Assembly: GCF_028009165.1 (NCBI RefSeq)
Contig: NC_079242.1
Coordinates: 4,836,001-4,900,000 of the forward strand
Length of the DNA stretch: 64,000 bases
Direction of reading: 5' to 3'
Source: Akanthomyces muscarius
Lineage: Eukaryota > Ascomycota > Sordariomycetes > Hypocreales > Cordycipitaceae
Of the stretch, positions 1-64,000 are shown piece after piece (the stretch's first letter is position 1; each line of letters begins with the position of its first letter). The notes below the pieces were generated by a model that was not told where the DNA came from, searched no databases, and worked only from the letters and a program-made list of their open reading frames with translations. A program made the position numbers and the translations under genes.

Positions 1-564
1 GTGGTTTGCGTTTGGCTTTCTCTCTTACAGAGAAAATGGCGGCTGCCCTGCACCTTTTTTGTGTACATAGCAGCCGTCTGTGGCCCTTTTATTCTTTTTT
101 TGAACCATCTGGCTAGGTTTGATGACCAAAGTGTCTGATTGTCCGGCGGCGTTTTCATCGGGCGCGGGTTGGGAGTTTTCTTCTTCTTTTGAAACAAGAC
201 AAAGCAGAATCTTGTAAATGTACAAACAATCTCTATAAAAAAAGCTAGAAAACAGCGACTACTTGTATCAGAAAGCCAAGAGAGCAACGTCACCAGAGAA
301 TGTTGCAGAAGAAAAAGGGCCACTGAAGTGCGCGGAAAACAGTATGTTCTTGCTGGGGTGCTACGGATATGTATATATACTTCTCATTCAGCTCATGAAC
401 CTCGTTTCTCATGCTTGGTGCGTCATATTTAAATAAGATGTGCGCAATTCCCTTGTGCGCTCAGGGAAAAATCCTCAAGACCAGAATGCGAAACATGCAA
501 AACAATAAAAGAAAAAGGTGCACAATCCAATGGTGGCCAAAACCGTCTGTCCCGCAAGAACTCA
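1..564. other. gene-free left edge, downstream of the NLR-like gene
   Basis: No convincing gene is seen. The short open frames here are low in coding character. The stretch lies 3' of the minus-strand NLR-like gene and probably holds its 3' untranslated region and terminator. Confidence 0.4.
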
Positions 565-3500
565 TTAAACTGTGCCGCGTCGCCTCCCCTCGCGGAACAG
601 GCTCGTCACCGCCGCAATCTTTTCCCCGCGCTCCTTTTCGAAAAACGCATTCACCTCGTACATCTTGACCACGTCCGACACCGTCATCACCAGGCTCTCC
701 TCGTCGTACAGGTCCCTCGCGGCCTTTTTGATCGCCACCACTTCCAGGTACAACCTCTCCGCGTCGCGAAACGCGCGCTGCCTCATGGCGTCCCGCCGCA
801 CCGCCTCGTGAGCAGCAGCAGCAGCCGTAGTGGCTCTATCGCTCATGCGTCGCCGTGGCGACGATGGTGGCGGCGGCAGTGTCGCACCGAGCTGATCTTG
901 GAGAGACTGGCCCTGCAGGTGCAGGCTGCGAGCCATGTGCTCCATGGTGGCGACGCAGTGCGGATGTGCGCGGCCGAGCGTCGGTAACAAAATGTCGAGC
1001 GCTTTTTGGTACTTGGTCTGCGCGGTAGAGTACCTGGCCCGCAAGTCGTCCATGGCGGCGTGGCTCTGGATGGCGAGGGCGGTGCGCGGGTGCTGCGGGC
1101 CGAGGCAGCGCGTCTTGATGTCGACGGACTGCGCGTAGAGCGCCTCGGCGTCGTCAATGGCAAACACCTCCTTGCAGATGTTGGCCAGGTCGTCGAGCGA
1201 GCCGAGCGTCATCGGATGGCCCTGGCCAAAGGTGGTTTGGTACGAGAGGTACACGCGGCGGTAGAGCACGTGCGCGTCATTCGCTTTACCCATGCGGTGC
1301 AGGGTGTGGGCAAGCATCTGGATCGTGCCGACCGTCTCGGCGTGAGCAGGACCGAGGGCTTGTTCCTGCTCGTGCTCGAGGGTCTCGAATTGGTGCTCGG
1401 CGGTGCTGAGCTCCCCGCGTGCGACATTCGCCGTTGCCTTGGCCAGGGCGAGACGGAAACCGAGTGCTTCTTCGACGGAGACCAGGTTAACTGCCATGAG
1501 GACTTGAATGCTTGCGTCCATTTGACCAATTTGCTCCAAAAGTTGGCTCAGGGATAGCGACGTCTGGATTTTCTCGAGCGGGTTCATAGAGTCAGTGTGC
1601 TGAAGAGCCAGCTTGAAACACCCAATTGCTTGTGTGATGGCACCTTGTGTCATGCACACGTTGCCAAGTATATCCCACGAGACGCTCTCTAGCTCAGGGG
1701 GCTCCTCTAGGATGGGCGAGCAGTCATCATAACAAACTTTGGCATGGGGGGCCATGACACGCCCGAATTTATGAACTTGTTGCAACGTGGATGATTCGTC
1801 GTTAGCTTTGCGGACGCCGTCAGCACACACATTGCATGCAAGCCATGCATGTTCTGCCTTGTCCTCTTCTGGTAGACTTTTGCGCACGAATTCACGCGCG
1901 TCAACATCCATCATGAACAGCGACGTCAAAGTAGAGCTTGTTGAGGTTGGCGACGAAGGCGACTCGGACGGCGATGAAAACTCAGAAGAGTCGCTAATGT
2001 AAACGGGATGGATGAATTGCTGGTCCATAAGATGCTGCAAAACGCCGTCTAGATTGTCTTGCATTTGAAGCGCTCGGTACGGTTAGTGCACGCAGTTCAT
2101 CGTGAGTTTGAACTTGACTCACTTTTAAGCTCCTCTACTGCCTTCCTGAAGCGCGGAGGGGTGCTGTTGGTATTTTGAAGGGATCCTAAAAATAGCGATG
2201 CGGGGACTGCCGACGAGGAGAGCAGAGCGCTTATACGCAGGATGAGCCTACCCGCAGGAGCTTGATCAACTGTAGAACCGAATAGACTCGGGCCTGGCAT
2301 AGTTTCAAGCAGACGCTCGTAATCCGAGACGAGGAGTTTCTTCGTGCGCATGGCTGATGCAGCCTGGGCTACACTCAGCGGGTGGCATTCCAGTCGCTGG
2401 ATGAGGTATTTTGCTGCTGTTGCTGCAACCATTTTAGCCTTTTCTCTCTATGGAAAAGACGAGATGCCAGTAATAGGAAGAAAACGGCAGAAGAAGAGGG
2501 AAGAAACGTTGTGGAAAACGTACCTTGTGTAGACTTCTCGAGATCCAAGTGTTCGGTACCAACGCTAAGCAACTCCAAGGCTTGCTCCTCGCTCATAGAA
2601 TGCACCCACACCTTACTGCCCCAGGTGCAGGCCTTCTCCCCTTTCGAGGTCAGTATGACCCTGCCCGAGAGCGTCAGAGGAATGAACTCCTGCACATTGT
2701 ACATGGGCTCAACGCCGTCAAAGACGACAAGCCAGTTGCCATTCTCCGGTTGCATGAGCCAGTCCTTGACGGCTCGCACAGCGGACATGACGCGGTTCTT
2801 GTCCAAATACAGGATGCTCTTTGTACAGACCATTTCCGCAACACCTGTAACGCCGAGCCGCTCCTCGACCTTGTCGCGCGGCATCTTGTCGGAGTAGTAC
2901 GAGACGAGATGGTTGGCAAAATCCAAATAGCTGCCCGCAACAGTCTCCCAGGACTCGGCCCATACCCAAAAGACGAAAGAGAAATCAGTCTGATGAAGCT
3001 GAATGTAGTGTTTCGCAAGTGTTGTTTTGCCCGTTCCGGATTGACCCCATAGATGTACGAACCGAAATGCGACGGACCCTTTCGTGGGGCCAGCATTGAA
3101 GATGGAGTTGATTTGCTGCATGATGTCATCGCGAGCAACGATGTGTTCGGGGTCATTTGGGACCTGGTATGGTATTGAATAACCGATACGGCGAAAGTCG
3201 ATGAGCCGAACTTGAGGCCTATTAGCAGCGACCTGTTCACGAACAAGCTTGTGACTTACGACTCGACACATCGAGTGCCTTTCTCTTTGCATCCACAAAT
3301 CCAGATTTGATGCTTGTGCTGACCATTTCTCGGAATTTATCGATAAACGACGTATAGTTGGCATCACGGCCGTGGAAACTGACGAGGTCGGAATGCGTCG
3401 CAACCAGGCCAATCTGGTCACCGTCCGAGCCAGTCATCGAGTGCTTCTTTTCCACCACGAAGCTCCCGCCCGACTTTTTCGTCTCGTAAAATGAGATCCT

Positions 3501-4317
3501 CGGCAGATTCGCCGCAACACCTTTGAACGCGCCCATCTGGCGTTCGAGCCACTGGAGGTCGTCTGGCTGGAGCTGCATTGGCGAGGCGGCGGAAGCGTCG
3601 TCGTGGTCGCCGCCGTGGTCCTTGTAACCGGACGTTCTGCGTATGACGTGGGCGAGCGGCGACGGCGACGACGGGCGTCCCGGGGCGATGGTGCCGAAGA
3701 AGGCGACGCCGCACGTCGACAGCTCGACGTTGCGGAGCAGCGGGTCGGTGGCCTCGCTGGAGAGGACGAGGGCGCGCTTGACGATCCAGCCTCCAAGGCT
3801 GTGGGCGATGAAGAAGAGAGGGCGTCGAGCGGTGCCGTCGCGGCGGCGCAGCGCAACGAGGTGTTCAGTCAGGTGCAGCGCGCGGCCGTCGAGCAGGTGC
3901 AGGACAATGTAGCGGTAGCCGGCGTCGGGATGCGAGGCGTAACCGTAGGTCATGATGCGCGCGTTGGGGACGTCGGCGCCGAGGAGCGCCTCGAGCCAGG
4001 GCCGGGACGCGCCGGACCCGGGATCGCGCGTGGTCCAGGCGCTGAAGCCCTGGTCGCCGAGGCCATGGACGGCAACGATGCTGAAGAGCGGTGCATTATC
4101 AGCGGTGGTGTTCTCAGTTGGGTATGCCGCTGCGTTTGTCTACTTGGATGGAAGAGTGATGTTTGTTGTGCAAAGTTCGGATCAAAACTCACTCAATCTC
4201 GGCCTGCGGGGGGTCTAGCACGACATTGAGGCCGCTGCTCTCACCGTGACGACGCCGTGAGACGGATCCTTTGACACGGTGGAAGAAGCCTCTCAGCGGC
4301 TCGAGAGCCTCCGACAT
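565..4317 (-). CDS. NLR-like receptor: alpha/beta-hydrolase, NB-ARC, TPR
   Basis: Five exons join in frame: 4317-4193, 4080-3260, 3210-2524, 2443-2123 and 2057-565, giving 1148 residues. Residues 1-41 are a short leader. Residues ~43-300 are a DUF676/PGAP1-like alpha/beta-hydrolase, with VHGLGD for the oxyanion turn, AHSLGG (nucleophile Ser136) and the late histidine in ATHSD (His271). Residues ~335-650 are an NB-ARC NTPase, with Walker A GQSGTGKT (371-378), Walker B LVVFD (Asp480) and GRVILTS after it. The last exon carries kinesin-light-chain-type TPRs with the LGxxHPxT signature. This is the architecture of fungal STAND/NLR proteins, in which ligand sensing by the repeats is thought to trigger NB-ARC oligomerisation and the N-terminal effector. 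No frameshift or lost catalytic residue is visible. The exon 2/3 junction, with acceptor CCTCAAG, is the least certain. A gasdermin-like gene lies directly upstream on the same strand. Confidence 0.85.
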
Positions 4318-5218
4318 TTCCGAGGCGGGGGGGAAGGGTTCGTGACGTTGCTTCGAATCAGGATCCCAGCATGTACATCAGAGGTGCAGCAGCGAGAAGT
4401 AGTAGCATCCCGGCCGTGCACAGATCTGCAGGACTATATACAACATGCCGGCTTTCTGCGAATGTCTGTTCAGGCTGAGCTGAAGAGGCCTTGTGCGTGT
4501 CGGCAAGTCACTCGTTTGGATAGCTGAGCCAAAAGGTGGCTGCACCAGGCAGTCAAACCCCGCAGGTGCGCAGTGTCAGGCGCTGACAGGCGTGGTCAGT
4601 GGGTGCCACAGCAATCCTTCCAGGTGGGCGAGTCGCTGTATTTACGGGTTTGGCGCCCTCCGTGGCGGCCTCTGCTGACCTGATCCGCGAAGCGTCCGCG
4701 AAGCACTGAGCCTGCTTATTCAGGCAAGGTTTTGTTAATTCTAATTTGGCGGGGTTTACTTTGTTCAATTTAGCATTGTTTTTCTTGTTGCTCCTTGAAT
4801 TTAGATGGCTTTTAAATAGATCACTGTGTTAAAGTTAGCCACTACCGATACAGAACCGTTATACTGGGGGCCTAGGTATTTGGTCGTATGAGAATGTTTG
4901 TACGTGTAATCTTTCATGACATGACACCCTCAACACTTAATCTCCCCTAATCTTTCTTTTGATTCATTCTATGTGATGATTTGCTCTGATTAATCTATTT
5001 CTTATTTCCCTCGTTCATTCCATCTCTCTCACTGCCTTCGAAGGCCGTGAGGACGGTGCTAGCACTGCTCCCATACAACGCATATAAAAACAAAAATGGT
5101 ATCATGACCTGACAAAACCGCCGATAAATCCAATCATACAAAGCCAGAAAAAAGAAAAGAAAACCTCTTGATTGTTTTCCGCACAGCTAAAGCATCAAGC
5201 AGTGGGCACTCGCTCATA
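4318..5218. other. 901-base gap: promoter side of the NLR-like gene, 3' side of the gasdermin-like gene
   Basis: The part near 4320-4680 is GC-rich. The part from ~4730 to 5170 is AT-rich, with poly-T/poly-A tracts. No open frame here has coding character. It should contain the promoter of the NLR-like gene and the 3' end of the gasdermin-like transcript. Confidence 0.4.
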
Positions 5219-6142
5219 CTACCCAACGACCTCGACATCAAACTCGAGCTCCCGCACAATCGCCTCGTCCAGCAGCGATGCGTTCGATCGTCGAGACGCT
5301 GGGCCGTCACCATTCGCGTGTTCCGACTCGGCCGGCGCGACGACGACCGACGCCGGAAGCGACCCTAGGAACGGCTCGACCTGTCCCGGCACGGGCCCGT
5401 CCTTGATCTCGGGCCAGTAGTCGGACCCGTCGTGCACCGAGAAGCCGTACTTGGGGCCCATGAGCATGGTGCGCAGCTTGGCGCGCTTGCCCGTCAGTTT
5501 CTCGAGCCGAATCAGCCGGTAGCCCAGAAACACAATCATCTCCTCGTCGTATGTGACCGAGCTGCCCTTTTCGCGCGCGACGTGGAAGCTCGCCTCGGCG
5601 CCCACGTCCACCCCGAGGCTCGGGTCCAGGGGCACCTTGATACCCGCGCCGCCGCCGCCGCTCCTCTCCTGGCTCTCCGTCGTCTCCAGGTTCGCCACGG
5701 TGACGATGTCGGTGATGAAGTAGCCCTGGTCGTGGTTGCTGCGCAGCAGCTCAAACAGCTCGTCGTAGTACTGCTTGTTCTGCAGCAGCGCCTTGAACTT
5801 TTCGCCCGGCGAGTCCATGTGCCACATGCGCGCGACCGTGGCGGCGTTGGAGGCCTTGCTGGCCCGCGCGCGCTGCGCGAAGAACTGCATAATGTCGTTG
5901 AACGAGGCCGACACGCGGGCGTCCTTGATGCGGTTCTGCCAAAAGGCCACGTTGCGCATCCGCACGGGCTTGGGGTCCAGGTCCATGACCATCTCCCGCG
6001 GCAGCGTCTCCGTCTTGTAGGGAATGCGCCGCTCGGTCGGCAGGTTGGGGTACTTGACGACGCTGCCTATGAGCTTGTCGCGGTACTCGCCGGCGTCGAG
6101 GCGCGGCTGCACGAGCCAGAGCGGCTTGGTTTCGTGCGACAT
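5219..6142 (-). CDS. gasdermin-like pore-forming protein (candidate cell-death executor)
   Basis: Single exon, 307 residues, starting at the Met before SHETKPLWLVQ. The frame stays open upstream to 6280, but that part is Asn/His/Asp/Thr-rich low-complexity sequence and is treated as leader. The middle has the layout of the gasdermin N-terminal domain. A helical stretch (~80-135) is followed by two long amphipathic beta-hairpins: YFITDIVTVANLE (141-153) to a Gly-rich turn and GIKVPL, then GVDVGAEASFHV (177-188) and TYDEEMIVFLGYRLIRL (197-213). Fungal gasdermins (RCD-1, HET-Q1) are of similar length, lack the large mammalian repressor domain and are switched on by cleavage of a short C-terminal tail. 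Here residues ~256-307 form a Ser/Ala/Glu-rich tail that could play that part. There is no signal peptide, so the protein should be cytosolic until activated. The family call rests on pattern, not on a search. Another beta-rich membrane-active protein is possible. Confidence 0.55.
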   Translation of the reverse strand: MSHETKPLWLVQPRLDAGEYRDKLIGSVVKYPNLPTERRIPYKTETLPREMVMDLDPKPVRMRNVAFWQNRIKDARVSASFNDIMQFFAQRARASKASNAATVARMWHMDSPGEKFKALLQNKQYYDELFELLRSNHDQGYFITDIVTVANLETTESQERSGGGGAGIKVPLDPSLGVDVGAEASFHVAREKGSSVTYDEEMIVFLGYRLIRLEKLTGKRAKLRTMLMGPKYGFSVHDGSDYWPEIKDGPVPGQVEPFLGSLPASVVVAPAESEHANGDGPASRRSNASLLDEAIVRELEFDVEVVG

Positions 6143-7022
6143 GGTGAGTGCAGTTTCGTGTGATGTGTGTATGTCGTTGTGACTTGAGTCTTTGTCGTGG
6201 TTGCGCTGCTTGTTGCCGTGACAGTCGTGGGTGTCGCGGTTGTTGTTGTGGTTAAAATCCTTCGTTGTCTCAGTAGCCAATCAACGTCGCTATAAATGCT
6301 GTTATCGTTGCAACTGCTATTGTCGTTTGAAGTAGAATTTGTTTTCTGCACAAAAGTGAGGATCGCTTGGTTGTCTGCCTGGAGCATTATATACAACTAA
6401 TGTGGCGCTGAGCGGCAGCCAGTCAGATGCCCGCTGCGCCACTGAGTCTATCCCGTTTGGGGTAGATCAGCCTTGCGCCACCGAGATGTGTTGCATACTG
6501 GTAGTCAAGGCATTTCTCGAGAAGTAAAAATTACAATCGTGTAAGAATAAACAAACTGAATGGTTTAAAACTTCTATCAAAAACATGCTCTAAGTAGAAA
6601 GCAGGAATGTAGCAAAGGAACTTTGATAAATCAATATCGAGCCTCAACATGCCCATCTACGTATTCATTTCGCCCTCATCCCCATTTGTAGTGCCGACTG
6701 CGGTTTTCCGGCCCAGTCCTGTTTCTCCAGATATCTACATGAAATTTGGAAGACCTCTCAACTGCGCCAGAATTCTGCACCCTGAATTTCTCAAGCAGTT
6801 GTCCGTGTTTCAACCTGATTTGGGCAGAGGCAGGCTGGCCGTGACAGCGCCAGCAGCACAAAAAGCTGCCCCCCTGCTTGTGGTCTTGTGAGTCATAATG
6901 GAAGACTTGGTCCGGTTTGATTCGAATGAATTTGATTTAATTATTCATGTCTGTTTACGCCCTATCGTAGGGTTAACCTATATCCTCCAAACTCTCGTGC
7001 TCTAATGGTTGTATACCCTACA
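6143..7022. other. 880-base gap upstream of the gasdermin-like gene
   Basis: The first ~140 bases encode only low-complexity sequence and are probably 5' leader. The rest is AT-rich. A short plus-strand frame at 6649-6891 has no recognisable content. Both neighbours are on the minus strand, so this holds the promoter of the gasdermin-like gene and the 3' end of the glycine-rich gene. Confidence 0.35.
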
Positions 7023-7430
7023 CTAGTAAGGGTTGCCTCCATTGTAGCCTCCGCCGCCGTTATAGCCTCCGTTTCCTCCGTCATATCCGCCATTGTTTCC
7101 GCCGCCGTACCCAGGCTCTTGACCGCCACCATATCCAGGTGCTTTGCCATGGCCACCAGTGATGAGGTTCTCGACGAGCTCGACCCACTCGCCAGCAATG
7201 CCAAAGGCTCCGTTGACAGTGTCTCCCACCGTACCGGAGATGTCTTCACCGCCGGAGCCTGACTTGGCAGTAGCGGCCTCACCTATACATAATGTCAAAT
7301 CTTGACGTGGTTATTCAGAGAGACAATTGTAGTTCTTACCTCGAACTTCAACAGCCGGGGCATTGTTGGCTGGCGCAGCCGCAGCGAGAGTCGCTAAAGC
7401 GCCGATAAGAGAAATTGTAGTGTATTTCAT
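7023..7430 (-). CDS. small secreted glycine-rich protein
   Basis: Two exons, 7430-7340 and 7282-7023, give 116 residues in frame. The donor is GTAAGA and the acceptor TATAG. The start is followed by a clear signal peptide, with a hydrophobic core (ISLIGALATLAAAAP), and a short propeptide-like stretch. The mature middle part is acidic. The C-terminal 45 residues are a GYGGG/GGYNGG repeat rich in Gly, Tyr and Asn, like cell-wall-associated or adhesive low-complexity proteins. No enzymatic motif or cysteine pattern is present, so it is not a hydrophobin. It lies between the gasdermin-like gene and the tyrosinase gene, and no functional link is visible. Confidence 0.75.
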
Positions 7431-8624
7431 TTTGTATGTTTGTAAAGTTGTTGAGTATAGTTTGGCCGAGTAGTTAATATGTGATTTAGTGATTGTGGTT
7501 GTTGTGATGCTCCAAAGGAAGTTGGGTACAGGTCGGGAGGATATCGGCTTACTTAAATAGATAATGAGTGAGAAGCCTAATCTGCGTAGCTATAAAATCC
7601 TTCAGCAAGAATTAAAGCGTCAAAGTCCGTTAAATCTCGTCATAGTCAAGCGAGATGATGCGCCTCGGCTCGGCTATGCTAGGTCATATTACGGAATGTC
7701 TCGGTGAGTATCTAGTGAGTACTGTAGCTGCTACTTTGACACCTAGCCGGGTGGCGCCGTAGGGGCATTTGAGTGACCGAGGTGAGAATATAAGCGAGAT
7801 CTCGGTCAGAGAGCCGGGATGAAAGATCTCCGGCTTTAGTCTCAACTCTAGGACCCAATTTAATGCTATCGCACCATCTGCACACTATACGTTGAGGCGA
7901 AGCTTATTAAAAAGGCCGAGCCCGAGCGTCTGCCGGTTCAGCCTTACGTGACCCAAGACCGTGATCACCGCGCTCGATCCACTTTGTGTCCAAGAAACCA
8001 CAGTACTTCTTCACACTTCTGCCATTGTAGGATATAACTATCTTTAGGGTTCCGCGACCGTGAGGTGCTTGAGCCTCCACTGCCTGAGCGTCAGAGCAGA
8101 AGTAGAATCGGCAATTTCTCACCTTTCTTCGGCACAGTTTAAACGGCGGCCATTCTGACCGCCTCGTTGGCCAAAAAAACCAACGTAATAGCCGTTACCG
8201 TCGTGTTGGGACTGGGGCTGGTACAATAAAAACCTTGTTACATTCTGGACCATAGCACACATCTTCATTGGTATTAGCAAGGCGTGATTAGCATCGTCTT
8301 TGCATAACTCAGCCTGTGCATGGACGATAATCTAGGCCAAGTTAGAATAACTCGTCATGCTGATTGTGGTAGTTTCGTGACCTTTGCCCGGCAGGGGGAT
8401 GATGCAGATACGGCCATCATCACGGTCCTGCCTCGGCATTGAAATCAGCTTTTTACCATGTAGCCGCAATTTAATGTAATGTCATATAAGCGTAGAGCTT
8501 ACTACACCGGCCTGGATCTACATCATCATGCTCAGTTACTGTGCACACCGGGACAATCTCCAATATTGCACTTCCTCGCCTAACTGCCTCACACTTTTTC
8601 GCCCTTGTATTGCAAAATCCCAGT
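7431..8624. promoter_or_regulatory. divergent intergenic region between the glycine-rich and tyrosinase genes
   Basis: This 1.2-kb gap separates two divergently transcribed genes, so it holds both promoters. It contains CCTCGGC at 7663-7669 and the near-palindrome TGCCTCGGCA at 8429-8438, about 190 bases before the tyrosinase start. A minus-strand open frame at 7907-8122 has partly protein-like content but could not be joined into a gene. Confidence 0.45.
8429..8438. promoter_or_regulatory. CCTCGGC-type motif, tyrosinase promoter
   Basis: TGCCTCGGCA is an inverted repeat with TGCC/GGCA arms. The same core recurs upstream of four other enzyme genes between 12 and 18.5 kb, which suggests a shared regulator. 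Function is inferred. Confidence 0.35.
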
Positions 8625-10656
8625 ATGCGTCCAGTCACGTATACTGCCATCATGTTGGTCCTCGCCAATGACGGACTTCTGGCCCTTGGCCAGTCGTACG
8701 ACTTTGACCAAATGGTTGTGCTTCCTCGAGCAGCGACGGCAAAGTTGACCGTGACGCAAAGTCTACCACCCCGAGACAATGGATCTACTCCCTACAGAGA
8801 GGAGATCCGTGATTTGGTGGCCAACAAACACAAATGGGATCTTTTTATCCTGGCTTTGAGCTCCCTCATGTCCGTGAGCCAAGACGACGCCCTGTCATAT
8901 TACCAAATTGCCGGTGTGCTGCTATACTATATCCTATTTCTACCAGCAGCTTTACAGAACTAATTTTTCCTATCAAGGAATACACGGAGCCCCATTTCAG
9001 CCCTATAATGGAGTCATGGCCTATGCCCGCAATGTTCAATCTGGATATTGTATGCATAACTCTGTTCTATTTCCCACTTGGCATCGGCCTTATCTTAGCA
9101 TGTTCGAGGTAGTTTCGCACCACCTGTGGACACCACTCTTGCACTGCTAACGAAGCTGCATAGACTCAAATGTATACTCTGGCAAATACCATTGCTGCTC
9201 AGTTCAACGACGATGAGCGAGATGAATACCAGAAGGCTGCTGCCGACTTCCGAATACCCTATTGGGATTGGTCATTGTATGCTCCGGCTGGGCAATCACA
9301 TTTCCCCGATGTATTCTGGAATCCAAGAATTTCGCAGTACGGCCCGAACGGTCTCCAGACGATAAATAACCCACTATATTCATACCGATTCCATCCCCTC
9401 GATAGCCGTGCTCTGACCATCTCACCGGTAGGCTATTACCACTTAAGTGCTACAATATCGAATGTACTGACAAGCACCAGCTTAATCGGTGGCCAGAAAC
9501 AAAACGCTCACCGGACACACGATACAGCGACCCCCCTTCGGATAACTCACGAGTAAACTCCGCCATGTACCGCAGAACCCCACAGATCCAGCAACGTCTC
9601 TACAACATGTTTTCCAGCTATAAAGACTATCAGTCGTTTAGCAACAAGGCCTGGGCTACCGAGAATAACAGGAACGCCGATTCGATCGAATCTCTACATG
9701 ACCTTGTTCACACGTATATCGGATTGGGCGGCCATATGGCTTACATCCCTCTTTCATCGTTCGACCCTCTCTTCTTTCTTCATCATGCCAATGTAGACCG
9801 CCTTGTGGCTATCTGGCAAGTACTGAACAATGACTCTTGGATATCCCCGATGAGAGCAGAAGAACCAACGTTCGCTGCCCCTCGAGGAACTTTGCAAGAT
9901 GGAAATACACCCCTTTACCCATTTGCGGCTGACGATAATGGAAAGATGTGGACTTCGGATATGGCCAGGAGCACGGAATCATTTGGCTATACATACGCCG
10001 ATACTGATACCCAGACTGGAGACCTTCGAGTTTCGTTGATCAAAAAAATCAATAAGTGGTACGGAGGTCACAGCCCTGCAAACATGAGAGATTCGCCGTT
10101 GCGACACCGCGCCTTTGACAGTATGCCGCATGCAAACCGCAGCGCATCTGTTTTCAATGTGACGCCAAGTGCTAAAGCACCAGAGATTTCTAAAGTGGTT
10201 GAGAATAACCAGTATACAGAGTGGACAGCGAGGATCCTCGTCAATATTGAAGCGCTAGACGGTGTACTGAGCGTCTATCTGTTTATGGGCGAGCCGCCCA
10301 CTAATGCAACGGATTGGGGAAACGCCGCGAACTTGGTGGGAACCACAGCGATCCCTGGTATGAGTTCGAGCACTGGTTCTGCAGTCAGGGTCTCTTCCGC
10401 TATCCCACTTACCTCGTCATTGATGAAACTTCTTGCGGCTGGCCATGTTCCCAGCCTAGACCCCGAATCTGTGGTGCCGTTTCTGGAAAATAATCTTCAC
10501 TTTGCAGCACTCGACGGTAAAAACAAGCAGGTCAATGCAACACTAATTAATGGCCTTCATATTGGCATTGATAGCGCTAGTGTTAGTATGCCAGCAAGCG
10601 ACGAAGAGTTGCCCAGCTGGGGAACAGCAGTAACAAGAATAGAGTTGTTAGGATGA
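8625..10656 (+). CDS. secreted tyrosinase (type-3 copper oxidase)
   Basis: Four exons, 8625-8913, 8978-9108, 9164-9427 and 9481-10656, join in frame to 619 residues, normal for ascomycete tyrosinases. Tyrosinases hydroxylate monophenols and oxidise o-diphenols to quinones with two coppers. Copper-A ligands are His99 (IHG), His123 (CMHN) and His132 (TWHRPYL). Copper-B ligands are His301 and His305 (LHDLVH), then His329 in FLHHANVDR. GLGGHM and FDPLFFLHH are typical of the fungal enzymes. A hydrophobic N-terminus (~residues 5-22) suggests a signal peptide. The ~250 residues after the copper core resemble the C-terminal lid domain that is removed on activation. It is the first member of a run of tailoring-type enzymes. 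Its substrate could be a melanin precursor or a phenolic metabolite. Confidence 0.92.
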
Positions 10657-10875
10657 GCTGCAGTCATAGAGGCTATTATACACTATTTATACCATGCTGA
10701 GCCAACACAAACAGCGAGCATACAACGTTGACTACACTTTAAATAAGGAAGTCTCAAGAGTAGGACTTGACAAAGTTGAATTGAGAATCAGCACGTCAGT
10801 GTGTAGCTGCCATGCACCAGTCCATGCACATCCGCGGTTGTGCCTATCCCAATAATCCTCACATCCAGGTCTCTA

Positions 10876-12090
10876 TTAAATGCTCGCAGCGATGGCGCGC
10901 AGAAACTCAACATTTTCCGAGTCACGATTCGTGTCTTCGCGTGGAGATGTTCCGTACTTGCGATTGGCCGAGAGCTTGACAATGGTTGTGTTCTTGTCTG
11001 GGTTGACATAAACGAGCTGGTTCAGCACGCCGATCGCGCAATAGTCGCCCTTGTGCCCTGCGGGAATCCACCACTGATAGCCATAACCGAGGTCGAAGCT
11101 ATGACCGCCGACGATGGGTCGTCCAGCCTCACGGATCGGCGAGTCGATCGTTGTAGACTCTCGTATCCAGCTCGCGCTGATGATCCGCTTCCCCTGCCAC
11201 ATGCCGTCGTTTCTGTAGAGTTCTCCGAGCTTTGCAAAGTCCCGAGCCGTCATGTTGAGTCCGGCGTAAACCATCTCGGTGCCGAGCATGTCGGTGACCC
11301 AGAAGCTTGGAGACTCGAAGCCCAGCGGCTGAATGAGCTTATCGGTCATGTACTCGGTGACGCTGCGGTTGGTCGCATGAGCGATAAGCGCACCAAGAAT
11401 TTGTGTTTCGCCAGAATTGTATCGACAAACTGTGTCAGGTGCACTTTCTCTGGCCATGCGAGCAACAAAGCCGTCCAGACCAGAGCCTTTGCCGAGTATC
11501 GCCTGGTTGATCTGGAAAATTTCCGAATCTCGGTCGCTGTAGTCCTCGTTCCAGCGAGCTCCCGACATATGAAGCACGTCTTTGATGGAGACCCCATCGT
11601 AAGCTGTGTTGGGCTGTACGGGGACATATTTGCTGATTGGTTCCTTTATGCTCGCAATGAAGCCCTCATCAACCGCAATACCAACGAGGCAGGAAACGAA
11701 GCTCTTCGCGACTGACATGGATAGCCAGTTGACCTTGGGTCCACCAGTAAGGAGATAGCGCTCGTAACGTACTTGGCCGTCGACGACCACGAGCAGGGCC
11801 GCCGTATCGGTATCTATGAGGAAGTCCTCGGCCGATTTCGTTGAGCCTTTAAAGTCGTACGAGGCTGGAATGGAGACTGTTGGCCCTGTCGGCCAAACAT
11901 ATGGAGTTGAAGATACAGGCATCCGGCTCACTGGGGCGAGATTGTCGACCTGGCAGAAAAACTGATGTTGCGGTCTCCCAGTAAAAAGGCCTATCTCCGA
12001 GAACGAGGCTGGCTGCTTCGGACGGAAGAGCTTCCGGGCGAGATACCGGAGCTTGAAAGAGCTCACATTAGAGGTGCGAGACGGCGGCAT
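10876..12090 (-). CDS. beta-lactamase-fold serine hydrolase (class C/EstB-like)
   Basis: Single exon, 404 residues. The serine-acylation motif SVAK (Ser126, Lys129) lies in a stretch typical of the PF00144 family, and the second motif is YNSG (Tyr224). The third motif region should be near the late Gly/His-rich part (GHSFDLGYGYQWW and after). Fungal members act as esterases, acyltransferases (LovD-like) or hydrolases. There is no obvious signal peptide, as the N-terminus is basic and polar. The gene is convergent with tyrosinase, with 219 bases between their ends. Three CCTCGGC/T motifs lie 228-420 bases upstream of its start. The specific substrate cannot be read from the sequence. Confidence 0.85.
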   Translation of the reverse strand: MPPSRTSNVSSFKLRYLARKLFRPKQPASFSEIGLFTGRPQHQFFCQVDNLAPVSRMPVSSTPYVWPTGPTVSIPASYDFKGSTKSAEDFLIDTDTAALLVVVDGQVRYERYLLTGGPKVNWLSMSVAKSFVSCLVGIAVDEGFIASIKEPISKYVPVQPNTAYDGVSIKDVLHMSGARWNEDYSDRDSEIFQINQAILGKGSGLDGFVARMARESAPDTVCRYNSGETQILGALIAHATNRSVTEYMTDKLIQPLGFESPSFWVTDMLGTEMVYAGLNMTARDFAKLGELYRNDGMWQGKRIISASWIRESTTIDSPIREAGRPIVGGHSFDLGYGYQWWIPAGHKGDYCAIGVLNQLVYVNPDKNTTIVKLSANRKYGTSPREDTNRDSENVEFLRAIAASI

Positions 12091-12317
12091 GATGCTTTAT
12101 GGGGCTATTGGGATGAAAGCCTCTCCAGAAAAAGTTGTGTCTGATAAATTGATATGTATCCAAAATCGCATGCGTGCAGCTGTTTATCAAAGGGGGGGGT
12201 TCTTCACATTCCACGACGGGCAGGGGACGACCTGTGCTTCCATGTCTAAAAGAATCTTTGTTTCCCTAGAAGATGAGAGCACAAAACCCCGGACTCATGT
12301 ATCCATCGGACGCTGAG

Positions 12318-12417
12318 CCTCGGTGCCAGCCTACCGCGGTATTGTGGAAAGCGAGGACGCAGGCGCTCCCGGACTTTCCGTTGCCCGAGCCGGACTTGGT
12401 GTGGGCAATGCCTCGGC
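12318..12417. promoter_or_regulatory. two CCTCGGC/T motifs upstream of the serine hydrolase gene
   Basis: CCTCGGT at 12318 and TGCCTCGGC at 12409 lie 228 and ~320 bases before the minus-strand start at 12090. A third copy on the other strand lies at 12504. The motif is shared with other promoters in this region. Its role is inferred. Confidence 0.3.
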
Positions 12418-12689
12418 GCCATCACACAGAGCAATTTCACAGCACCAAGGCTTCCGCTGTTCTGGCTGTCTGAGGCTAGTCATAGTGCTGCAATTTTTGC
12501 GTCACCGAGGCTCTTCTAATCTGTCACCGATCCACACCAACCTGCGACAGAAGCAGGACTGGGGCCGCGACAGCCGGGGAGATGATGTACTCAGTGTCAA
12601 ACCCCCACTCTACTAAGTAGATTGCGCTTAATCAGCGGAGCCGATCGAGATTTCCCCATGAATTAAGTGGAATGCCGGCCTCCGATACT

Positions 12690-12870
12690 CGTCAGACTGC
12701 GGGGCTATGGCTCGCGGTTTCTAGTTGGCCAAGCGTTGCTTGCCACTCGTCGTCCGAAGTGCACCTAAATCACAAAGCTTCCATATTTTCAAAGTCCGAC
12801 GGCAAAGCAGCCCAACGCTTGAGCGGGGAGTAGAGTAGTACACGACTTCTGCGAACCCTAAGCCCTCTTC
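12690..12870 (-). repeat. degenerate gene fragment, copy 1
   Basis: This stretch aligns with 19870-20045, sharing for example GTTGGCCAAGCGT, AAGTCCGACGGC and AACGCTTGAGCGG. Read on the minus strand, both encode pieces such as SPLKRW and DDEW..TLGQLE, interrupted by stops and frameshifts here. The parent gene is not recognised. Confidence 0.55.
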
Positions 12871-13255
12871 TTTAAGCTTACTACCAGCATATATGATGAG
12901 GTGATCAACGCCGCTGTGGAGGCGAGTGACTAATATTTTCTGTGTAGACCTAGCTTCATTCAGACAGTGGCTGCAGATTAATGCCATGCATGATTTCCAC
13001 GTGCTAATTTAACACGCGACAGAGGCTCAGTTCTGAGACAATTAATAATTCCGGTGCTTGTCGCTCGACCGTGGCCTTTCCCCGAACTGGACTAATTGTC
13101 ACTCAAAAGACCGACGGTATCGCGACGAAGTGCCGCATTTGCACCGTATCGCAACGTCGCAAGCGTCAAAAGCTACCTAGCGTCGGCAATACAAGACCTA
13201 ATAGAAATAGAGCAACGTCTGTAATTTGTATCTCAAACTACTCTTTTACTAAAAA

Positions 13256-14447
13256 CTAGAAAGAAAGCGAAGAAATGGCTTCGTCAACCTCCGCGGGAGC
13301 CCTCTCGTCCATTAGGGTCCAACCAACAGCATCAAGAAAGTCCCTAAAGAATTTCTGGGCGGACTTTAATTGCGGAATTCTAAAATGTCCGTGAGGCACG
13401 CCTGGGTAGATATCCAACCTCGTCTCCACTCCACACTCCCGCAATACCTGATAATATATGAGGCCGTCGTCCCTCAAAGGGTCCAAGCCGCACACTGAGA
13501 TATATGTGCGAGGTAGTCCAACATGTGCACCATTTGCGTTGAATGGCGAGAAATCCGGTGAGTTGAGGTCAGGTTCATAGGCATCTATTGCTTTGGCGAC
13601 ATTCGCGCCGTTGAAGAACGGAGCTTGAGCGTTTTGCGCGTCAGCCAACCAAAGGTGCTTGTATTCCTTTGGAACAATTTCTTCTCGCAGGAGCAACGGA
13701 ATCAGAAGTAATGTTCCTGTGATTGGAGGGGAGCAATCCTCAGACAGCCATTTCTGAGAGCAGACTGCTGACAAATTTGCTCCAGCAGAAACACCACCAA
13801 TGACGAAGCCGGCGTCAAGGTCAATGTTGAGTGGCTTTTGGTTCGCAGCAATCCACTTCAAGCTATCCCACGCATCATTTGGCGCAATAGGGAAGGTATT
13901 TGCCGGAGCCAGGCGATATGAAATGTTTATGGCGGTAACACCAAAGAGTTTATTTATGGCTCTTGCATAGCGGTTGAGCTGAGTGTTGTCGCCCGCCGTA
14001 AAACTTTCGAGAAAACTCGTTAGAAGGCCAAAAAGCTTTGAGTTTGTTCATGTTCAATAGTTCTGATAGGAACTCACCCTCCTCCGTATAGAAGCACAAT
14101 TGCGGGACCCGGAGTTTTGTCACATGCGGCCGTCGGTTTGTGAACTATGATCTGGCTCCTATAGCCGTCCCGCATCGCGATTTCGATGAGTTCTCCTTCA
14201 TCAGGTGAGATAGCGGCTCGCTCTAACGATTGGAGCGATATAGTAGCGTTGCGAGTGAGGTACTGAGATTAGCGGATAGTGTTTAGCATTATAAATCAGG
14301 TTTATTCTTCTTAGGAGGCCAATTACCTCCTCAAATTCGGGACTAGAAGACAGAAATGATTAGTTCTGGCGATAATCGATTAGCAAGTACTGACTCTATT
14401 CTCGCCGACGAAAGTATCTCGTCTTTGCTGCTGAGGTTCATCTTCAT
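13256..14447 (-). CDS. alpha/beta-hydrolase fold-3 esterase (HSL-like)
   Basis: Four exons, 14447-14395, 14342-14327 (only 16 bases), 14262-14078 and 14003-13256, give 333 residues. The enzyme should hydrolyse short acyl esters or lactones. The oxyanion motif GGGF is at residues 83-86, with the second and third exon sequences joined across the junction to complete it. The nucleophile motif GVSAG has Ser157. Late acid and base residues fit LDPLRDDG and GVPHGHF. SYRLAP and DAWDSLKW are hallmarks of fungal members of this family. No signal peptide is seen. Translation could start at the Met two codons later (14441). The 16-base exon would be missed by simple gene finders, but it restores the frame. 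The gene belongs to the run of tailoring-type enzymes. Confidence 0.85.
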
Positions 14448-15191
14448 TTGTTTCCTGATTTTGATTTGTTGCTAGGAAACTGGGTTGATAGGAAAATATT
14501 GTTCTCGGTACGGTGCCTCTTTATACTGTGCAGGGAAGGCGGCAGTTATATGCCGCTGCTATCTTAGTAATGATGCAGAATCAACCATAATATGTCCTAG
14601 CCGGGATCGGCTTTTATGTCAAAAAAAAAGGATTGCTGGAACTGAAGCCGTAGCCTTGCCTTTTCGTAAATCCGCTTCGTTCGTTTCCAATAGTGGAGCA
14701 GCGGTGGTGCGCTTATAGCCCGAAAACCGAAACAACTACCAGAGCTCCGGAGCAATACTTGCATTATTGTCTGCGTCGCATTAAGTTTGCTGTACAGACA
14801 GGGGTTATGGTACCCCCAAAGACCGACGTCCTCCAGGTAAAGTATGATCACTCATCAACACATGTTGTTCCGGGTCTCCCGGATAAAATGTGATCTGTCC
14901 TCGTTATACGTTCCTCGGCGTGGTCAACTGCTAGGTTAGGTCAAGCTAAAGCGGTGGTTTTAAATATACTGGACTGCATACCCATCGTGTTTTCGCTATG
15001 ACGCGATGTAAGTTTCCTAGTTCTGACATCCTCGGCAGAATGAGAGCAATCCACAGGGTGGAGATTCTTATGGAGAGGAAGAGCTTCTTCGATTCACTAT
15101 TTAGAGAAGGATGCTCGACGCCATGTAAGCAGCTTTTCAATGCTTCCATCACTTTGCATAAAAAGCAGATCAAGAAAAGTCGTTTTCCGTC
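14448..15191. promoter_or_regulatory. divergent gap between the esterase and NTF2-like genes
   Basis: This 744-base region separates divergent genes and should hold both promoters. CCTCGGC occurs at 14913-14919 and 15030-15036, the second ~156 bases before the plus-strand start. Several small open frames here have no coding character. Confidence 0.4.
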
Positions 15192-15716
15192 ATGCCTACC
15201 ATTACCTCCGTCATCACTGGTGCTGAGCTGTTTGGGGATGGGCCCCTAACGCCAGCGCAGCGCTTTTACCAGCAGTACGCTACCGCAATCACTGCTAAAA
15301 ATCTGAGCGACGAAAAAATCCCATTTTACGCTAAAGATGCTGTTTTCCATAATCAGAACGGTGTGGATTACAGTGGCGATCAAATCTGGCCTTGGATCAC
15401 ACAGCTATTTGGTCAGTTCGAGAGGCTTTCTCACGACATACTGAAGCTTTCGGAAATTCACAATGACAACGGAACCATTGATCTGGTGTCCCAAGCGGTC
15501 CGTCATATTTGGGCCATCGGCAACAAAAGCGACAAGCCTACTGTCAGCGTTCCTCTCTCGATGGTTTGCAAGCTCAGCTACAACAACGCGCCGCGGACTG
15601 TAGAGGGCATACAATACAAAGAAGTGTGGCTCTATTGGGATACTTACAAACTTTTGCCGTTCTTCTTACCAGACTCGATTGTATTTAGTTCAAGCGTGGT
15701 TCTTCCTGGGAAATAA
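15192..15716 (+). CDS. NTF2/SnoaL-like small protein
   Basis: Single exon, 174 residues. The protein has the size and feel of SnoaL/NTF2-like alpha+beta barrels: an N-terminal helix (PAQRFYQQYATAI), a segment FYAKDAVFHNQNG typical of the cone-shaped fold, then alternating strands ending in KEVWLYWDTYKLL. Such proteins act as cyclases, dehydratases or isomerases in polyketide and terpenoid pathways, or only bind ligands. No catalytic residue can be assigned with confidence. It lies head-to-head with the esterase gene, and a CCTCGGC motif precedes it. Cytosolic, as no signal peptide is seen. Confidence 0.7.
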   Translation: MPTITSVITGAELFGDGPLTPAQRFYQQYATAITAKNLSDEKIPFYAKDAVFHNQNGVDYSGDQIWPWITQLFGQFERLSHDILKLSEIHNDNGTIDLVSQAVRHIWAIGNKSDKPTVSVPLSMVCKLSYNNAPRTVEGIQYKEVWLYWDTYKLLPFFLPDSIVFSSSVVLPGK

Positions 15717-16549
15717 ATTTAGGCTTGGGACCCGCCGGTGATAAGATTTGAGTGATGTTTTCGAGTCATCACGCTCTTAAATAGCTTAACAATGGCCTAC
15801 ATAATTTCATATCACAAATTTGGCACAGTGACACACCGTGGCTCTTCTTGTAAATTGCTGTACAGCTCCTCGTTATGCAGCCAGCTCCACCAGGGACGTT
15901 TATTGGAAGGCACAATGTGTAATCCAAGTTTGTATGTTTCTCAGTGACTAGTCATGCAATCAAGCATCAAAGAACGGCTAGCATCTAAAACAGATGTATA
16001 AGTTAGCTATAAATCTCCTGAATATACCCTTTTACGCCTGTGTCATCAGGTGGTGCCCCTTCGCGACGTGTATTAGACCGCAGCATCCGATGCCATGAAA
16101 CATGATTATGCCCCACTGCAAGTCGAGAGATCTGACTTGTATACAGATAATGATCACTGCCATGAGAAACATTTAGACATACTAGCAGCAATGGGGATGA
16201 TGCACCGTTTATTGCCACCGTTCTTGATTCCATCTATCGGCTCCACAAGAAGATGCTAGACTGGTTTTCGGCTGTCTTTCGCGTTGGTAATACCGCGGGC
16301 GTTTTGAGCGTCAAGACAAGCCGATCGTGGCGGGCTTATAGTGCTAGGGCTGCCTCGGCTCGGACTTTGAAAATTACACACCATGTCTGGTAATGTCATA
16401 ATTATCACTACAACATGACGCAATGGACTTCTGAATTCAGTTTTTGGCAAGGCTGCTCTAAGGGATAAAAACTTGGCCATCTGGAAAATAAACTCGATAT
16501 ACTCTACTTCAAATCCAAACTCATATCTACAACTCTGCAACAAGGCACA
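15717..16549. promoter_or_regulatory. 833-base gap upstream of the MBL-fold gene
   Basis: No plus-strand gene is seen. Minus-strand frames at 16003-16233 and 16256-16789 are AT-rich or antisense to the next gene and look spurious. TGCCTCGGC at 16351-16359 lies ~191 bases before the MBL start. Confidence 0.35.
16351..16359. promoter_or_regulatory. CCTCGGC-type motif, MBL gene promoter
   Basis: TGCCTCGGC lies ~191 bases before the start codon, nearly the same spacing as in the tyrosinase promoter. Regulatory function is inferred. Confidence 0.35.
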
Positions 16550-17395
16550 ATGGGTCTCAAGTTTGACGTCTTCTTCAGCAAACGCCCCAGCGCAACAAGA
16601 ACTGGCCCAGCTGGCCATGACCACCTCAAATGGGTGCCAACTAGCTCGACGCTGATCTATGGGACTCGTGATGCCATTTTGGTTGACGCGCAGTTGACTG
16701 TCGAGGCAGGCGAAGGACTCCGAGACTGGGTGTTGGCTAGTGAAAAGAACCTGACGCATATTTACGTCACACATGGCCATGGTGACCACTTCTTCGGCAG
16801 CTCTGCTCTCCTCAAAGAGTTTCCTAGTGCAAAGGTCGTTGCCATACCAGAGGTGGCCGCCCGCACGCGCAACGAAGTGACACCAGAGAGGCTACATGGC
16901 ATATGGAACAAGCTTTTCCCTGGCCAGCTTCCAGCTGAGCCCCCACGCGTGGCAGAGCCTTTGCAGGAAGGCTTCTTGAAGCTCGAGGGGGAGAAACTTG
17001 TTGCCGTGCGAACGGGCCACACCGACACGGACGATTCCACCATGCTCTGGGTCCCTTCCATTGGACTCGCGGTGGTCGGAGATGCAGTGTACGCCAATAC
17101 CCACCCGTTCCTTGGCGAGTCGGGTAGCCGGGAGGCGCGGCAGGGGTGGATCGCTGCGCTGGACCAGATCGCTGCGCTCAACCCCCGATGGGTGGTCGGC
17201 GGCCATAGTGACCCGGACAAGGGCCACGACCCAAAGGCCATCCAGGAAACTAAAGAATATCTGGAGAACTTTGAGCGGCTGAGCGAGGAGACGAGCACAG
17301 CGGTGGAGCTCTATAACCGTGTGTTAGAACTATATCCGGGGCGATTGAATCCGGGTTCTGCTTGGGCAGGGGCTGTGCAGGTTAAGGATGCATGA
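16550..17395 (+). CDS. metallo-beta-lactamase-fold hydrolase
   Basis: Single exon, 281 residues. The dinuclear metal-binding signature THGHGDH (His75, His77, Asp79, His80) is intact, and later ligands fit GHTDTDD, GDAVY (bridging Asp) and GGHSDPDK. The fold hydrolyses esters, thioesters or lactones. In fungal metabolite clusters, MBL thioesterases release polyketides from synthases that lack a thioesterase domain, but no synthase is seen nearby, so the role is open. No signal peptide is seen, so it is probably cytosolic. It differs from the secreted MBL-fold protein at 32133-33329. GC content is higher than in its flanks. Confidence 0.87.
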   Translation: MGLKFDVFFSKRPSATRTGPAGHDHLKWVPTSSTLIYGTRDAILVDAQLTVEAGEGLRDWVLASEKNLTHIYVTHGHGDHFFGSSALLKEFPSAKVVAIPEVAARTRNEVTPERLHGIWNKLFPGQLPAEPPRVAEPLQEGFLKLEGEKLVAVRTGHTDTDDSTMLWVPSIGLAVVGDAVYANTHPFLGESGSREARQGWIAALDQIAALNPRWVVGGHSDPDKGHDPKAIQETKEYLENFERLSEETSTAVELYNRVLELYPGRLNPGSAWAGAVQVKDA

Positions 17396-17908
17396 GGCTG
17401 ACGAATTTCTGCAGTTTCTCTAAACAATAAGATTGGCTTGGTAGATCCGTATGCTCATCGTTAATCAACAAGATAGCCAGGCACTTGATTCGCCGTACAG
17501 TGTACAGTCTGATGATTACCGAAGTCGCGTCTAATAACTTCCAAATCACGTACTCGATTTTCTTCAACCCTAGTAGACTACATAGTCAATATCTAGCTAG
17601 ATATACAAGCCCCCTTTAATACTTGCTACATGTTTAGCCAATTTATTTGCATTCAAACCTGCTCCCAATCTATTTTGAGTTTCTCTTTTTGTCTGCTTCC
17701 CGCCGCATCAAACTACAAAATATAACTCTTGAAATCCGGAAATTATAGGCAATGCAGATCGGAGGTATCTTCTTCGCGGAGAAAAGTTATCTACTTACCA
17801 TACTGTGGTTTGCGGGCAGATTACGCAAAGTCAAGGCAGGATGGTCATGGTGACTACACGAAATGGCTGGCACGGTACGCATTATTACGGCAAGGTTTGT
17901 GGAACCCC

Positions 17909-17950
17909 GTGTAAGCCCGTAAAAGCCCGTATAAGCCCGCGTAAACCCGC
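17909..17950. repeat. four-unit direct repeat, GTNNAAGCCC type
   Basis: Four imperfect units of about 10 bases follow each other (GTGTAAGCCC, GTAAAAGCCC, GTATAAGCCC, GCGTAAACCC). It lies ~520 bases upstream of the alpha/beta-hydrolase gene. Function is unknown. Confidence 0.6.
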
Positions 17951-18255
17951 AATCCTCTTGATTTAGCCGCTACAACCGCGTTTTGCTACTCGACTCTCTA
18001 TTTACGGAGTATTGGGATGGTTGAACCTCTAGCACCACGCAAACGTTGTCCTCCGAGCTCCGGAACAAATGTCGGACTTGTGGATACCCAACCGGGCCTG
18101 CCGCCTCGGCACCGTGATCACCTCATCGTTGGCGCGGGTCAGAAGCACATTTTTTAGTGGAGTTAAGACTCCAAATACAATGTTCTTGTTAAGTTTAAGT
18201 GCGTCTACCAGTGGCTATAACATGCGTAAGTCGCGTTAAATAAGGGAATGCATTG

Positions 18256-18271
18256 CCTCGGCAGCCTCGGT
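18256..18271. promoter_or_regulatory. tandem CCTCGGC/CCTCGGT motif
   Basis: Two copies, nine bases apart, lie ~200-215 bases before the start at 18471. They match the motif seen in other promoters of the region. Function is inferred. Confidence 0.35.
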
Positions 18272-18470
18272 TCGCTCTGTTTACAGCCTAGCTTTACGGT
18301 AGCGACGGAGTCACAAAAAAATAGATACTGGGGTATCTTTTGTGCCCTTTGACGTCGGCTCAGGCGGAGAGATGCGACCAACTTTTTTTTCTATATATAC
18401 TCAATTATCTAGCCGACAGGATTTCTTCCAAAGTCGGCAAAACAGTCACTGTACTATCTCCGCTACCAAA

Positions 18471-19437
18471 ATGCTGCCAGCCCGAGAGAATGTCGAATTT
18501 AATGCCTGTGACGGCACTGTGCTGCGGGGGTGGTTCTACCCTCAAGAGAAGCGGGCGCCATGCATCATCATGACACATGGTGTAAGTTGTTTACTAGGAC
18601 TCTATAAACTTGAATTTGGCAAAAGACAGTGCTGATAGGAACAAGCTTGCCGGTATACGCCACTTTCGCCTCCCCCAATTTGCACACAGCTTCCACGAGG
18701 CCGGATACACCATTCTTTTATACGACAACCGCAACTGGGGAGACAGCGACGGCTATCCCAGGCAAGAGTCCAATCCCGCGCTGCAGCAAACCGACTACTA
18801 CGACGCCTTCAACTTTGCCGTGACAAAATCATGCGTCGACCCCCAGCAGATTGTGTACTGGGGAACCAGCTTCTCCGGCGGCAACGTCATCTACGCTGCC
18901 GCTGTAGACAAGCGCATCAAGGCCGCCATTGTCCAGGCCCCTGCCGTCTCCGGCGAGACTCGCTCCGCTGCCTTTGCCGAGCAGATCCCATTGGTTCTCG
19001 AAGACCGTGCGCGCATTGCCGCTGGACAAGCGGCCCGACGCGTGCCCGTCATCGCATCCAATCGCGAGGCAGCAGTCGCGAGATCCGAAAAGGTAATGTT
19101 TCCCGGGGTTTATGAGTATGACGAGACGCAAGAGCAGCGAAAGTCTGGTGGTCAATGGGAAAACTACGTCACATCGCAAACGCAGCTGCACATGCTCGAG
19201 TTTGAGGCGCAGGCCATGATTCATCGCGTTTCGCCTACACCGCTGCTCATGGTAGTTCCAGGCAAGGATGTATTAGTCACCACATCGTCGCAGTTGGCGG
19301 CGTTTGGCAAGGCGCGGGAGCCAAAGCAGCTTGTTTACTTGGATGATGCGGGACACTTTGAGATTTACACGGGTGATGCTTTTGACCGAAATATCAAAGC
19401 TCAGCTCGAGTTTTTAAGTCGCCATGTTGCAATCTAA
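18471..19437 (+). CDS. alpha/beta-hydrolase (dienelactone/X-Pro peptidase-like)
   Basis: Two exons, 18471-18581 and 18646-19437, give 300 residues in frame (donor GTAAGT, acceptor AACAAG). The joined sequence reads MTHGLAG across the junction, the oxyanion-type HG motif of this fungal family. DNRNWGDSDG follows, then the nucleophile motif WGTSFSGG (Ser112), a late acid in PGKDVLV and His in DDAGHFEIY. Family members include thioesterase-like release enzymes, polyketide-clipping hydrolases and uncharacterised lactonases. No signal peptide is seen. It belongs to the same run of enzymes and has three CCTCGGC/T motifs upstream. Confidence 0.87.
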
Positions 19438-20689
19438 ACATTTAGATGACCTCAATAAAACAGAATGATACATAGAGGCTAGTGTTTACTTTCACTCTTG
19501 GGCAATACGGTGCCTGCTGTGATTCGGGGAAGATAACCACCACAGCTAGTTGCAGTACTGCAAGTAGAAATGTCCGCAGGCTGCAATCAACGCTTGCTCC
19601 AGCGAGGGCGTGTCGGCTAATTATGGGTATTTTAATTGCGCCTTCGTGTGATAAATGGCTATTCCTAAATAGTATTTCATCGCGGGTGGCAAAGAATTTC
19701 CTTCATCCGAGTAATGAGGCTCAATTAGTCGTTAGTTAAATAATTGTACTTACTTGCTAGCCTACTATTGAATGACATACAGAATGATCTCGCCGCTTGA
19801 ACTGGCTTATACGATAAGGTATCTCGTGAAACACTCCATCCTCCAGATTGATCTTCTGGTACACTTCAGACTGCGGCGCCATGGCTCCGGGGTTTTCAAG
19901 TTGGCCAAGCGTGGTTTTCCACTCGTCGTCTAGGGTGCACCTAGATCCCAAAACTTTTATGTATCCAAAGTCCGACGGCGAACCAATCCAACGCTTGAGC
20001 GGAGAGTAGAGTAGTGCGCGACTTCTCCGAACCTAGACGCTCGCGTGAACTTGCGTTGCACCCCAGGTCAGTCCAGAGCGGTACAAAGCAGAAATTGCGT
20101 CACAGGCGTAGCGCACTCCTTGCCTCCAGTTCGTTCCGTCGACGGATAAATCGCTGTCTCATTACCACGATCTCCACGTGACGAATTTGTGACTTTCTGC
20201 GACAATAACGCCAATCTTACCACAGGTTTCTTCTCAGCGGAAAATTTCCCGTTCTGTCTCAGCCGTCAGCTGGTCGCAGCTGAAGAGATGCGCTGAAATG
20301 TCTCACATCATTATGGGACCGGCGAATGAAAATGTGCCACGATGGACCCAGGAACCGATATTGGAACACAAGATTGCCGCAGGGGCAACAGCTGGGCTGC
20401 TCTGCGGCTAAAATCTTGAAAAGGAGGAGGGGAGTTTCTTTTCGGTTCCCGTCGAGTAACGCAGCACGACTGGGCCAGTTCTGAGTTCGCCTATGATTGG
20501 TTCCACGTAGCCTTTCTTGTCTGCCTTTTTTTATAAGATATTCGACTCCCAACTCTAATATTGTTTTCTCTCGCGCGAAGCTGCATCTGTCCTTGACCAG
20601 ATACTACCTGCCGAAACCCGATCGATTGCTAGGGCCAACCAGAACCTGACGGTCGATACAGCATTTTCGCGCGGGCATCCGTTCTACAG
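19438..20689. other. 1.25-kb gap with repeat copy 2; promoter of the sulfotransferase gene
   Basis: From ~19765 to 20045 lies the longest copy of the degenerate gene fragment. The rest, including ~600 bases before the arylsulfotransferase start, has no gene. No CCTCGGC motif is found here, unlike in the other promoters of the run. Confidence 0.45.
19765..20045 (-). pseudogene. degenerate gene fragment, copy 2 (longest)
   Basis: On the minus strand a nearly continuous frame reads through SPLKRW, SPSDFGYIK, DDEWKTTLGQLENPGAM and INLEDGVFHEIPYR. The left part matches 12690-12870. The right part (GACATACAGAATGATCTCGC, TCCATCCTCCAGATTGAT) matches 31825-31915. No start or complete gene can be built. 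The parent protein is not recognised. It may be a relic of a duplicated gene or of cargo carried by a mobile element. Confidence 0.55.
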
Positions 20690-22584
20690 ATGGCTTCCGC
20701 ATTCCTTTTCATCACAATTGCAGCAATTTCTGCTCTATTTCTTGCCGATAAATCTACTGCTGATGTACCACTGTTTACCGATCTCGGCAGGTATACCACA
20801 CTCGTTAATGCTTCGAAAGGCCTTCCCACGCAGACTTTCCGCTCCTCCGACATTATCGCCCCTATTTTCATGGTCAACTCGTGGGACAAAAGAAATGTCG
20901 ACACCGCGACGCATATGTTTCTGGGTGAAATGCCTGGTCCAGGGAAAGCTGGGCCGATGATCTTCGATGCCCGAGATCTGAGCCTCGTCTACGCAGATCA
21001 GCAATATCATAAGTCATTAAACTCGGATGTCAGATATATCAACGGCACGCGCTACTTGACTGCATTGGTCATGGGAGCAGAAAAGAATGCTGTATACTGT
21101 CTTGTGTTTGACGAGATGTACAGTTTAAAGTATAATATCTCAGTGCACGGTACGGAAGGCGACATGCACGAGCTACAAGTCACTCCAGAGGGCACGGTCA
21201 TTTTATCAACTGCTTTCTCAATACCATTTGACTGTTCTCCAGTCGGTGGGCCAAAATCCTGTACCTTGCGTGACAGTGGCTTTCAAGAAATTGACCTGAA
21301 CAGCGACACCGTGGTTTTTAACTGGTCAGCGTCAGCTCATTTCGAGATTTCGGAGTCATACTCCAAATTCAATAATACTTTTGACAGATACAGAGGCGTG
21401 GGTTACGACTTTTTCCACATCAATTCAATTGACAAGGTCAGTGACATCAACTTCGCGTCAGCGACAGCTCAAGCCACATTCTAACCGCTCGTTTTAGACT
21501 GCCAACGGAAATTACTTGGTGTCGAGTCGGAACTTGTGTCTACTGGTGCTCATTAGCGGCAGAGATGGCAGCATTATCTGGCGCCTTGGCGGCCGGCACA
21601 ACCAATTCTCGGATCTGAGCAATGGCACTGCCATTAACTTCAGCTGGCAGCATGACGCGCGCGTGCACCACATCGAGAAGCAAATTACACTCTTGGATAA
21701 CCATGCCAGCGAAACGGCTTACTGCAAAGGCAAATGTCAGACGCGTGGCCTAGTCCTTGAGATAGATTCCGATAAACTGACAGCTCGACGTGTCCACGAA
21801 TACTTCCATCCCGAGAGCATCAACTCTGAAGCTATGGGCAACCTGCAAGTTCTCGAGTCCGGAAATGTATTACTTGCATTCGGGTTCAATCCTGCAATTG
21901 TGGAATACACCATTGGTGGAGCTCCAGTCCTGGACATTCAGTTGGGAAATATTGGCGTCGGCTTTCAAGTAAACAATGGGGTTTACCGCGCCAGCAAATA
22001 TAACTGGACCGGCAAGCCGACGTGGCCTCCGAGTGTCGTAGTTGATACCCCTGAAAAGGGAATGGTAAATACAACTATATATTTGTCGTGGAATGGTGCG
22101 ACTGATGTCGCTTCATGGTCTGTTGTAAGTGCCATTGCCCAGTACCTAATTGCATTATTCTGACCTTCAGTTCGCTTCAAACGACTCTGCAACTGTGTGG
22201 AGAGAAAGCAACGTGATCGCACAGCATTACCGATCGGGATTTGAGACGACAATCCATTTCGACAACGAAAACAACTTCAATTGTATTGGCGCTGCTGCCG
22301 TATCTGCCACTGACGCGATCCTTGGCCGTACAGCCATCATTGACCTGAAACTCGGCGACTCCTCCAACCTCTACGATACTACATGTACTCATGTCATTTA
22401 CAGCTTGTCTGATACTTCAAAGCTATGCAAGCTTTTTTTGGGCATAGCTTTATTGTGTGGTTTCTATTATTTGCGAAAATTCAGGCACGCCGTGAGAAGC
22501 GAAAGGCCGATGCGCAGGTCCGCAATGGGAGAGGCGTCACGGTCGCAACTGGCAAAACAAACACGGGTTGAAGCAATGGAGTAG
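20690..22584 (+). CDS. membrane-anchored arylsulfotransferase (ASST family)
   Basis: Three exons, 20690-21436, 21498-22124 and 22171-22584, give 595 residues. The protein has a signal peptide (FLFITIAAISALFLA), a long beta-propeller-type region with the family's typical phrases (DMHELQVTPEGTVI, DGSIIWRLGG, WQHDARVHH), and near the C-terminus a single membrane span (LFLGIALLCGFYYL) followed by a short basic tail. ASST-family proteins move sulfate between phenols. In fungi they are common in secretory compartments and their donors are unknown. Asn-x-Ser/Thr sites are frequent, which fits a glycosylated lumenal domain. The His in HDARVHH could be the transfer residue. It closes the run of tailoring-type enzymes. 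With tyrosinase, both could act on a phenolic product. Confidence 0.83.
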
Positions 22585-25500
22585 AACAATTTCAAATCTG
22601 AAATTTGATACAAACTTATCTAAGCTAAAGTTGGCCATGGGACCGCGTTGCGGACATGAATGAGTCTTTGCATATCTACAATGCATGCGACTTCAGTCTC
22701 GATTCGAGAATTGCTGCAACTGCGGGTGCCTTCTCAGTACTTTCCATAGACAAATAAGCGCGGGGTTCGTTATGTTGACGGTGGTATCTGGGCTCGGTCT
22801 GCATTAGTACCGTTGGAAAAAATGATTGATAATACAAATGGGGATTCTCGGCGCCTGCTTTGACTTTGACGTATATAGTCGCTGCGAGGGCTAATTTCTG
22901 GGAGCTGGTGTGATGGCTGGAATCACCGCGATCCAACGAATGCCACCCAAATTTGTGGCCGTCCACATTTGGCGTAAAGAATTACTCGCTCAGAAACTGA
23001 CAGAAAAATCGTGCCAAGAGGAATCCCGTGACCAGAAGGAAGAATCAAAGGAATAAGTGGCAGCTCAAGTGAACAAAAACGTGGTATGCATTTGGCTAGG
23101 CATAGCTAAAAGTGTACGCCGGCATCTAGATAGTCGACACACTCCGTCGCTTCGCACATTAGCAATAGACCCGGTGGTGGTGACGAGGGAACTGTCGCTG
23201 TCGGCCCAGCCCATTAGGAGACAGACAGCCTTGTCGATGACGGTGGAAAGCCTCACACAGGGAATTTAGATCTTCACAAGAATGGCAGGGCGCCAGGTGT
23301 GGCCTGACAAAGAGAGGGGCTGCGCAGGGGTCATAACGTTATTATACACAATGACTTCTCTATCAACATGATATTGGTTTTTCTTTTCTTTCCTAAACTA
23401 TTTATCGATTTACTACTTCGTTTAGCTAAATTGCCTATCTTCTTTTCCTGAATTCTAGAGATACGCCTTTACAGTTAAATGCTATTGTATGGTTTCTCCA
23501 TCACAGTCCAGGGAAGCCACAAAGCGAATCTGTGGTTGTTTGGGCGCCGCGTTACATTTACAACAGAGGCCCTAGCGGAGGAAACAGGTGGCTTGGACTA
23601 GGATCGAGGGGGGGGTCTCGGGTGTGTGCGGAGGGGCCGGTTAGATCGTCTGCAGCTCTCCGATGTTTGTTGTACTCTTCATCTGTATTTGCCGGTCTGT
23701 GACGGTGGAGAAAATGACTGAGGGACGGTCGGCTCCATCAATGCAACAAGATTTAGGTTTAGGATTTCCACTGATAGGAGCAGCGAAATAAATACCAGGG
23801 CTGCCAATGATGATGCCCGCATCAGACGGCTTATACTGGATGTCATGGCCCCCACAGCCCGTAGTCAAACCAACGTCACTTGTGCAACGCGATGACGAAG
23901 CTTGTTCTGTATGGAGAAGAATGAAGAGTAGATCTCAAAGTTTCCTACAAGATCAGTAGGGTTTCCTATCTAGTTTTGCTGGCCCGCACTGTCAGGTCAC
24001 GGCGCAGTCACTGGTACCGATGGTGTCAAGCACCCACTACGGGTGGTGGGGATGAGACACATCTTTTCGGTAGCAATGCTGGCCCCTTTGTGAGTTTGTC
24101 TCTTTTTGTCAAGTCTCTGGCTTGATAGGGTCTCGGGCCTGCGAGGCATACTGCGTAAATACTATCCCGCATTGATTTTTTTTTTTTACCTCGGAGACGG
24201 GGCCATCAACAAAGCGGTCTTATATCTGCGGAGACCAGTCGTTTGGCTCCAGTTTAGATTTGCTGGTTACCGGCTCAACACCCGATAAGTTGATTGTTAG
24301 TTATGGGTCAGTGACGGGCTCGACCTGATTAAATCGACCCCGCCAACTTTAATGCCACTTTATGCCGGCAAATCGACATGCCTGTTGACTAGTGCCTGTG
24401 TCTAAAAGATTCCTCGCACGGACTGGATCGCCCGAGGCTGGCTCGCGGACCGTTCCAGCTGGATTAACAGCCAAGCAAAGCTCCGCCAAAACAGGGTGGC
24501 GCCAGGAGGGCTGACAGTTGACATGTCTGCTGGTGCAGCTGCTTGCTTGCCTTATTGGTTAGAGCCTTCTCCTGCCTTCAATAATAGAAACCATGGCCTT
24601 AAATTGCAAAAGCCTACGGATACGCACCCCCGGCCAAGCTTGCCCGAATGATTACAGTAATTCCACTCCTGCCTCAGCCTTTGCCCATGTGTCTTCTAGT
24701 CACTTGCGCTAATGGTGGGCCTGAATGGTAGGGAGAGCTCAGAACCAAGAAAAGGGCCGTGCGGGAGCGACTCGGAGTTGGGCAGGGGCATGACAACCTG
24801 ACAGCCGGCTGGGGAACGGCACAGAATGAACCGGACAAGGTTGTACGGGACGAAAATAGCGCTGTTCAGTATTTGTAGTGGACTAGGTCAAGTTTGAAAG
24901 CTAGATGGGTAGTTGAACCTCAAGCGGTAGCCTGTTGCCAAGCAGTGCGTTGCACTTCGATATCCTAATTGCCTGAACTTTTCGCGCGAGAGCCTTCTTG
25001 AGCTTGGCCGCGGGCACTGCTATAGATTTAGTGGTAAACCATTTCTTCGAGGTACCCTTGAACTCCCAGGTCCCTGGTTCCCAAGAGCTTGCTCTTTTCA
25101 GACGACCTGCGCACACATGTTTCTGCGCTGCTGCTTGTTAAACAGCCTGACAGGTGTAACAATCTGTCATCAGCAGCCGCTGATTGCTACTAGCCACGGT
25201 AGTACGAATTATGCGGAACTCGACTCTCACTGCAAGAAGGGACCATGTTCTCTATTGCTTTGTACGAGGCGTTGGCGGCCACGCTGAGAAGTTATCGTTG
25301 TAGTAATTGTAAACAAATGATCTGTATGCAAGGACCTGGCGATGGCGACAAAAAGTCAGGATGTCTCAATGCCCTTCCATCCCCTCTTGTAATGAGCGCC
25401 AACGCGAAATTCGTTCTGCATTCCTTCATCCAATCGTAACAGCCATTTATTGGCTTCAACTCCCTGCTCTGCCATTATTTGTTCGTCTCGACTCAAGAAA

Positions 25501-25756
25501 GATTTTTTGATCTTCGCCGGAAGGTTGTAATAAAAACATGGCGAGTCAGAGAGTCGTTTGGTGATCTTGCCGCTATTCTGGTCCGCTATCCTTGGATCTT
25601 CTCGCAGCACCTGTGATGATGTAAATGACTGTACGTAGTTGGAAAAGCTGAACACAATAGTAATAGGCTATGCGCAAATGGATTGAGTTTTCTGACAGGA
25701 CGTACTTCTACTCAAATGATTTCTTAGTAATGCAAGCTCTCATTGATCGTTCCGTA

Positions 25757-26233
25757 CTACTTCTTACCAGGAATGCACTTCTTGTATTGCTGGCCAAAAT
25801 CGGTCTGTATCGTGCTGCGGTCGCGCAATGGCGATGCTGACACTGAGGCTGCGGTTTTTGCAGAGGCTACCACAGGACTGGGCACACCCCAATTTCCGCT
25901 AATAGTGTTCACCGTGTGCATATCACGCGACGTGACGCAGCTTGGCTGCTCCGGATCTGTGCCTGGGGTGGCATGAGCTCGATAGCGAACGTCCGCTGTG
26001 TGGCGCAGGGATTGGGCGACGAAGGGCAAATCAAGATCCAGCCCAACGTCTACTTTCAAACGAAAAGAAATTTCCACAATATCAACGAATTCGAAGCCGC
26101 ATTTCGTTATGCAATCATCAAAACTGTCTTCCCAATGCTGAGCTGACTCTTCACGCATGCTCTCCGGGACAGGTAAAGCGTTAGCGTCGTTGTCCATGAT
26201 CTGTGGGAGACGGACTATTGCTTTGCAGCCCAT
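25757..26233 (-). CDS. hypothetical ORF, 158 residues
   Basis: Uninterrupted frame with an acidic N-terminal half. The segment HWEDSFDDCITKCGFEFVDI loosely recalls the WED..C...GFEFVD signature near the end of Irc6/p34-type adaptin-binding proteins, but the rest does not follow that family. The C-terminal part is Ser/Thr/Ala-rich. No intron was found. It may be a relic rather than a working gene. Confidence 0.25.
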   Translation of the reverse strand: MGCKAIVRLPQIMDNDANALPVPESMREESAQHWEDSFDDCITKCGFEFVDIVEISFRLKVDVGLDLDLPFVAQSLRHTADVRYRAHATPGTDPEQPSCVTSRDMHTVNTISGNWGVPSPVVASAKTAASVSASPLRDRSTIQTDFGQQYKKCIPGKK

Positions 26234-28592
26234 TCAAAAATACAATCAACATTGCTTTTGTGTCTTTGTTCTATATATATCTGGATAGTAACTTAGTCTC
26301 GGCAGCTGGCCGAAGCCGACTGTTGTCAACCGAACGGCTGTCGACGCACGTCCCGCCCATTCAGCACTTCTTTTTCAAGGAGACACCTCGTATACTCAGA
26401 ATTAACGACTCATATAGGCCTCTGGGCTATGCCGAGTGTTGGAGGTTTCTTGCGGTCAGACTGGGGAGTGTACGCTAGAGACCGTTGTGCATGAAACTCA
26501 AATTGGTTCGAGCTAACTTGCTGCCCGAGCCATCCCATCAACATGAAAGCTGTGGCGGCAAGGAGCAATCTCGCCCAAGTGAGACTCTCATGTGCGCATC
26601 AGCAATCAGGCTTTCGTACTTGTGTGTACACGTTACGACATGGCTACAATAGCCCAAATATAACCAGTATTCCATTTGCGCATTTTATCCATGATCACTC
26701 CCTCGATATTTCAAGACATTCTTGGACTTGACTAAGAGTCGGTATTCCTTGCCGTTCAAAGGGGTGTCATCAACGGCGGTACTTCGTTCTTGTAGTCTCT
26801 TTCCGCCCCCTATTCTGCCCCCGGCACTCGCTGCCAAAGCACAGACATGTTGCAGTGTGGTTACGCAGAAATAATTAAATCTGCGCTGACTAGTCTTCAG
26901 GGGGGCTTACAAAGTGTGGCACGCGTCGTATGCATTAAGTGGCGAACAGATGATCGATCACTTTTCCTTTACGCGTACGACGATAAGCCTAACGATTGAT
27001 CAATTCCATTTAGTGGGCGCGACGATAAACTTAAACATACGGCTTGCTTCCTTGGTGCATAAATAGAGCATGAATTGAGGAAGTACGAGGCACCTAATTG
27101 GCAACAGGCCACTGCTAGACCGAAACGAGACCAAAGCATCGAGCGTCTGGATCACATGCCGCATCCGGCCACCGTTAAGATTAGATCGCAGTCACGGCCC
27201 GCTACTTAAAGCCTGAGTAATTTTCATTGCAGCCTTGCTTCAAAGTTGAGCCTGGCACCCATGTAAGGCCTTAATTATCAATGAGTAGCGTCAAGGTGCT
27301 GCTCGAGCAATTGGCACTTAAAGAGAGGGGCAAGGTGACGATATGTGACAATCATGCTGTGACTTGGACCAAGATCTTTCTTGCATTTGGCTGTATTGCT
27401 GTAGCAAATGCGTGATCTAGCTTCGACCACTGGTGGCAGCATGTCAGCTACTATGAAAAAAAGCACGGCTAGCACGAAGAAGGTGATGGGGAAGATAGCA
27501 AGAGTTAGTGAGATTATAGCTAGTTACAGCAGATAGTTCTCGGGAATGACTGCGTTGATCACTGAAGAAGAGAATAGCCCTCCTTCAGCCCGTGGCTACT
27601 GCTTCGCGGCTTTATGGCTGCCTTTCCTCAAGTGACTCGCTATGACTTTATTATGGCGTCATGATATCTAATAAGGTCATCCAACGCTCTTCAAATTGTT
27701 CCTACTGGGGATTAGCAAGTCCTGAAAATCTTGAGTCAGCTTAACGTTTCTCGAGATACTCCTCGCGAGATGAGCGAGTCATTACACTGGCGTTATGCTT
27801 CGATGCAAACAAAACCACACTCGGCACATGAGCAAGACGTGACTGCAGGAATGATACTAGATGCAAGCACCCTCTCAGAACAGTAACCCGATATAAGTTT
27901 AGCCCAGCATGACAGGACACAAATCATTTCGTCGGATCACTATGCTCAGACGCTTTAGACACCAACCATACTCTTGTCTGCTACAGTGGCAACAACACAT
28001 GGGACAGAGTAACAGCGACGGTGGGCACCTTCCGGGTGTGCCTAGTTGCCTAGGTAATGACTGTTGTGGCAGCCGGTAACCGCAATCAGCCCCACGCTAG
28101 CTTCAAATTTCCAGATTCGGGGTAAAGTTGCTGCATATGTGCATCGGGTGGCGCGCAGCACGATTCGTGACAAAACTTAGAGCGCGTTGCGCTAGCATAG
28201 AAGATGCGCAGGCACAATATTGCTGCTCTCGCGCTGCTGCACCGCCGCCTCATTAAGAGCACCGGACGGACCAGCACCTGGTGAGCAGGTACCGGGATCC
28301 TGTAGCCTGAGTGGCGTCTGCTTCCTTGCCGAGCTCTTGGGCTACAGAGTGTTCAACGTTGCGGACAACTGAACTCGAGCCTGGGTTCTGACAAGGGGTG
28401 GCAACAGGCCATCTTAGAAAACCCGGACGCACACGGACGCCACATATGCGGGGGCCTTCATTTAACTACAATTGGGCTGGATGCGAGTCGCAGATATCTA
28501 GGCCGTCGGGTGATTGGCGCGCTTGCCCGTTACGTAGTCCAACCGAATCAGGGGTCGGAAGAGCGGCATTGTCACAATTTGAAGCTGGAAGA

Positions 28593-28611
28593 GGGGGGGG
28601 GGGGGGGGGGG
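28593..28611. repeat. G19 homopolymer
   Basis: An uninterrupted run of 19 G on the plus strand, unusually long for a nuclear genome and prone to slippage and assembly error. Confidence 0.9.
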
Positions 28612-28849
28612 CGCTGCGTCGTGGTGGCAGCTACGGGACCTCTTCACCTACTGAGTAGGATGGGTAAGTTCTATACCGTTGCTTGTACCTACCAGGATGG
28701 CCACAAGCTAGCAGGGGCTTGAGCCGTCTCTCTCACCAAAATCGAGGTACAAACCCCCTGTCCTCGATAAGGAATCAATCTCTTAGCGACAAATAGGTAC
28801 TCGCATGGGTGTACAACTTTCGCCTCATCCCAGTACGTCCTCGCACGCC

Positions 28850-28895
28850 AACAGCCAAACAGCCAGCCAAGCAGCCAGCTAGCAGCCAGCCGACT
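28850..28895. repeat. CAGCCA/AGCCAG tandem array
   Basis: Imperfect copies of a 4-8-base AGCCA(A/G)(C) unit follow each other. Low-complexity minisatellite with no gene attached. Confidence 0.6.
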
Positions 28896-29044
28896 TTGTA
28901 TGCTCTATTCCAACAATATTCAAATACTGGCATGGAGGCCTCTTCTGCCGTGTACACCGAGTGGCATGTGACTGACGCTGCGAGATGGCTGGTCGCTTGG
29001 CCGAGGCTGAAGTCGGAGCCCCATCGCAAACCATGAGCCGACTA

Positions 29045-29620
29045 TCATCGCAAGAGAGATGGAATAGTGATGACAGTGATAAGGTCACTTTTACGGTTGC
29101 AACAGTTTCCTATTCCGCTCGCCTTCTCCGACGAATGGCTCACCAAGCAGTGAGAAGCCGCTGGATGCTTTCTCGATGACCTAGACCTGGGTGATGGCTG
29201 ATAGACGACAGAATTTAGCTGGTCTAGAAGCGTGAACGGTTTCTCGAGCACTGTCAACTCCTCATAGAGTAAGGCTAGGTTGTCTATAATCTCGCTGAAG
29301 CCGGTGAACTCCCTTCTCATGATGTGTAGGCCTCTTTCAAAGTAGTGTAGCTTCTTGTTGACTTCGTCAATATGGCCAGTACTATACCGTTTTGAGTGCT
29401 CGAGGCCTATGGTTCGCCGCAGAACTACCCCATTGACTTGAATGGCCGTTTCTCTCTATTAATAAGACTAGCTTCTAAGCCCATTTTCTGCTTCTCTCTG
29501 GTCCTATCACATTTCTCTTGGTCTACGTCTAGAATCTTCCCTTTTGTTTTACCCTTGTCACCCGCGCGCCAGGATACCATGATAGACGGCTCGAAGTTTT
29601 CCAGTCTTAATTAGGTATAG
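29045..29620 (-). pseudogene. decayed gene relic, minus strand
   Basis: One frame from ~29610 reads LENFEPSIMVSWRAGDKGK onward to a stop near 29440. An overlapping second frame continues with NKKLHYFERG and REFTGFSEIIDNLALLYEEL to ~29045. Together they look like one alpha-helical, charged protein broken by a frameshift. The family is not recognised. Some of these helices recall N-terminal helical domains of fungal STAND proteins, but this is a guess. Confidence 0.3.
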
Positions 29621-30063
29621 AACCATGCACAGTGAAGTGTCTCAAACGTTCTTTCTTTCTATTCATGTATGGCCCCGTTTCACAATGTGCCTTGACTGGA
29701 TTGTAACCATACGGTGTACTCGCGCCGACTCTCGGGAGGCAAGTGTGTAGATCACTTTGGCTAGCGCCGATAAGCTAAGACATCTTTTGTGCGTCATTAG
29801 GAATTGATCGAGCTCTCCTCTGTTCCGCAATATATATAGCGGCCGGCGCCTTTTCACCAGATTATCGTTTCTAGTTGATGGGCCTCCTACGTAACACTTG
29901 GTCGCTACGGCTGAGATAATACTTGTGCGTCGAATTGGCTTCTACATTGTTTGCCCAGCAGAGACTTTATCAATAAATTTGAATCAACTCAACTTATTCA
30001 AAGCTTCACTTCGAATCACCAAGGCCCCCCAAACGCTTGCGATCCGAAGCAGCACGAGCAAAG

Positions 30064-30609
30064 ATGGAAGCTAACGAGTTAGGAGAGGTCATGGACGAGC
30101 TGAGGCAACACGCCTCAAGAATTTTTCATCGATTAGATGACCTAGAGGATATGTGGCAGTAGGTACTACTTTACTCTTGTGTATCTACACATAATTTTAC
30201 ACGTAGACAGGACTCCCGCGGTCGACAGTGCCCCAACAGCCCCGCCACTGCCTAGAACATTGCGCACTCCTGTCGACATCATGAAAGAACAAATAGGCAA
30301 CGATCAAAAACAAGACGTCTACACTCATATAATGACAATGGACCGTGAGCTTTATGGGCCACGTTGTCCGATATTGTACTGATCTTTGGGACAGTCTGGA
30401 CGATCGACATTATGCTACAATCATCTGGCCTTTCGGTAGACAAAGAGGGTTCGACAGCAAAAGGCGCAGATATGAAGGGAAAACGAACCTGCCTTCTGGC
30501 AGAGCTAGGGCTCGGAGACGGCGACAATTTTGACTCTCAAAGTGAGGTTATTGGCGGGAACGAGAGTCCTGTTGCTAGTGCTGCAAAACATGCTCTACCT
30601 AAGCCATGA
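30064..30609 (+). CDS. hypothetical protein, three exons, 147 residues
   Basis: Three exons, 30064-30158, 30211-30344 and 30395-30609, join in frame. Introns are 52 and 50 bases, with donors GTAGGT and GTGAGC and acceptors GTAGACAG and GGGACAG. TACTGAT, a good branch point, lies before the second acceptor. The N-terminus is an acidic helix (MDELRQHASRIFHRLDDLED). A Pro-rich linker follows (TAPPLPRTLRTPVD), then a hydrophobic-to-polar middle (LWTIDIMLQSSG) and a Gly/Ser/Asp-rich tail. No known domain is recognised. None of its exons alone would suggest a gene, but the splice signals and frame agree. It stands alone in the gene-poor stretch. Confidence 0.5.
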
Positions 30610-31760
30610 GCAGTGGCTACGAGTATACTTCGTAGAAGCTTTTATATTGTATCTTGTTGATAAATTTCTAATGTCCTCATATACCTTATAATCTTCTTAT
30701 GCATCTTAAATCTTGATTTATTGCAAGACTTTATTAATGGTTATAATGCAGCATTGGCAAGTCTAAAGACACGACTGATCTCCCTAGCCTCGTTCCCGTG
30801 GATTAAGAAATTTTAACCTCGCGTGCCCGCTCGACTTTCTCCAATTTTTCTTCCAAGCCGTGCCAGCCTAGACTGATTTCCGCACAATGGGGGGCGCTGA
30901 TGAGCACGACTACTACCGTTACCGGCCGCCCTTGACCGTGTTTCCGCTCACGACGAAGCGTACAACAACAGCCAACATAGAGCTCCCGGCCACCTCAGAC
31001 ATCGGGTCGGTTGTCAAGATCTAGTGTCTAGTTCTGTATCAATTCAGAATGTGTCAATTACCACTGGTGATGAGATTGCCCACCCAGTTCAAGCAGCGGT
31101 CGAAGCGTGCATCTGAGCCGGGCGCGCTATGACATAGTTGGGATGGAAAACTAATAGAACTTAATCTATACAGTCAGCGAGGCTTCAACTGACAGTCAAG
31201 TAAGCGACTGTATTGAATTGCTAGCCTACTGACGGTCTGGTAGACTTACTGCAAGTCGTTATGATTGATATCCGAGCGTATGCATATTGACCACGCGCTC
31301 TGCGGCAGATTTAACTGAGAGTACAGGTGGTTTCACTAGACGTTTCACGCAAAGTTCTCTCAGACGGAGGAGAGCCAAGCTTGCCCGGCAGTAATTATTC
31401 AACCATTACCGCAAGAAAAAAATAAGGATCCTTCGCTGGTTCGACATTTTGCGAGCTTGACTGCTTAAATAACACATTGATGATAATTAAATGGCCTATA
31501 CTGCCAGCTCTGTGACTGAAGTTTGCGCTTCAAAGGCCGCAGCGTCGCGCGGCGTAGGCGACCGAGACCAGTACGATGGCATACTTAGCGGTCCATGCGC
31601 CAACCTTGATGTATGATACGCGTTGGCTTGCTGGCGAACGGCTGTGGTTTGGAAGTTCGATTGATTCTATGTTCGACTCTTCGTCTTCCAGCAAAGAGAT
31701 TTCGGGATCTCACCATGTAACGTATAAGTCGAATTATACCACGCTGCTTTACAGTGAGGA

Positions 31761-31807
31761 AGCGCCCACTAACTAAAGCTATGTAGAGCGCTAACGTTAG
31801 TGGGCAC
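31761..31807. repeat. 14-base inverted repeat
   Basis: Arms AAGCGCCCACTAAC and GTTAGTGGGCACTT are complementary with one mismatch and are separated by ~20 bases. It directly borders fragment copy 3 and may be a transposon footprint or a terminator-like hairpin. Confidence 0.5.
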
Positions 31808-31819
31808 TTCCCCAGGAAT

Positions 31820-31915
31820 TGGTCTTGAAGGACATACAGAATAATCTCGCCGCTTGGATTAGCACCGCGATAAAGTATGTCGTGAAACATTCCATCCTCC
31901 AGATTGATGCGGAGT
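31820..31915 (-). repeat. degenerate gene fragment, copy 3
   Basis: This matches the right part of copy 2 (GACATACAGAATAATCTCGC and CATCCTCCAGATTGAT). On the minus strand it reads INLEDGMFHDILYRGANPSG and further, a longer in-frame stretch than copy 2 at this end. Confidence 0.55.
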
Positions 31916-32132
31916 CAGTTGTAAGAAACTCGGCGACCGTGTCTTCCGAACAATCTGGCTGTCATTTAGACCTCTCCCTTGTTTCGCGCGATTCATGCTG
32001 ATGAATGTCCACCGGCCACAGGAGCACATTCTAGCTCGGCACCTACAATCCACTTAGCTAGCTAGCACTTTCATCTCATTCATCCACATCGGCAGGACCG
32101 CAAGACAACGTACAACCTATAACAACTTCATC

Positions 32133-33329
32133 ATGAGACTATCAACATCAGCAACAGTACTGGCCACTGTTAGCTGCGCAGCAGCCTGCATACACAATGA
32201 CGCTCTAGAGGCTCGCGGACTTGGTCCGAGCCTCGATTGGTCGGCGTCATACGTCCCGTGAGTGTCAAACTGGGCTTGTTTGAGCCGTCGCAGGAAAGCT
32301 GACAACTCAGACAGACGGCTATTGAGACGGCAAGAAAGAAATGAGGTAAAAATCTTCTTCGGCCAGATTCAGAATGTCGGCGCAGAGATTTATGGCTGCT
32401 ACGCTGGTGGTTCTGACGATGTCGACAAAGTACCGCAAGGTATCCAGCCCGAGACTGTCAACCTAGGCAATGAAGGGTTCGATCCAAACCTGGACTTGGG
32501 CGTCATGGTCTACTACATTAAAGCCTCTCAAAATTCAGTGTTCATGTTTGACACATCGACAGCAAAGATCCTCGCCGACAGTTGCAATGAAAAACTGCAG
32601 CAGACTACTGGGCTCACCATTGAAAAGGTCATTCTGAGCCATGAGCATGGCGATCATGTCTCTGGTCGCAATGCAAAAAGCTTAAAGAATGTCCCAGTTG
32701 TGGCGCAAGACACGCTTGTGCAAAAGTTTGGCTTGAAGGACGGCGGAGATGTCGCTTTGAAGCAAGGGGAATCTCAAAGCTTTGCGATGGAGGACGGCAT
32801 GATGAATGTGACAAATGTACAAGCTCACACTCAGCTTGGGACAGTTGCCATGATCAACGGGGTTGCACTGATGGGAGATGAGCTGGAGAGCACCATCAAT
32901 TTCCTCGTCAGCAGGAATACACTGAAGCAGAGCAAGCAATTGCAGAAAAGCGACGACATACTTTCGCAAAACAACATTGTCAAAGTCTTGCCGGCTCACG
33001 GGAGTGGAGCAGCCTTGTTTAGTGGCCAATTTGGCCTCGATCTTCTGCAATCCAACCAAAAATACTTGCAGCTCATGGCTGCCAATCCCCAATCCGTGTG
33101 CTCGCAGGCGAGTAATCAGCAGCAGGAGGCCAAGGTCAAAGCCAAACTCGCTCAGTCAATTGGAGTTGGGGCAAAAGACATAACAGCTGCTTACTTTGCC
33201 ACCCACATCGATGAGAATTGCAGAACGGTGGGCGTCAGTGCGAAACAGGATGGACGGAATCAAAAGCAAGTGATGTTCCGGAATAGATCAGGAAGAAACA
33301 CCGAGCAGAACGCAAGCGAGTTGATTTGA
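32133..33329 (+). CDS. secreted metallo-beta-lactamase-fold protein
   Basis: Two exons, 32133-32257 and 32315-33329, give 379 residues. The short first exon encodes a signal peptide (VLATVSCAAACIH). The acceptor is the second of two CAG sites (ACTCAGACAG), because only it keeps the frame. The metal-binding signature SHEHGDHVSG is intact, and later ligands fit AHTQLG, MGDELE and LPAHGSG, an order resembling alkyl-sulfatase or other extracellular MBL enzymes. A basic LLRRQERN stretch just after the junction could be a Kex2-like processing site. The tail is Gln/Asn/Lys-rich. The stop codon is followed immediately by dispersed repeat copy A, and beyond it the opine dehydrogenase gene converges. 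Its substrate is unknown. Confidence 0.8.
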
Positions 33330-33540
33330 GGCTTGCGCTTCAAAAGCTAGGGCTCACTGGTTAGAATCAAGTCTATAGAGCTACTAGTACAAGTTACATT
33401 GATGCTGAGTCAGGGCTATCTTACAATTGATGAAGATCTATTTTGTATTTCTTTTTTTCATTTAGTATCTATTTTGCAATACTCTCGTGACCTCGTGTAT
33501 ACATCTTATGATTAGGGTTAGGGTCAAAGATTTGCCCGCT
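33330..33540. repeat. dispersed repeat, copy A
   Basis: This ~200-base sequence aligns along its length with 43295-43490 and in part with 44505-44672. Shared pieces include GGCTTGC, CAAAAGCT, TAGAGCT, GAGTCAG, AAGATC and a G-rich end that here reads TTAGGGTTAGGG. It begins right after the MBL stop codon and runs over the last codons of the opine dehydrogenase gene. Confidence 0.7.
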
Positions 33541-34666
33541 GACTTCTGCTCGAATGGTGTACATGCTCTTCGCAGTCTTCACTCGACTCATCCGTTACCC
33601 TGAAAGCTCTGAGAATCTCTTTCGCAGAAGCATTACCCCTGACCCCGAAAGTTTGCAGAGTTCTGCCAGCCCCCTGATAGTCAACCTGGTTGATGCACAT
33701 GCTCGAGAGAATCCACCCGTCAATGACTGGCGTGGGCACCTTCAGCGCCTTTCCCAAGCTGGCTACCGGTACACACCAGAATGGGATGTCTTGAGAAATC
33801 TGTCGAGCTTGGAGACTGTCTGGTAGGCCTGGCTTCTTGTTCAGGGCATCGATCTGCTGCATAAACGTGGCCAGATCAGTGTGCTCTGTGCCGTAGTCGC
33901 TGTTGAACATTTCGAGAATGTCTTCCAAGTCGGTAAACCCAAGAGCGGCAGCAATCGCTAAGCGTTCTCTGTCCGCCGCTAGCATGAGACTGCAAACTTC
34001 AGCTGTCATGCAGTCGCGATAGAAGAATAAGTTTGCCTTGTTGTTGATTGCGCCCATGTTGGAAAGCATAGTTGGCGGGTGGACCACGCCGTGATTGGTA
34101 GCCAAGTCGAGCTTCAACGTGTTGGAGTACCATATAAGTGGAATAGAAAAGACCCGACTCAGCACATTGCGGACAGATAGGTCTATCTTGCCAAAGCCTG
34201 CAATTTCGAGGCGTTTCTTGATACCGTTGAACCGTATCCGAGTCTCTCCCGTGTTTGTCTCTTCAGTTCTAGACGTATAGGGAGATCTGGATGTGCATAC
34301 TATTGCGTGGGCAGTGACTGTTGCGGCTGCCACGGGCCCAACAAAATTTCCCGTAATGAAGACGACGATGTGCCGATGGAGGTTGTGTCCGGCGAGCTCT
34401 GTCAAGATTGCTCTATGCCCAGTTGTCGGGACGGCCACAATGATAACATCTGCGTATTGCACGAGTTTAGAGAAGTTGGTTGTGAACGCTGGATAAAATC
34501 GACCGGTCATTGCTTCGGAAGCTTCCAAGTAATTTTGACTGGCTAGTCGATCAAAAATGGTGCGATGACCAGGAGCTGCCCAAAGGATTGTCTGAACGCC
34601 GCGGCTCTCCAGATCTGCAGCAAGCGCACACCCAACATGGCCAACTCCAACGATCGCGACTCTCAT
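33524..34666 (-). CDS. octopine/nopaline-type (opine) dehydrogenase
   Basis: Single exon, 380 residues. The N-terminus is a Rossmann fold (VAIVGVGHVGCALA, Gly7-x-Gly9-xx-Gly12) followed by ADVIIVAVPTTGH. The C-terminal half is the helical PF02317 domain, with the conserved NHGVVHPPTMLSNMG stretch and later GTEHTDLATFM. Enzymes of this family reductively couple the amine of an amino acid to a 2-oxo acid with NAD(P)H, giving opines or opine metallophores. Fungal members are rarely studied. The gene is convergent with the secreted MBL gene, and its neighbours on the other side are an MFS exporter, a dioxygenase and an NRPS, which argues for a role in making a small molecule. The last residues (SQRANL) and the stop lie inside dispersed repeat copy A, so the C-terminus may be remodelled. 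Confidence 0.87.
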   Translation of the reverse strand: MRVAIVGVGHVGCALAADLESRGVQTILWAAPGHRTIFDRLASQNYLEASEAMTGRFYPAFTTNFSKLVQYADVIIVAVPTTGHRAILTELAGHNLHRHIVVFITGNFVGPVAAATVTAHAIVCTSRSPYTSRTEETNTGETRIRFNGIKKRLEIAGFGKIDLSVRNVLSRVFSIPLIWYSNTLKLDLATNHGVVHPPTMLSNMGAINNKANLFFYRDCMTAEVCSLMLAADRERLAIAAALGFTDLEDILEMFNSDYGTEHTDLATFMQQIDALNKKPGLPDSLQARQISQDIPFWCVPVASLGKALKVPTPVIDGWILSSMCINQVDYQGAGRTLQTFGVRGNASAKEILRAFRVTDESSEDCEEHVHHSSRSQRANL

Positions 34667-35899
34667 TTTCGCAAAACTGTGTAACTAGTTGTCAGCCACC
34701 GGAGTATACGTATGGGGGTTGGCTTTTATGCTGGCAAAACTCACCAATTGGCCTTGCTATATAGATAGGTGTCTTTTGTTAGGAACTGAGAAAAGATCGT
34801 ATTAAGACAGGATTTTCTTACTAGGAGAGGGGGCAAGAGGAATAGAGAGTAGCTAGAGTCAACAAAAGACTTATACATTTGACTAGGCATACCTGACAGT
34901 GTGACATGGTTTCTAGGCAGTCGACACATGCTAGCCTATCATAAATCATCCCGTTCCAGCATTGCGCAAAAGTCCCGACTTGCAAAATTGAAAACCATGC
35001 CCCTGCCCGTATGCTGCCGTTCATTCAAAACAAGGCTCTTGCCCATGTCCTGCAGCCAAATCTGCATTCATTTCAGAGCTGAAAAATAGCCCCGCCAATT
35101 CGTTTATTTATCTCGGCCTCATAAACCTCTGCATCATAAGTCCAAGGGGGAGCCCCATCGGTGCTTAGAATGGTTCATGCTTGTAGACCATGCAATACGT
35201 ATTATCAATACGCAGAAACTTCCAGGCACCTCTCATTTTTGGTCAAAGGACCATGCGCGATGGTGGACCGTTGATACTTGCGGGGGGTGCACATCCGTCG
35301 CGCTAGGGGTAGGGGGTGTACACAGGAGTGAATGGCGCCATGTGGTGGCGAATCTGCGAAATCTTGATCCCCACAAGATGAATCAAACAGGAGGCGGCGA
35401 TGGCTTGTGTTATTACAAGGCTCCGAACGTTGAGGGATGATTGGGCTGGTGTTCGCAAGGCTCCGTACCCTCCACAAATCTTCCTGCATGTTTGAGGTAA
35501 TTCTTTTAGATAAGACGAAGTGTTACAGGGTCTAGTTGCTCTCGAGTGGCCCGCACGGCTATACGGCATCTGGTAACCGCTGCGGATTCAACTGATTGCG
35601 CACCATTATGGAGACTTGGGAAGCTGCACCCACAAGCCGTCGCGGGAGATCGTCAGAACCACAGCCTCGCACGTGACGGCAACGGGATGGGCCTCTGCCT
35701 CCAGTCAGTTCCGTCCCTGGTGAAATGCAACCTGCTCATTCATTTTGGGCTGTTCCTTTGGGCATCGTTGTGGATACTCGGAAGCATACCAGGCAACCTC
35801 CGTTGGCCACTGCGAGCTTCTCTAGCTTTGAACTTTTGGGGGTTGTTCGGGAGACACACACACAACGTACCAACAAAGGCACTGCGCATTTTTCCCAGC
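34667..35899. promoter_or_regulatory. 1.2-kb divergent gap between the opine dehydrogenase and MFS genes
   Basis: The genes on either side diverge, so both promoters should be here. Short open frames at 34.7-35.6 kb show no protein-like pattern. The frame leading into the MFS gene is open from 35546, but the part before 35900 lacks family character. Confidence 0.4.
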
Positions 35900-37826
35900 A
35901 TGGTTCCAGAAAAACATGGCCTTGCCCATGATGGTATGGGTAGCGAGTGTGACGAGGGCGCGCGCATCAATGCCGCCCAAGGTGGTGTCCAAGCCGCTGC
36001 GGCGCTGGCCGCGCCTGCTCTGGTCATGCCGCCTGATACTGAGCCACTGCGGCCGTACTCGGTCTTCACAGGGCTGCAAAAGCGGGCGATCATTCTCTCT
36101 GCTTCCTTCATGGGGCTATTGTCCTTCATGGGGAGCAGCATTTACTTCCCGGCGGTAAATCAGGTATGCATGGCTCTATTCCGTCTTTGCCGTTGCAGTT
36201 TTATTGAACACAACGTTAGATTGCTCATGATCTCAATATCTCCAATTCGAAAATCAATCTGTCGGTTACGACATTCCTAGTGCGTCTGAACAAGCGAATT
36301 ATAACGTGACCTTGTCATTTTTGCTTATGGGTAGAGATAGGTCGTCCAAGGCATCGCGCCCACGATGATTGCGGGTTTCTCCGAAACCGCCGGAAGAAGA
36401 CTGGCCTACATTATTTGCTTCATCATTTCCATCATCGCCAATCTAGGGTTAGCGTTGCAGAACAACTACTATGCCCTGCTTTTCTTGCGAATGCTGCAGT
36501 CGGCAGGTAGCTGTGGTATAATGAGCCAAGCGTACGTGGTGAAATATTAATCCCCCCCACCCCCAACAAATTGCCGCGCTGAAATCGAGTCAAGCCTTGT
36601 TGGAGACTGTATAGTTTCCGCAGAGAGAGGGGAATATCTTGCATATTCCTCTGTGGCTGCGACCCTTGGTCCCTCGCTCAGTCCAGTCCTAGGCGGCTTG
36701 ATCAGCCAACGTGCAGGGTGGCACTGGTAAGCTAAGCTGCGTGCTCACGCAAGTAGCCCGTCCAAAAGCTAAGCCAAAATCAGGATATTCTGGTTTCTCG
36801 TCATCATGTCTGCAGCTACGCTTGTCCCACTGGTGCTCTTTCTTCCAGAGACATGCCGTCAGATTGTCGACGACGGATCCATTCCCGCGCCGCTGCTCTG
36901 CCAAAATCTGACTGATGCAATTCGGTTCAAGGATGGGCATTTGAGGGGTATCCCGGTTGATTATGAAAAGCAGGCAGAGTTGCACAAGAAATTTCGCCTT
37001 GCTGTCCCCAATCCTCTTTGGACGCTGCGCATACTTGCGAATCCTGCCTCTGCGCTCCTAGTGCTAACATTGAGTCTTGGTGGGTCTACCTGCTGTATAT
37101 TTTGTTGCGAAGGTGCCAGACTAATAGTAATATAGCGAATGTATGCTACTATGCTATATTCACCGACATGTCCAAGATTCTCTACGACCTCTACGGCTTC
37201 TCCAACACGCAGATCTCGCTCGTTGCGCTACCAGTGGGTGCTGGAACTATTGTGTCAAGCTTTGTGACCGGTATGCTCCTGGATTGGAACTACCGTCGCC
37301 ACGCCAGAAAACTCCAGATTCCGCTTGAGAAACATATTCAAGTGGACAATTCCAAACTTCCGCTCGAGTTAGCCCGGCTCCAGGTGGGGTTACCACTCAT
37401 GTTCCTCGTCGTGGTTGGTGTTGTCGGCTATGCCTGGACGCTCCAAAGCGGCCTGTCAATCGCAGGTCCGCTCGTGTTCCTCTTCATCGTTGGATACGGT
37501 GTAAGCGCTACCTCACAGGTTACTATTGTGCTGATGGCCGATTTTCAGTAAGTGACCTCGACGACAGGCACATTCGGTGAACACCGCTAATTAGAGATTT
37601 TAGCCCCGGCCAGTTCGCTGTCGCAGCGGCAGCGAGAAATGTTGGCCAATGCATCCTGGCTGCTGTTGTAAGCGCCACGATAGAGCCAATGTCTCAGGCT
37701 ATGGGAAGCAGCTGGGCTTACTCTACTTTGGCATTTATATTTGGGCTCAGCTTATTAGGTCCAGTGGCAGTCTTAAGATATGGTACGAAATGGCGAGGCC
37801 AGAAGAAAGTTAGCCGACATTATTGA
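35900..37826 (+). CDS. MFS exporter, DHA1 (drug:H+ antiporter) type
   Basis: Seven exons, 35900-36163, 36220-36279, 36341-36531, 36595-36726, 36784-37079, 37136-37547 and 37604-37826, join in frame to 525 residues. The first membrane span is AIILSASFMGLLSFMGSSIYFPA. The loop motif reads GFSETAGRR (motif A, G-x-x-x-D/E-x-x-G-R-R). VSAERGEYLAYSS and GPSLSPVLGG (motif C-like) are typical of fungal QDR/FLR-like 12-span exporters. LPETCRQIVDDGSI marks the central loop. A 14-residue Pro/Glu-rich N-terminal tail precedes span 1. It probably exports the product of the surrounding cluster or confers self-resistance. All six introns are 56-63 bases. The coding sequence shows no breaks. Confidence 0.87.
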
Positions 37827-38092
37827 GAAGTGGGCTGGACTTTAAGTTCATCGCATTTACCATTTTGCATACTTTGAAGAGTAGTTATAATACAAAAAGA
37901 AGCAGTACCTTGGAACTTCAAATTTTGCGAAAGCTTTCCGTTGTGACATTTGACATTAGCTTTTACTACATCTTGCGAATGGACATTTCGCGATTAAGGA
38001 AAGACGCAGTTCAAAATACAAATAGAAATACTTGAAAACCTGTGCAGCCTCAACTAACTCCCTAGAGACCGCGAGTCGCTATGTTTAGGCTT

Positions 38093-39356
38093 TTATCGCT
38101 TAAATGGCGTCTCATACGGCTTTTCGGCCAGGGGCGTAATGCGAGCAATATGACGCCTCTGCCCGTCCTTCCAGTCAATCAGCGCCGTGTGTTGCGTGAC
38201 ACGGTTGTCCCAAACCACGACTGTGTCCTCTTCCCATTTGACTCGAGAGTGGAAGTCCGCGCCGAAAGCGATGTGGTTGAAAAGAAATGACAGGAGCATA
38301 TCGCTCTCCTCCTGCTTCATTCCTACAATTCCTCGCGTGGCTTAAAATTGATTAGTATCATTTGTATCATTTCAAAGGTTCTGAATGGAGACGTTACATT
38401 GTGGGTTAATGAACAAGGCCTTTTCGCCCGTTGCAGGGTGGGTTCGTACGATCGGATGAACGGACTGTACCGGCTCACGGCGCAAGACACCTCCCCTTGA
38501 AACGCTGGCATTAGCCTGTTCGACTCCGGAATGCACAGCCTGCAGTCCGTGCAAGCGCTCCTGGAGTACCGGGCTCAGCCGTCTGTACGCCTCAACCGTG
38601 TTGGCAAATAGTGTGTCGCCTCCCGTCTCCGGCTTTTCGAGCATGTACAAAAATGCTATGCCAGGGGGCTGCCTTTCGTAAGTCACGTCAGAATGCCAGG
38701 CAACGGAGCTGTTGCGTGTCTCCAGGAACTTGCTGGCGCTCGTGTCGCCCGCGGCTCGGTGCACGAGGTGGATTTCAGGATAGCCAGCCGGGGACCCCGA
38801 GGTGGGGTGGATGTGAAGAGGACCAAAGTAGCGAGCGAACTCGAGTGCTTCTGGTATGGAAAGAGATGCAAAGTCTTGCTTGCGAAAGGCCACTACCTTT
38901 CGCTCTGCCACATATCGAGCGAGCTGGTTCTTACCGGCCGGAGAGAGCTTGCTAATTTGGATGCCGTCCACTTCCGTACCAATGGTGGGCGTGAGGTGCG
39001 TCACTTTTGCACCATTGGCAAGCAATTCCTCATATGATGTATCGACGTCTTTTCCGCGCTCAAGGTGTGTAAACGGCTCCAAAGGTGGGTATTTCTGAGA
39101 ATGATCCCAAGTTGGCAGGTAGTTTGGATACTTGGTTATCGTCAGTATGAAATTTCCTTCCAAATCAATATTGAAGTTAGAGAATCAATTCAAAAGATAC
39201 CTTTGCTGCGCTATAGCTCTTTCTACCCTCTTCCGCATCTTTATCGTATGCAATTGGCAAATGCTCCTTGTAGTTTCCCGTCGTTGCCTGATCCAATGGC
39301 GGCTTGGCCACTGGAGGCTCACGGGGAGAAGGTGTTTCTATGGTTGAGGGTGCCAT
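38093..39356 (-). CDS. TauD-family Fe(II)/2-oxoglutarate dioxygenase
   Basis: Three exons, 39356-39201, 39130-38398 and 38340-38093, give 378 residues. The enzyme should couple oxidative decarboxylation of 2-oxoglutarate to hydroxylation or C-S/C-N/C-O bond cleavage of a substrate. The iron ligands are in WHSDV (His198, Asp200) and the distal His347 in DNRVTQHTA. The 2-oxoglutarate-binding Arg363 follows in RRHIARITP. VTHLTPTIGTEVDGIQ and HPTSGSPAGYPEIH are typical of the fungal taurine-dioxygenase-like group. No targeting signal is seen. It shares a 649-base divergent promoter region with the NRPS gene, which suggests co-regulation and a role in tailoring its amino-acid product or precursor. 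Sulfonate use is the alternative role. Confidence 0.87.
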
Positions 39357-40005
39357 TTTTCTTGCAGAAAGAAGACCATGAAATCGAATGAAGTGCAGGA
39401 CCAAATAAAGTAGGAGAGGACACGAGAAAAATGGACAAGGATGGGCAGGTGACGAGCGCCGCGTGAGAGATGGTATGAGAGAACCTCTACAGAGACGCTT
39501 TATCAAAAGTTCCACAGGAACCATCCTTCTCTATCTACTTTCGGCATTTCGGCATATCGGCAACGCATTGAAGGAGCAGCACGCATGCAAAGGTGGTCGA
39601 GGCCTCGTAGGCTCTTACACCGTGCAGCTTTGCTTGCATAGACCCATGTCCGTACCCTCAGGACGACTCAGGCCATGCACTAGCGCCACTTGTCTGAACC
39701 CACTCGAAGTCGGCTGCTGAAGGTTATTTGTCTCATGAAATTACCGCAGTTCATGATAATTTAGGTGCTGGGGGCGTGGCCGTCACATTTCTAACATTCA
39801 CGCCCTTTGCGCTACGCAGCCTTGCTTACGCTGATCTGGCTAAACCCAAGGCAGTGCATAAGACAATCCCTCATGGCAATGACTGCATCGACTCGTATAA
39901 ATTTTCGTTGTCAGGCTGTCACGTCAACTTGAAATCCGGAGTATCCTCCGCAGCAAGTATCGTCGCTGTAGTTGTCTCTATCGCCTGAACCTCTCAAAGC
40001 ATGCC
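39357..40005. promoter_or_regulatory. divergent promoter of the dioxygenase and NRPS genes
   Basis: This 649-base gap separates two divergent start codons and holds no gene. A compact shared region like this is common for co-regulated cluster genes. No CCTCGGC motif was seen. Confidence 0.5.
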
Positions 40006-43000
40006 ATGGCAGAGGAGCGACCACTCTTTAGTTCAGTTGACATGCAGCAAGTCATGCGCTGGAATAGCAATATTCCGACAGCGGTCAGTGCCCTTGCGCA
40101 TGACTTGGTCCAAATTCGAGTGCTGGAGCACCCAGAGCAGCCAGCAGTCTGTGCGTGGGATGGCAACTTGAGCTATCGAGAGCTTGACACGCTCGCATCA
40201 CACCTGGCATGCCATCTTACCGCTCAGGGCGTTGGACCCGAAATCCTCGTCCCGTTATGTTTCGAGAAGTCAAAGTGGATAATTGTATCTATGCTGGCTG
40301 TCCTGAAATCTGGAGGAGCCTTCGTTTCTCTGGATCCGACACAACCGCAAAGTCGCCTCCGACACATGATTCAGAAGACTCGGGCCAAACTAATGCTCGC
40401 TTCGCAAAAATACGCACAACTCTGGGGAGACATCATCCCAGTGGTTTTGGTGGTCGATTCTTCCATAGGCGGCGGCGGCCTCCAAGGAACAACAAACGAC
40501 GTCGCACGAGCAACGCCTAAAAACGCCGCATATGTTATATTCACGTCGGGAAGTACCGGCCAACCGAAGGGCTGCGTAATCGAGCATGAACAGCTATGCA
40601 CAAGCGCGACCCATGGTGGAAGAGCCATGGGAATGGACCAACGGCCAAGAATGTTGCAAATCGTTAGCTACGCCTTCGACGCATGTATTATCGAGATCAT
40701 TTACACGTTGATCTTTGGCGGGTGTGTCTGCATTCCTTCCGACTGGGATAGATTGAACAATCTTGCTGGATCTATAAGCAGGATGCAAGTGACCAGTGCT
40801 TTCTTTACACCATCGCTCTTCCGGAACATTGAGCTGCAAGACATTGGAGAACTTCACACTGTGATACTTGGCGGCGAAAGCGTTCCCGAAGATTTGATCA
40901 ACAAGTGGAAAACCAAACTCAGACTCATTTCTGCGTATGGCCCTACCGAGTGCGCTGTGGCCGTCACCGTTCTGGATTACAGCTCATCAGAGCATGGGCC
41001 CGGCGACCTGGGCAAGCCTTTCGTTGGAGCATGGGTTGTCGACCAGAATGACCCTAACAAGCGGTTGGCCGTTGACGCTGTCGGTGAACTTCTGGTTGAG
41101 GGTCCGACTGTGGGCCGTGGCTACTTGGACGAAGCCGCAAAGACCGAGAAAGCTTTTATACCTCCTCCGCACTGGATGCAAGCGACAGGCCGGCAGGGTC
41201 GCCTATATAGAACAGGCGATTTGGTCAAATTCAAGAAGGACGGAACCCTGTTCTTTCTTGGTAGAAAAGATAACCAAGTGAAAATCCGAGGCCAGCGTTT
41301 GGAAATGGGTGAGGTGGAGCATCAGCTTCAGAAGGTCTTTCCGAGCTCTACGGAAGTCATAGTCGAGGCTGTGGCGCCGACAGCCAGCTCCGGCTCCCCC
41401 ATATTGATGGCATTTCTGCGAATGGCCGATAACATGGGTCATCTCAAGTGGGAGCAGGATAGCCCTTGCGTCATGACTTCTTCGAGCGAGCAGGGGCTTT
41501 TTCGCTCCCTTGTTACGCAAGCAACTGCAAGCCTGTCGCTTGTCCTTCCAACGTACGCAATACCGACATTTTTTATCCCAGTTCAGAGCTTTCCTTTCTC
41601 CTTTTCTGGTAAACTAGACCGGAAGAGGCTTCGCAATATGGCTGCCGAGTTATCCGTGGCCGAGCTCGATAGTTTCACTGGCGAAACAGCAAATCGACAG
41701 TTGACGGCGCTGGAGCAACGATTGTCAGTCCTTTGGCAATCTGTACTTGGAGTGTCGAAAGTCGAAGCTTCAGACAATTTTTACCACCTCGGCGGAGACT
41801 CTGTAGTTGCTATAAAGCTCGTGGCCACGGCTCGTGCCGAGGGCTTATCCCTGACCGTGGCCATGATCTCACAGCACCCGGTCTTGGCTGACATGGCACT
41901 GTGCACTTCCGCTGTAGAAGCTCTCCCGCCCGTTGTACCTTTCTCTTTGCTTTCTGAACATACTGTATCAAGAGTTCTTGACGCAGCTAAACTCTCCAGG
42001 AACCAGGTCGAGGATGTTTACCCCGCGAGCACACACCAGGACTACTTTGCAGCACCGCCAAACAGTTATTTTCTGCAGTGCGTCTTTCGTCTACCTCCAC
42101 ATATGGATGCTGAGAAACTCATAACCTCTTGGGAAACTGTTGCTACCGAGAACGCTATTTTGCGAACACGCCTTGTGCAGATTGCTGGCGGCAGAAACTT
42201 CCAAGTCGTAATGAAAGGCAAGCTCGAATGGAAGCGCGAAACATCGCTAGAGAGGTTTCTCGACAAGGACAGGGCTTCTCGCATCGGTTACGGAGACCTC
42301 ATTACTCGCTTCGCTATCGTGGATGACGAGAGCAGCGGTAAGCGATTCTTTGTTTGGTCGGGATCGCACGCCTGCTATGATGGCACAGCTGTCCCCATGC
42401 TATACGGAGACTTGGAGCATGCCTTTCGAAACGAAATGTCGCCCTACCAAGGACTTAAGTTCAATCAATTTATCAAGCACACTGTTCTCGCTGACCAAAC
42501 TCTCGCCGAGTCATTCTGGCGAACCTATTTGGCGGGTTCCAAATCATCCAGGCCGACACAGCTATTTTGTGTGGTCCCTGAATCGCACAATATCGTGGCA
42601 GACGTCAATCTTGCGCGAAAGTTTAGCCTGCGCAAAACGCAAACGTCTGAAATCACAATCTCCACCATGACAGAGGTTGCAATGGCTCTTGTATTTAGTC
42701 GGCATTTGCAGTCTGAAGAGGTGGTCTTTTCTCAATACCGTACTGGTCGCAACGTGCCACTTCCCGGTGTCGAGGAAATGATTGCGCCAGCAATGACAAA
42801 GATTCCTCATCGCTTTCATGTAGCGGCCGACCGGAACATACGAGACCTGCTTTACTCTTCCCAACACGACCTCAATGCGATGGCTGCTTTTGAACACCTT
42901 GGCTGGGACAAGATCAAAAGTCTCAGCGACGACACGATGGCGGCCTGCGACGCTGCCATCTATGTTACCGTCTCCGCCGGATCAGACTACATCACAAACA

Positions 43001-43329
43001 CCTGGGGAGAGGGTATTGGCATGGAACTGCTCTGGACTGGCATCAAGATGCATTCGCCGTTTCGATTCAGTGTCAAATCATCCGAAGATGGAATCCGAGT
43101 CAATACTACCTTTGACGGCAGTCTTCTTTCTGCGGGGTTGATGGACGGCATTCTTCGTCAATTTGAGCAGGCAATACTTCAAATTGTGGAAGGCGATAGT
43201 GAGCAGACCGTGGAAGATGTGCATCTGGATGCAGACTGGGGTGAGCCATCCGTACTAACTCCGGCTGTTGAAGCTCAATCGACTGAAGATTTACGGCTTG
43301 CAGTGCAAAAGCTGGGATCCCCTGATTAG
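40006..43329 (+). CDS. single-module nonribosomal peptide synthetase, A-T-C
   Basis: Single exon, 1107 residues. The adenylation domain (~30-570) has TSGSTGQPKG (180-189), AYGPTE, YRTGDLV, GRKDNQVKIRGQRLE and the late Lys motif SGKLDRK. The thiolation domain has LGGDSV with Ser599 for phosphopantetheine. The rest (~660-1090) is a condensation-type domain whose active-site motif reads SHACYDG (785-793 region) instead of HHxxxDG: the first His is Ser, while the second (His788) and Asp792 remain. There is no thioesterase or reductase domain. A lone A-T-C module would load one amino acid and join it to a free acceptor amine or hydroxyl, or to itself. The residues lining the A pocket read roughly D-A-I-F-I-G-A-V-A, which matches no code I can name. 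The last ~11 codons lie within dispersed repeat copy B. It is divergent from the dioxygenase gene. Confidence 0.92.
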   Translation: MAEERPLFSSVDMQQVMRWNSNIPTAVSALAHDLVQIRVLEHPEQPAVCAWDGNLSYRELDTLASHLACHLTAQGVGPEILVPLCFEKSKWIIVSMLAVLKSGGAFVSLDPTQPQSRLRHMIQKTRAKLMLASQKYAQLWGDIIPVVLVVDSSIGGGGLQGTTNDVARATPKNAAYVIFTSGSTGQPKGCVIEHEQLCTSATHGGRAMGMDQRPRMLQIVSYAFDACIIEIIYTLIFGGCVCIPSDWDRLNNLAGSISRMQVTSAFFTPSLFRNIELQDIGELHTVILGGESVPEDLINKWKTKLRLISAYGPTECAVAVTVLDYSSSEHGPGDLGKPFVGAWVVDQNDPNKRLAVDAVGELLVEGPTVGRGYLDEAAKTEKAFIPPPHWMQATGRQGRLYRTGDLVKFKKDGTLFFLGRKDNQVKIRGQRLEMGEVEHQLQKVFPSSTEVIVEAVAPTASSGSPILMAFLRMADNMGHLKWEQDSPCVMTSSSEQGLFRSLVTQATASLSLVLPTYAIPTFFIPVQSFPFSFSGKLDRKRLRNMAAELSVAELDSFTGETANRQLTALEQRLSVLWQSVLGVSKVEASDNFYHLGGDSVVAIKLVATARAEGLSLTVAMISQHPVLADMALCTSAVEALPPVVPFSLLSEHTVSRVLDAAKLSRNQVEDVYPASTHQDYFAAPPNSYFLQCVFRLPPHMDAEKLITSWETVATENAILRTRLVQIAGGRNFQVVMKGKLEWKRETSLERFLDKDRASRIGYGDLITRFAIVDDESSGKRFFVWSGSHACYDGTAVPMLYGDLEHAFRNEMSPYQGLKFNQFIKHTVLADQTLAESFWRTYLAGSKSSRPTQLFCVVPESHNIVADVNLARKFSLRKTQTSEITISTMTEVAMALVFSRHLQSEEVVFSQYRTGRNVPLPGVEEMIAPAMTKIPHRFHVAADRNIRDLLYSSQHDLNAMAAFEHLGWDKIKSLSDDTMAACDAAIYVTVSAGSDYITNTWGEGIGMELLWTGIKMHSPFRFSVKSSEDGIRVNTTFDGSLLSAGLMDGILRQFEQAILQIVEGDSEQTVEDVHLDADWGEPSVLTPAVEAQSTEDLRLAVQKLGSPD

Positions 43330-43490
43330 ATTCAGGTTTCTAGAGCTCCTAGCACGGAAAGAATTAATACTAAGTCAGAGTTTCCATCTAAATCTAATTA
43401 AGATCCGTTTTATAGTATTCAAGTGAGCACCTGGTGTAGATATTTCATAGCTAGGGTCAGGGCTGCAGATTTGCACGCTAATAACCCTTT
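43295..43490. repeat. dispersed repeat, copy B
   Basis: This aligns with copy A (33330-33540): GGCTTGC, GCAAAAGCT, CTAGAGCTCCTAG, AAGTCAGAG, TAATTAAGATC and the end TAGGGTCAGGGCTGCAGATT. It overlaps the end of the NRPS coding sequence and supplies its stop codon. Confidence 0.7.
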
Positions 43491-43744
43491 AAACAGTGTA
43501 CGTTTCTTGAGGCAACGGAAAGAGTGAAAAAAAAATTCCAAACCTGCGTCGTTGAAGTATTGGGCTACTCACACTGCGGTGAACAGCATGTAAGCACAAG
43601 GTAATTCCGTGTTATTATAGACAAATGACACAATGAAATACATGCCGCGCAATCAGGAACGTATCTCATAGCCGCCTACCAAAAGGCTTTTAAAGCAAAA
43701 AGAGCCTGAAACTTAAAATTGTCGTATGTGGAAAGCATTATTGC

Positions 43745-44067
43745 CTAGCATTCGATAACGCCATCCAGACCCAGAACGGCATGGCTCAGGACTTGCATCA
43801 GCTGTCGGTTGATCTCTGGCGAGTTGCTCCCTCCAAGAATGAAGACACCATAGCCCAGCGGAATCGACTCTTCATACGTCCAGGCTGTAAATGCACTTCT
43901 GGGTCAGTGAGGTGCGGCAGGTGCGCCAAGCAGTCGGTCGGGCGGCTCAGCGCGATTGCCGAGTCTGAGCCCATCATCGACTCATCCGGATGCGATCGAA
44001 ACTCAATGCATGGTCTTTAGTCCTGCGGCAGCACAAAAATGCTTTTCTCGTCCGCGCTGCTGGCCAT
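43745..44067 (-). pseudogene. broken gene relic, minus strand
   Basis: From a Met at 44067 one frame reads MASSADEKSIFVLPQD, an in-frame stop, then CIEFRSHPDESMMGSDSAI and LSRPTDCLAHLPHL. After a frameshift it continues in FTAWTYEESIPLGYGVFILG to GLDGVIEC and a stop. The pieces look like one former enzyme with one stop and one frameshift. The family is not recognised. Confidence 0.4.
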
Positions 44068-44504
44068 CCTGGCGGTGCAGTCGACGGCGCGATGCTGCTC
44101 AACGCGGCGTGCCCGGACCCTTCTGTGCTGGGACCGTCAACGGCATCGGCGCGATTGTGCCGGCGCGGGCTCGTCGTCTTGGGCACCTGATCGTGGCGGG
44201 CTGGCTGTACGGCGTGGGCTTGGAGGATGGTGTTGTGGGAGTGGCGCGGGGGGGATGGCTGGCATTGCGGCGATTGCGGCGATTGCTGCAGCCTGGGTCC
44301 CAGAACCACCAGCTGATGAGACGTTGGCTGATGAGCCTTGAGAGTCATGTTTTGTAGATTACCGTGTTCAAAACGCCATGCATAGATTTATACGGAAATA
44401 TTAGAATAGAAGTACGTATCGCTCAGAGCTAGAATTGGTATTGCGGTGATCGCCACTAGACCAGTCCTCGCAGAAGGATCGCCGGTGACGGATTTCCTTA
44501 TAAA

Positions 44505-44672
44505 GCTAGGACTCGCGGGTTCGAAACAAGTCTATGGAGCTCTCAGCACAGACGACATAAATTTTGACTCGGAATTCTGATCTTAATCTAATAAAGATCT
44601 ATTGTAAAGTACTCTGCTGACTGGCGTGTTGAACACGGTTTGTTGCTGGGGTTAGGGTTAGATGCTGCACGT
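44505..44672. repeat. dispersed repeat, copy C
   Basis: This aligns with copies A and B from ATAAAGCTAGG through CAAGTCTATGGAGCT and AATAAAGATCTATT to the end GGGGTTAGGGTTAGATGCTGC, which contains telomere-like TTAGGG units. It does not abut a gene. Confidence 0.65.
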
Positions 44673-45695
44673 TGCCTTGGCTGGGAGCGGCCTCCGCTCA
44701 AACAGTGGATATGCTTCTCGAAGCTACCAGAGGTGTGGGATCGTGAGCCTTACGTCTAGCCGGATGGATATAAAAGGTACGTGGCAAAAAGTCGAGAATG
44801 AATTGCATGTGTATAGCGAAAAGTATGGCGGCCACATTGCAGCCCGTGGCGGTCGTGCGTGTTCATGTCTGCAGCGCCATGCCTAGGAGTACGTCAACGC
44901 CACGTCCTTGTAAGCAGAGTTTTACAATACTCGCCGAAGTGAAGCTGGCCCGCGCTCGGCCGTGGCGCTGGGAGCCCTCCGCCTCTGGGAGCATACAGCA
45001 CCATATCTGCCACAAATGAACCCTTGACGTCGAAGCTTCGCGACAATCTCGAGCGCCTCACGATCCACGCCTACTGTAGTCTCCACCCACGGAGGTCCGC
45101 TGTGACGCCTTCAGTGACTGAAAATCATCAGCACTGTGACGCGATGCTCTGGCGAAGCTACAGTGGCTTTCCAGCGCGTAACTATAGGTACCCAGGCAGG
45201 TTGACTCGTTGACAACAGCCGCCACAGCCACTTGCCACAGCAGCCAAGCAGCTCCTGGACACCTGGACCCCTAAAAAACGCCCACCACAGGCTCGGCGTG
45301 GGCCCACTACAGCTCCCGCACCAGGCTTGCGCGCACCCACCAATGACATCAGTCCTGCCCCTCCACGGGCCCCGCTGTCTGCAAGCTAACGTTAGCAGCC
45401 GGGGAAAAGCAGCTCAGGGAAGAAAAAGTCGTTCACCGACTACCACTTTCTTGCGACGAAAAAAATCTGAGAAGCTCGGCCCGCCAACCAGAGGCGTCGA
45501 TATCCACTGTTGTTTATGTCATGATGAGGAGTAAACCAAGGTCGCCAGGGAAAATTTTTATTTCCTATTGTTTAGCCGGTGGCTTTTAAAAAGTTCAAGG
45601 GACCCCTCCATCGCTTTGTGCCTTGCCCAATCTTCCTCCCCTCATCAACCTTTTTTTTTAATCTATATACCCCAAAACAAAAGACTTTATACACA

Positions 45696-46785
45696 ATGTC
45701 TGACGACAAGATTGAGAACCCCGTCTCCTTCAGCAAGCTCCAGGAGCTCGAGGATGACTTTGAGGATGTCGAGGTTGAGCTTCGTACGTTTCCTGAACCC
45801 TGAAAAAATCTGGAAAAAAAACCGATAGAGACAAACAGACTAACACACACACAGTCCGCCAGCAGGCCAAGCTCACCGCCGACCTCTACACCAAGCGCGC
45901 CCAGGTCATTGCCGACATCCCCAACTTCTGGCCTCTCGTCCTCGAGCAGTCGCCCGCCGACCTCGACGAGTACATCCAGCCCACCGACTCGGCCGTGCTG
46001 CTCAACTCGCTCACCGACCTCTCCGTCGAGCGCTTCGAGCTCGCCTCGGGCGGCGACCCGCGCAGCATCGCCATCAAGCTCACCTTTGGCCCCAACGAGT
46101 ACTTTTCCGACACGACGCTCGAGAAGAAGTTTTGGTGGCGCTACGCCAAGGACGGCTGGGCTGGCCTCGTCTCGGAGCCCGTCAAGATCAACTGGAAGTC
46201 CAAGGACAAGGACCTGACCCAGGGCCTGCTCGACCTCGTCTGCCAGGTCCGCGCCGCCGAGCGCCAGCTGCCCGCCGGCAAGAAGCTCGACGACGACGCC
46301 GAGCCCAAGAAGTCGCTGCTCGCCCAGATGGAGGCCACCGGCCTCGGCGGCGTCTCCTTCTTCGCCTGGTTCGGCTTCTGCGGCCGCAACGTCTCGGCCG
46401 AGGAGTCCAAGGAGGCCTTTAAGGAGGAGCAGGCCAAGCGCCAGAAGCGCAAGGCCGGCGAGGAGGTCGACGAGGACGACGACGAGGATGACGACGACGA
46501 CTTTGACGAGTACGACACGGAAATCTTCCCCACCGCCGACGACGTCGCCGTCTGCATCGCCGAGGACGTCTGGCCCAACGCCATCAAGTACTTCAGTGAG
46601 TAGTGCCCCTAACAAGTGACGCACAAAATAAGTCGTGGCAAGAGGAAAAGAGATGCTAACGGTCAGATCTTTTAGTCACCGCCATGGAGCACGATGCTCT
46701 CTCCGACATGGACTTTGAGGAGTCTGACGAGGAGATGGAGGAGGCCGACGGCGAGGAGCACACCTCCAAGAAGCGCAAGGCTTAG
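45696..46785 (+). CDS. SET/NAP-family histone chaperone (Vps75/SET-like)
   Basis: Three exons, 45696-45783, 45855-46595 and 46676-46785, give 312 residues. The domain order is that of the SET/NAP fold: a long dimerisation helix (residues ~10-50, ending RAQVIADIPNFW), the earmuff domain (FGPNEYFSDTTLEKKFWW, a very conserved phrase) and a long acidic stretch (DEDDDEDDDDD) near the end of exon 2. The last exon adds a second acidic block and a basic nuclear signal, KKRKA. It binds H3-H4 or H2A-H2B and assists nucleosome assembly. The protein is longer than yeast Vps75 because of the acidic tail. This is the first housekeeping gene right of the accessory region. Confidence 0.9.
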
Positions 46786-47121
46786 ATGATTCTGCCACGA
46801 TCACGTCCCCCTTTTCCTCTGAAAAAAGGTGTTTTTGATGCAAAACTGTAATGATGTTGGATTTTTAAAGAAGAATGATGCCCCCGCTTTTGTTTTGGCT
46901 AGATACCCGTCGTGCTAGGACACACGGTCCAAACACAGATTAGAAAGAAGGAAGAAAAAAACACCTTGCTAAATGCAAAGCAATGAAACAAACAAATCAC
47001 GAAAACTGCTGTGACTTGAAAGCATTTCATCCTAAAAGAGAAAAGAATAATGGACAAAAATTTGGGTTTCATTCATTCGGCCTCGGTCTATCAAAGTCTG
47101 TTTAGATGACAACATCCCGCC
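46786..47121. other. 336-base convergent gap
   Basis: Two genes end here from opposite sides. AT-rich 3' untranslated sequence with poly-A tracts, and nothing else seen. Confidence 0.5.
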
Positions 47122-48708
47122 CTATTTGGCCTTGAGCTCGTCCTGCGTGCGCTTCGCCGCCGCCCAGTCCACCTTGCCGTTGCCCTGGAAGACGCCGAGG
47201 CGATCGTACAGCGACCGCGCGCGCAGGTACGGGTCGAGCTCCCAAAAGTTCTCGGCCAGCTGCTTGGCGAGCTCGTCGCGCTCGTGCTTGATGACGCTCG
47301 TCTTGGCCTTGTCCGTGGTGGCCGCGGCGGCCCACTCGCGGGTCTTGTCCTCGAAGAGCGCGGCGAGCTCCTTGCGGCGGGCGAGCAGCTTGTCGCGCGT
47401 GGCCGTGTCCTCCATCTTGGCGTTCTCGCCGTCGACGGGCGGCACGTACTCGTACTCCCAGGGGTCGGTGCCGCCGAGGTCGCCGACGAGGTGCTCGGGC
47501 GCAATGTACTTGCTAATCTCCTTGGCGCCAGAGGTGAAGTGCACCTTGGAGGCGACGACGGGGTCCAGCCAGCGCTCGATGATGCGGTAGACGCCTGGAG
47601 AGGAGGGATTAGTATCGGGCGGAACAAGGGGATGGTGACGAGAAGATAGAGAGAGAGAGACAAACGTACCGCTGAAGCCCCATGGCGCATTGTGAATCAG
47701 GATGCAGCCCAGCGACTCGGGGTAGTTGGCCTCGAGGCACTGAATCAGGAACTTGACGGGGACGTAGTCCATGTTGGAGAGGGAAAAGCCCGTCAGGTCA
47801 AACACGGTCGTCTAAACATGGCAGTCTCGTCAGTTTGCAATTTCATTTGTTTTTTCCCTTTACATTTCCGTGAGCAGCTTGGAGGGGGGGGTTCTTTTTT
47901 TACTTACACCCATCTCAACAGGCGCCTGCAGCGACAGCCTCGCCAGCTCGATGCTGTACACGGTAAACCTTTCCAGGCTCTCCACGCTCTGATCCGAGGC
48001 GCGATGCTTCGCGGCACGGATGTAATTCACCGGCCGTCCATCCCGATCCACGCCGTGCAGGAAGCTCTTGGCCCAGCGCATCTGGTTCAGAAAGTCCTTG
48101 CCGAGCGTCTTGTCCTTGCTGCCGGCGGCGCCGTTGACCTCCTGCTCGAGCGCGTGGCCCTCGCCCTGGCGCATGAGCACGCGGTCGACCTTCATGTCCT
48201 CGGTGCGCCAGCGCACCGACTTGGCGAGCATGACGACGGCGCGCATCAGGTTCCACTTGCGGGCGCGCAGGAAGCGCAGCGCCAGCGTGTCCGGGTGCTC
48301 GTGCTTGACGGCCTCGACGATGATGGCGCGCGCCGTCTCGGGCGTGTACAGATCCAGCGCCTCGAGCGCCAGCTTCATCAGCTCCTCCTTGTCCGGCTCG
48401 TCGTCGGGCATCAGCTTCTGCATCTCCTTGACGCAGTTGGGGAACTTGGGGTGCGTGAGCTCCGTCGTCTTCTTCTTGCCGAAGAAGCCCCATCCGCCAG
48501 AGGCAGGCTTGGGCGAGGCGGCGGCGGCGGCGGCCGGCTCGACGGCCTCGCCGCGGGCCTTTTTCTCCTCGTAGATGCGCGCCTCCGTCTCGTACATCTC
48601 GAGCACCTGGAAGCCGAAGGCCCAGAGCTGGCGCAGCTTGTCCTCCTGCTCGTCGGTCAGGTTGCCGAGGTGGCCCGGCGCGATCTCGTGGGCGCCGTTT
48701 TGCGACAT
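47122..48708 (-). CDS. CRAL-TRIO (Sec14-like) lipid-transfer protein
   Basis: Three exons, 48708-47908, 47811-47670 and 47594-47122, give 471 residues. An N-terminal linker with an Ala/Pro-rich stretch is followed by the CRAL-TRIO N helices (LALRFLRARKWNLMRAVVMLA). The lipid-binding domain follows, with the family phrases TTVFDLTGFSLSNMD and CILIHNAPWGFSGVYRIIERWLDP, and the gate-helix region ends KVHFTSGAKEISKYI. The extra C-terminal ~120 residues are helical and charged. Yeast relatives (Csr1/Sfh2 group) move phosphatidylinositol or sterol-type lipids between membranes. There is no signal peptide, so it should be cytosolic or peripheral on membranes. It is convergent with the SET/NAP gene. 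Confidence 0.9.
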
Positions 48709-51138
48709 GGTGATGGCGGTGTGTACGGAACTTGGTTCGAGTGGAACGTGGGGAGAGGGGGTTGGCTGTGTTGAGAGGCCCGGTTGCGAACAAATCTAGT
48801 CGCGACTGTATAGCAAGGTCTAATTTTCACAATCTCGTATCAATCCCAAAAGAAAGAAAAAAACTAAAAAGGAGGGAAGCCGAATAAGAGAAGAGGAAGA
48901 GAGGTCAAGAACCAACGAACAGGGCTGGCGCCGGACTGGCTTAATAGTTGGCAATTCGCTAGCTTCCCCTGGGCGACTGACTGGCCCTCTCTCTCCGCAT
49001 CACATGTGGCTTGTGACAATGGGCTTTCTGCAAGCTCAAAATTAAACGCAGCCACCGGAATCCCATGAAACTAAGCCCCTTTCTGTGTACGGAGCACTTT
49101 TATGCAAGCCTCTTGGGCATTTGGAGCAACGTAATGTCCCCCTTGTCCCGTGGCACGGCCGCCGCCGCCGCCGCCGCGCGTGGCTTTTCGTGTGCTCGTG
49201 CCTAGGGAACTAGCACTTTCCGGCCCCGCGATTTTTCCAACGCAAAGTTTGGGTCAGGTTTAGTTGGCTAGTTACCCCGCATTATTATTGGCGCTCCCTT
49301 CTCTTTTCTCTCACGTTCCTTGGCCCGTGGGCTGACAAGGTTTCTCGCTAGCGCTGGGGACCAAGTTGCCAGGGCCGAGCTTCCCCTCACGAGCGACAGA
49401 AGGCGGCGGCGGCGGCGGACCTAAATTCTAAAGGTTCGCGCCGTGCTTTACTACCAACCTGGAGGCCCTCAAAGCCCTCCCTCCACGCCTTTGGTCAACT
49501 TGGCGAGGCTGGCGCTGCTGGCCCCCCTGCGCAGGGACCCTACGTACCCACGAAACGTTGAGGGACCGCCTTGATAAGAGAGAGAGGAGCCCCATCAGAT
49601 CGGTTCGGCGAGGGACGAGAGCGATCTACATGGCCTGACAGCCGGTTACCTCGGTACAAGTCTGTTTCGTTGCCTTGTAGGCTGTCGCTGCTCTGTTGTA
49701 TTGCCGACGGGGGGTTCGAGGGCAGGCGTACGTTGGCGAGGACAGAAACTGGATCGCATTGAATACACGCGTACAAAAACGACATGGAACACGTAGGCCC
49801 TGAATTGCCGGTATCTGTGGTGGCTCTGGCCGAGGCAGCAAGCTTCACCGGAGGCCTGTCACATATGTACAAAGTATGGATGCATTGACCAACAACTTAC
49901 AAAGGGGGGGCTTGTGTCCCGCAAATGGAGACTCAACCGTCCACGCCGTAGCAATCCCTACAATCTACAGATACAGAACTGTGCAATCTGCGCTGGGTAG
50001 AGGCTGGGGCTCTGTGTGGGGGAGGGCAGCATACCGGTAGGGCTGGGAAGCACGTGTAGATGCCGTTCCTGACCAAGATGGCCGGGCTTCTGCCATTGCA
50101 AATGGTGGTTTGAAAAAATGTCGCCGTCTGCGTCGCTTATTAGTAGGCACGAGGCTATTTCTCAGCATCGATCTGCGTTCGCTGGTGTGTCGTCGGCACT
50201 CGGCCACTTGTTGCCCGACCCCGTCGTCGGTCTCCGACCAGTATGACGCCTGACATTTCTAAGCAGCCTTTTCCTCGACATCTTACATGCAAAATACCAT
50301 CGAGACTTGAACTAGTTTCGCTCCCATACGTGTGGCATCTTTTTCCATCATTTGTCATCCGTTTCTAGCATCGTGTCCTTTTGCCGAAACTCGCAATGGC
50401 AAGTGTGGCAAAGGAAGACACTGGATCGGTACCGAGCCCCCCGCCGCCGCTGTCTGTCTGCACGGTTTCGGCTCCGACAAGCAAAATCCGGGGCAATATT
50501 TCCGATGGCTGATTAAACACAACTACCTATAATTGGATATGCAAATGCTCAATTTTTCTAGATGCAAGTATCATCAACGACTTTCGCCATGAGCCAATCC
50601 GCGCCGCCCGTTTTCCAATTCTAGCGTCATAGGCTCCGCATCGCCAACCTAGCTGCTCTCTGTCTGCTCTACCTGCTCCGTACCTAGAAGCTCGGAGACC
50701 TCCCCAGTCCGAACACGACCTGGTAAGCGCAAAGAATCGTTTCTCTGGCATTCGTTGTCTTTCAGCCTCCGCGCCACAGAAAACCCCCTTCTTCTACTTG
50801 CTCGCGCTCCATCGGCCTAAGTTTTTCTACCGACGCTACTTTTCCGCCGGTCTTGTTTCTCTCGGCGCATCGCAGGTCGCGGCGCCACGCTGTCCGAAGC
50901 TCCCACCAACGCTTTTGTAGACTAAGGCTTTCCGTCCGGAGCAACTAGGCAGGGCTCGCTGGATGCGTTTTGGGGGCGGTCGCATCTACATGTATAAAAC
51001 CCCAGGCCCTGCATGCGTCTTCCACTGCTGCGAGCGAGATCTGTAGAATCGCATCGCCTTCTCCCTCGCATCACAGCGCATCGCCACACAACAGTCCACC
51101 GCACATCTCCGCTAGATACCCGCAGACAACTGTACACC
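48709..51138. promoter_or_regulatory. 2.4-kb divergent gap between the CRAL-TRIO and questin-oxidase-like genes
   Basis: This holds both promoters. It is GC-rich with microsatellites: GCC/CCG units at ~49157-49177 and CGG units at ~49399-49418. No open frame with protein-like pattern was found. Confidence 0.45.
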
Positions 51139-52798
51139 ATGGGCTCCCCGACGCATATCCAGGTCCGCGCCGACGAGACGGGTCTTTTGGGCATGAAGCA
51201 GACGCCCGAGGCCGCGGCCAAGGTCAGCGCGCTGCTGCAGGAAGACATGGAGGTGCGTCCAGGCCAAACTGCGCCGCTAGCTTCGCAGCTTGACTGACTT
51301 CCGGGCTCTGCAGAAACACAATGTCTTTTTCAACGAAAAGGGATACCACAACCATGTAAAAGCCGTCAGATACTCACCTGGGCTAGCATGTTGCTAATCT
51401 ATCACTTAGCTTGTCCATCAGCTGCTGGCGCTGTACGGCACCGGTGCCACGGCCGAGGACATCCAGCGCGGCTACGATCACAATAAATCCTACCAGCTGA
51501 AGCGAAACGAGCAGGGCGAGAAAGCTCAGAATGCCCTCCGCGACAACTACGACGAGGCCGCCAAGGAATTCTACGGCCGTGGCCGATACTACGGCGACTT
51601 TCTTCGCTTCTACCAGGGCGAGATCGAGAAGCATGGATGGCAGGAAACGGTCCTCAAGTATCTCATTGGCAAGGAACCAAACTTTCGTCGCCTCTTTGCC
51701 GGTAAGGCGCTTTTTCTTTTTGTCTTTGTCCTTCGCACAAACAACAGTTTCTCCTTTGCTAATCTGTCACATTTGAAACAGGCCTTCTACACCCGTACCT
51801 CCAGCTCATGTACGGCTTCGAGTGGGCGCAGCCCGCCATCGTCGCCGAGGGCCTCGCGCAGACGAGCATCCACAGGGACAACTACGGCCCCCTCTTCGCC
51901 ACCGTCGACGAAAAGATCCAGCAGAACCCGCCCGCGAAGCAGCGCCACCTGGCCGACCTCTACGACACCATCGCCGCCGAGTACCCGCACCTGGTGGCCG
52001 AGTCGCGGTGGGAGGACGGCGACGGGAGCCAGGCCGCCGTGCTGGACCGCATCCCGGACCAGGTCGCCGACTACCTCGCCGCCAACGTCAAGGTCGGCCC
52101 GGACGGCTTCGACGAGCAGGTCGACGCCATGGTGCACGCGTCGGCGTACTTTGCCGCCGCGTCCATCTTCCACCCGCCTCACAAGCCCAAGTTTGACTTT
52201 TTCATCATGCAAGTTCTCTCTCTCTCTCTTCTCTTTGCAACTGTCCTCCCTCTCCTTTTCCTCCTCCTCCCATTCGCGCGTGCTAACACTTGGCTACAAC
52301 AGCCATCACAACAACCTCAGCCCCGCGTTCCTCTGGCTCAAGACCCAGGACTGGATCCCCGCGGCCGCCAAGCTCCGCCTCCTCGAGTGGAAGCTGCGCA
52401 CCGGCATCCTGACGTTCCTGTCCCGCGGCAGCCCGCGCTTCGACATGGCCGCGCTGCGCGCCTACGTGCCGCTCGACATCCGCACCGGTAAGGCCGACAG
52501 GATGGTCGGCAGGCCCGAGGAGCTGCTGCCGCGGCTGCACGCCATCCCCGACGACGGGCACGTCATCAAGGTCGCGCGCGCGCTGCTGCTCGCGCAGCAG
52601 GCCTCGAGGCCGTATCTCGACCGCCCGCGGCAGCAGCGCCCGTCGTGGATCCGCTTCGAGGACGACGAGACGTGGCTCAAGGCGCACTATGCGCTACTCG
52701 ACAGCGTCGAGGGAGCCGACGTCGAGAGCGGAAAGGAGCCGCGCTGGGTCCGCTCGGCCGGTTTCGACAGCGCGTGGGAGGAAGTCCCCAAGCTGTAA
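51139..52798 (+). CDS. questin-oxidase-like protein (PF14027/AflY group)
   Basis: Five exons, 51139-51252, 51314-51355, 51410-51701, 51782-52208 and 52303-52798, join in frame to 456 residues. The fourth intron begins GCAAGT and ends CAACAG, a GC-AG intron; no canonical donor nearby keeps the frame. LLQEDMEKHNVFFNEKGYHNH, LLALYGTGAT, FYQGEIEKHGW and LLHPYLQLMYGFEW are typical of the family. Members include GedK (questin oxidase) and AflY, proposed to open anthraquinone rings by Baeyer-Villiger-type oxidation in polyketide pathways. Many fungal paralogues lie outside clusters and have no known role. No synthase or other pathway gene lies beside it here, so it may be a stand-alone paralogue. 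No signal peptide is seen. Confidence 0.85.
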
Positions 52799-53052
52799 GC
52801 GTGCCGCTTGAATCGCATCCCCAATATGATGGAGTCTGATGTCGCTCATGGCAGACCTCTCTCTAGTTCGCGACTTTAACTGCAGTCCGTAATGGGCTGG
52901 CCTGTGGACGGTATTTTGGGTATTCAACTTTTTTGTATTGTATCAATAACGCCCCACGATTGCTCTATGAATACGACTATGATGATGAAAACCAAGAAAA
53001 AAACAACCAAAAATATAACATGATTATCAAATATGCCGACGTGTCTTGCCAC

Positions 53053-55864
53053 CTACTCCAGCCCAATCCATCCATCCTCGTCATCACTAGACGCCTCCTC
53101 GGCGGCGCCATTCATGTCCACATCAATGCTCACAGCGCCATTCTCTTCCTCATCCCCAGCCATCAACGCCTTCTTTTCGTTCGTGCTCTTTGTGCCCGCC
53201 TGTCCCAGCAGGTAGTCGACCATGTAGACGTTTTCGTCGGCGAGGCGCTTAATATCGTCGCGCATGCGAGTCACGGCGCGGTTCACGACACGCAGCTCGA
53301 CGTCGACCTTGGCGCGGTGGGCCGTCAGCCAGGCGCCGTGGCTGTCGACGAGGGCCTTGATCCAGAGCAGGCAAAACTCCATGTGCGGCGACTCCTCGGT
53401 CTGCGCGGCGACGAACCGCAGCAGGCGCGGGACGTAGACGACGGGCAGGCCCGCGACGGCGAGGCCAATGTCCGCGGGGGGCACGGCCTGGAAGACGCGC
53501 TGCACGATGGCGGCCTCGTTGAGGCGAAACGCCATGACGAGCGCCTTGAGGTAGTCGCGCTCCGTCTCGAGCACCGCGAGGGTCGACGCCGGCGTAATCT
53601 CCATATGCAGGTCAAACGGGTCAAACTGCACCGTCGTGTCGAGGCTGTAGATGAGCAGGCCCTCGGTGGAGGCGGCGCAGAACGAGGTGCCGGCGGGCGA
53701 AAAGGCGATGCCGCTGACGCGCACCTCGGGGAAGCGCCGGCGGGCCGAGGGGTCGCCGCCGCGCTTGGAGCCGGGCAGGCCCTCGGCGGCGCGGGCGGCC
53801 TCGCGGTCCGAAATCTCGTCGTCGTCAATGTCGGCGGCTGTGCCGGCCTCGGTGAGGAGCCTGCTGTTGAGGAACTCCTGCGTGCCCGAGAGCGAGAGGT
53901 TGACGCTGACGGTGAACTTCTTGAGCAGCACCATGGTGGTGACGGAGTAGAGGCAGATGTACTTGGAGTTGCCGCCGGCGAGGATGCAGCTGCCGTCGGT
54001 GCTGTACCGTATCGAGTTGTAGGCCTTTGCGCCGGCCACGTTGGCGGCGGTGCGGCGGTCGGTGATTTTGCGCCCGCCCGAGGCGTCGCGTCGCCCATCG
54101 ACACCGGCGACCTGCTCGGCCTCCATGCTCCAAAACGTCAGCTGCCCGTCGAGCGTGGAGATGGCGAGCTGCAGCGAGTCCGGGCGTACCGCAATGTCGA
54201 GCACGTCGGCCTGCAACTGCAGCGGCTCGCTCGTCTGCGTGCGGCTGAAGATGGACCAGATGCGCGCGGTGCGGTCCCAACTGCCCGAGACGAGAGAGTC
54301 GCCGTTGGGCGCAAACGCGAGCGACGAGACGGGGCCCTCGTGGCCCGACAGCTGGTCCAGCAGCTGGCCGGTCTGCACGGACCAGATGTGGATGTCAAAG
54401 GAGTCGAGGGAGCCGGCGGCCACGACCTCACCGCTAGGGTCGACGGCCATGCTGGAGAAGGAGAGGCGCGTGGGCGCCGTAAAGGTGCGGAAGTTGCGGT
54501 AGCGGATGAGGTCCCAGGCGCGGATGGAGCCGTCGAGGCTGGACGTGAAGAGGACGTTGCCCTTTTTGGCAAACTCGCAGGCGGTGACGCCAGACGTGTG
54601 CTCGGTAAAGGTGACGATGCAGAAGCCGGACTCGATATCCCAGACTTTGATCTTGCCGTCGTCAGCGGTGGTGACAATTTTGGTGCCGTCAGGCGAGTAG
54701 ACGAGCGAGTTCATCGAGTCAAAGTGGCCCTGCTGCTTGAGGATGTAGGACTCGGACTGCCACTCCCAGACCAGAAGCTGGCCGAGCTTGGAGGCGCCAA
54801 ACGCAAGCCACTCGCCGCTCTTGTTGATGGTGACAAAGTCAATATCGTTTTGTGAGATGCTGAGCTTGTGGATATTGTTAAAGTCGGGCATCTCGTAGAG
54901 GCCAAAGAGGCCGTTGGAGAAGCCGGCGACGAGTAGGTTCGACTCGGGGTGGAAAGAAGCGCAGCGGACATTGGCGCTGCCTTGCATGAAATAGTGCTTC
55001 TGTACAATGCGCCAGTGCATATCGGAGTCGTCGTCCTCGTCCATGTCCTCATCATCCTCCTTGACGCGGTTGAGCGGCTTCACATAGCGCCAGTCAAACA
55101 CGGCGCCGTCTTTGCTGACCGTGTAGATGATTTCCTGGTTCTCCGAGAACCAGGCGCCAATGACGGGCTGCTTGTGCCCTGAGAGCACCGTCGGCGTGAA
55201 GCCCTCCTCAGCGCCGACGCTCCATATCCTCGCTGTGAGGTCCTTGGAGGCTGTGAGGAAGAAGCGCGAGTCGCTGGACCACTCAATGTGCTGCACGTCG
55301 TCAAAGTGCCCGGTGTGCGTGTGGTGCTTTACAAACGGCGCAAATTCAAGCTCGCCGCCGGCGTTGGTATCCGGCGTGGACGGCACGTGCCAGACCTCGA
55401 GTTTGCGGCCGAGGCCGACGGCAAAGTGGCGGCCCGAAGGCGAGAAGGAGAGCGCGGTGATTTTGCCCTTGAAGGAAAAGTGGTATATCGATATTCTTCG
55501 GGGGACGTTTGTCAGAATGGCGTGGCCATCTTCGTCGACTGTGAGGAGGAGGTTGCCGCGCGGGGTGAGACCGAGGCGTGCAATATTTTTGCGGTGCGCA
55601 AACGGAAGGGTATATGATTTATTTCTAGCGAAATTAGTATCGCAAGCTTGGCTGGAGTTTCAGTGTCTGTACATACTCAACGAGGTTAAAAACCGTCACT
55701 CTGTTGCCGACGGGCGAGAAGAGGTGGGTGCCATCGGGACTGTAGAGCAGATTGCCCTGGCAGTACACCGTGCCCAGCAAATTGGAAAACTGTAAAAGTT
55801 AGTAACTGGTTCTAGAGTACGCTCCGAACATTCAGAGGCAGCATACCCTGAAATCGGTCTTCAT
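53053..55864 (-). CDS. PWP2: PWP2, WD40 component of the U3 snoRNP/SSU processome
   Basis: Three exons, 55864-55847 (18 bases), 55789-55677 and 55624-53053, give 900 residues. The start MKTDF followed by FSNLLGTVYCQGNLLYSPDG and SPVGNRVTVFNL is diagnostic of Pwp2/Utp1. Two beta-propellers of WD40 repeats fill residues ~15-700 (SDSRFFLTASKDLTARIW, SPDGTKIVTTADDGKIKVWD, NGDSLVSGSWDRTARIWS), and the C-terminal helical Utp12-type domain follows (ERDYLKALVMAFRLNEAA onward), with an acidic end. The protein is nucleolar, part of the UTP-B complex, and needed for 18S rRNA maturation. It has a divergent neighbour, a septin gene, at 578 bases. Confidence 0.95.
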
Positions 55865-56442
55865 TGTCGTCTGGCGTCCATTATTCGCAAAAGTTGCAAT
55901 TGGCCGTCCAAAACTTTCCAAGCTGCGATGCTTATCGATAGGCCGAAATTTTTGGAGGGGCCGGCCATTAGTTGTTCCATGTGGCCTCCATTGTACTGGT
56001 AGCCACTGCCGGCGCCAGCCACAGCGACCAAATTGGCGGTGGAGCGCACTGACCGCCTTGCCGGTCGCTGCCACTGCCAGCAGCGTCTGGCCGTTGGCTG
56101 GGAAAGGGGGGCCGTTCTGGTGCTTGCCCCATGTCCCATCGCACTGACCAGTGACCAGCGCTGCCCGCAAGACAAGACCCCCAGACGAATCCAAGACCAG
56201 CAAAATTGGTGGCCACGACCCCCCTTTGGTGCCCCTGAACGCCCACCCATCCAAGCTCCGAACCTCCTCCACCTTTGGACCATCCTGCCAAACGCTCTTC
56301 TTGATCAATCGATCTCAGCATTTGATAGGCAGATATCTTGGGTCGTCCTTTGCTGCTTGTCGATTCATTCTTTGGTCACCGTGCCGACTTCTCCTCTCTC
56401 GTCTATTCATTCCCCGACAGCTCACCCCTCATCATATTCAAG
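55865..56442. promoter_or_regulatory. divergent promoter between PWP2 and the septin gene
   Basis: This 578-base gap lies between two divergent housekeeping genes. It is GC-rich and has CAAT-like and CT-rich tracts before the septin start. No gene is seen. Confidence 0.5.
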
Positions 56443-57802
56443 ATGGCTCCTGCCAACGCCGAGAGTGCGTCGCCAATTGGCATTGCCAATCTGCCTAACC
56501 AGCGTCACAAGATTGTCGCAAAGCGCGGTGCCGGCTTCACCATTATGGTATGCAGACGTCTCTTCCCTCCTCTGTGCTACCCTTCGCGCGAGCAGGGCTG
56601 CATCCCGCCATTTGACCATGACACCGCTAACAGCTCCGCCATTAGGTTGCTGGAGAGTCTGGCCTCGGAAAGACGACTTTCATCAACACGCTGTTCTCGA
56701 CCACCATCAAGAACTATGCCGACCACAAGCGTCGTCATCAGAAGCAGGTCGACAAGACTGTCGAGATTGAGATCACCAAGGCCGAGCTCGAGGAGAAGTT
56801 CTTCAAGGGTGCGTGCTTCCCACGTCTCACGGGCAAGCTTCCCGAGTGCTAACAGTATTGTAGTTCGCCTGACCGTCATCGACACGCCCGGATTCGGAGA
56901 CTACGTCAACAACCGTGACTCCTGGATGCCCATTATCGAGTTCCTCGACGACCAGCACGAGTCCTACATGCTTCAGGAGCAGCAGCCCCGCCGCCAGGAC
57001 AAGATTGATCTCCGTGTCCACGCCTGTCTATACTTTATCCGCCCTACCGGCCACACTCTCAAGCCACTCGATATCGAGGTCATGAAGAAGCTCTGCACCC
57101 GCGTGAACCTGATTCCCGTCATCGCCAAGGCTGATACTCTCAGCCCTGCCGACTTGGCCAAATTCAAGCAGCGCGTACGTTGGACATGAAACTCTAATAC
57201 AGTATCACTGCTAACTTTTCCAGATCGCCGCCGTCATCGAGGCGCAGAATATTAAGATTTATCAGCCCCCGGTAGAGGAGGACGACGATGCTGCTGCCCA
57301 GCACGCGCGCAGCCTCATGGCCGCTATGCCTTTTGCTGTGATCGGTTCCGAAAAGGACGTCAAGACGACCGACGGACGCATCGTCAAGGGCCGTCAGTAC
57401 TCTTGGGGCGTTGCCGAAGTCGAAAACGAGGACCACTGCGACTTTAAGAAGCTTCGATCCATTCTGATTCGCACCCACATGCTCGATCTCATCCACACGA
57501 CCGAGGAGCTTCACTACGAAGCTTACCGCGCTCAGCAGATGGAGACGCGCAAGTTTGGCGAGGCCCGCCCCCGCAAGCTCGATAACCCCAAGTTTAAGGA
57601 AGAGGAAGAGGCCCTCCGCAAGCGTTTCACTGAGCAGGTTAAGATCGAGGAACAGCGCTTCCGCCAGTGGGAGCAGAAGCTCATCTCCGAGCGTGACCGC
57701 CTCAACAAGGATCTCGAGCAGACTCACGCTCAGATCAAGCAGCTCGAGTCGGAGCTCGAGTCCATGCAGGGCAGCGCTGTCCGCAGCCACGGCCGCCGCT
57801 AA
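56443..57802 (+). CDS. cdc12: septin, Cdc12/AspC class
   Basis: Four exons, 56443-56547, 56646-56808, 56864-57174 and 57224-57802, give 385 residues. The very short N-terminus running into PIGIANLPNQRHKIVAKRG, with no long polybasic extension, fits the Cdc12/AspC class. The GTP-binding motifs are intact: GESGLGKTT (38-46), DTPGFGD (96-102) and AKAD (177-180). The septin-unique element WGVAEVENEDHCDF follows. A C-terminal coiled coil (residues ~310-375, ending LESELESMQGS) pairs it with a Cdc3-type partner. Septins form hetero-octameric rods at septa, germ tubes and infection structures. The gene shares a divergent promoter with PWP2. Confidence 0.95.
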
Positions 57803-58666
57803 GCATTTCGACAATGTTTCGTGTCTTGCTTGCAGAGCGACTTGACAGTCAGGCGTTTGCGGTTTTCGCATCTACGCCCCATCTCGGGCATGACGTTGAA
57901 AAGGCCGAATAGCACCATATGGGAATACAAGCATGGATATTCTTGGCAGCGGGTTCCAGCATTGGCGATATGGGTCTGCCTCATGAATGGCACCTTTAGA
58001 TTGTGGAGGAACAGCGCTTGCTTGCTCGCTGTTCGGCCTCGTTGCGTAATTGGCCAAGGAGAGCCAAAAAGTTAATAATCCCTTGACGAGCAAGATTTGT
58101 CGTGGAAGTTTTGATAATGTAGCCTTATTTTATTCCCTTTATTAACTCAAGTCTCGTATATTCAATTTGCGTTTGTTAGCCTGTAATGAAGAGAGACATG
58201 CTGGGCGACGATAAATGTTTGAAGTGGCGGTGGTCTTTGCCTCCAGTAAATGCTAGAAAAAGTACAGATGAAGAACTCCAGAAACAGCAGTAAAACATGC
58301 AAAACAGCTAACCAGAAAAACTCCTCGCCTCGACCAAATGATAATCAGAATGAATGAGAAGATGTAAAAAAGCAAATAAACATCAAAGTTGCACCCGACC
58401 TCTGGACACGAAGCCCCTGATTTAATGGTTGCTTTTTTTTTTCCTCGTGCAGCCACTGAATGCAGCAGACTACTAAGTGTGTCTCTGCCAACAAAGACAG
58501 AAAAGAAAAAAAAGTGTCAGCACAGAGTGTTTTTGCACAACACCCGATGTTGTCTCGTGAGAACTAATAAGCCAGCCTCCCACACCACGCCGCCCATTGA
58601 GCATATATGTACAAGAAAGATGTGGACTGGTTGTGCGTGGCAGCGCTCTGGACCATATGTTCTGTC
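57803..58666. other. 864-base convergent gap
   Basis: Genes end here from both sides. The sequence is AT-rich 3' untranslated DNA with poly-T/poly-A tracts near 58430 and 58500. No open frame with protein character is seen. Confidence 0.5.
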
Positions 58667-60361
58667 TCATACAGCGTCCATGCTGGCGCGCGTCGTGAGC
58701 TGCTCGTTCTTGTTGCCTAGCCGCGAGATCTGCAAAAAGGCGTCGACGCCGTAGCCCTCGAGGCTGTGGACGTGCAGGCTGCCGGCCCAGTACTCGGCGT
58801 AGACGCGGCTGAGCGGCAGGCCCATGCCGAGGCGCAGGTTGGGCGGGCGGCTGGTGAGGCTGGACAGCGAGTTCTGCTGCGATGGCGTGTGCGGCGTCGC
58901 GGCCGTTGGCGCCTGCTCCTGCGGCGAGGGCGGCGGCGGCGGTGGCGTCGGGTAGGAGGGCGCCTTGAGGTCGGCGCGGCCGAGCTCGTCAATGTGCAGC
59001 TCCTGCATGGTGGCGGCCATGCGCGGCACGCGGCCGAGGTTCTCGAGGCGGCTGGCCGACTGCGGGCCCTTGGAAAAGGACCACAGGTAGGGCAGCTCCT
59101 CGCGGGGGATGCCGCCGCCGCGGTCCGAGATGCGGATGATGACGTGCTCCTGCGCCTCGCATATCGTGACCTCAATCGGCGGCGGGGGCTCTATTGCGGC
59201 GGCAGATTTTTCCTGGAGTTTGGCCTGCCAGTCGATGACGGCCTGCACCGAGTTCCGGAGGAGCTCGCCGATGATGTACTCGAGATGGCTGAGGATGTAG
59301 GGGAAGGAGGCGCTGAGGTGGCCGTCGACGCGGATGGCGGGCACCTGGGCGTCGGGGCCGTTGGTGGAGCGAGCGAGGGCGGTGACGGCGGCCGCGCAGC
59401 GGTCGATGACGTCGCGCGCCTGGCACTTGATGAAGACCTCGCCGATGAAGTCGCTCTCGGAGAGCTTGGCGCCGGGGGAAAAGTGCGGCGAGTGGTAGGT
59501 CTCGGTGAGGGAGAGGTGCTGCTCGGCAATGACGCGCCGAGATATGCGCTGTTTTTGCAGGTTAGCTTGCTTGCTTGCTTTGCTTCAGGTTTTGTAAGGA
59601 ATGAAGCAAGATAAAGGTACGTGATTTGAGGACATACGGATCGTAACACGGTATTCATAAACTTGTCGAGATCTTGAGGGTTCATCAGCCCGCCACACTC
59701 GAGGATGCCCATGGCGAGCTTGGGGATGACGGTCAGGTGGCCCTTGAGGTTCTGGCTGATGACGTCGCAGAGGTGGTCATTGTCCTCGAGGGTCTTTACT
59801 TCTTTGATCTTGCGAAACGTGTCAAAGGCGTTGTAGTAGAGGTTGTAGACGTCGTTGATGTGGGGGTTCGTGACGACGACGTAGGGGAGCTGCTGCATGT
59901 CGCGGAGGCGATGTGCGATTCTGCGCAGTGTTAGCTTGACTGACGTGAAACAGTGAGCTGAACGGGCTCAGTTAGGTACACACCGGGATGGTAATTCTGT
60001 GCGGACATAGTTGGCGGAGCTGATGAGGCGGTTTTCGGTAAGGGAGCGGCCAAAGACCATGAGCTGGCGCAGGCTAATGGGGCGGGCCTCGCGAGCAACC
60101 CAGCTGCAGCGTGTTAGCGAAATCAATTGGTTCTTCTTTGGTTGCGGTGCCGCAAATTGTTCTTTATTATTTCGTGCGAATCGCTGGATTGTGCTGGACG
60201 TACTCGTCGAGGACAGAGACTGGTCGCCATGCTCCGGCGGCTGTAGCAGCTCCACGTCCGGCCATCGGACGTTGATGCGACGGTCTGGCGGCGGTGGTCC
60301 TGGTGAGGGGATCGGTGAGCCGCTGCCGCGGCCGCGTATGGCGCATCGCATTCGACAGCAT
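58667..60361 (-). CDS. mitochondrial pyruvate/branched-chain dehydrogenase kinase
   Basis: Four exons, 60361-60204, 60103-59984, 59920-59638 and 59548-58667, give 480 residues. The start at 60361 is preferred over 60351 because its frame, after an intron with branch point GCTAACAC, joins to WVAREARPISLRQLMVFG. The N-terminus (~50 residues) is Arg/Ser-rich with no acidic residues until the end, like a mitochondrial presequence. The helical domain has the RVIAEQH phrase. The ATP-binding domain has the N-box ELLRNSVQAV (Asn286), DRGGGIP (Asp329) and LGMGLPLSRVYAEYW. The kinase phosphorylates the E1alpha subunit and switches off the complex. A Pro/Gln/Ser-rich insertion of ~45 residues lies in the ATP lid (~378-424). 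Confidence 0.9.
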
Positions 60362-63110
60362 GGTTATTGGTCCATGCAGCGGGTGCAAGCTCTGTTGTGG
60401 TCGGGGTAAAGCTGTCCCTGGGTAGGGGTACCTTGGTCGTGTGTGCTGGGCTGGCCAGGCGGGCAGAGCAATCGTCAGGCGGGAGGGAGGCCCGTGGGTG
60501 TCGGTGCTTCCAACGGGCAAACCAAATTAAAAAGACTTTGGGGTAGCTGAGATCAATCGCTGCGATGAATGCTAACACGGCCGGTAGAGGAGAGGCGTAC
60601 AGTTATAGAGGGGAAAAGTGTCGCATGCGCAGAAATGGTAGAGATTCCAAGGGTATTTTCTGGGACCCAGCGCGAAAGCTTGTGACTGGGTCGGGACAGT
60701 GACAGCTTTGATTTTCGGGGGGCTTCTCTCAGGATTTTACCCCACAGCGCGAAGCGGTATCGGCTCCCGATCAGGGCCAAGACGGACAAAGCTGGAGACG
60801 CAGTCGGGAGCTCTTGAAACTCACGAGGTGGCATGAAGGAGGAATAGACTCAAGTAAAGAAGAGAAAGAGACATGATTATGGGCCTCAAGAAGACATCAA
60901 CTTCCGGGAAGACGAGAACAGAAACAATCGCCCCGGAGCTTCCCCTCATTTTCCAAGCCGTGCTTCCCCGCGTTACAGGAGCGCTGCGTGTCTCTTATTT
61001 TCGTGTCTGCCCATCTCCAAACGAAATGCTACCTACCTACCAACCTACGGGTGCGTTCCGTCTCGGGTGCATATGCCATTACTGCTGGCGCTCGGCGTCC
61101 TTGCTGCCCAATGCTACTGTGGCGACAGAGTTTGGCTGCGAGGCTACTGCACAATGCCAACTAGCATGAAAATGAGTGTGCCCGGTGCGCTTGCACACCA
61201 GGCTACAACATACAAGCCAAGAGGGGAATGTCTGCGTTTACAAAGTAGTGAAGAGACTGATTTCGAGTGTGAAATCATTTGTCAAGTCTACGTTTCCCGC
61301 CCTTTGATATTCTTCTAGAAATGTTACACAGACGGCTTCTTGCAGTGTTTCTGCAGCCGCCGGTCGTGAGCCACTTTGTTCGAAATCGAATGTGGGCAGG
61401 CAGCGGGAGAGACGATCCCAGCCACGTTTGGGCTATTGCCTTTCACATGTTGGAGGTGGCGCCAGACAGCCAACCAGCATCGTCTGGTGGTCCGCGGGGA
61501 AGCCCATGTACCTTATTGCTAGGTGACTCAAAGCTCTACAAAGTATCAGCTTGCTTGCGACGACACAGCTTTGTGCTACCCTAGGCTCGACAGCCGTCAC
61601 GGCTCGGTAGGTTTGTGCGTGTCGCAGGCTCGTAGCCATGTATCCTGCATGTCTGGTACGTGCATGGTCTTCACATGATGTATTTACCCTGGCATACCCC
61701 CTGCGACAGCTTGCAACGGTGTGGTGCGTGTAGAGGCCAGGGCAAAAGTTGACCAGCTACCGATCTCAAGCTTGACTGTGTGGAGGTGTTTGGAGCTGGT
61801 GAACGAGTCGCCGAGCAGATCCGGCTATCGTGGGCTAGTTTTGTTCCAAGCAACAGTGTATTGACTGGTAAACCGGGCTGCAGCTTTGGAGCAAGACGCG
61901 GGCAGCATCATACTGGTGCTGGGTACTACAACAAGAAGAAGCTTGGCCGTTGGCGCGCTCCTCAGCCATGCGTTGCGGGGGCAAAAAGTCAAAATGTTTA
62001 GCCGTAGTGTAGGTAACGTGTTAGGCGAGTACGTGGGCAGTGGCAAATTAGGTGAGGGCAACGGGGTACTCAGCAAACAGCATCTGTCTACAACGGTATA
62101 ATGCGGCCGCAGTCTGGTTCCAGCATAGACAGCCATCAGCTTTTATTTGATTATTTTCGGCAATTTGTTAAAATTTGATAGAAATGCATTAATCATTCTG
62201 GTTTCCCGGCGTGGGCTTTTTTTTTTGGCGTCCCTGATGCCACCAGCTAGCTTAACGCTGTGCAGTAAATAGGTACCTGTCCAGTGGCGTGGAAGCAGTG
62301 CGTGAGCAAGGTACCATCTGCCCAGGTAGCTCGGTCCTCAAGTACCAGTACTGTTGGCCTGTGCCAGGGCTGGTCAGGGCTGTACCGACGCAGATGGCTC
62401 GTCACGCAAAGCCGCGCCTCTTGTGTCTGCATCATCATAGACTCGTGGTGTATGCAGCCGAATTCCTTGCGGCCACATTACTGAAAGCACTCTTCTGCCG
62501 TCCGCCCAGCACACAGGTAGCGTTGTCGAAGCCTGTTAGCGCCGCTGCAGACCAGTGAGACTATCCAGTGTCAACCAGAGTTTAGGTACCTTCTGGCAAT
62601 AGCTGCACCCCGCCGACATCGTGACGTGACGCCTCCCACCACCATCCACCGATTTCAATCTGCTGCTCCTGCATCGCAACTCGGAGCACGCTGCCCCCAC
62701 GACGGGCTTCTCTCTTCGTCTTGACGGAAACCACCGTCCGCATCCGTAATTGGCAATCATGGTCAGTCTCTCCCAGCCCTTGCCCTCTCAATCTCGACTC
62801 CCCATCGCCTGCCGTCTTGGCCTCCATCCCTGTTCCTGCTGCCTCACGACAATTTTTTTACGCCTGCAGAGGCCGCGGTACCGCCTTGTGCTCACCCAGC
62901 CTGCTTCGGCTTCCCGTCACCTTGGGCTTCCAGCTTCACGCCCTCCCCGCCGCATTGCCTCATCATTTTCCTTTCAAGACTTTCGCCGCGCAGCCCGCGC
63001 ACACCTCAACTCTTGCCCCGCTTCCCAAAGCTTCAGCATCTGCCACCTCAGTCTGCACCTCTTCACCTCTTGATACCACTTTTCTGCATCTTCTTTTCTT
63101 CATAGCCTCG
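60362..63110. promoter_or_regulatory. 2.7-kb divergent gap between the kinase and ubiquitin-protease genes
   Basis: This holds both promoters. Small open frames throughout are low-complexity. I see no conserved protein pattern, repeat family or RNA gene. CT-rich sequence from ~62760 to 63100 is probably the long 5' leader of the protease gene. Confidence 0.45.
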
Positions 63111-64000
63111 ATGGAAGTCGCAAATTATCCGTCGCCGCGCATGCGCGTTACTAACATCGCCATCTCCACACAGAGTTATAACGTCCCCTCTCCCAACGAG
63201 ATGGAGGTCGACGCCCCCGAGTATGTCGACGTCTCCAGCATCGCCGACCGCGAAACTGTCGCAATTATAAACACGGATAGTGCCGACCAAGATGCCGAAA
63301 CCCTCCAAGATCTTCCCCTAGCCAACGACTGTATGCACCCTGTCAATAACTGCTCTACCTTGACTCCAATAAACCAACGCTAATCTTTTCCTCCCGTCAA
63401 TGCAGTTGAGGCCATGAAGGAAATAGTTCTTCCCCCTTTGCTCGACCAGCCCAAGATCCTCGAGGACTGTGTAAACACATGGACCGTTGAAAACTGGCGC
63501 GACCTGCCGAAGAAGGAGCATGGTCCCATCTTCGAAGCTGGCGGATTTCCCTGGTGCGTCCCCTCGCCAGCCCTTGCCGCGGCTTTCGCCACATTTTGCT
63601 AACCTTGTCTACTCTAGGCGCATTTTGCTCTTTCCCCACGGAAACAACACCGATCACTGCTCCATCTATCTCGAGCACGGTTTCGAGCCCGACGCTGTAC
63701 CGGACAACTGGAGCTGCTGCGTTCAATTCGCTCTTGTCCTCTGGAACCCTAATGACCCTAGCCTATACGCCAACCATGCCGCTCACCACCGCTTTACCAA
63801 GGAAGAGGGTGACTGGGGCTTCACACGCTTCGTAGAGAGCAGAAGACTGTTTAATGTGCCATGGGAGAATAGCGCTAGACCCCTTCTCGAGAACGGAACG
63901 GCCAACATTACAGCCTATGTTCGCTTGGTCGAAGACGAGACCGGCGTCCTTTGGCACAACTTCATCAACTACGACTCCAAAAAGGAAACCGGCTATGTCG
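63111..64000 (+). CDS. UBP15: ubiquitin C-terminal hydrolase, USP7/Ubp15 type, 5' part
   Basis: Three exons are visible: 63111-63330, 63406-63553 and 63619 to the window edge, where the frame remains open. The start at 63111 (MEVANYPSP) is preferred, although the frame is open upstream to 62721 through CT-rich leader. After an acidic N-terminal tail the MATH domain begins (TWTVENWRDLPKKEHGPIF), continuing with FPWRILLFPHGNN, WSCCVQFALVLWNPND and EEGDWGFTRFVE. This order is diagnostic of the Ubp15/HAUSP group, whose catalytic USP domain and HUBL domains should follow outside the window. Yeast Ubp15 acts on peroxisomal Pex5 and cell-cycle substrates. Confidence 0.88.

What the first reader, a model, noticed from the sequence alone, without database searches (positions are those of the whole stretch)
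565..6142. Gasdermin-like gene beside an NLR-like receptor: a candidate two-gene cell-death module
The 307-residue protein at 5219-6142 shows a paired long beta-hairpin layout like gasdermin N-terminal domains. The next gene on the same strand is a full NLR (hydrolase, NB-ARC, TPR). Known fungal gasdermins (RCD-1, HET-Q1) work in allorecognition, and many are said to lie near protease or NLR genes that activate them by cleavage. Here the NLR effector domain is an alpha/beta-hydrolase with an intact Ser136/His271 rather than a known protease, so the activation logic could differ: lipid-level triggering, or cleavage by an enzyme elsewhere.
Basis: partly seen in the sequence, partly recalled or inferred. 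Interest (0 to 1): 0.85.

Follow-up and report, generated by a model that had tools for sequence, protein, structure and literature searches.

The report
Gasdermin-like protein paired with a hydrolase NLR
A fungus of the insect-pathogen group carries a predicted pore-forming cell-death protein with the gasdermin fold next to an immune-type receptor whose enzyme domain looks like a lipase instead of the usual protease, a pairing found in several relatives that suggests an untested way of switching such pores on.

The parts
5219..6142 (-). gasdermin-like gene, 307 aa (P0001), uninterrupted ORF
5405..6142 (-). predicted gasdermin-type pore domain, residues 1-246
   Evidence: gasdermin rows of VIA-align span residues 1-245; net charge +3
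5498..5728 (-). hairpin 2, residues 139-215, Gly/Ala-rich tip; the only region whose sequence stands out against bacterial gasdermins
5285..5404 (-). variable linker, residues 247-286
   Evidence: spacing from the DYWP motif to the L-x-F-D motif is 34-86 aa in the 58 of 65 orthologs that could be measured (54 in P0001); pLDDT mostly under 50
5222..5284 (-). conserved acidic C-terminal tail, residues 287-307 (helix then ELxFDxEVVG), candidate inhibitory element
   Evidence: L299 in 75, D302 in 73, G307 in 72 of 78 rows; mean charge of last 25 aa -5.6 in 65 orthologs
4193..4317 (-). NLR exon 1: start of the alpha/beta-hydrolase domain
3260..4080 (-). NLR exon 2: SesB-like alpha/beta-hydrolase with Ser136 (3798-3800), Glu241 (3483-3485), His271 (3393-3395)
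   Evidence: Ser in 41 of 42 covered rows, Glu 43 of 43, His 43 of 43, of 44 orthologs; that these three form the triad is inferred from conservation and motif
2524..3210 (-). NLR exon 3: NB-ARC with P-loop GTGKTT
2123..2422 (-). NLR exon 4: end of NB-ARC and following region
   Evidence: region assignment partly inferred
565..2072 (-). NLR exon 5: TPR array (kinesin-light-chain / nephrocystin-3 type)

Best explanation
The two genes form a receptor-executioner cell-death module of Hypocreales. The 307-aa protein is a divergent gasdermin: a basic pore-forming domain (1-246) held inactive by a conserved acidic C-terminal tail (287-307) on a variable linker. The neighbour is an NLR: TPRs sense a ligand, NB-ARC oligomerises with nucleotide, and the SesB-like Ser-Glu-His hydrolase becomes active. 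I think it most likely that the hydrolase, acting as a lipase or esterase and not as a protease, makes a lipid product or membrane patch that recruits and frees the gasdermin, which then forms pores and kills the hyphal compartment. Shown here by computation: gene structures, conservation of the putative triad and P-loop, gasdermin-type predicted fold, tail and linker pattern, co-location in several genomes, no S8/CHAT neighbour. Inferred: pore formation, autoinhibition by the tail, functional link, lipid substrate.
Against: Model confidence is modest and no Foldseek E reaches 0.001; in the second Foldseek list an unrelated chain is fourth (E 0.26). hmmsearch of the family profile finds no gasdermin in the PDB at E 10, and no Pfam gasdermin match exists. 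hhalign's own probability is only 5.7% and 2.2%; the reversed bacterial profile still scores 19.8 against 25.3, and global mode is not above shuffles; the N-terminal, middle and C-terminal regions alone are not above shuffles. PADLOC bGSDM (5 of 56 members, best E 0.0034) is no stronger than PADLOC PDC-M07A (6 of 56, best 0.0046) or NCBIfam noise (0.0034). Co-location could be ordinary conserved gene order; flanking genes were not tested as a control, and a shared megabase contig does not show adjacency. Metarhizium acridum tags are far apart on contigs of different length (J3459_015895, J3459_016513). P. takamizusanense has Gly in place of the putative catalytic Ser. No functional or expression data.
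Confidence: 0.55

Rival explanations
1. The hydrolase domain is itself the protease: the activated NLR cuts the linker (or trims the C-terminal tail) of the gasdermin, as S8 and CHAT receptors are reported to do.
For: Most known fungal pairs are thought to work by cleavage (PMC10197012 section 15; PMC9815663 passages). The protein has a variable linker and a conserved tail. Some alpha/beta-hydrolase-fold enzymes are serine peptidases (recalled).
Against: SesB-like domains are annotated as lipase/esterase. The linker varies in length and no shared cleavage motif was noticed in it, though none was searched for systematically.
Confidence: 0.2
2. A third, unlinked protease cleaves the gasdermin; the NLR acts on a separate pathway or as a scaffold.
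For: The genome has 30 S8 and 5 CHAT match stretches elsewhere.
Against: Repeated co-location with this NLR and its conserved enzyme residues point to the neighbour.
Confidence: 0.15
3. The pair is unrelated in function; its adjacency is inherited gene order in Hypocreales, and the gasdermin-like protein has a housekeeping or non-lytic role.
For: Both genes look like conserved orthologs; identity matrices correlate (r 0.86 over 13 pairs, Mantel 0 of 5000), as any vertically inherited pair would. The left flank holds an ordinary gene (Metallophos ORF).
Against: A gasdermin fold beside an NLR is a known functional pairing. Of the 15 genera named among the 44 NLR orthologs, 14 are also in the gasdermin-like lists; no hit is named Fusarium or Beauveria in any of them. 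But 9 of 23 gasdermin-like genera are missing from the (candidate-limited) NLR list.
Confidence: 0.2
4. The protein is not a gasdermin but another member of the wider gasdermin/MACPF/CDC pore-forming superfamily, or an unrelated alpha-beta fold with a similar hairpin.
Against: Gasdermins from fungi, animals and bacteria fill the top 14 and 13 rows, with RCD-1 ahead, and CDCs are not listed for the second model.
Confidence: 0.12

Closest known systems
RCD-1 of Neurospora crassa (fungal gasdermin)
   Different: No sequence match at E 10. RCD-1 works by two antagonistic alleles without cleavage; here one gene beside an NLR
HET-Q1 and the protease-clustered fungal gasdermins (S8 or CHAT, including S8- and CHAT-NLRs)
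   Same: Two-gene cluster of a gasdermin and a multidomain receptor; short C-terminal part (about 5 kDa lost from HET-Q1 on cleavage, PMC12881547 passages)
   Different: Partner enzyme is an alpha/beta-hydrolase, with no S8 or CHAT match within 110 kb. Known fungal gasdermins are said to follow birth-and-death evolution with over 20 copies in some species (PMC10197012); this one has a single match in its genome and order-wide orthologs
Bacterial gasdermins (bGSDM; PDB 7n50, 7n51, 7n52)
   Different: Weak sequence support only; no N-terminal acylated Cys (a recalled feature of bGSDM): P0001 and 29 other of 65 orthologs have no Cys at all. One bGSDM ORF fetched here sits between two Peptidase_S8 ORFs
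SesB-like/NB-ARC/TPR fungal NLRs (for example Pa_2_10340 of Podospora anserina, PMC4986451 passages)
   Same: Same three-part architecture
   Different: Here co-located with a gasdermin-like gene in several genomes; no such pairing in the passages read

Membership tests
Gasdermin family | N-terminal pore-domain fold | tested here: met
   Top 14 and top 13 VIA entries all gasdermins for two models; Foldseek first hit RCD-1, E about 0.03. Predicted only; model confidence modest (65.5, 60.6)
Gasdermin family | Sequence homology to known gasdermins | tested here: inconclusive
   PDB hmmsearch none at E 10; PADLOC bGSDM 5 of 56, best E 0.0034, at noise level; hhalign local score reached by 1 of 400 shuffles, probability 2-6%
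Gasdermin family | Removable inhibitory C-terminal part | tested here: inconclusive
   Conserved acidic tail on variable linker is seen; inhibition not shown
Gasdermin family | Oligomeric membrane pores and lytic death | not testable with these tools
   Needs experiment
Protease-gasdermin two-gene module of fungi | S8 or CHAT protease within 10 kb | tested here: not met
   At E 0.001 the nearest CHAT match is about 112 kb away and the nearest S8 on this contig about 2.5 Mb; other protease families not scanned
Fungal NLR with SesB-like effector | alpha/beta-hydrolase N-terminus with catalytic residues | tested here: met
   Abhydrolase_6 in 39 of 44, DUF676 in 19 of 44, mostly weak; Ser, Glu, His kept. 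No SesB-specific model was available
Fungal NLR with SesB-like effector | NB-ARC with P-loop | tested here: met
   NB-ARC in 43 of 44; P-loop GK in 44 of 44
Fungal NLR with SesB-like effector | C-terminal repeat sensor | tested here: met
   TPR_12 in 44 of 44; kinesin light chain TPR match E 6.9e-27
Allorecognition (het) locus | Strain polymorphism or idiomorphs under balancing selection | not tested
   No population data; two substitutions between the window and RCEF 1005 gasdermin-like proteins

The most novel reading that the evidence does not exclude
An ancient, order-wide fungal pyroptosis-like module in which an NLR triggers a gasdermin through a lipid or ester hydrolase instead of a protease: activation by membrane chemistry, not by cutting the gasdermin.
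Probability: 0.35. Interest if true: 0.88.

Novelty: new variant of a known kind. Interest (0 to 1): 0.7.

Why it matters
Most reported fungal and bacterial gasdermin genes sit beside a protease gene; RCD-1, switched by its own alleles, is the noted exception (PMC12881547, PMC10197012; passages). A gasdermin-like gene paired with a SesB-like hydrolase NLR would give a third mode, and would give the common SesB-like NLRs a concrete executioner to test. The order includes Trichoderma, so laboratory genetics is feasible.

Tried and rejected
Pfam, NCBIfam and PDB sequence searches of the 307-aa protein and its family gave nothing usable. Viral and prokaryote contig scans with the family gave no relative, and 189 genomes of one bacterial phylum gave one match at E 0.84. 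The bGSDM model found nothing in the own genome; it rang in none of the 14 controls either, so this says nothing about other gasdermins there. CDC toxins appear below the gasdermins for model 1 and are not listed for model 2. A palmitoyl-switch idea (hydrolase as thioesterase) was dropped: 30 of 65 orthologs have no Cys, and the most shared Cys (position 197) is in 20 of 65. PDB sequence search with the hydrolase exon found no hydrolase, so lipase versus peptidase could not be decided by sequence. A first NLR splice (exon 5 from 2048) was replaced by the junction of the public protein (2072) on checking.

Rows dropped: A1 holds P0001 and 55 of the 84 hits; A4 holds 78 rows chosen by hand, leaving out short fragments and near-duplicates. 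The split of A4 into 65 orthologs and 13 divergent rows is by eye, without a tree. The linker was measured in 58 of 65. One search used 13 of the 14 same-contig pairs (P. lavendulum left out) and for T. asperellum took a gasdermin-like protein of another strain (P0037) than the one on the shared contig (P0038). The pairing count compares contig lengths and tags only; the other NLR hits of the 44 come from species or assemblies that could not be matched. L016 was fetched and not analysed. In VIA rows 6vie and 8gtj are complexes; I took the matched chain to be the gasdermin from its length and range.
Full report
What is there. The window lies at G000:C2:4836001-4900000 of a 36.2 Mb, 12-contig genome. 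Its 307-aa protein at 5219-6142(-) is 99% identical to LEL_04084 of Akanthomyces lecanii RCEF 1005, differing at two residues, so this is that species or a very near one. It is the only match in the genome at E 0.001.

The family. By eye there is a main group of orthologs at roughly 44-99% identity and a divergent group (about 31-48%), with three copies in one Purpureocillium lilacinum contig set and two each in two Dactylonectria species. No hit is named Fusarium or Beauveria; this is an observation on the lists, not a proof of loss.

Sequence test. I found two bacterial gasdermins in 195 genomes of one phylum and one on a Gloeothece plasmid, and added two from PDB alignments. hhalign of the family against these five gives a local score of 25.3, reached by 1 of 400 column shuffles (the reversed profile gives 19.8); in global mode it is not above shuffles (346 of 400 as high). 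hhalign's own probability is low, 2.2%, and 5.7% against two of them. Split by region, only hairpin 2 stands out (0 of 300 as high); the N-terminal (112), middle (151) and C-terminal (211 of 300) parts do not. The matched stretch pairs hairpin 2 with hairpin 2. Shuffling columns also destroys beta alternation, so part of this may be shared amphipathic pattern. PADLOC's bGSDM model matches 5 of 56 members, best E 0.0034; another PADLOC model, PDC-M07A, matches 6 of 56 at 0.0046 and better, and NCBIfam gives unrelated matches of like strength, so alone this proves nothing. In a rescan of 10 members two matched bGSDM, both in register (167-222 on 167-221, 167-220 on 167-219).

Layout. In 65 orthologs the pore domain aligns nearly without gaps to P0001, the spacing between the DYWP and L-x-F-D motifs varies from 34 to 86 residues (58 measured), and a tail with the pattern I-x-x-E-L-G-F-D-x-E-V-V-G is kept also in the divergent group (L299 in 75, D302 in 73, G307 in 72 of 78 rows). 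The first 245 residues are basic (mean +2.7), the last 25 acidic (mean -5.6). This is what a short-tailed, self-inhibited microbial gasdermin would look like; inhibition itself is inferred.

The NLR. The joined exons give 1,146 aa. A search with an earlier 1,138-aa version gave 49 hits at E 1e-20 or better; I take the first 44 (39-97% identity) as orthologs; the named ones are Hypocreales to my knowledge. Ser136 is kept in 41 of 42 covered rows, Glu241 in 43 of 43, His271 in 43 of 43, the P-loop GK in 44 of 44. The uncovered rows are short gene models; P. takamizusanense has Gly for Ser. The hydrolase is the best conserved region (0.77; TPR 0.74, NB-ARC 0.68).

Pairing. In the window the two genes are neighbours on one strand, with no ORF of 100 aa or more between them in the listing of 33 ORFs. 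Three have consecutive locus tags (A. album, C. luteorostrata, P. takamizusanense); T. ceciliae identifiers differ by two. On megabase contigs this shows only the same contig. Metarhizium acridum is a possible exception (J3459_015895 and J3459_016513, different contig lengths). The rest could not be compared. Of 15 genera named for the NLR, 14 are in the gasdermin-like lists; of 23 genera there, 9 are not in the NLR list, which was limited by its candidate cap. Identity matrices of the two proteins over 13 pairs correlate at r 0.86, and the gasdermin-like protein is the more conserved of the two in 63 of 78 comparisons, which fits shared vertical descent and speaks against rapid diversification of the gasdermin-like gene. 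Whether flanking genes are equally conserved was not tested.

No protease neighbour. In the own genome, at E 0.001, the nearest CHAT match is about 112 kb away and the nearest S8 match on the contig lies at position 2.3 Mb, about 2.5 Mb away. The left flank carries a Metallophos ORF and the right flank a tyrosinase. As a contrast, one bacterial gasdermin ORF fetched here lies between two Peptidase_S8 ORFs.

What is known. PMC10197012 (section 15 and passages) gives about 1900 fungal gasdermins in 400 genomes, about 63% clustered with S8 and 19% with CHAT proteases, some as NLRs, and describes a death-and-birth regime. PMC9815663 (passages) says NLRs with CHAT and S8 domains lie beside gasdermin genes. 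PMC12881547 (passages) gives HET-Q1/HET-Q2 and RCD-1. PMC12258605 (passages) has no occurrence of the word gasdermin in its main text. SesB-like domains are called lipases and likened to human SERAC1 (PMC4986451, passages). A search for papers holding both SesB and gasdermin found three: two opened, neither describing such a pair in the passages read, and one on Alzheimer's remedies seen in the listing only. Searches with Trichoderma, Hypocreales, NB-ARC and structure prediction showed no report of it in their listings. The primary survey (Clave et al. 2022) was not held, so I cannot say whether this family is already in its list.

Judgement (my estimates). Gasdermin fold about 0.85 likely; functional pair with the NLR about 0.75; hydrolase activity needed for triggering about 0.6; triggering by lipid or ester hydrolysis and not proteolysis about 0.35-0.4.

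Noticed in passing
P0076, P0080-P0091 and P0094 (hits): A divergent second group keeps core motifs and the ELGFDxEVVG-type tail, but hairpin 2 is 72-78 residues (13 rows) and less Gly-rich by eye; several copies in Purpureocillium lilacinum and Dactylonectria. It may have lost pore formation or act as a regulator.
   Followed up: partly
P0135 (NLR of Purpureocillium takamizusanense): Putative catalytic Ser136 is replaced by Gly (AHGLGG) while Glu241 and His271 remain; a natural test of whether the enzyme is needed.
   Followed up: partly
window 3211-3259 and 2073-2122: NLR introns 2 and 4 (49 and 50 bases) use AAG and GAG acceptors; the public RCEF 1005 protein uses the same junctions.
   Followed up: yes
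P0099 (public NLR model of A. lecanii RCEF 1005): Lacks a 15-residue stretch that is open and in frame in the window's exon 4; possibly an annotated intron that is not real.
   Followed up: no
L012 32-3563: A bacterial gasdermin ORF lies between two Peptidase_S8 ORFs, the classical protease arrangement, in contrast to the window.
   Followed up: yes
L014 5001-5957: A protein annotated only as hypothetical (WP_013334731.1) on a Gloeothece plasmid matches a bacterial gasdermin at E 9e-19; transposases and a VapC toxin gene are in the same stretch.
   Followed up: no
hit lists: No hit named Fusarium or Beauveria in the lists of either family; the pair may have been lost together there.
   Followed up: no
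window about 7023-7440 (-): Small glycine-rich, probably secreted protein with GYGGGNNGGYDGGN repeats on the far side of the gasdermin-like gene (read by eye).
   Followed up: no
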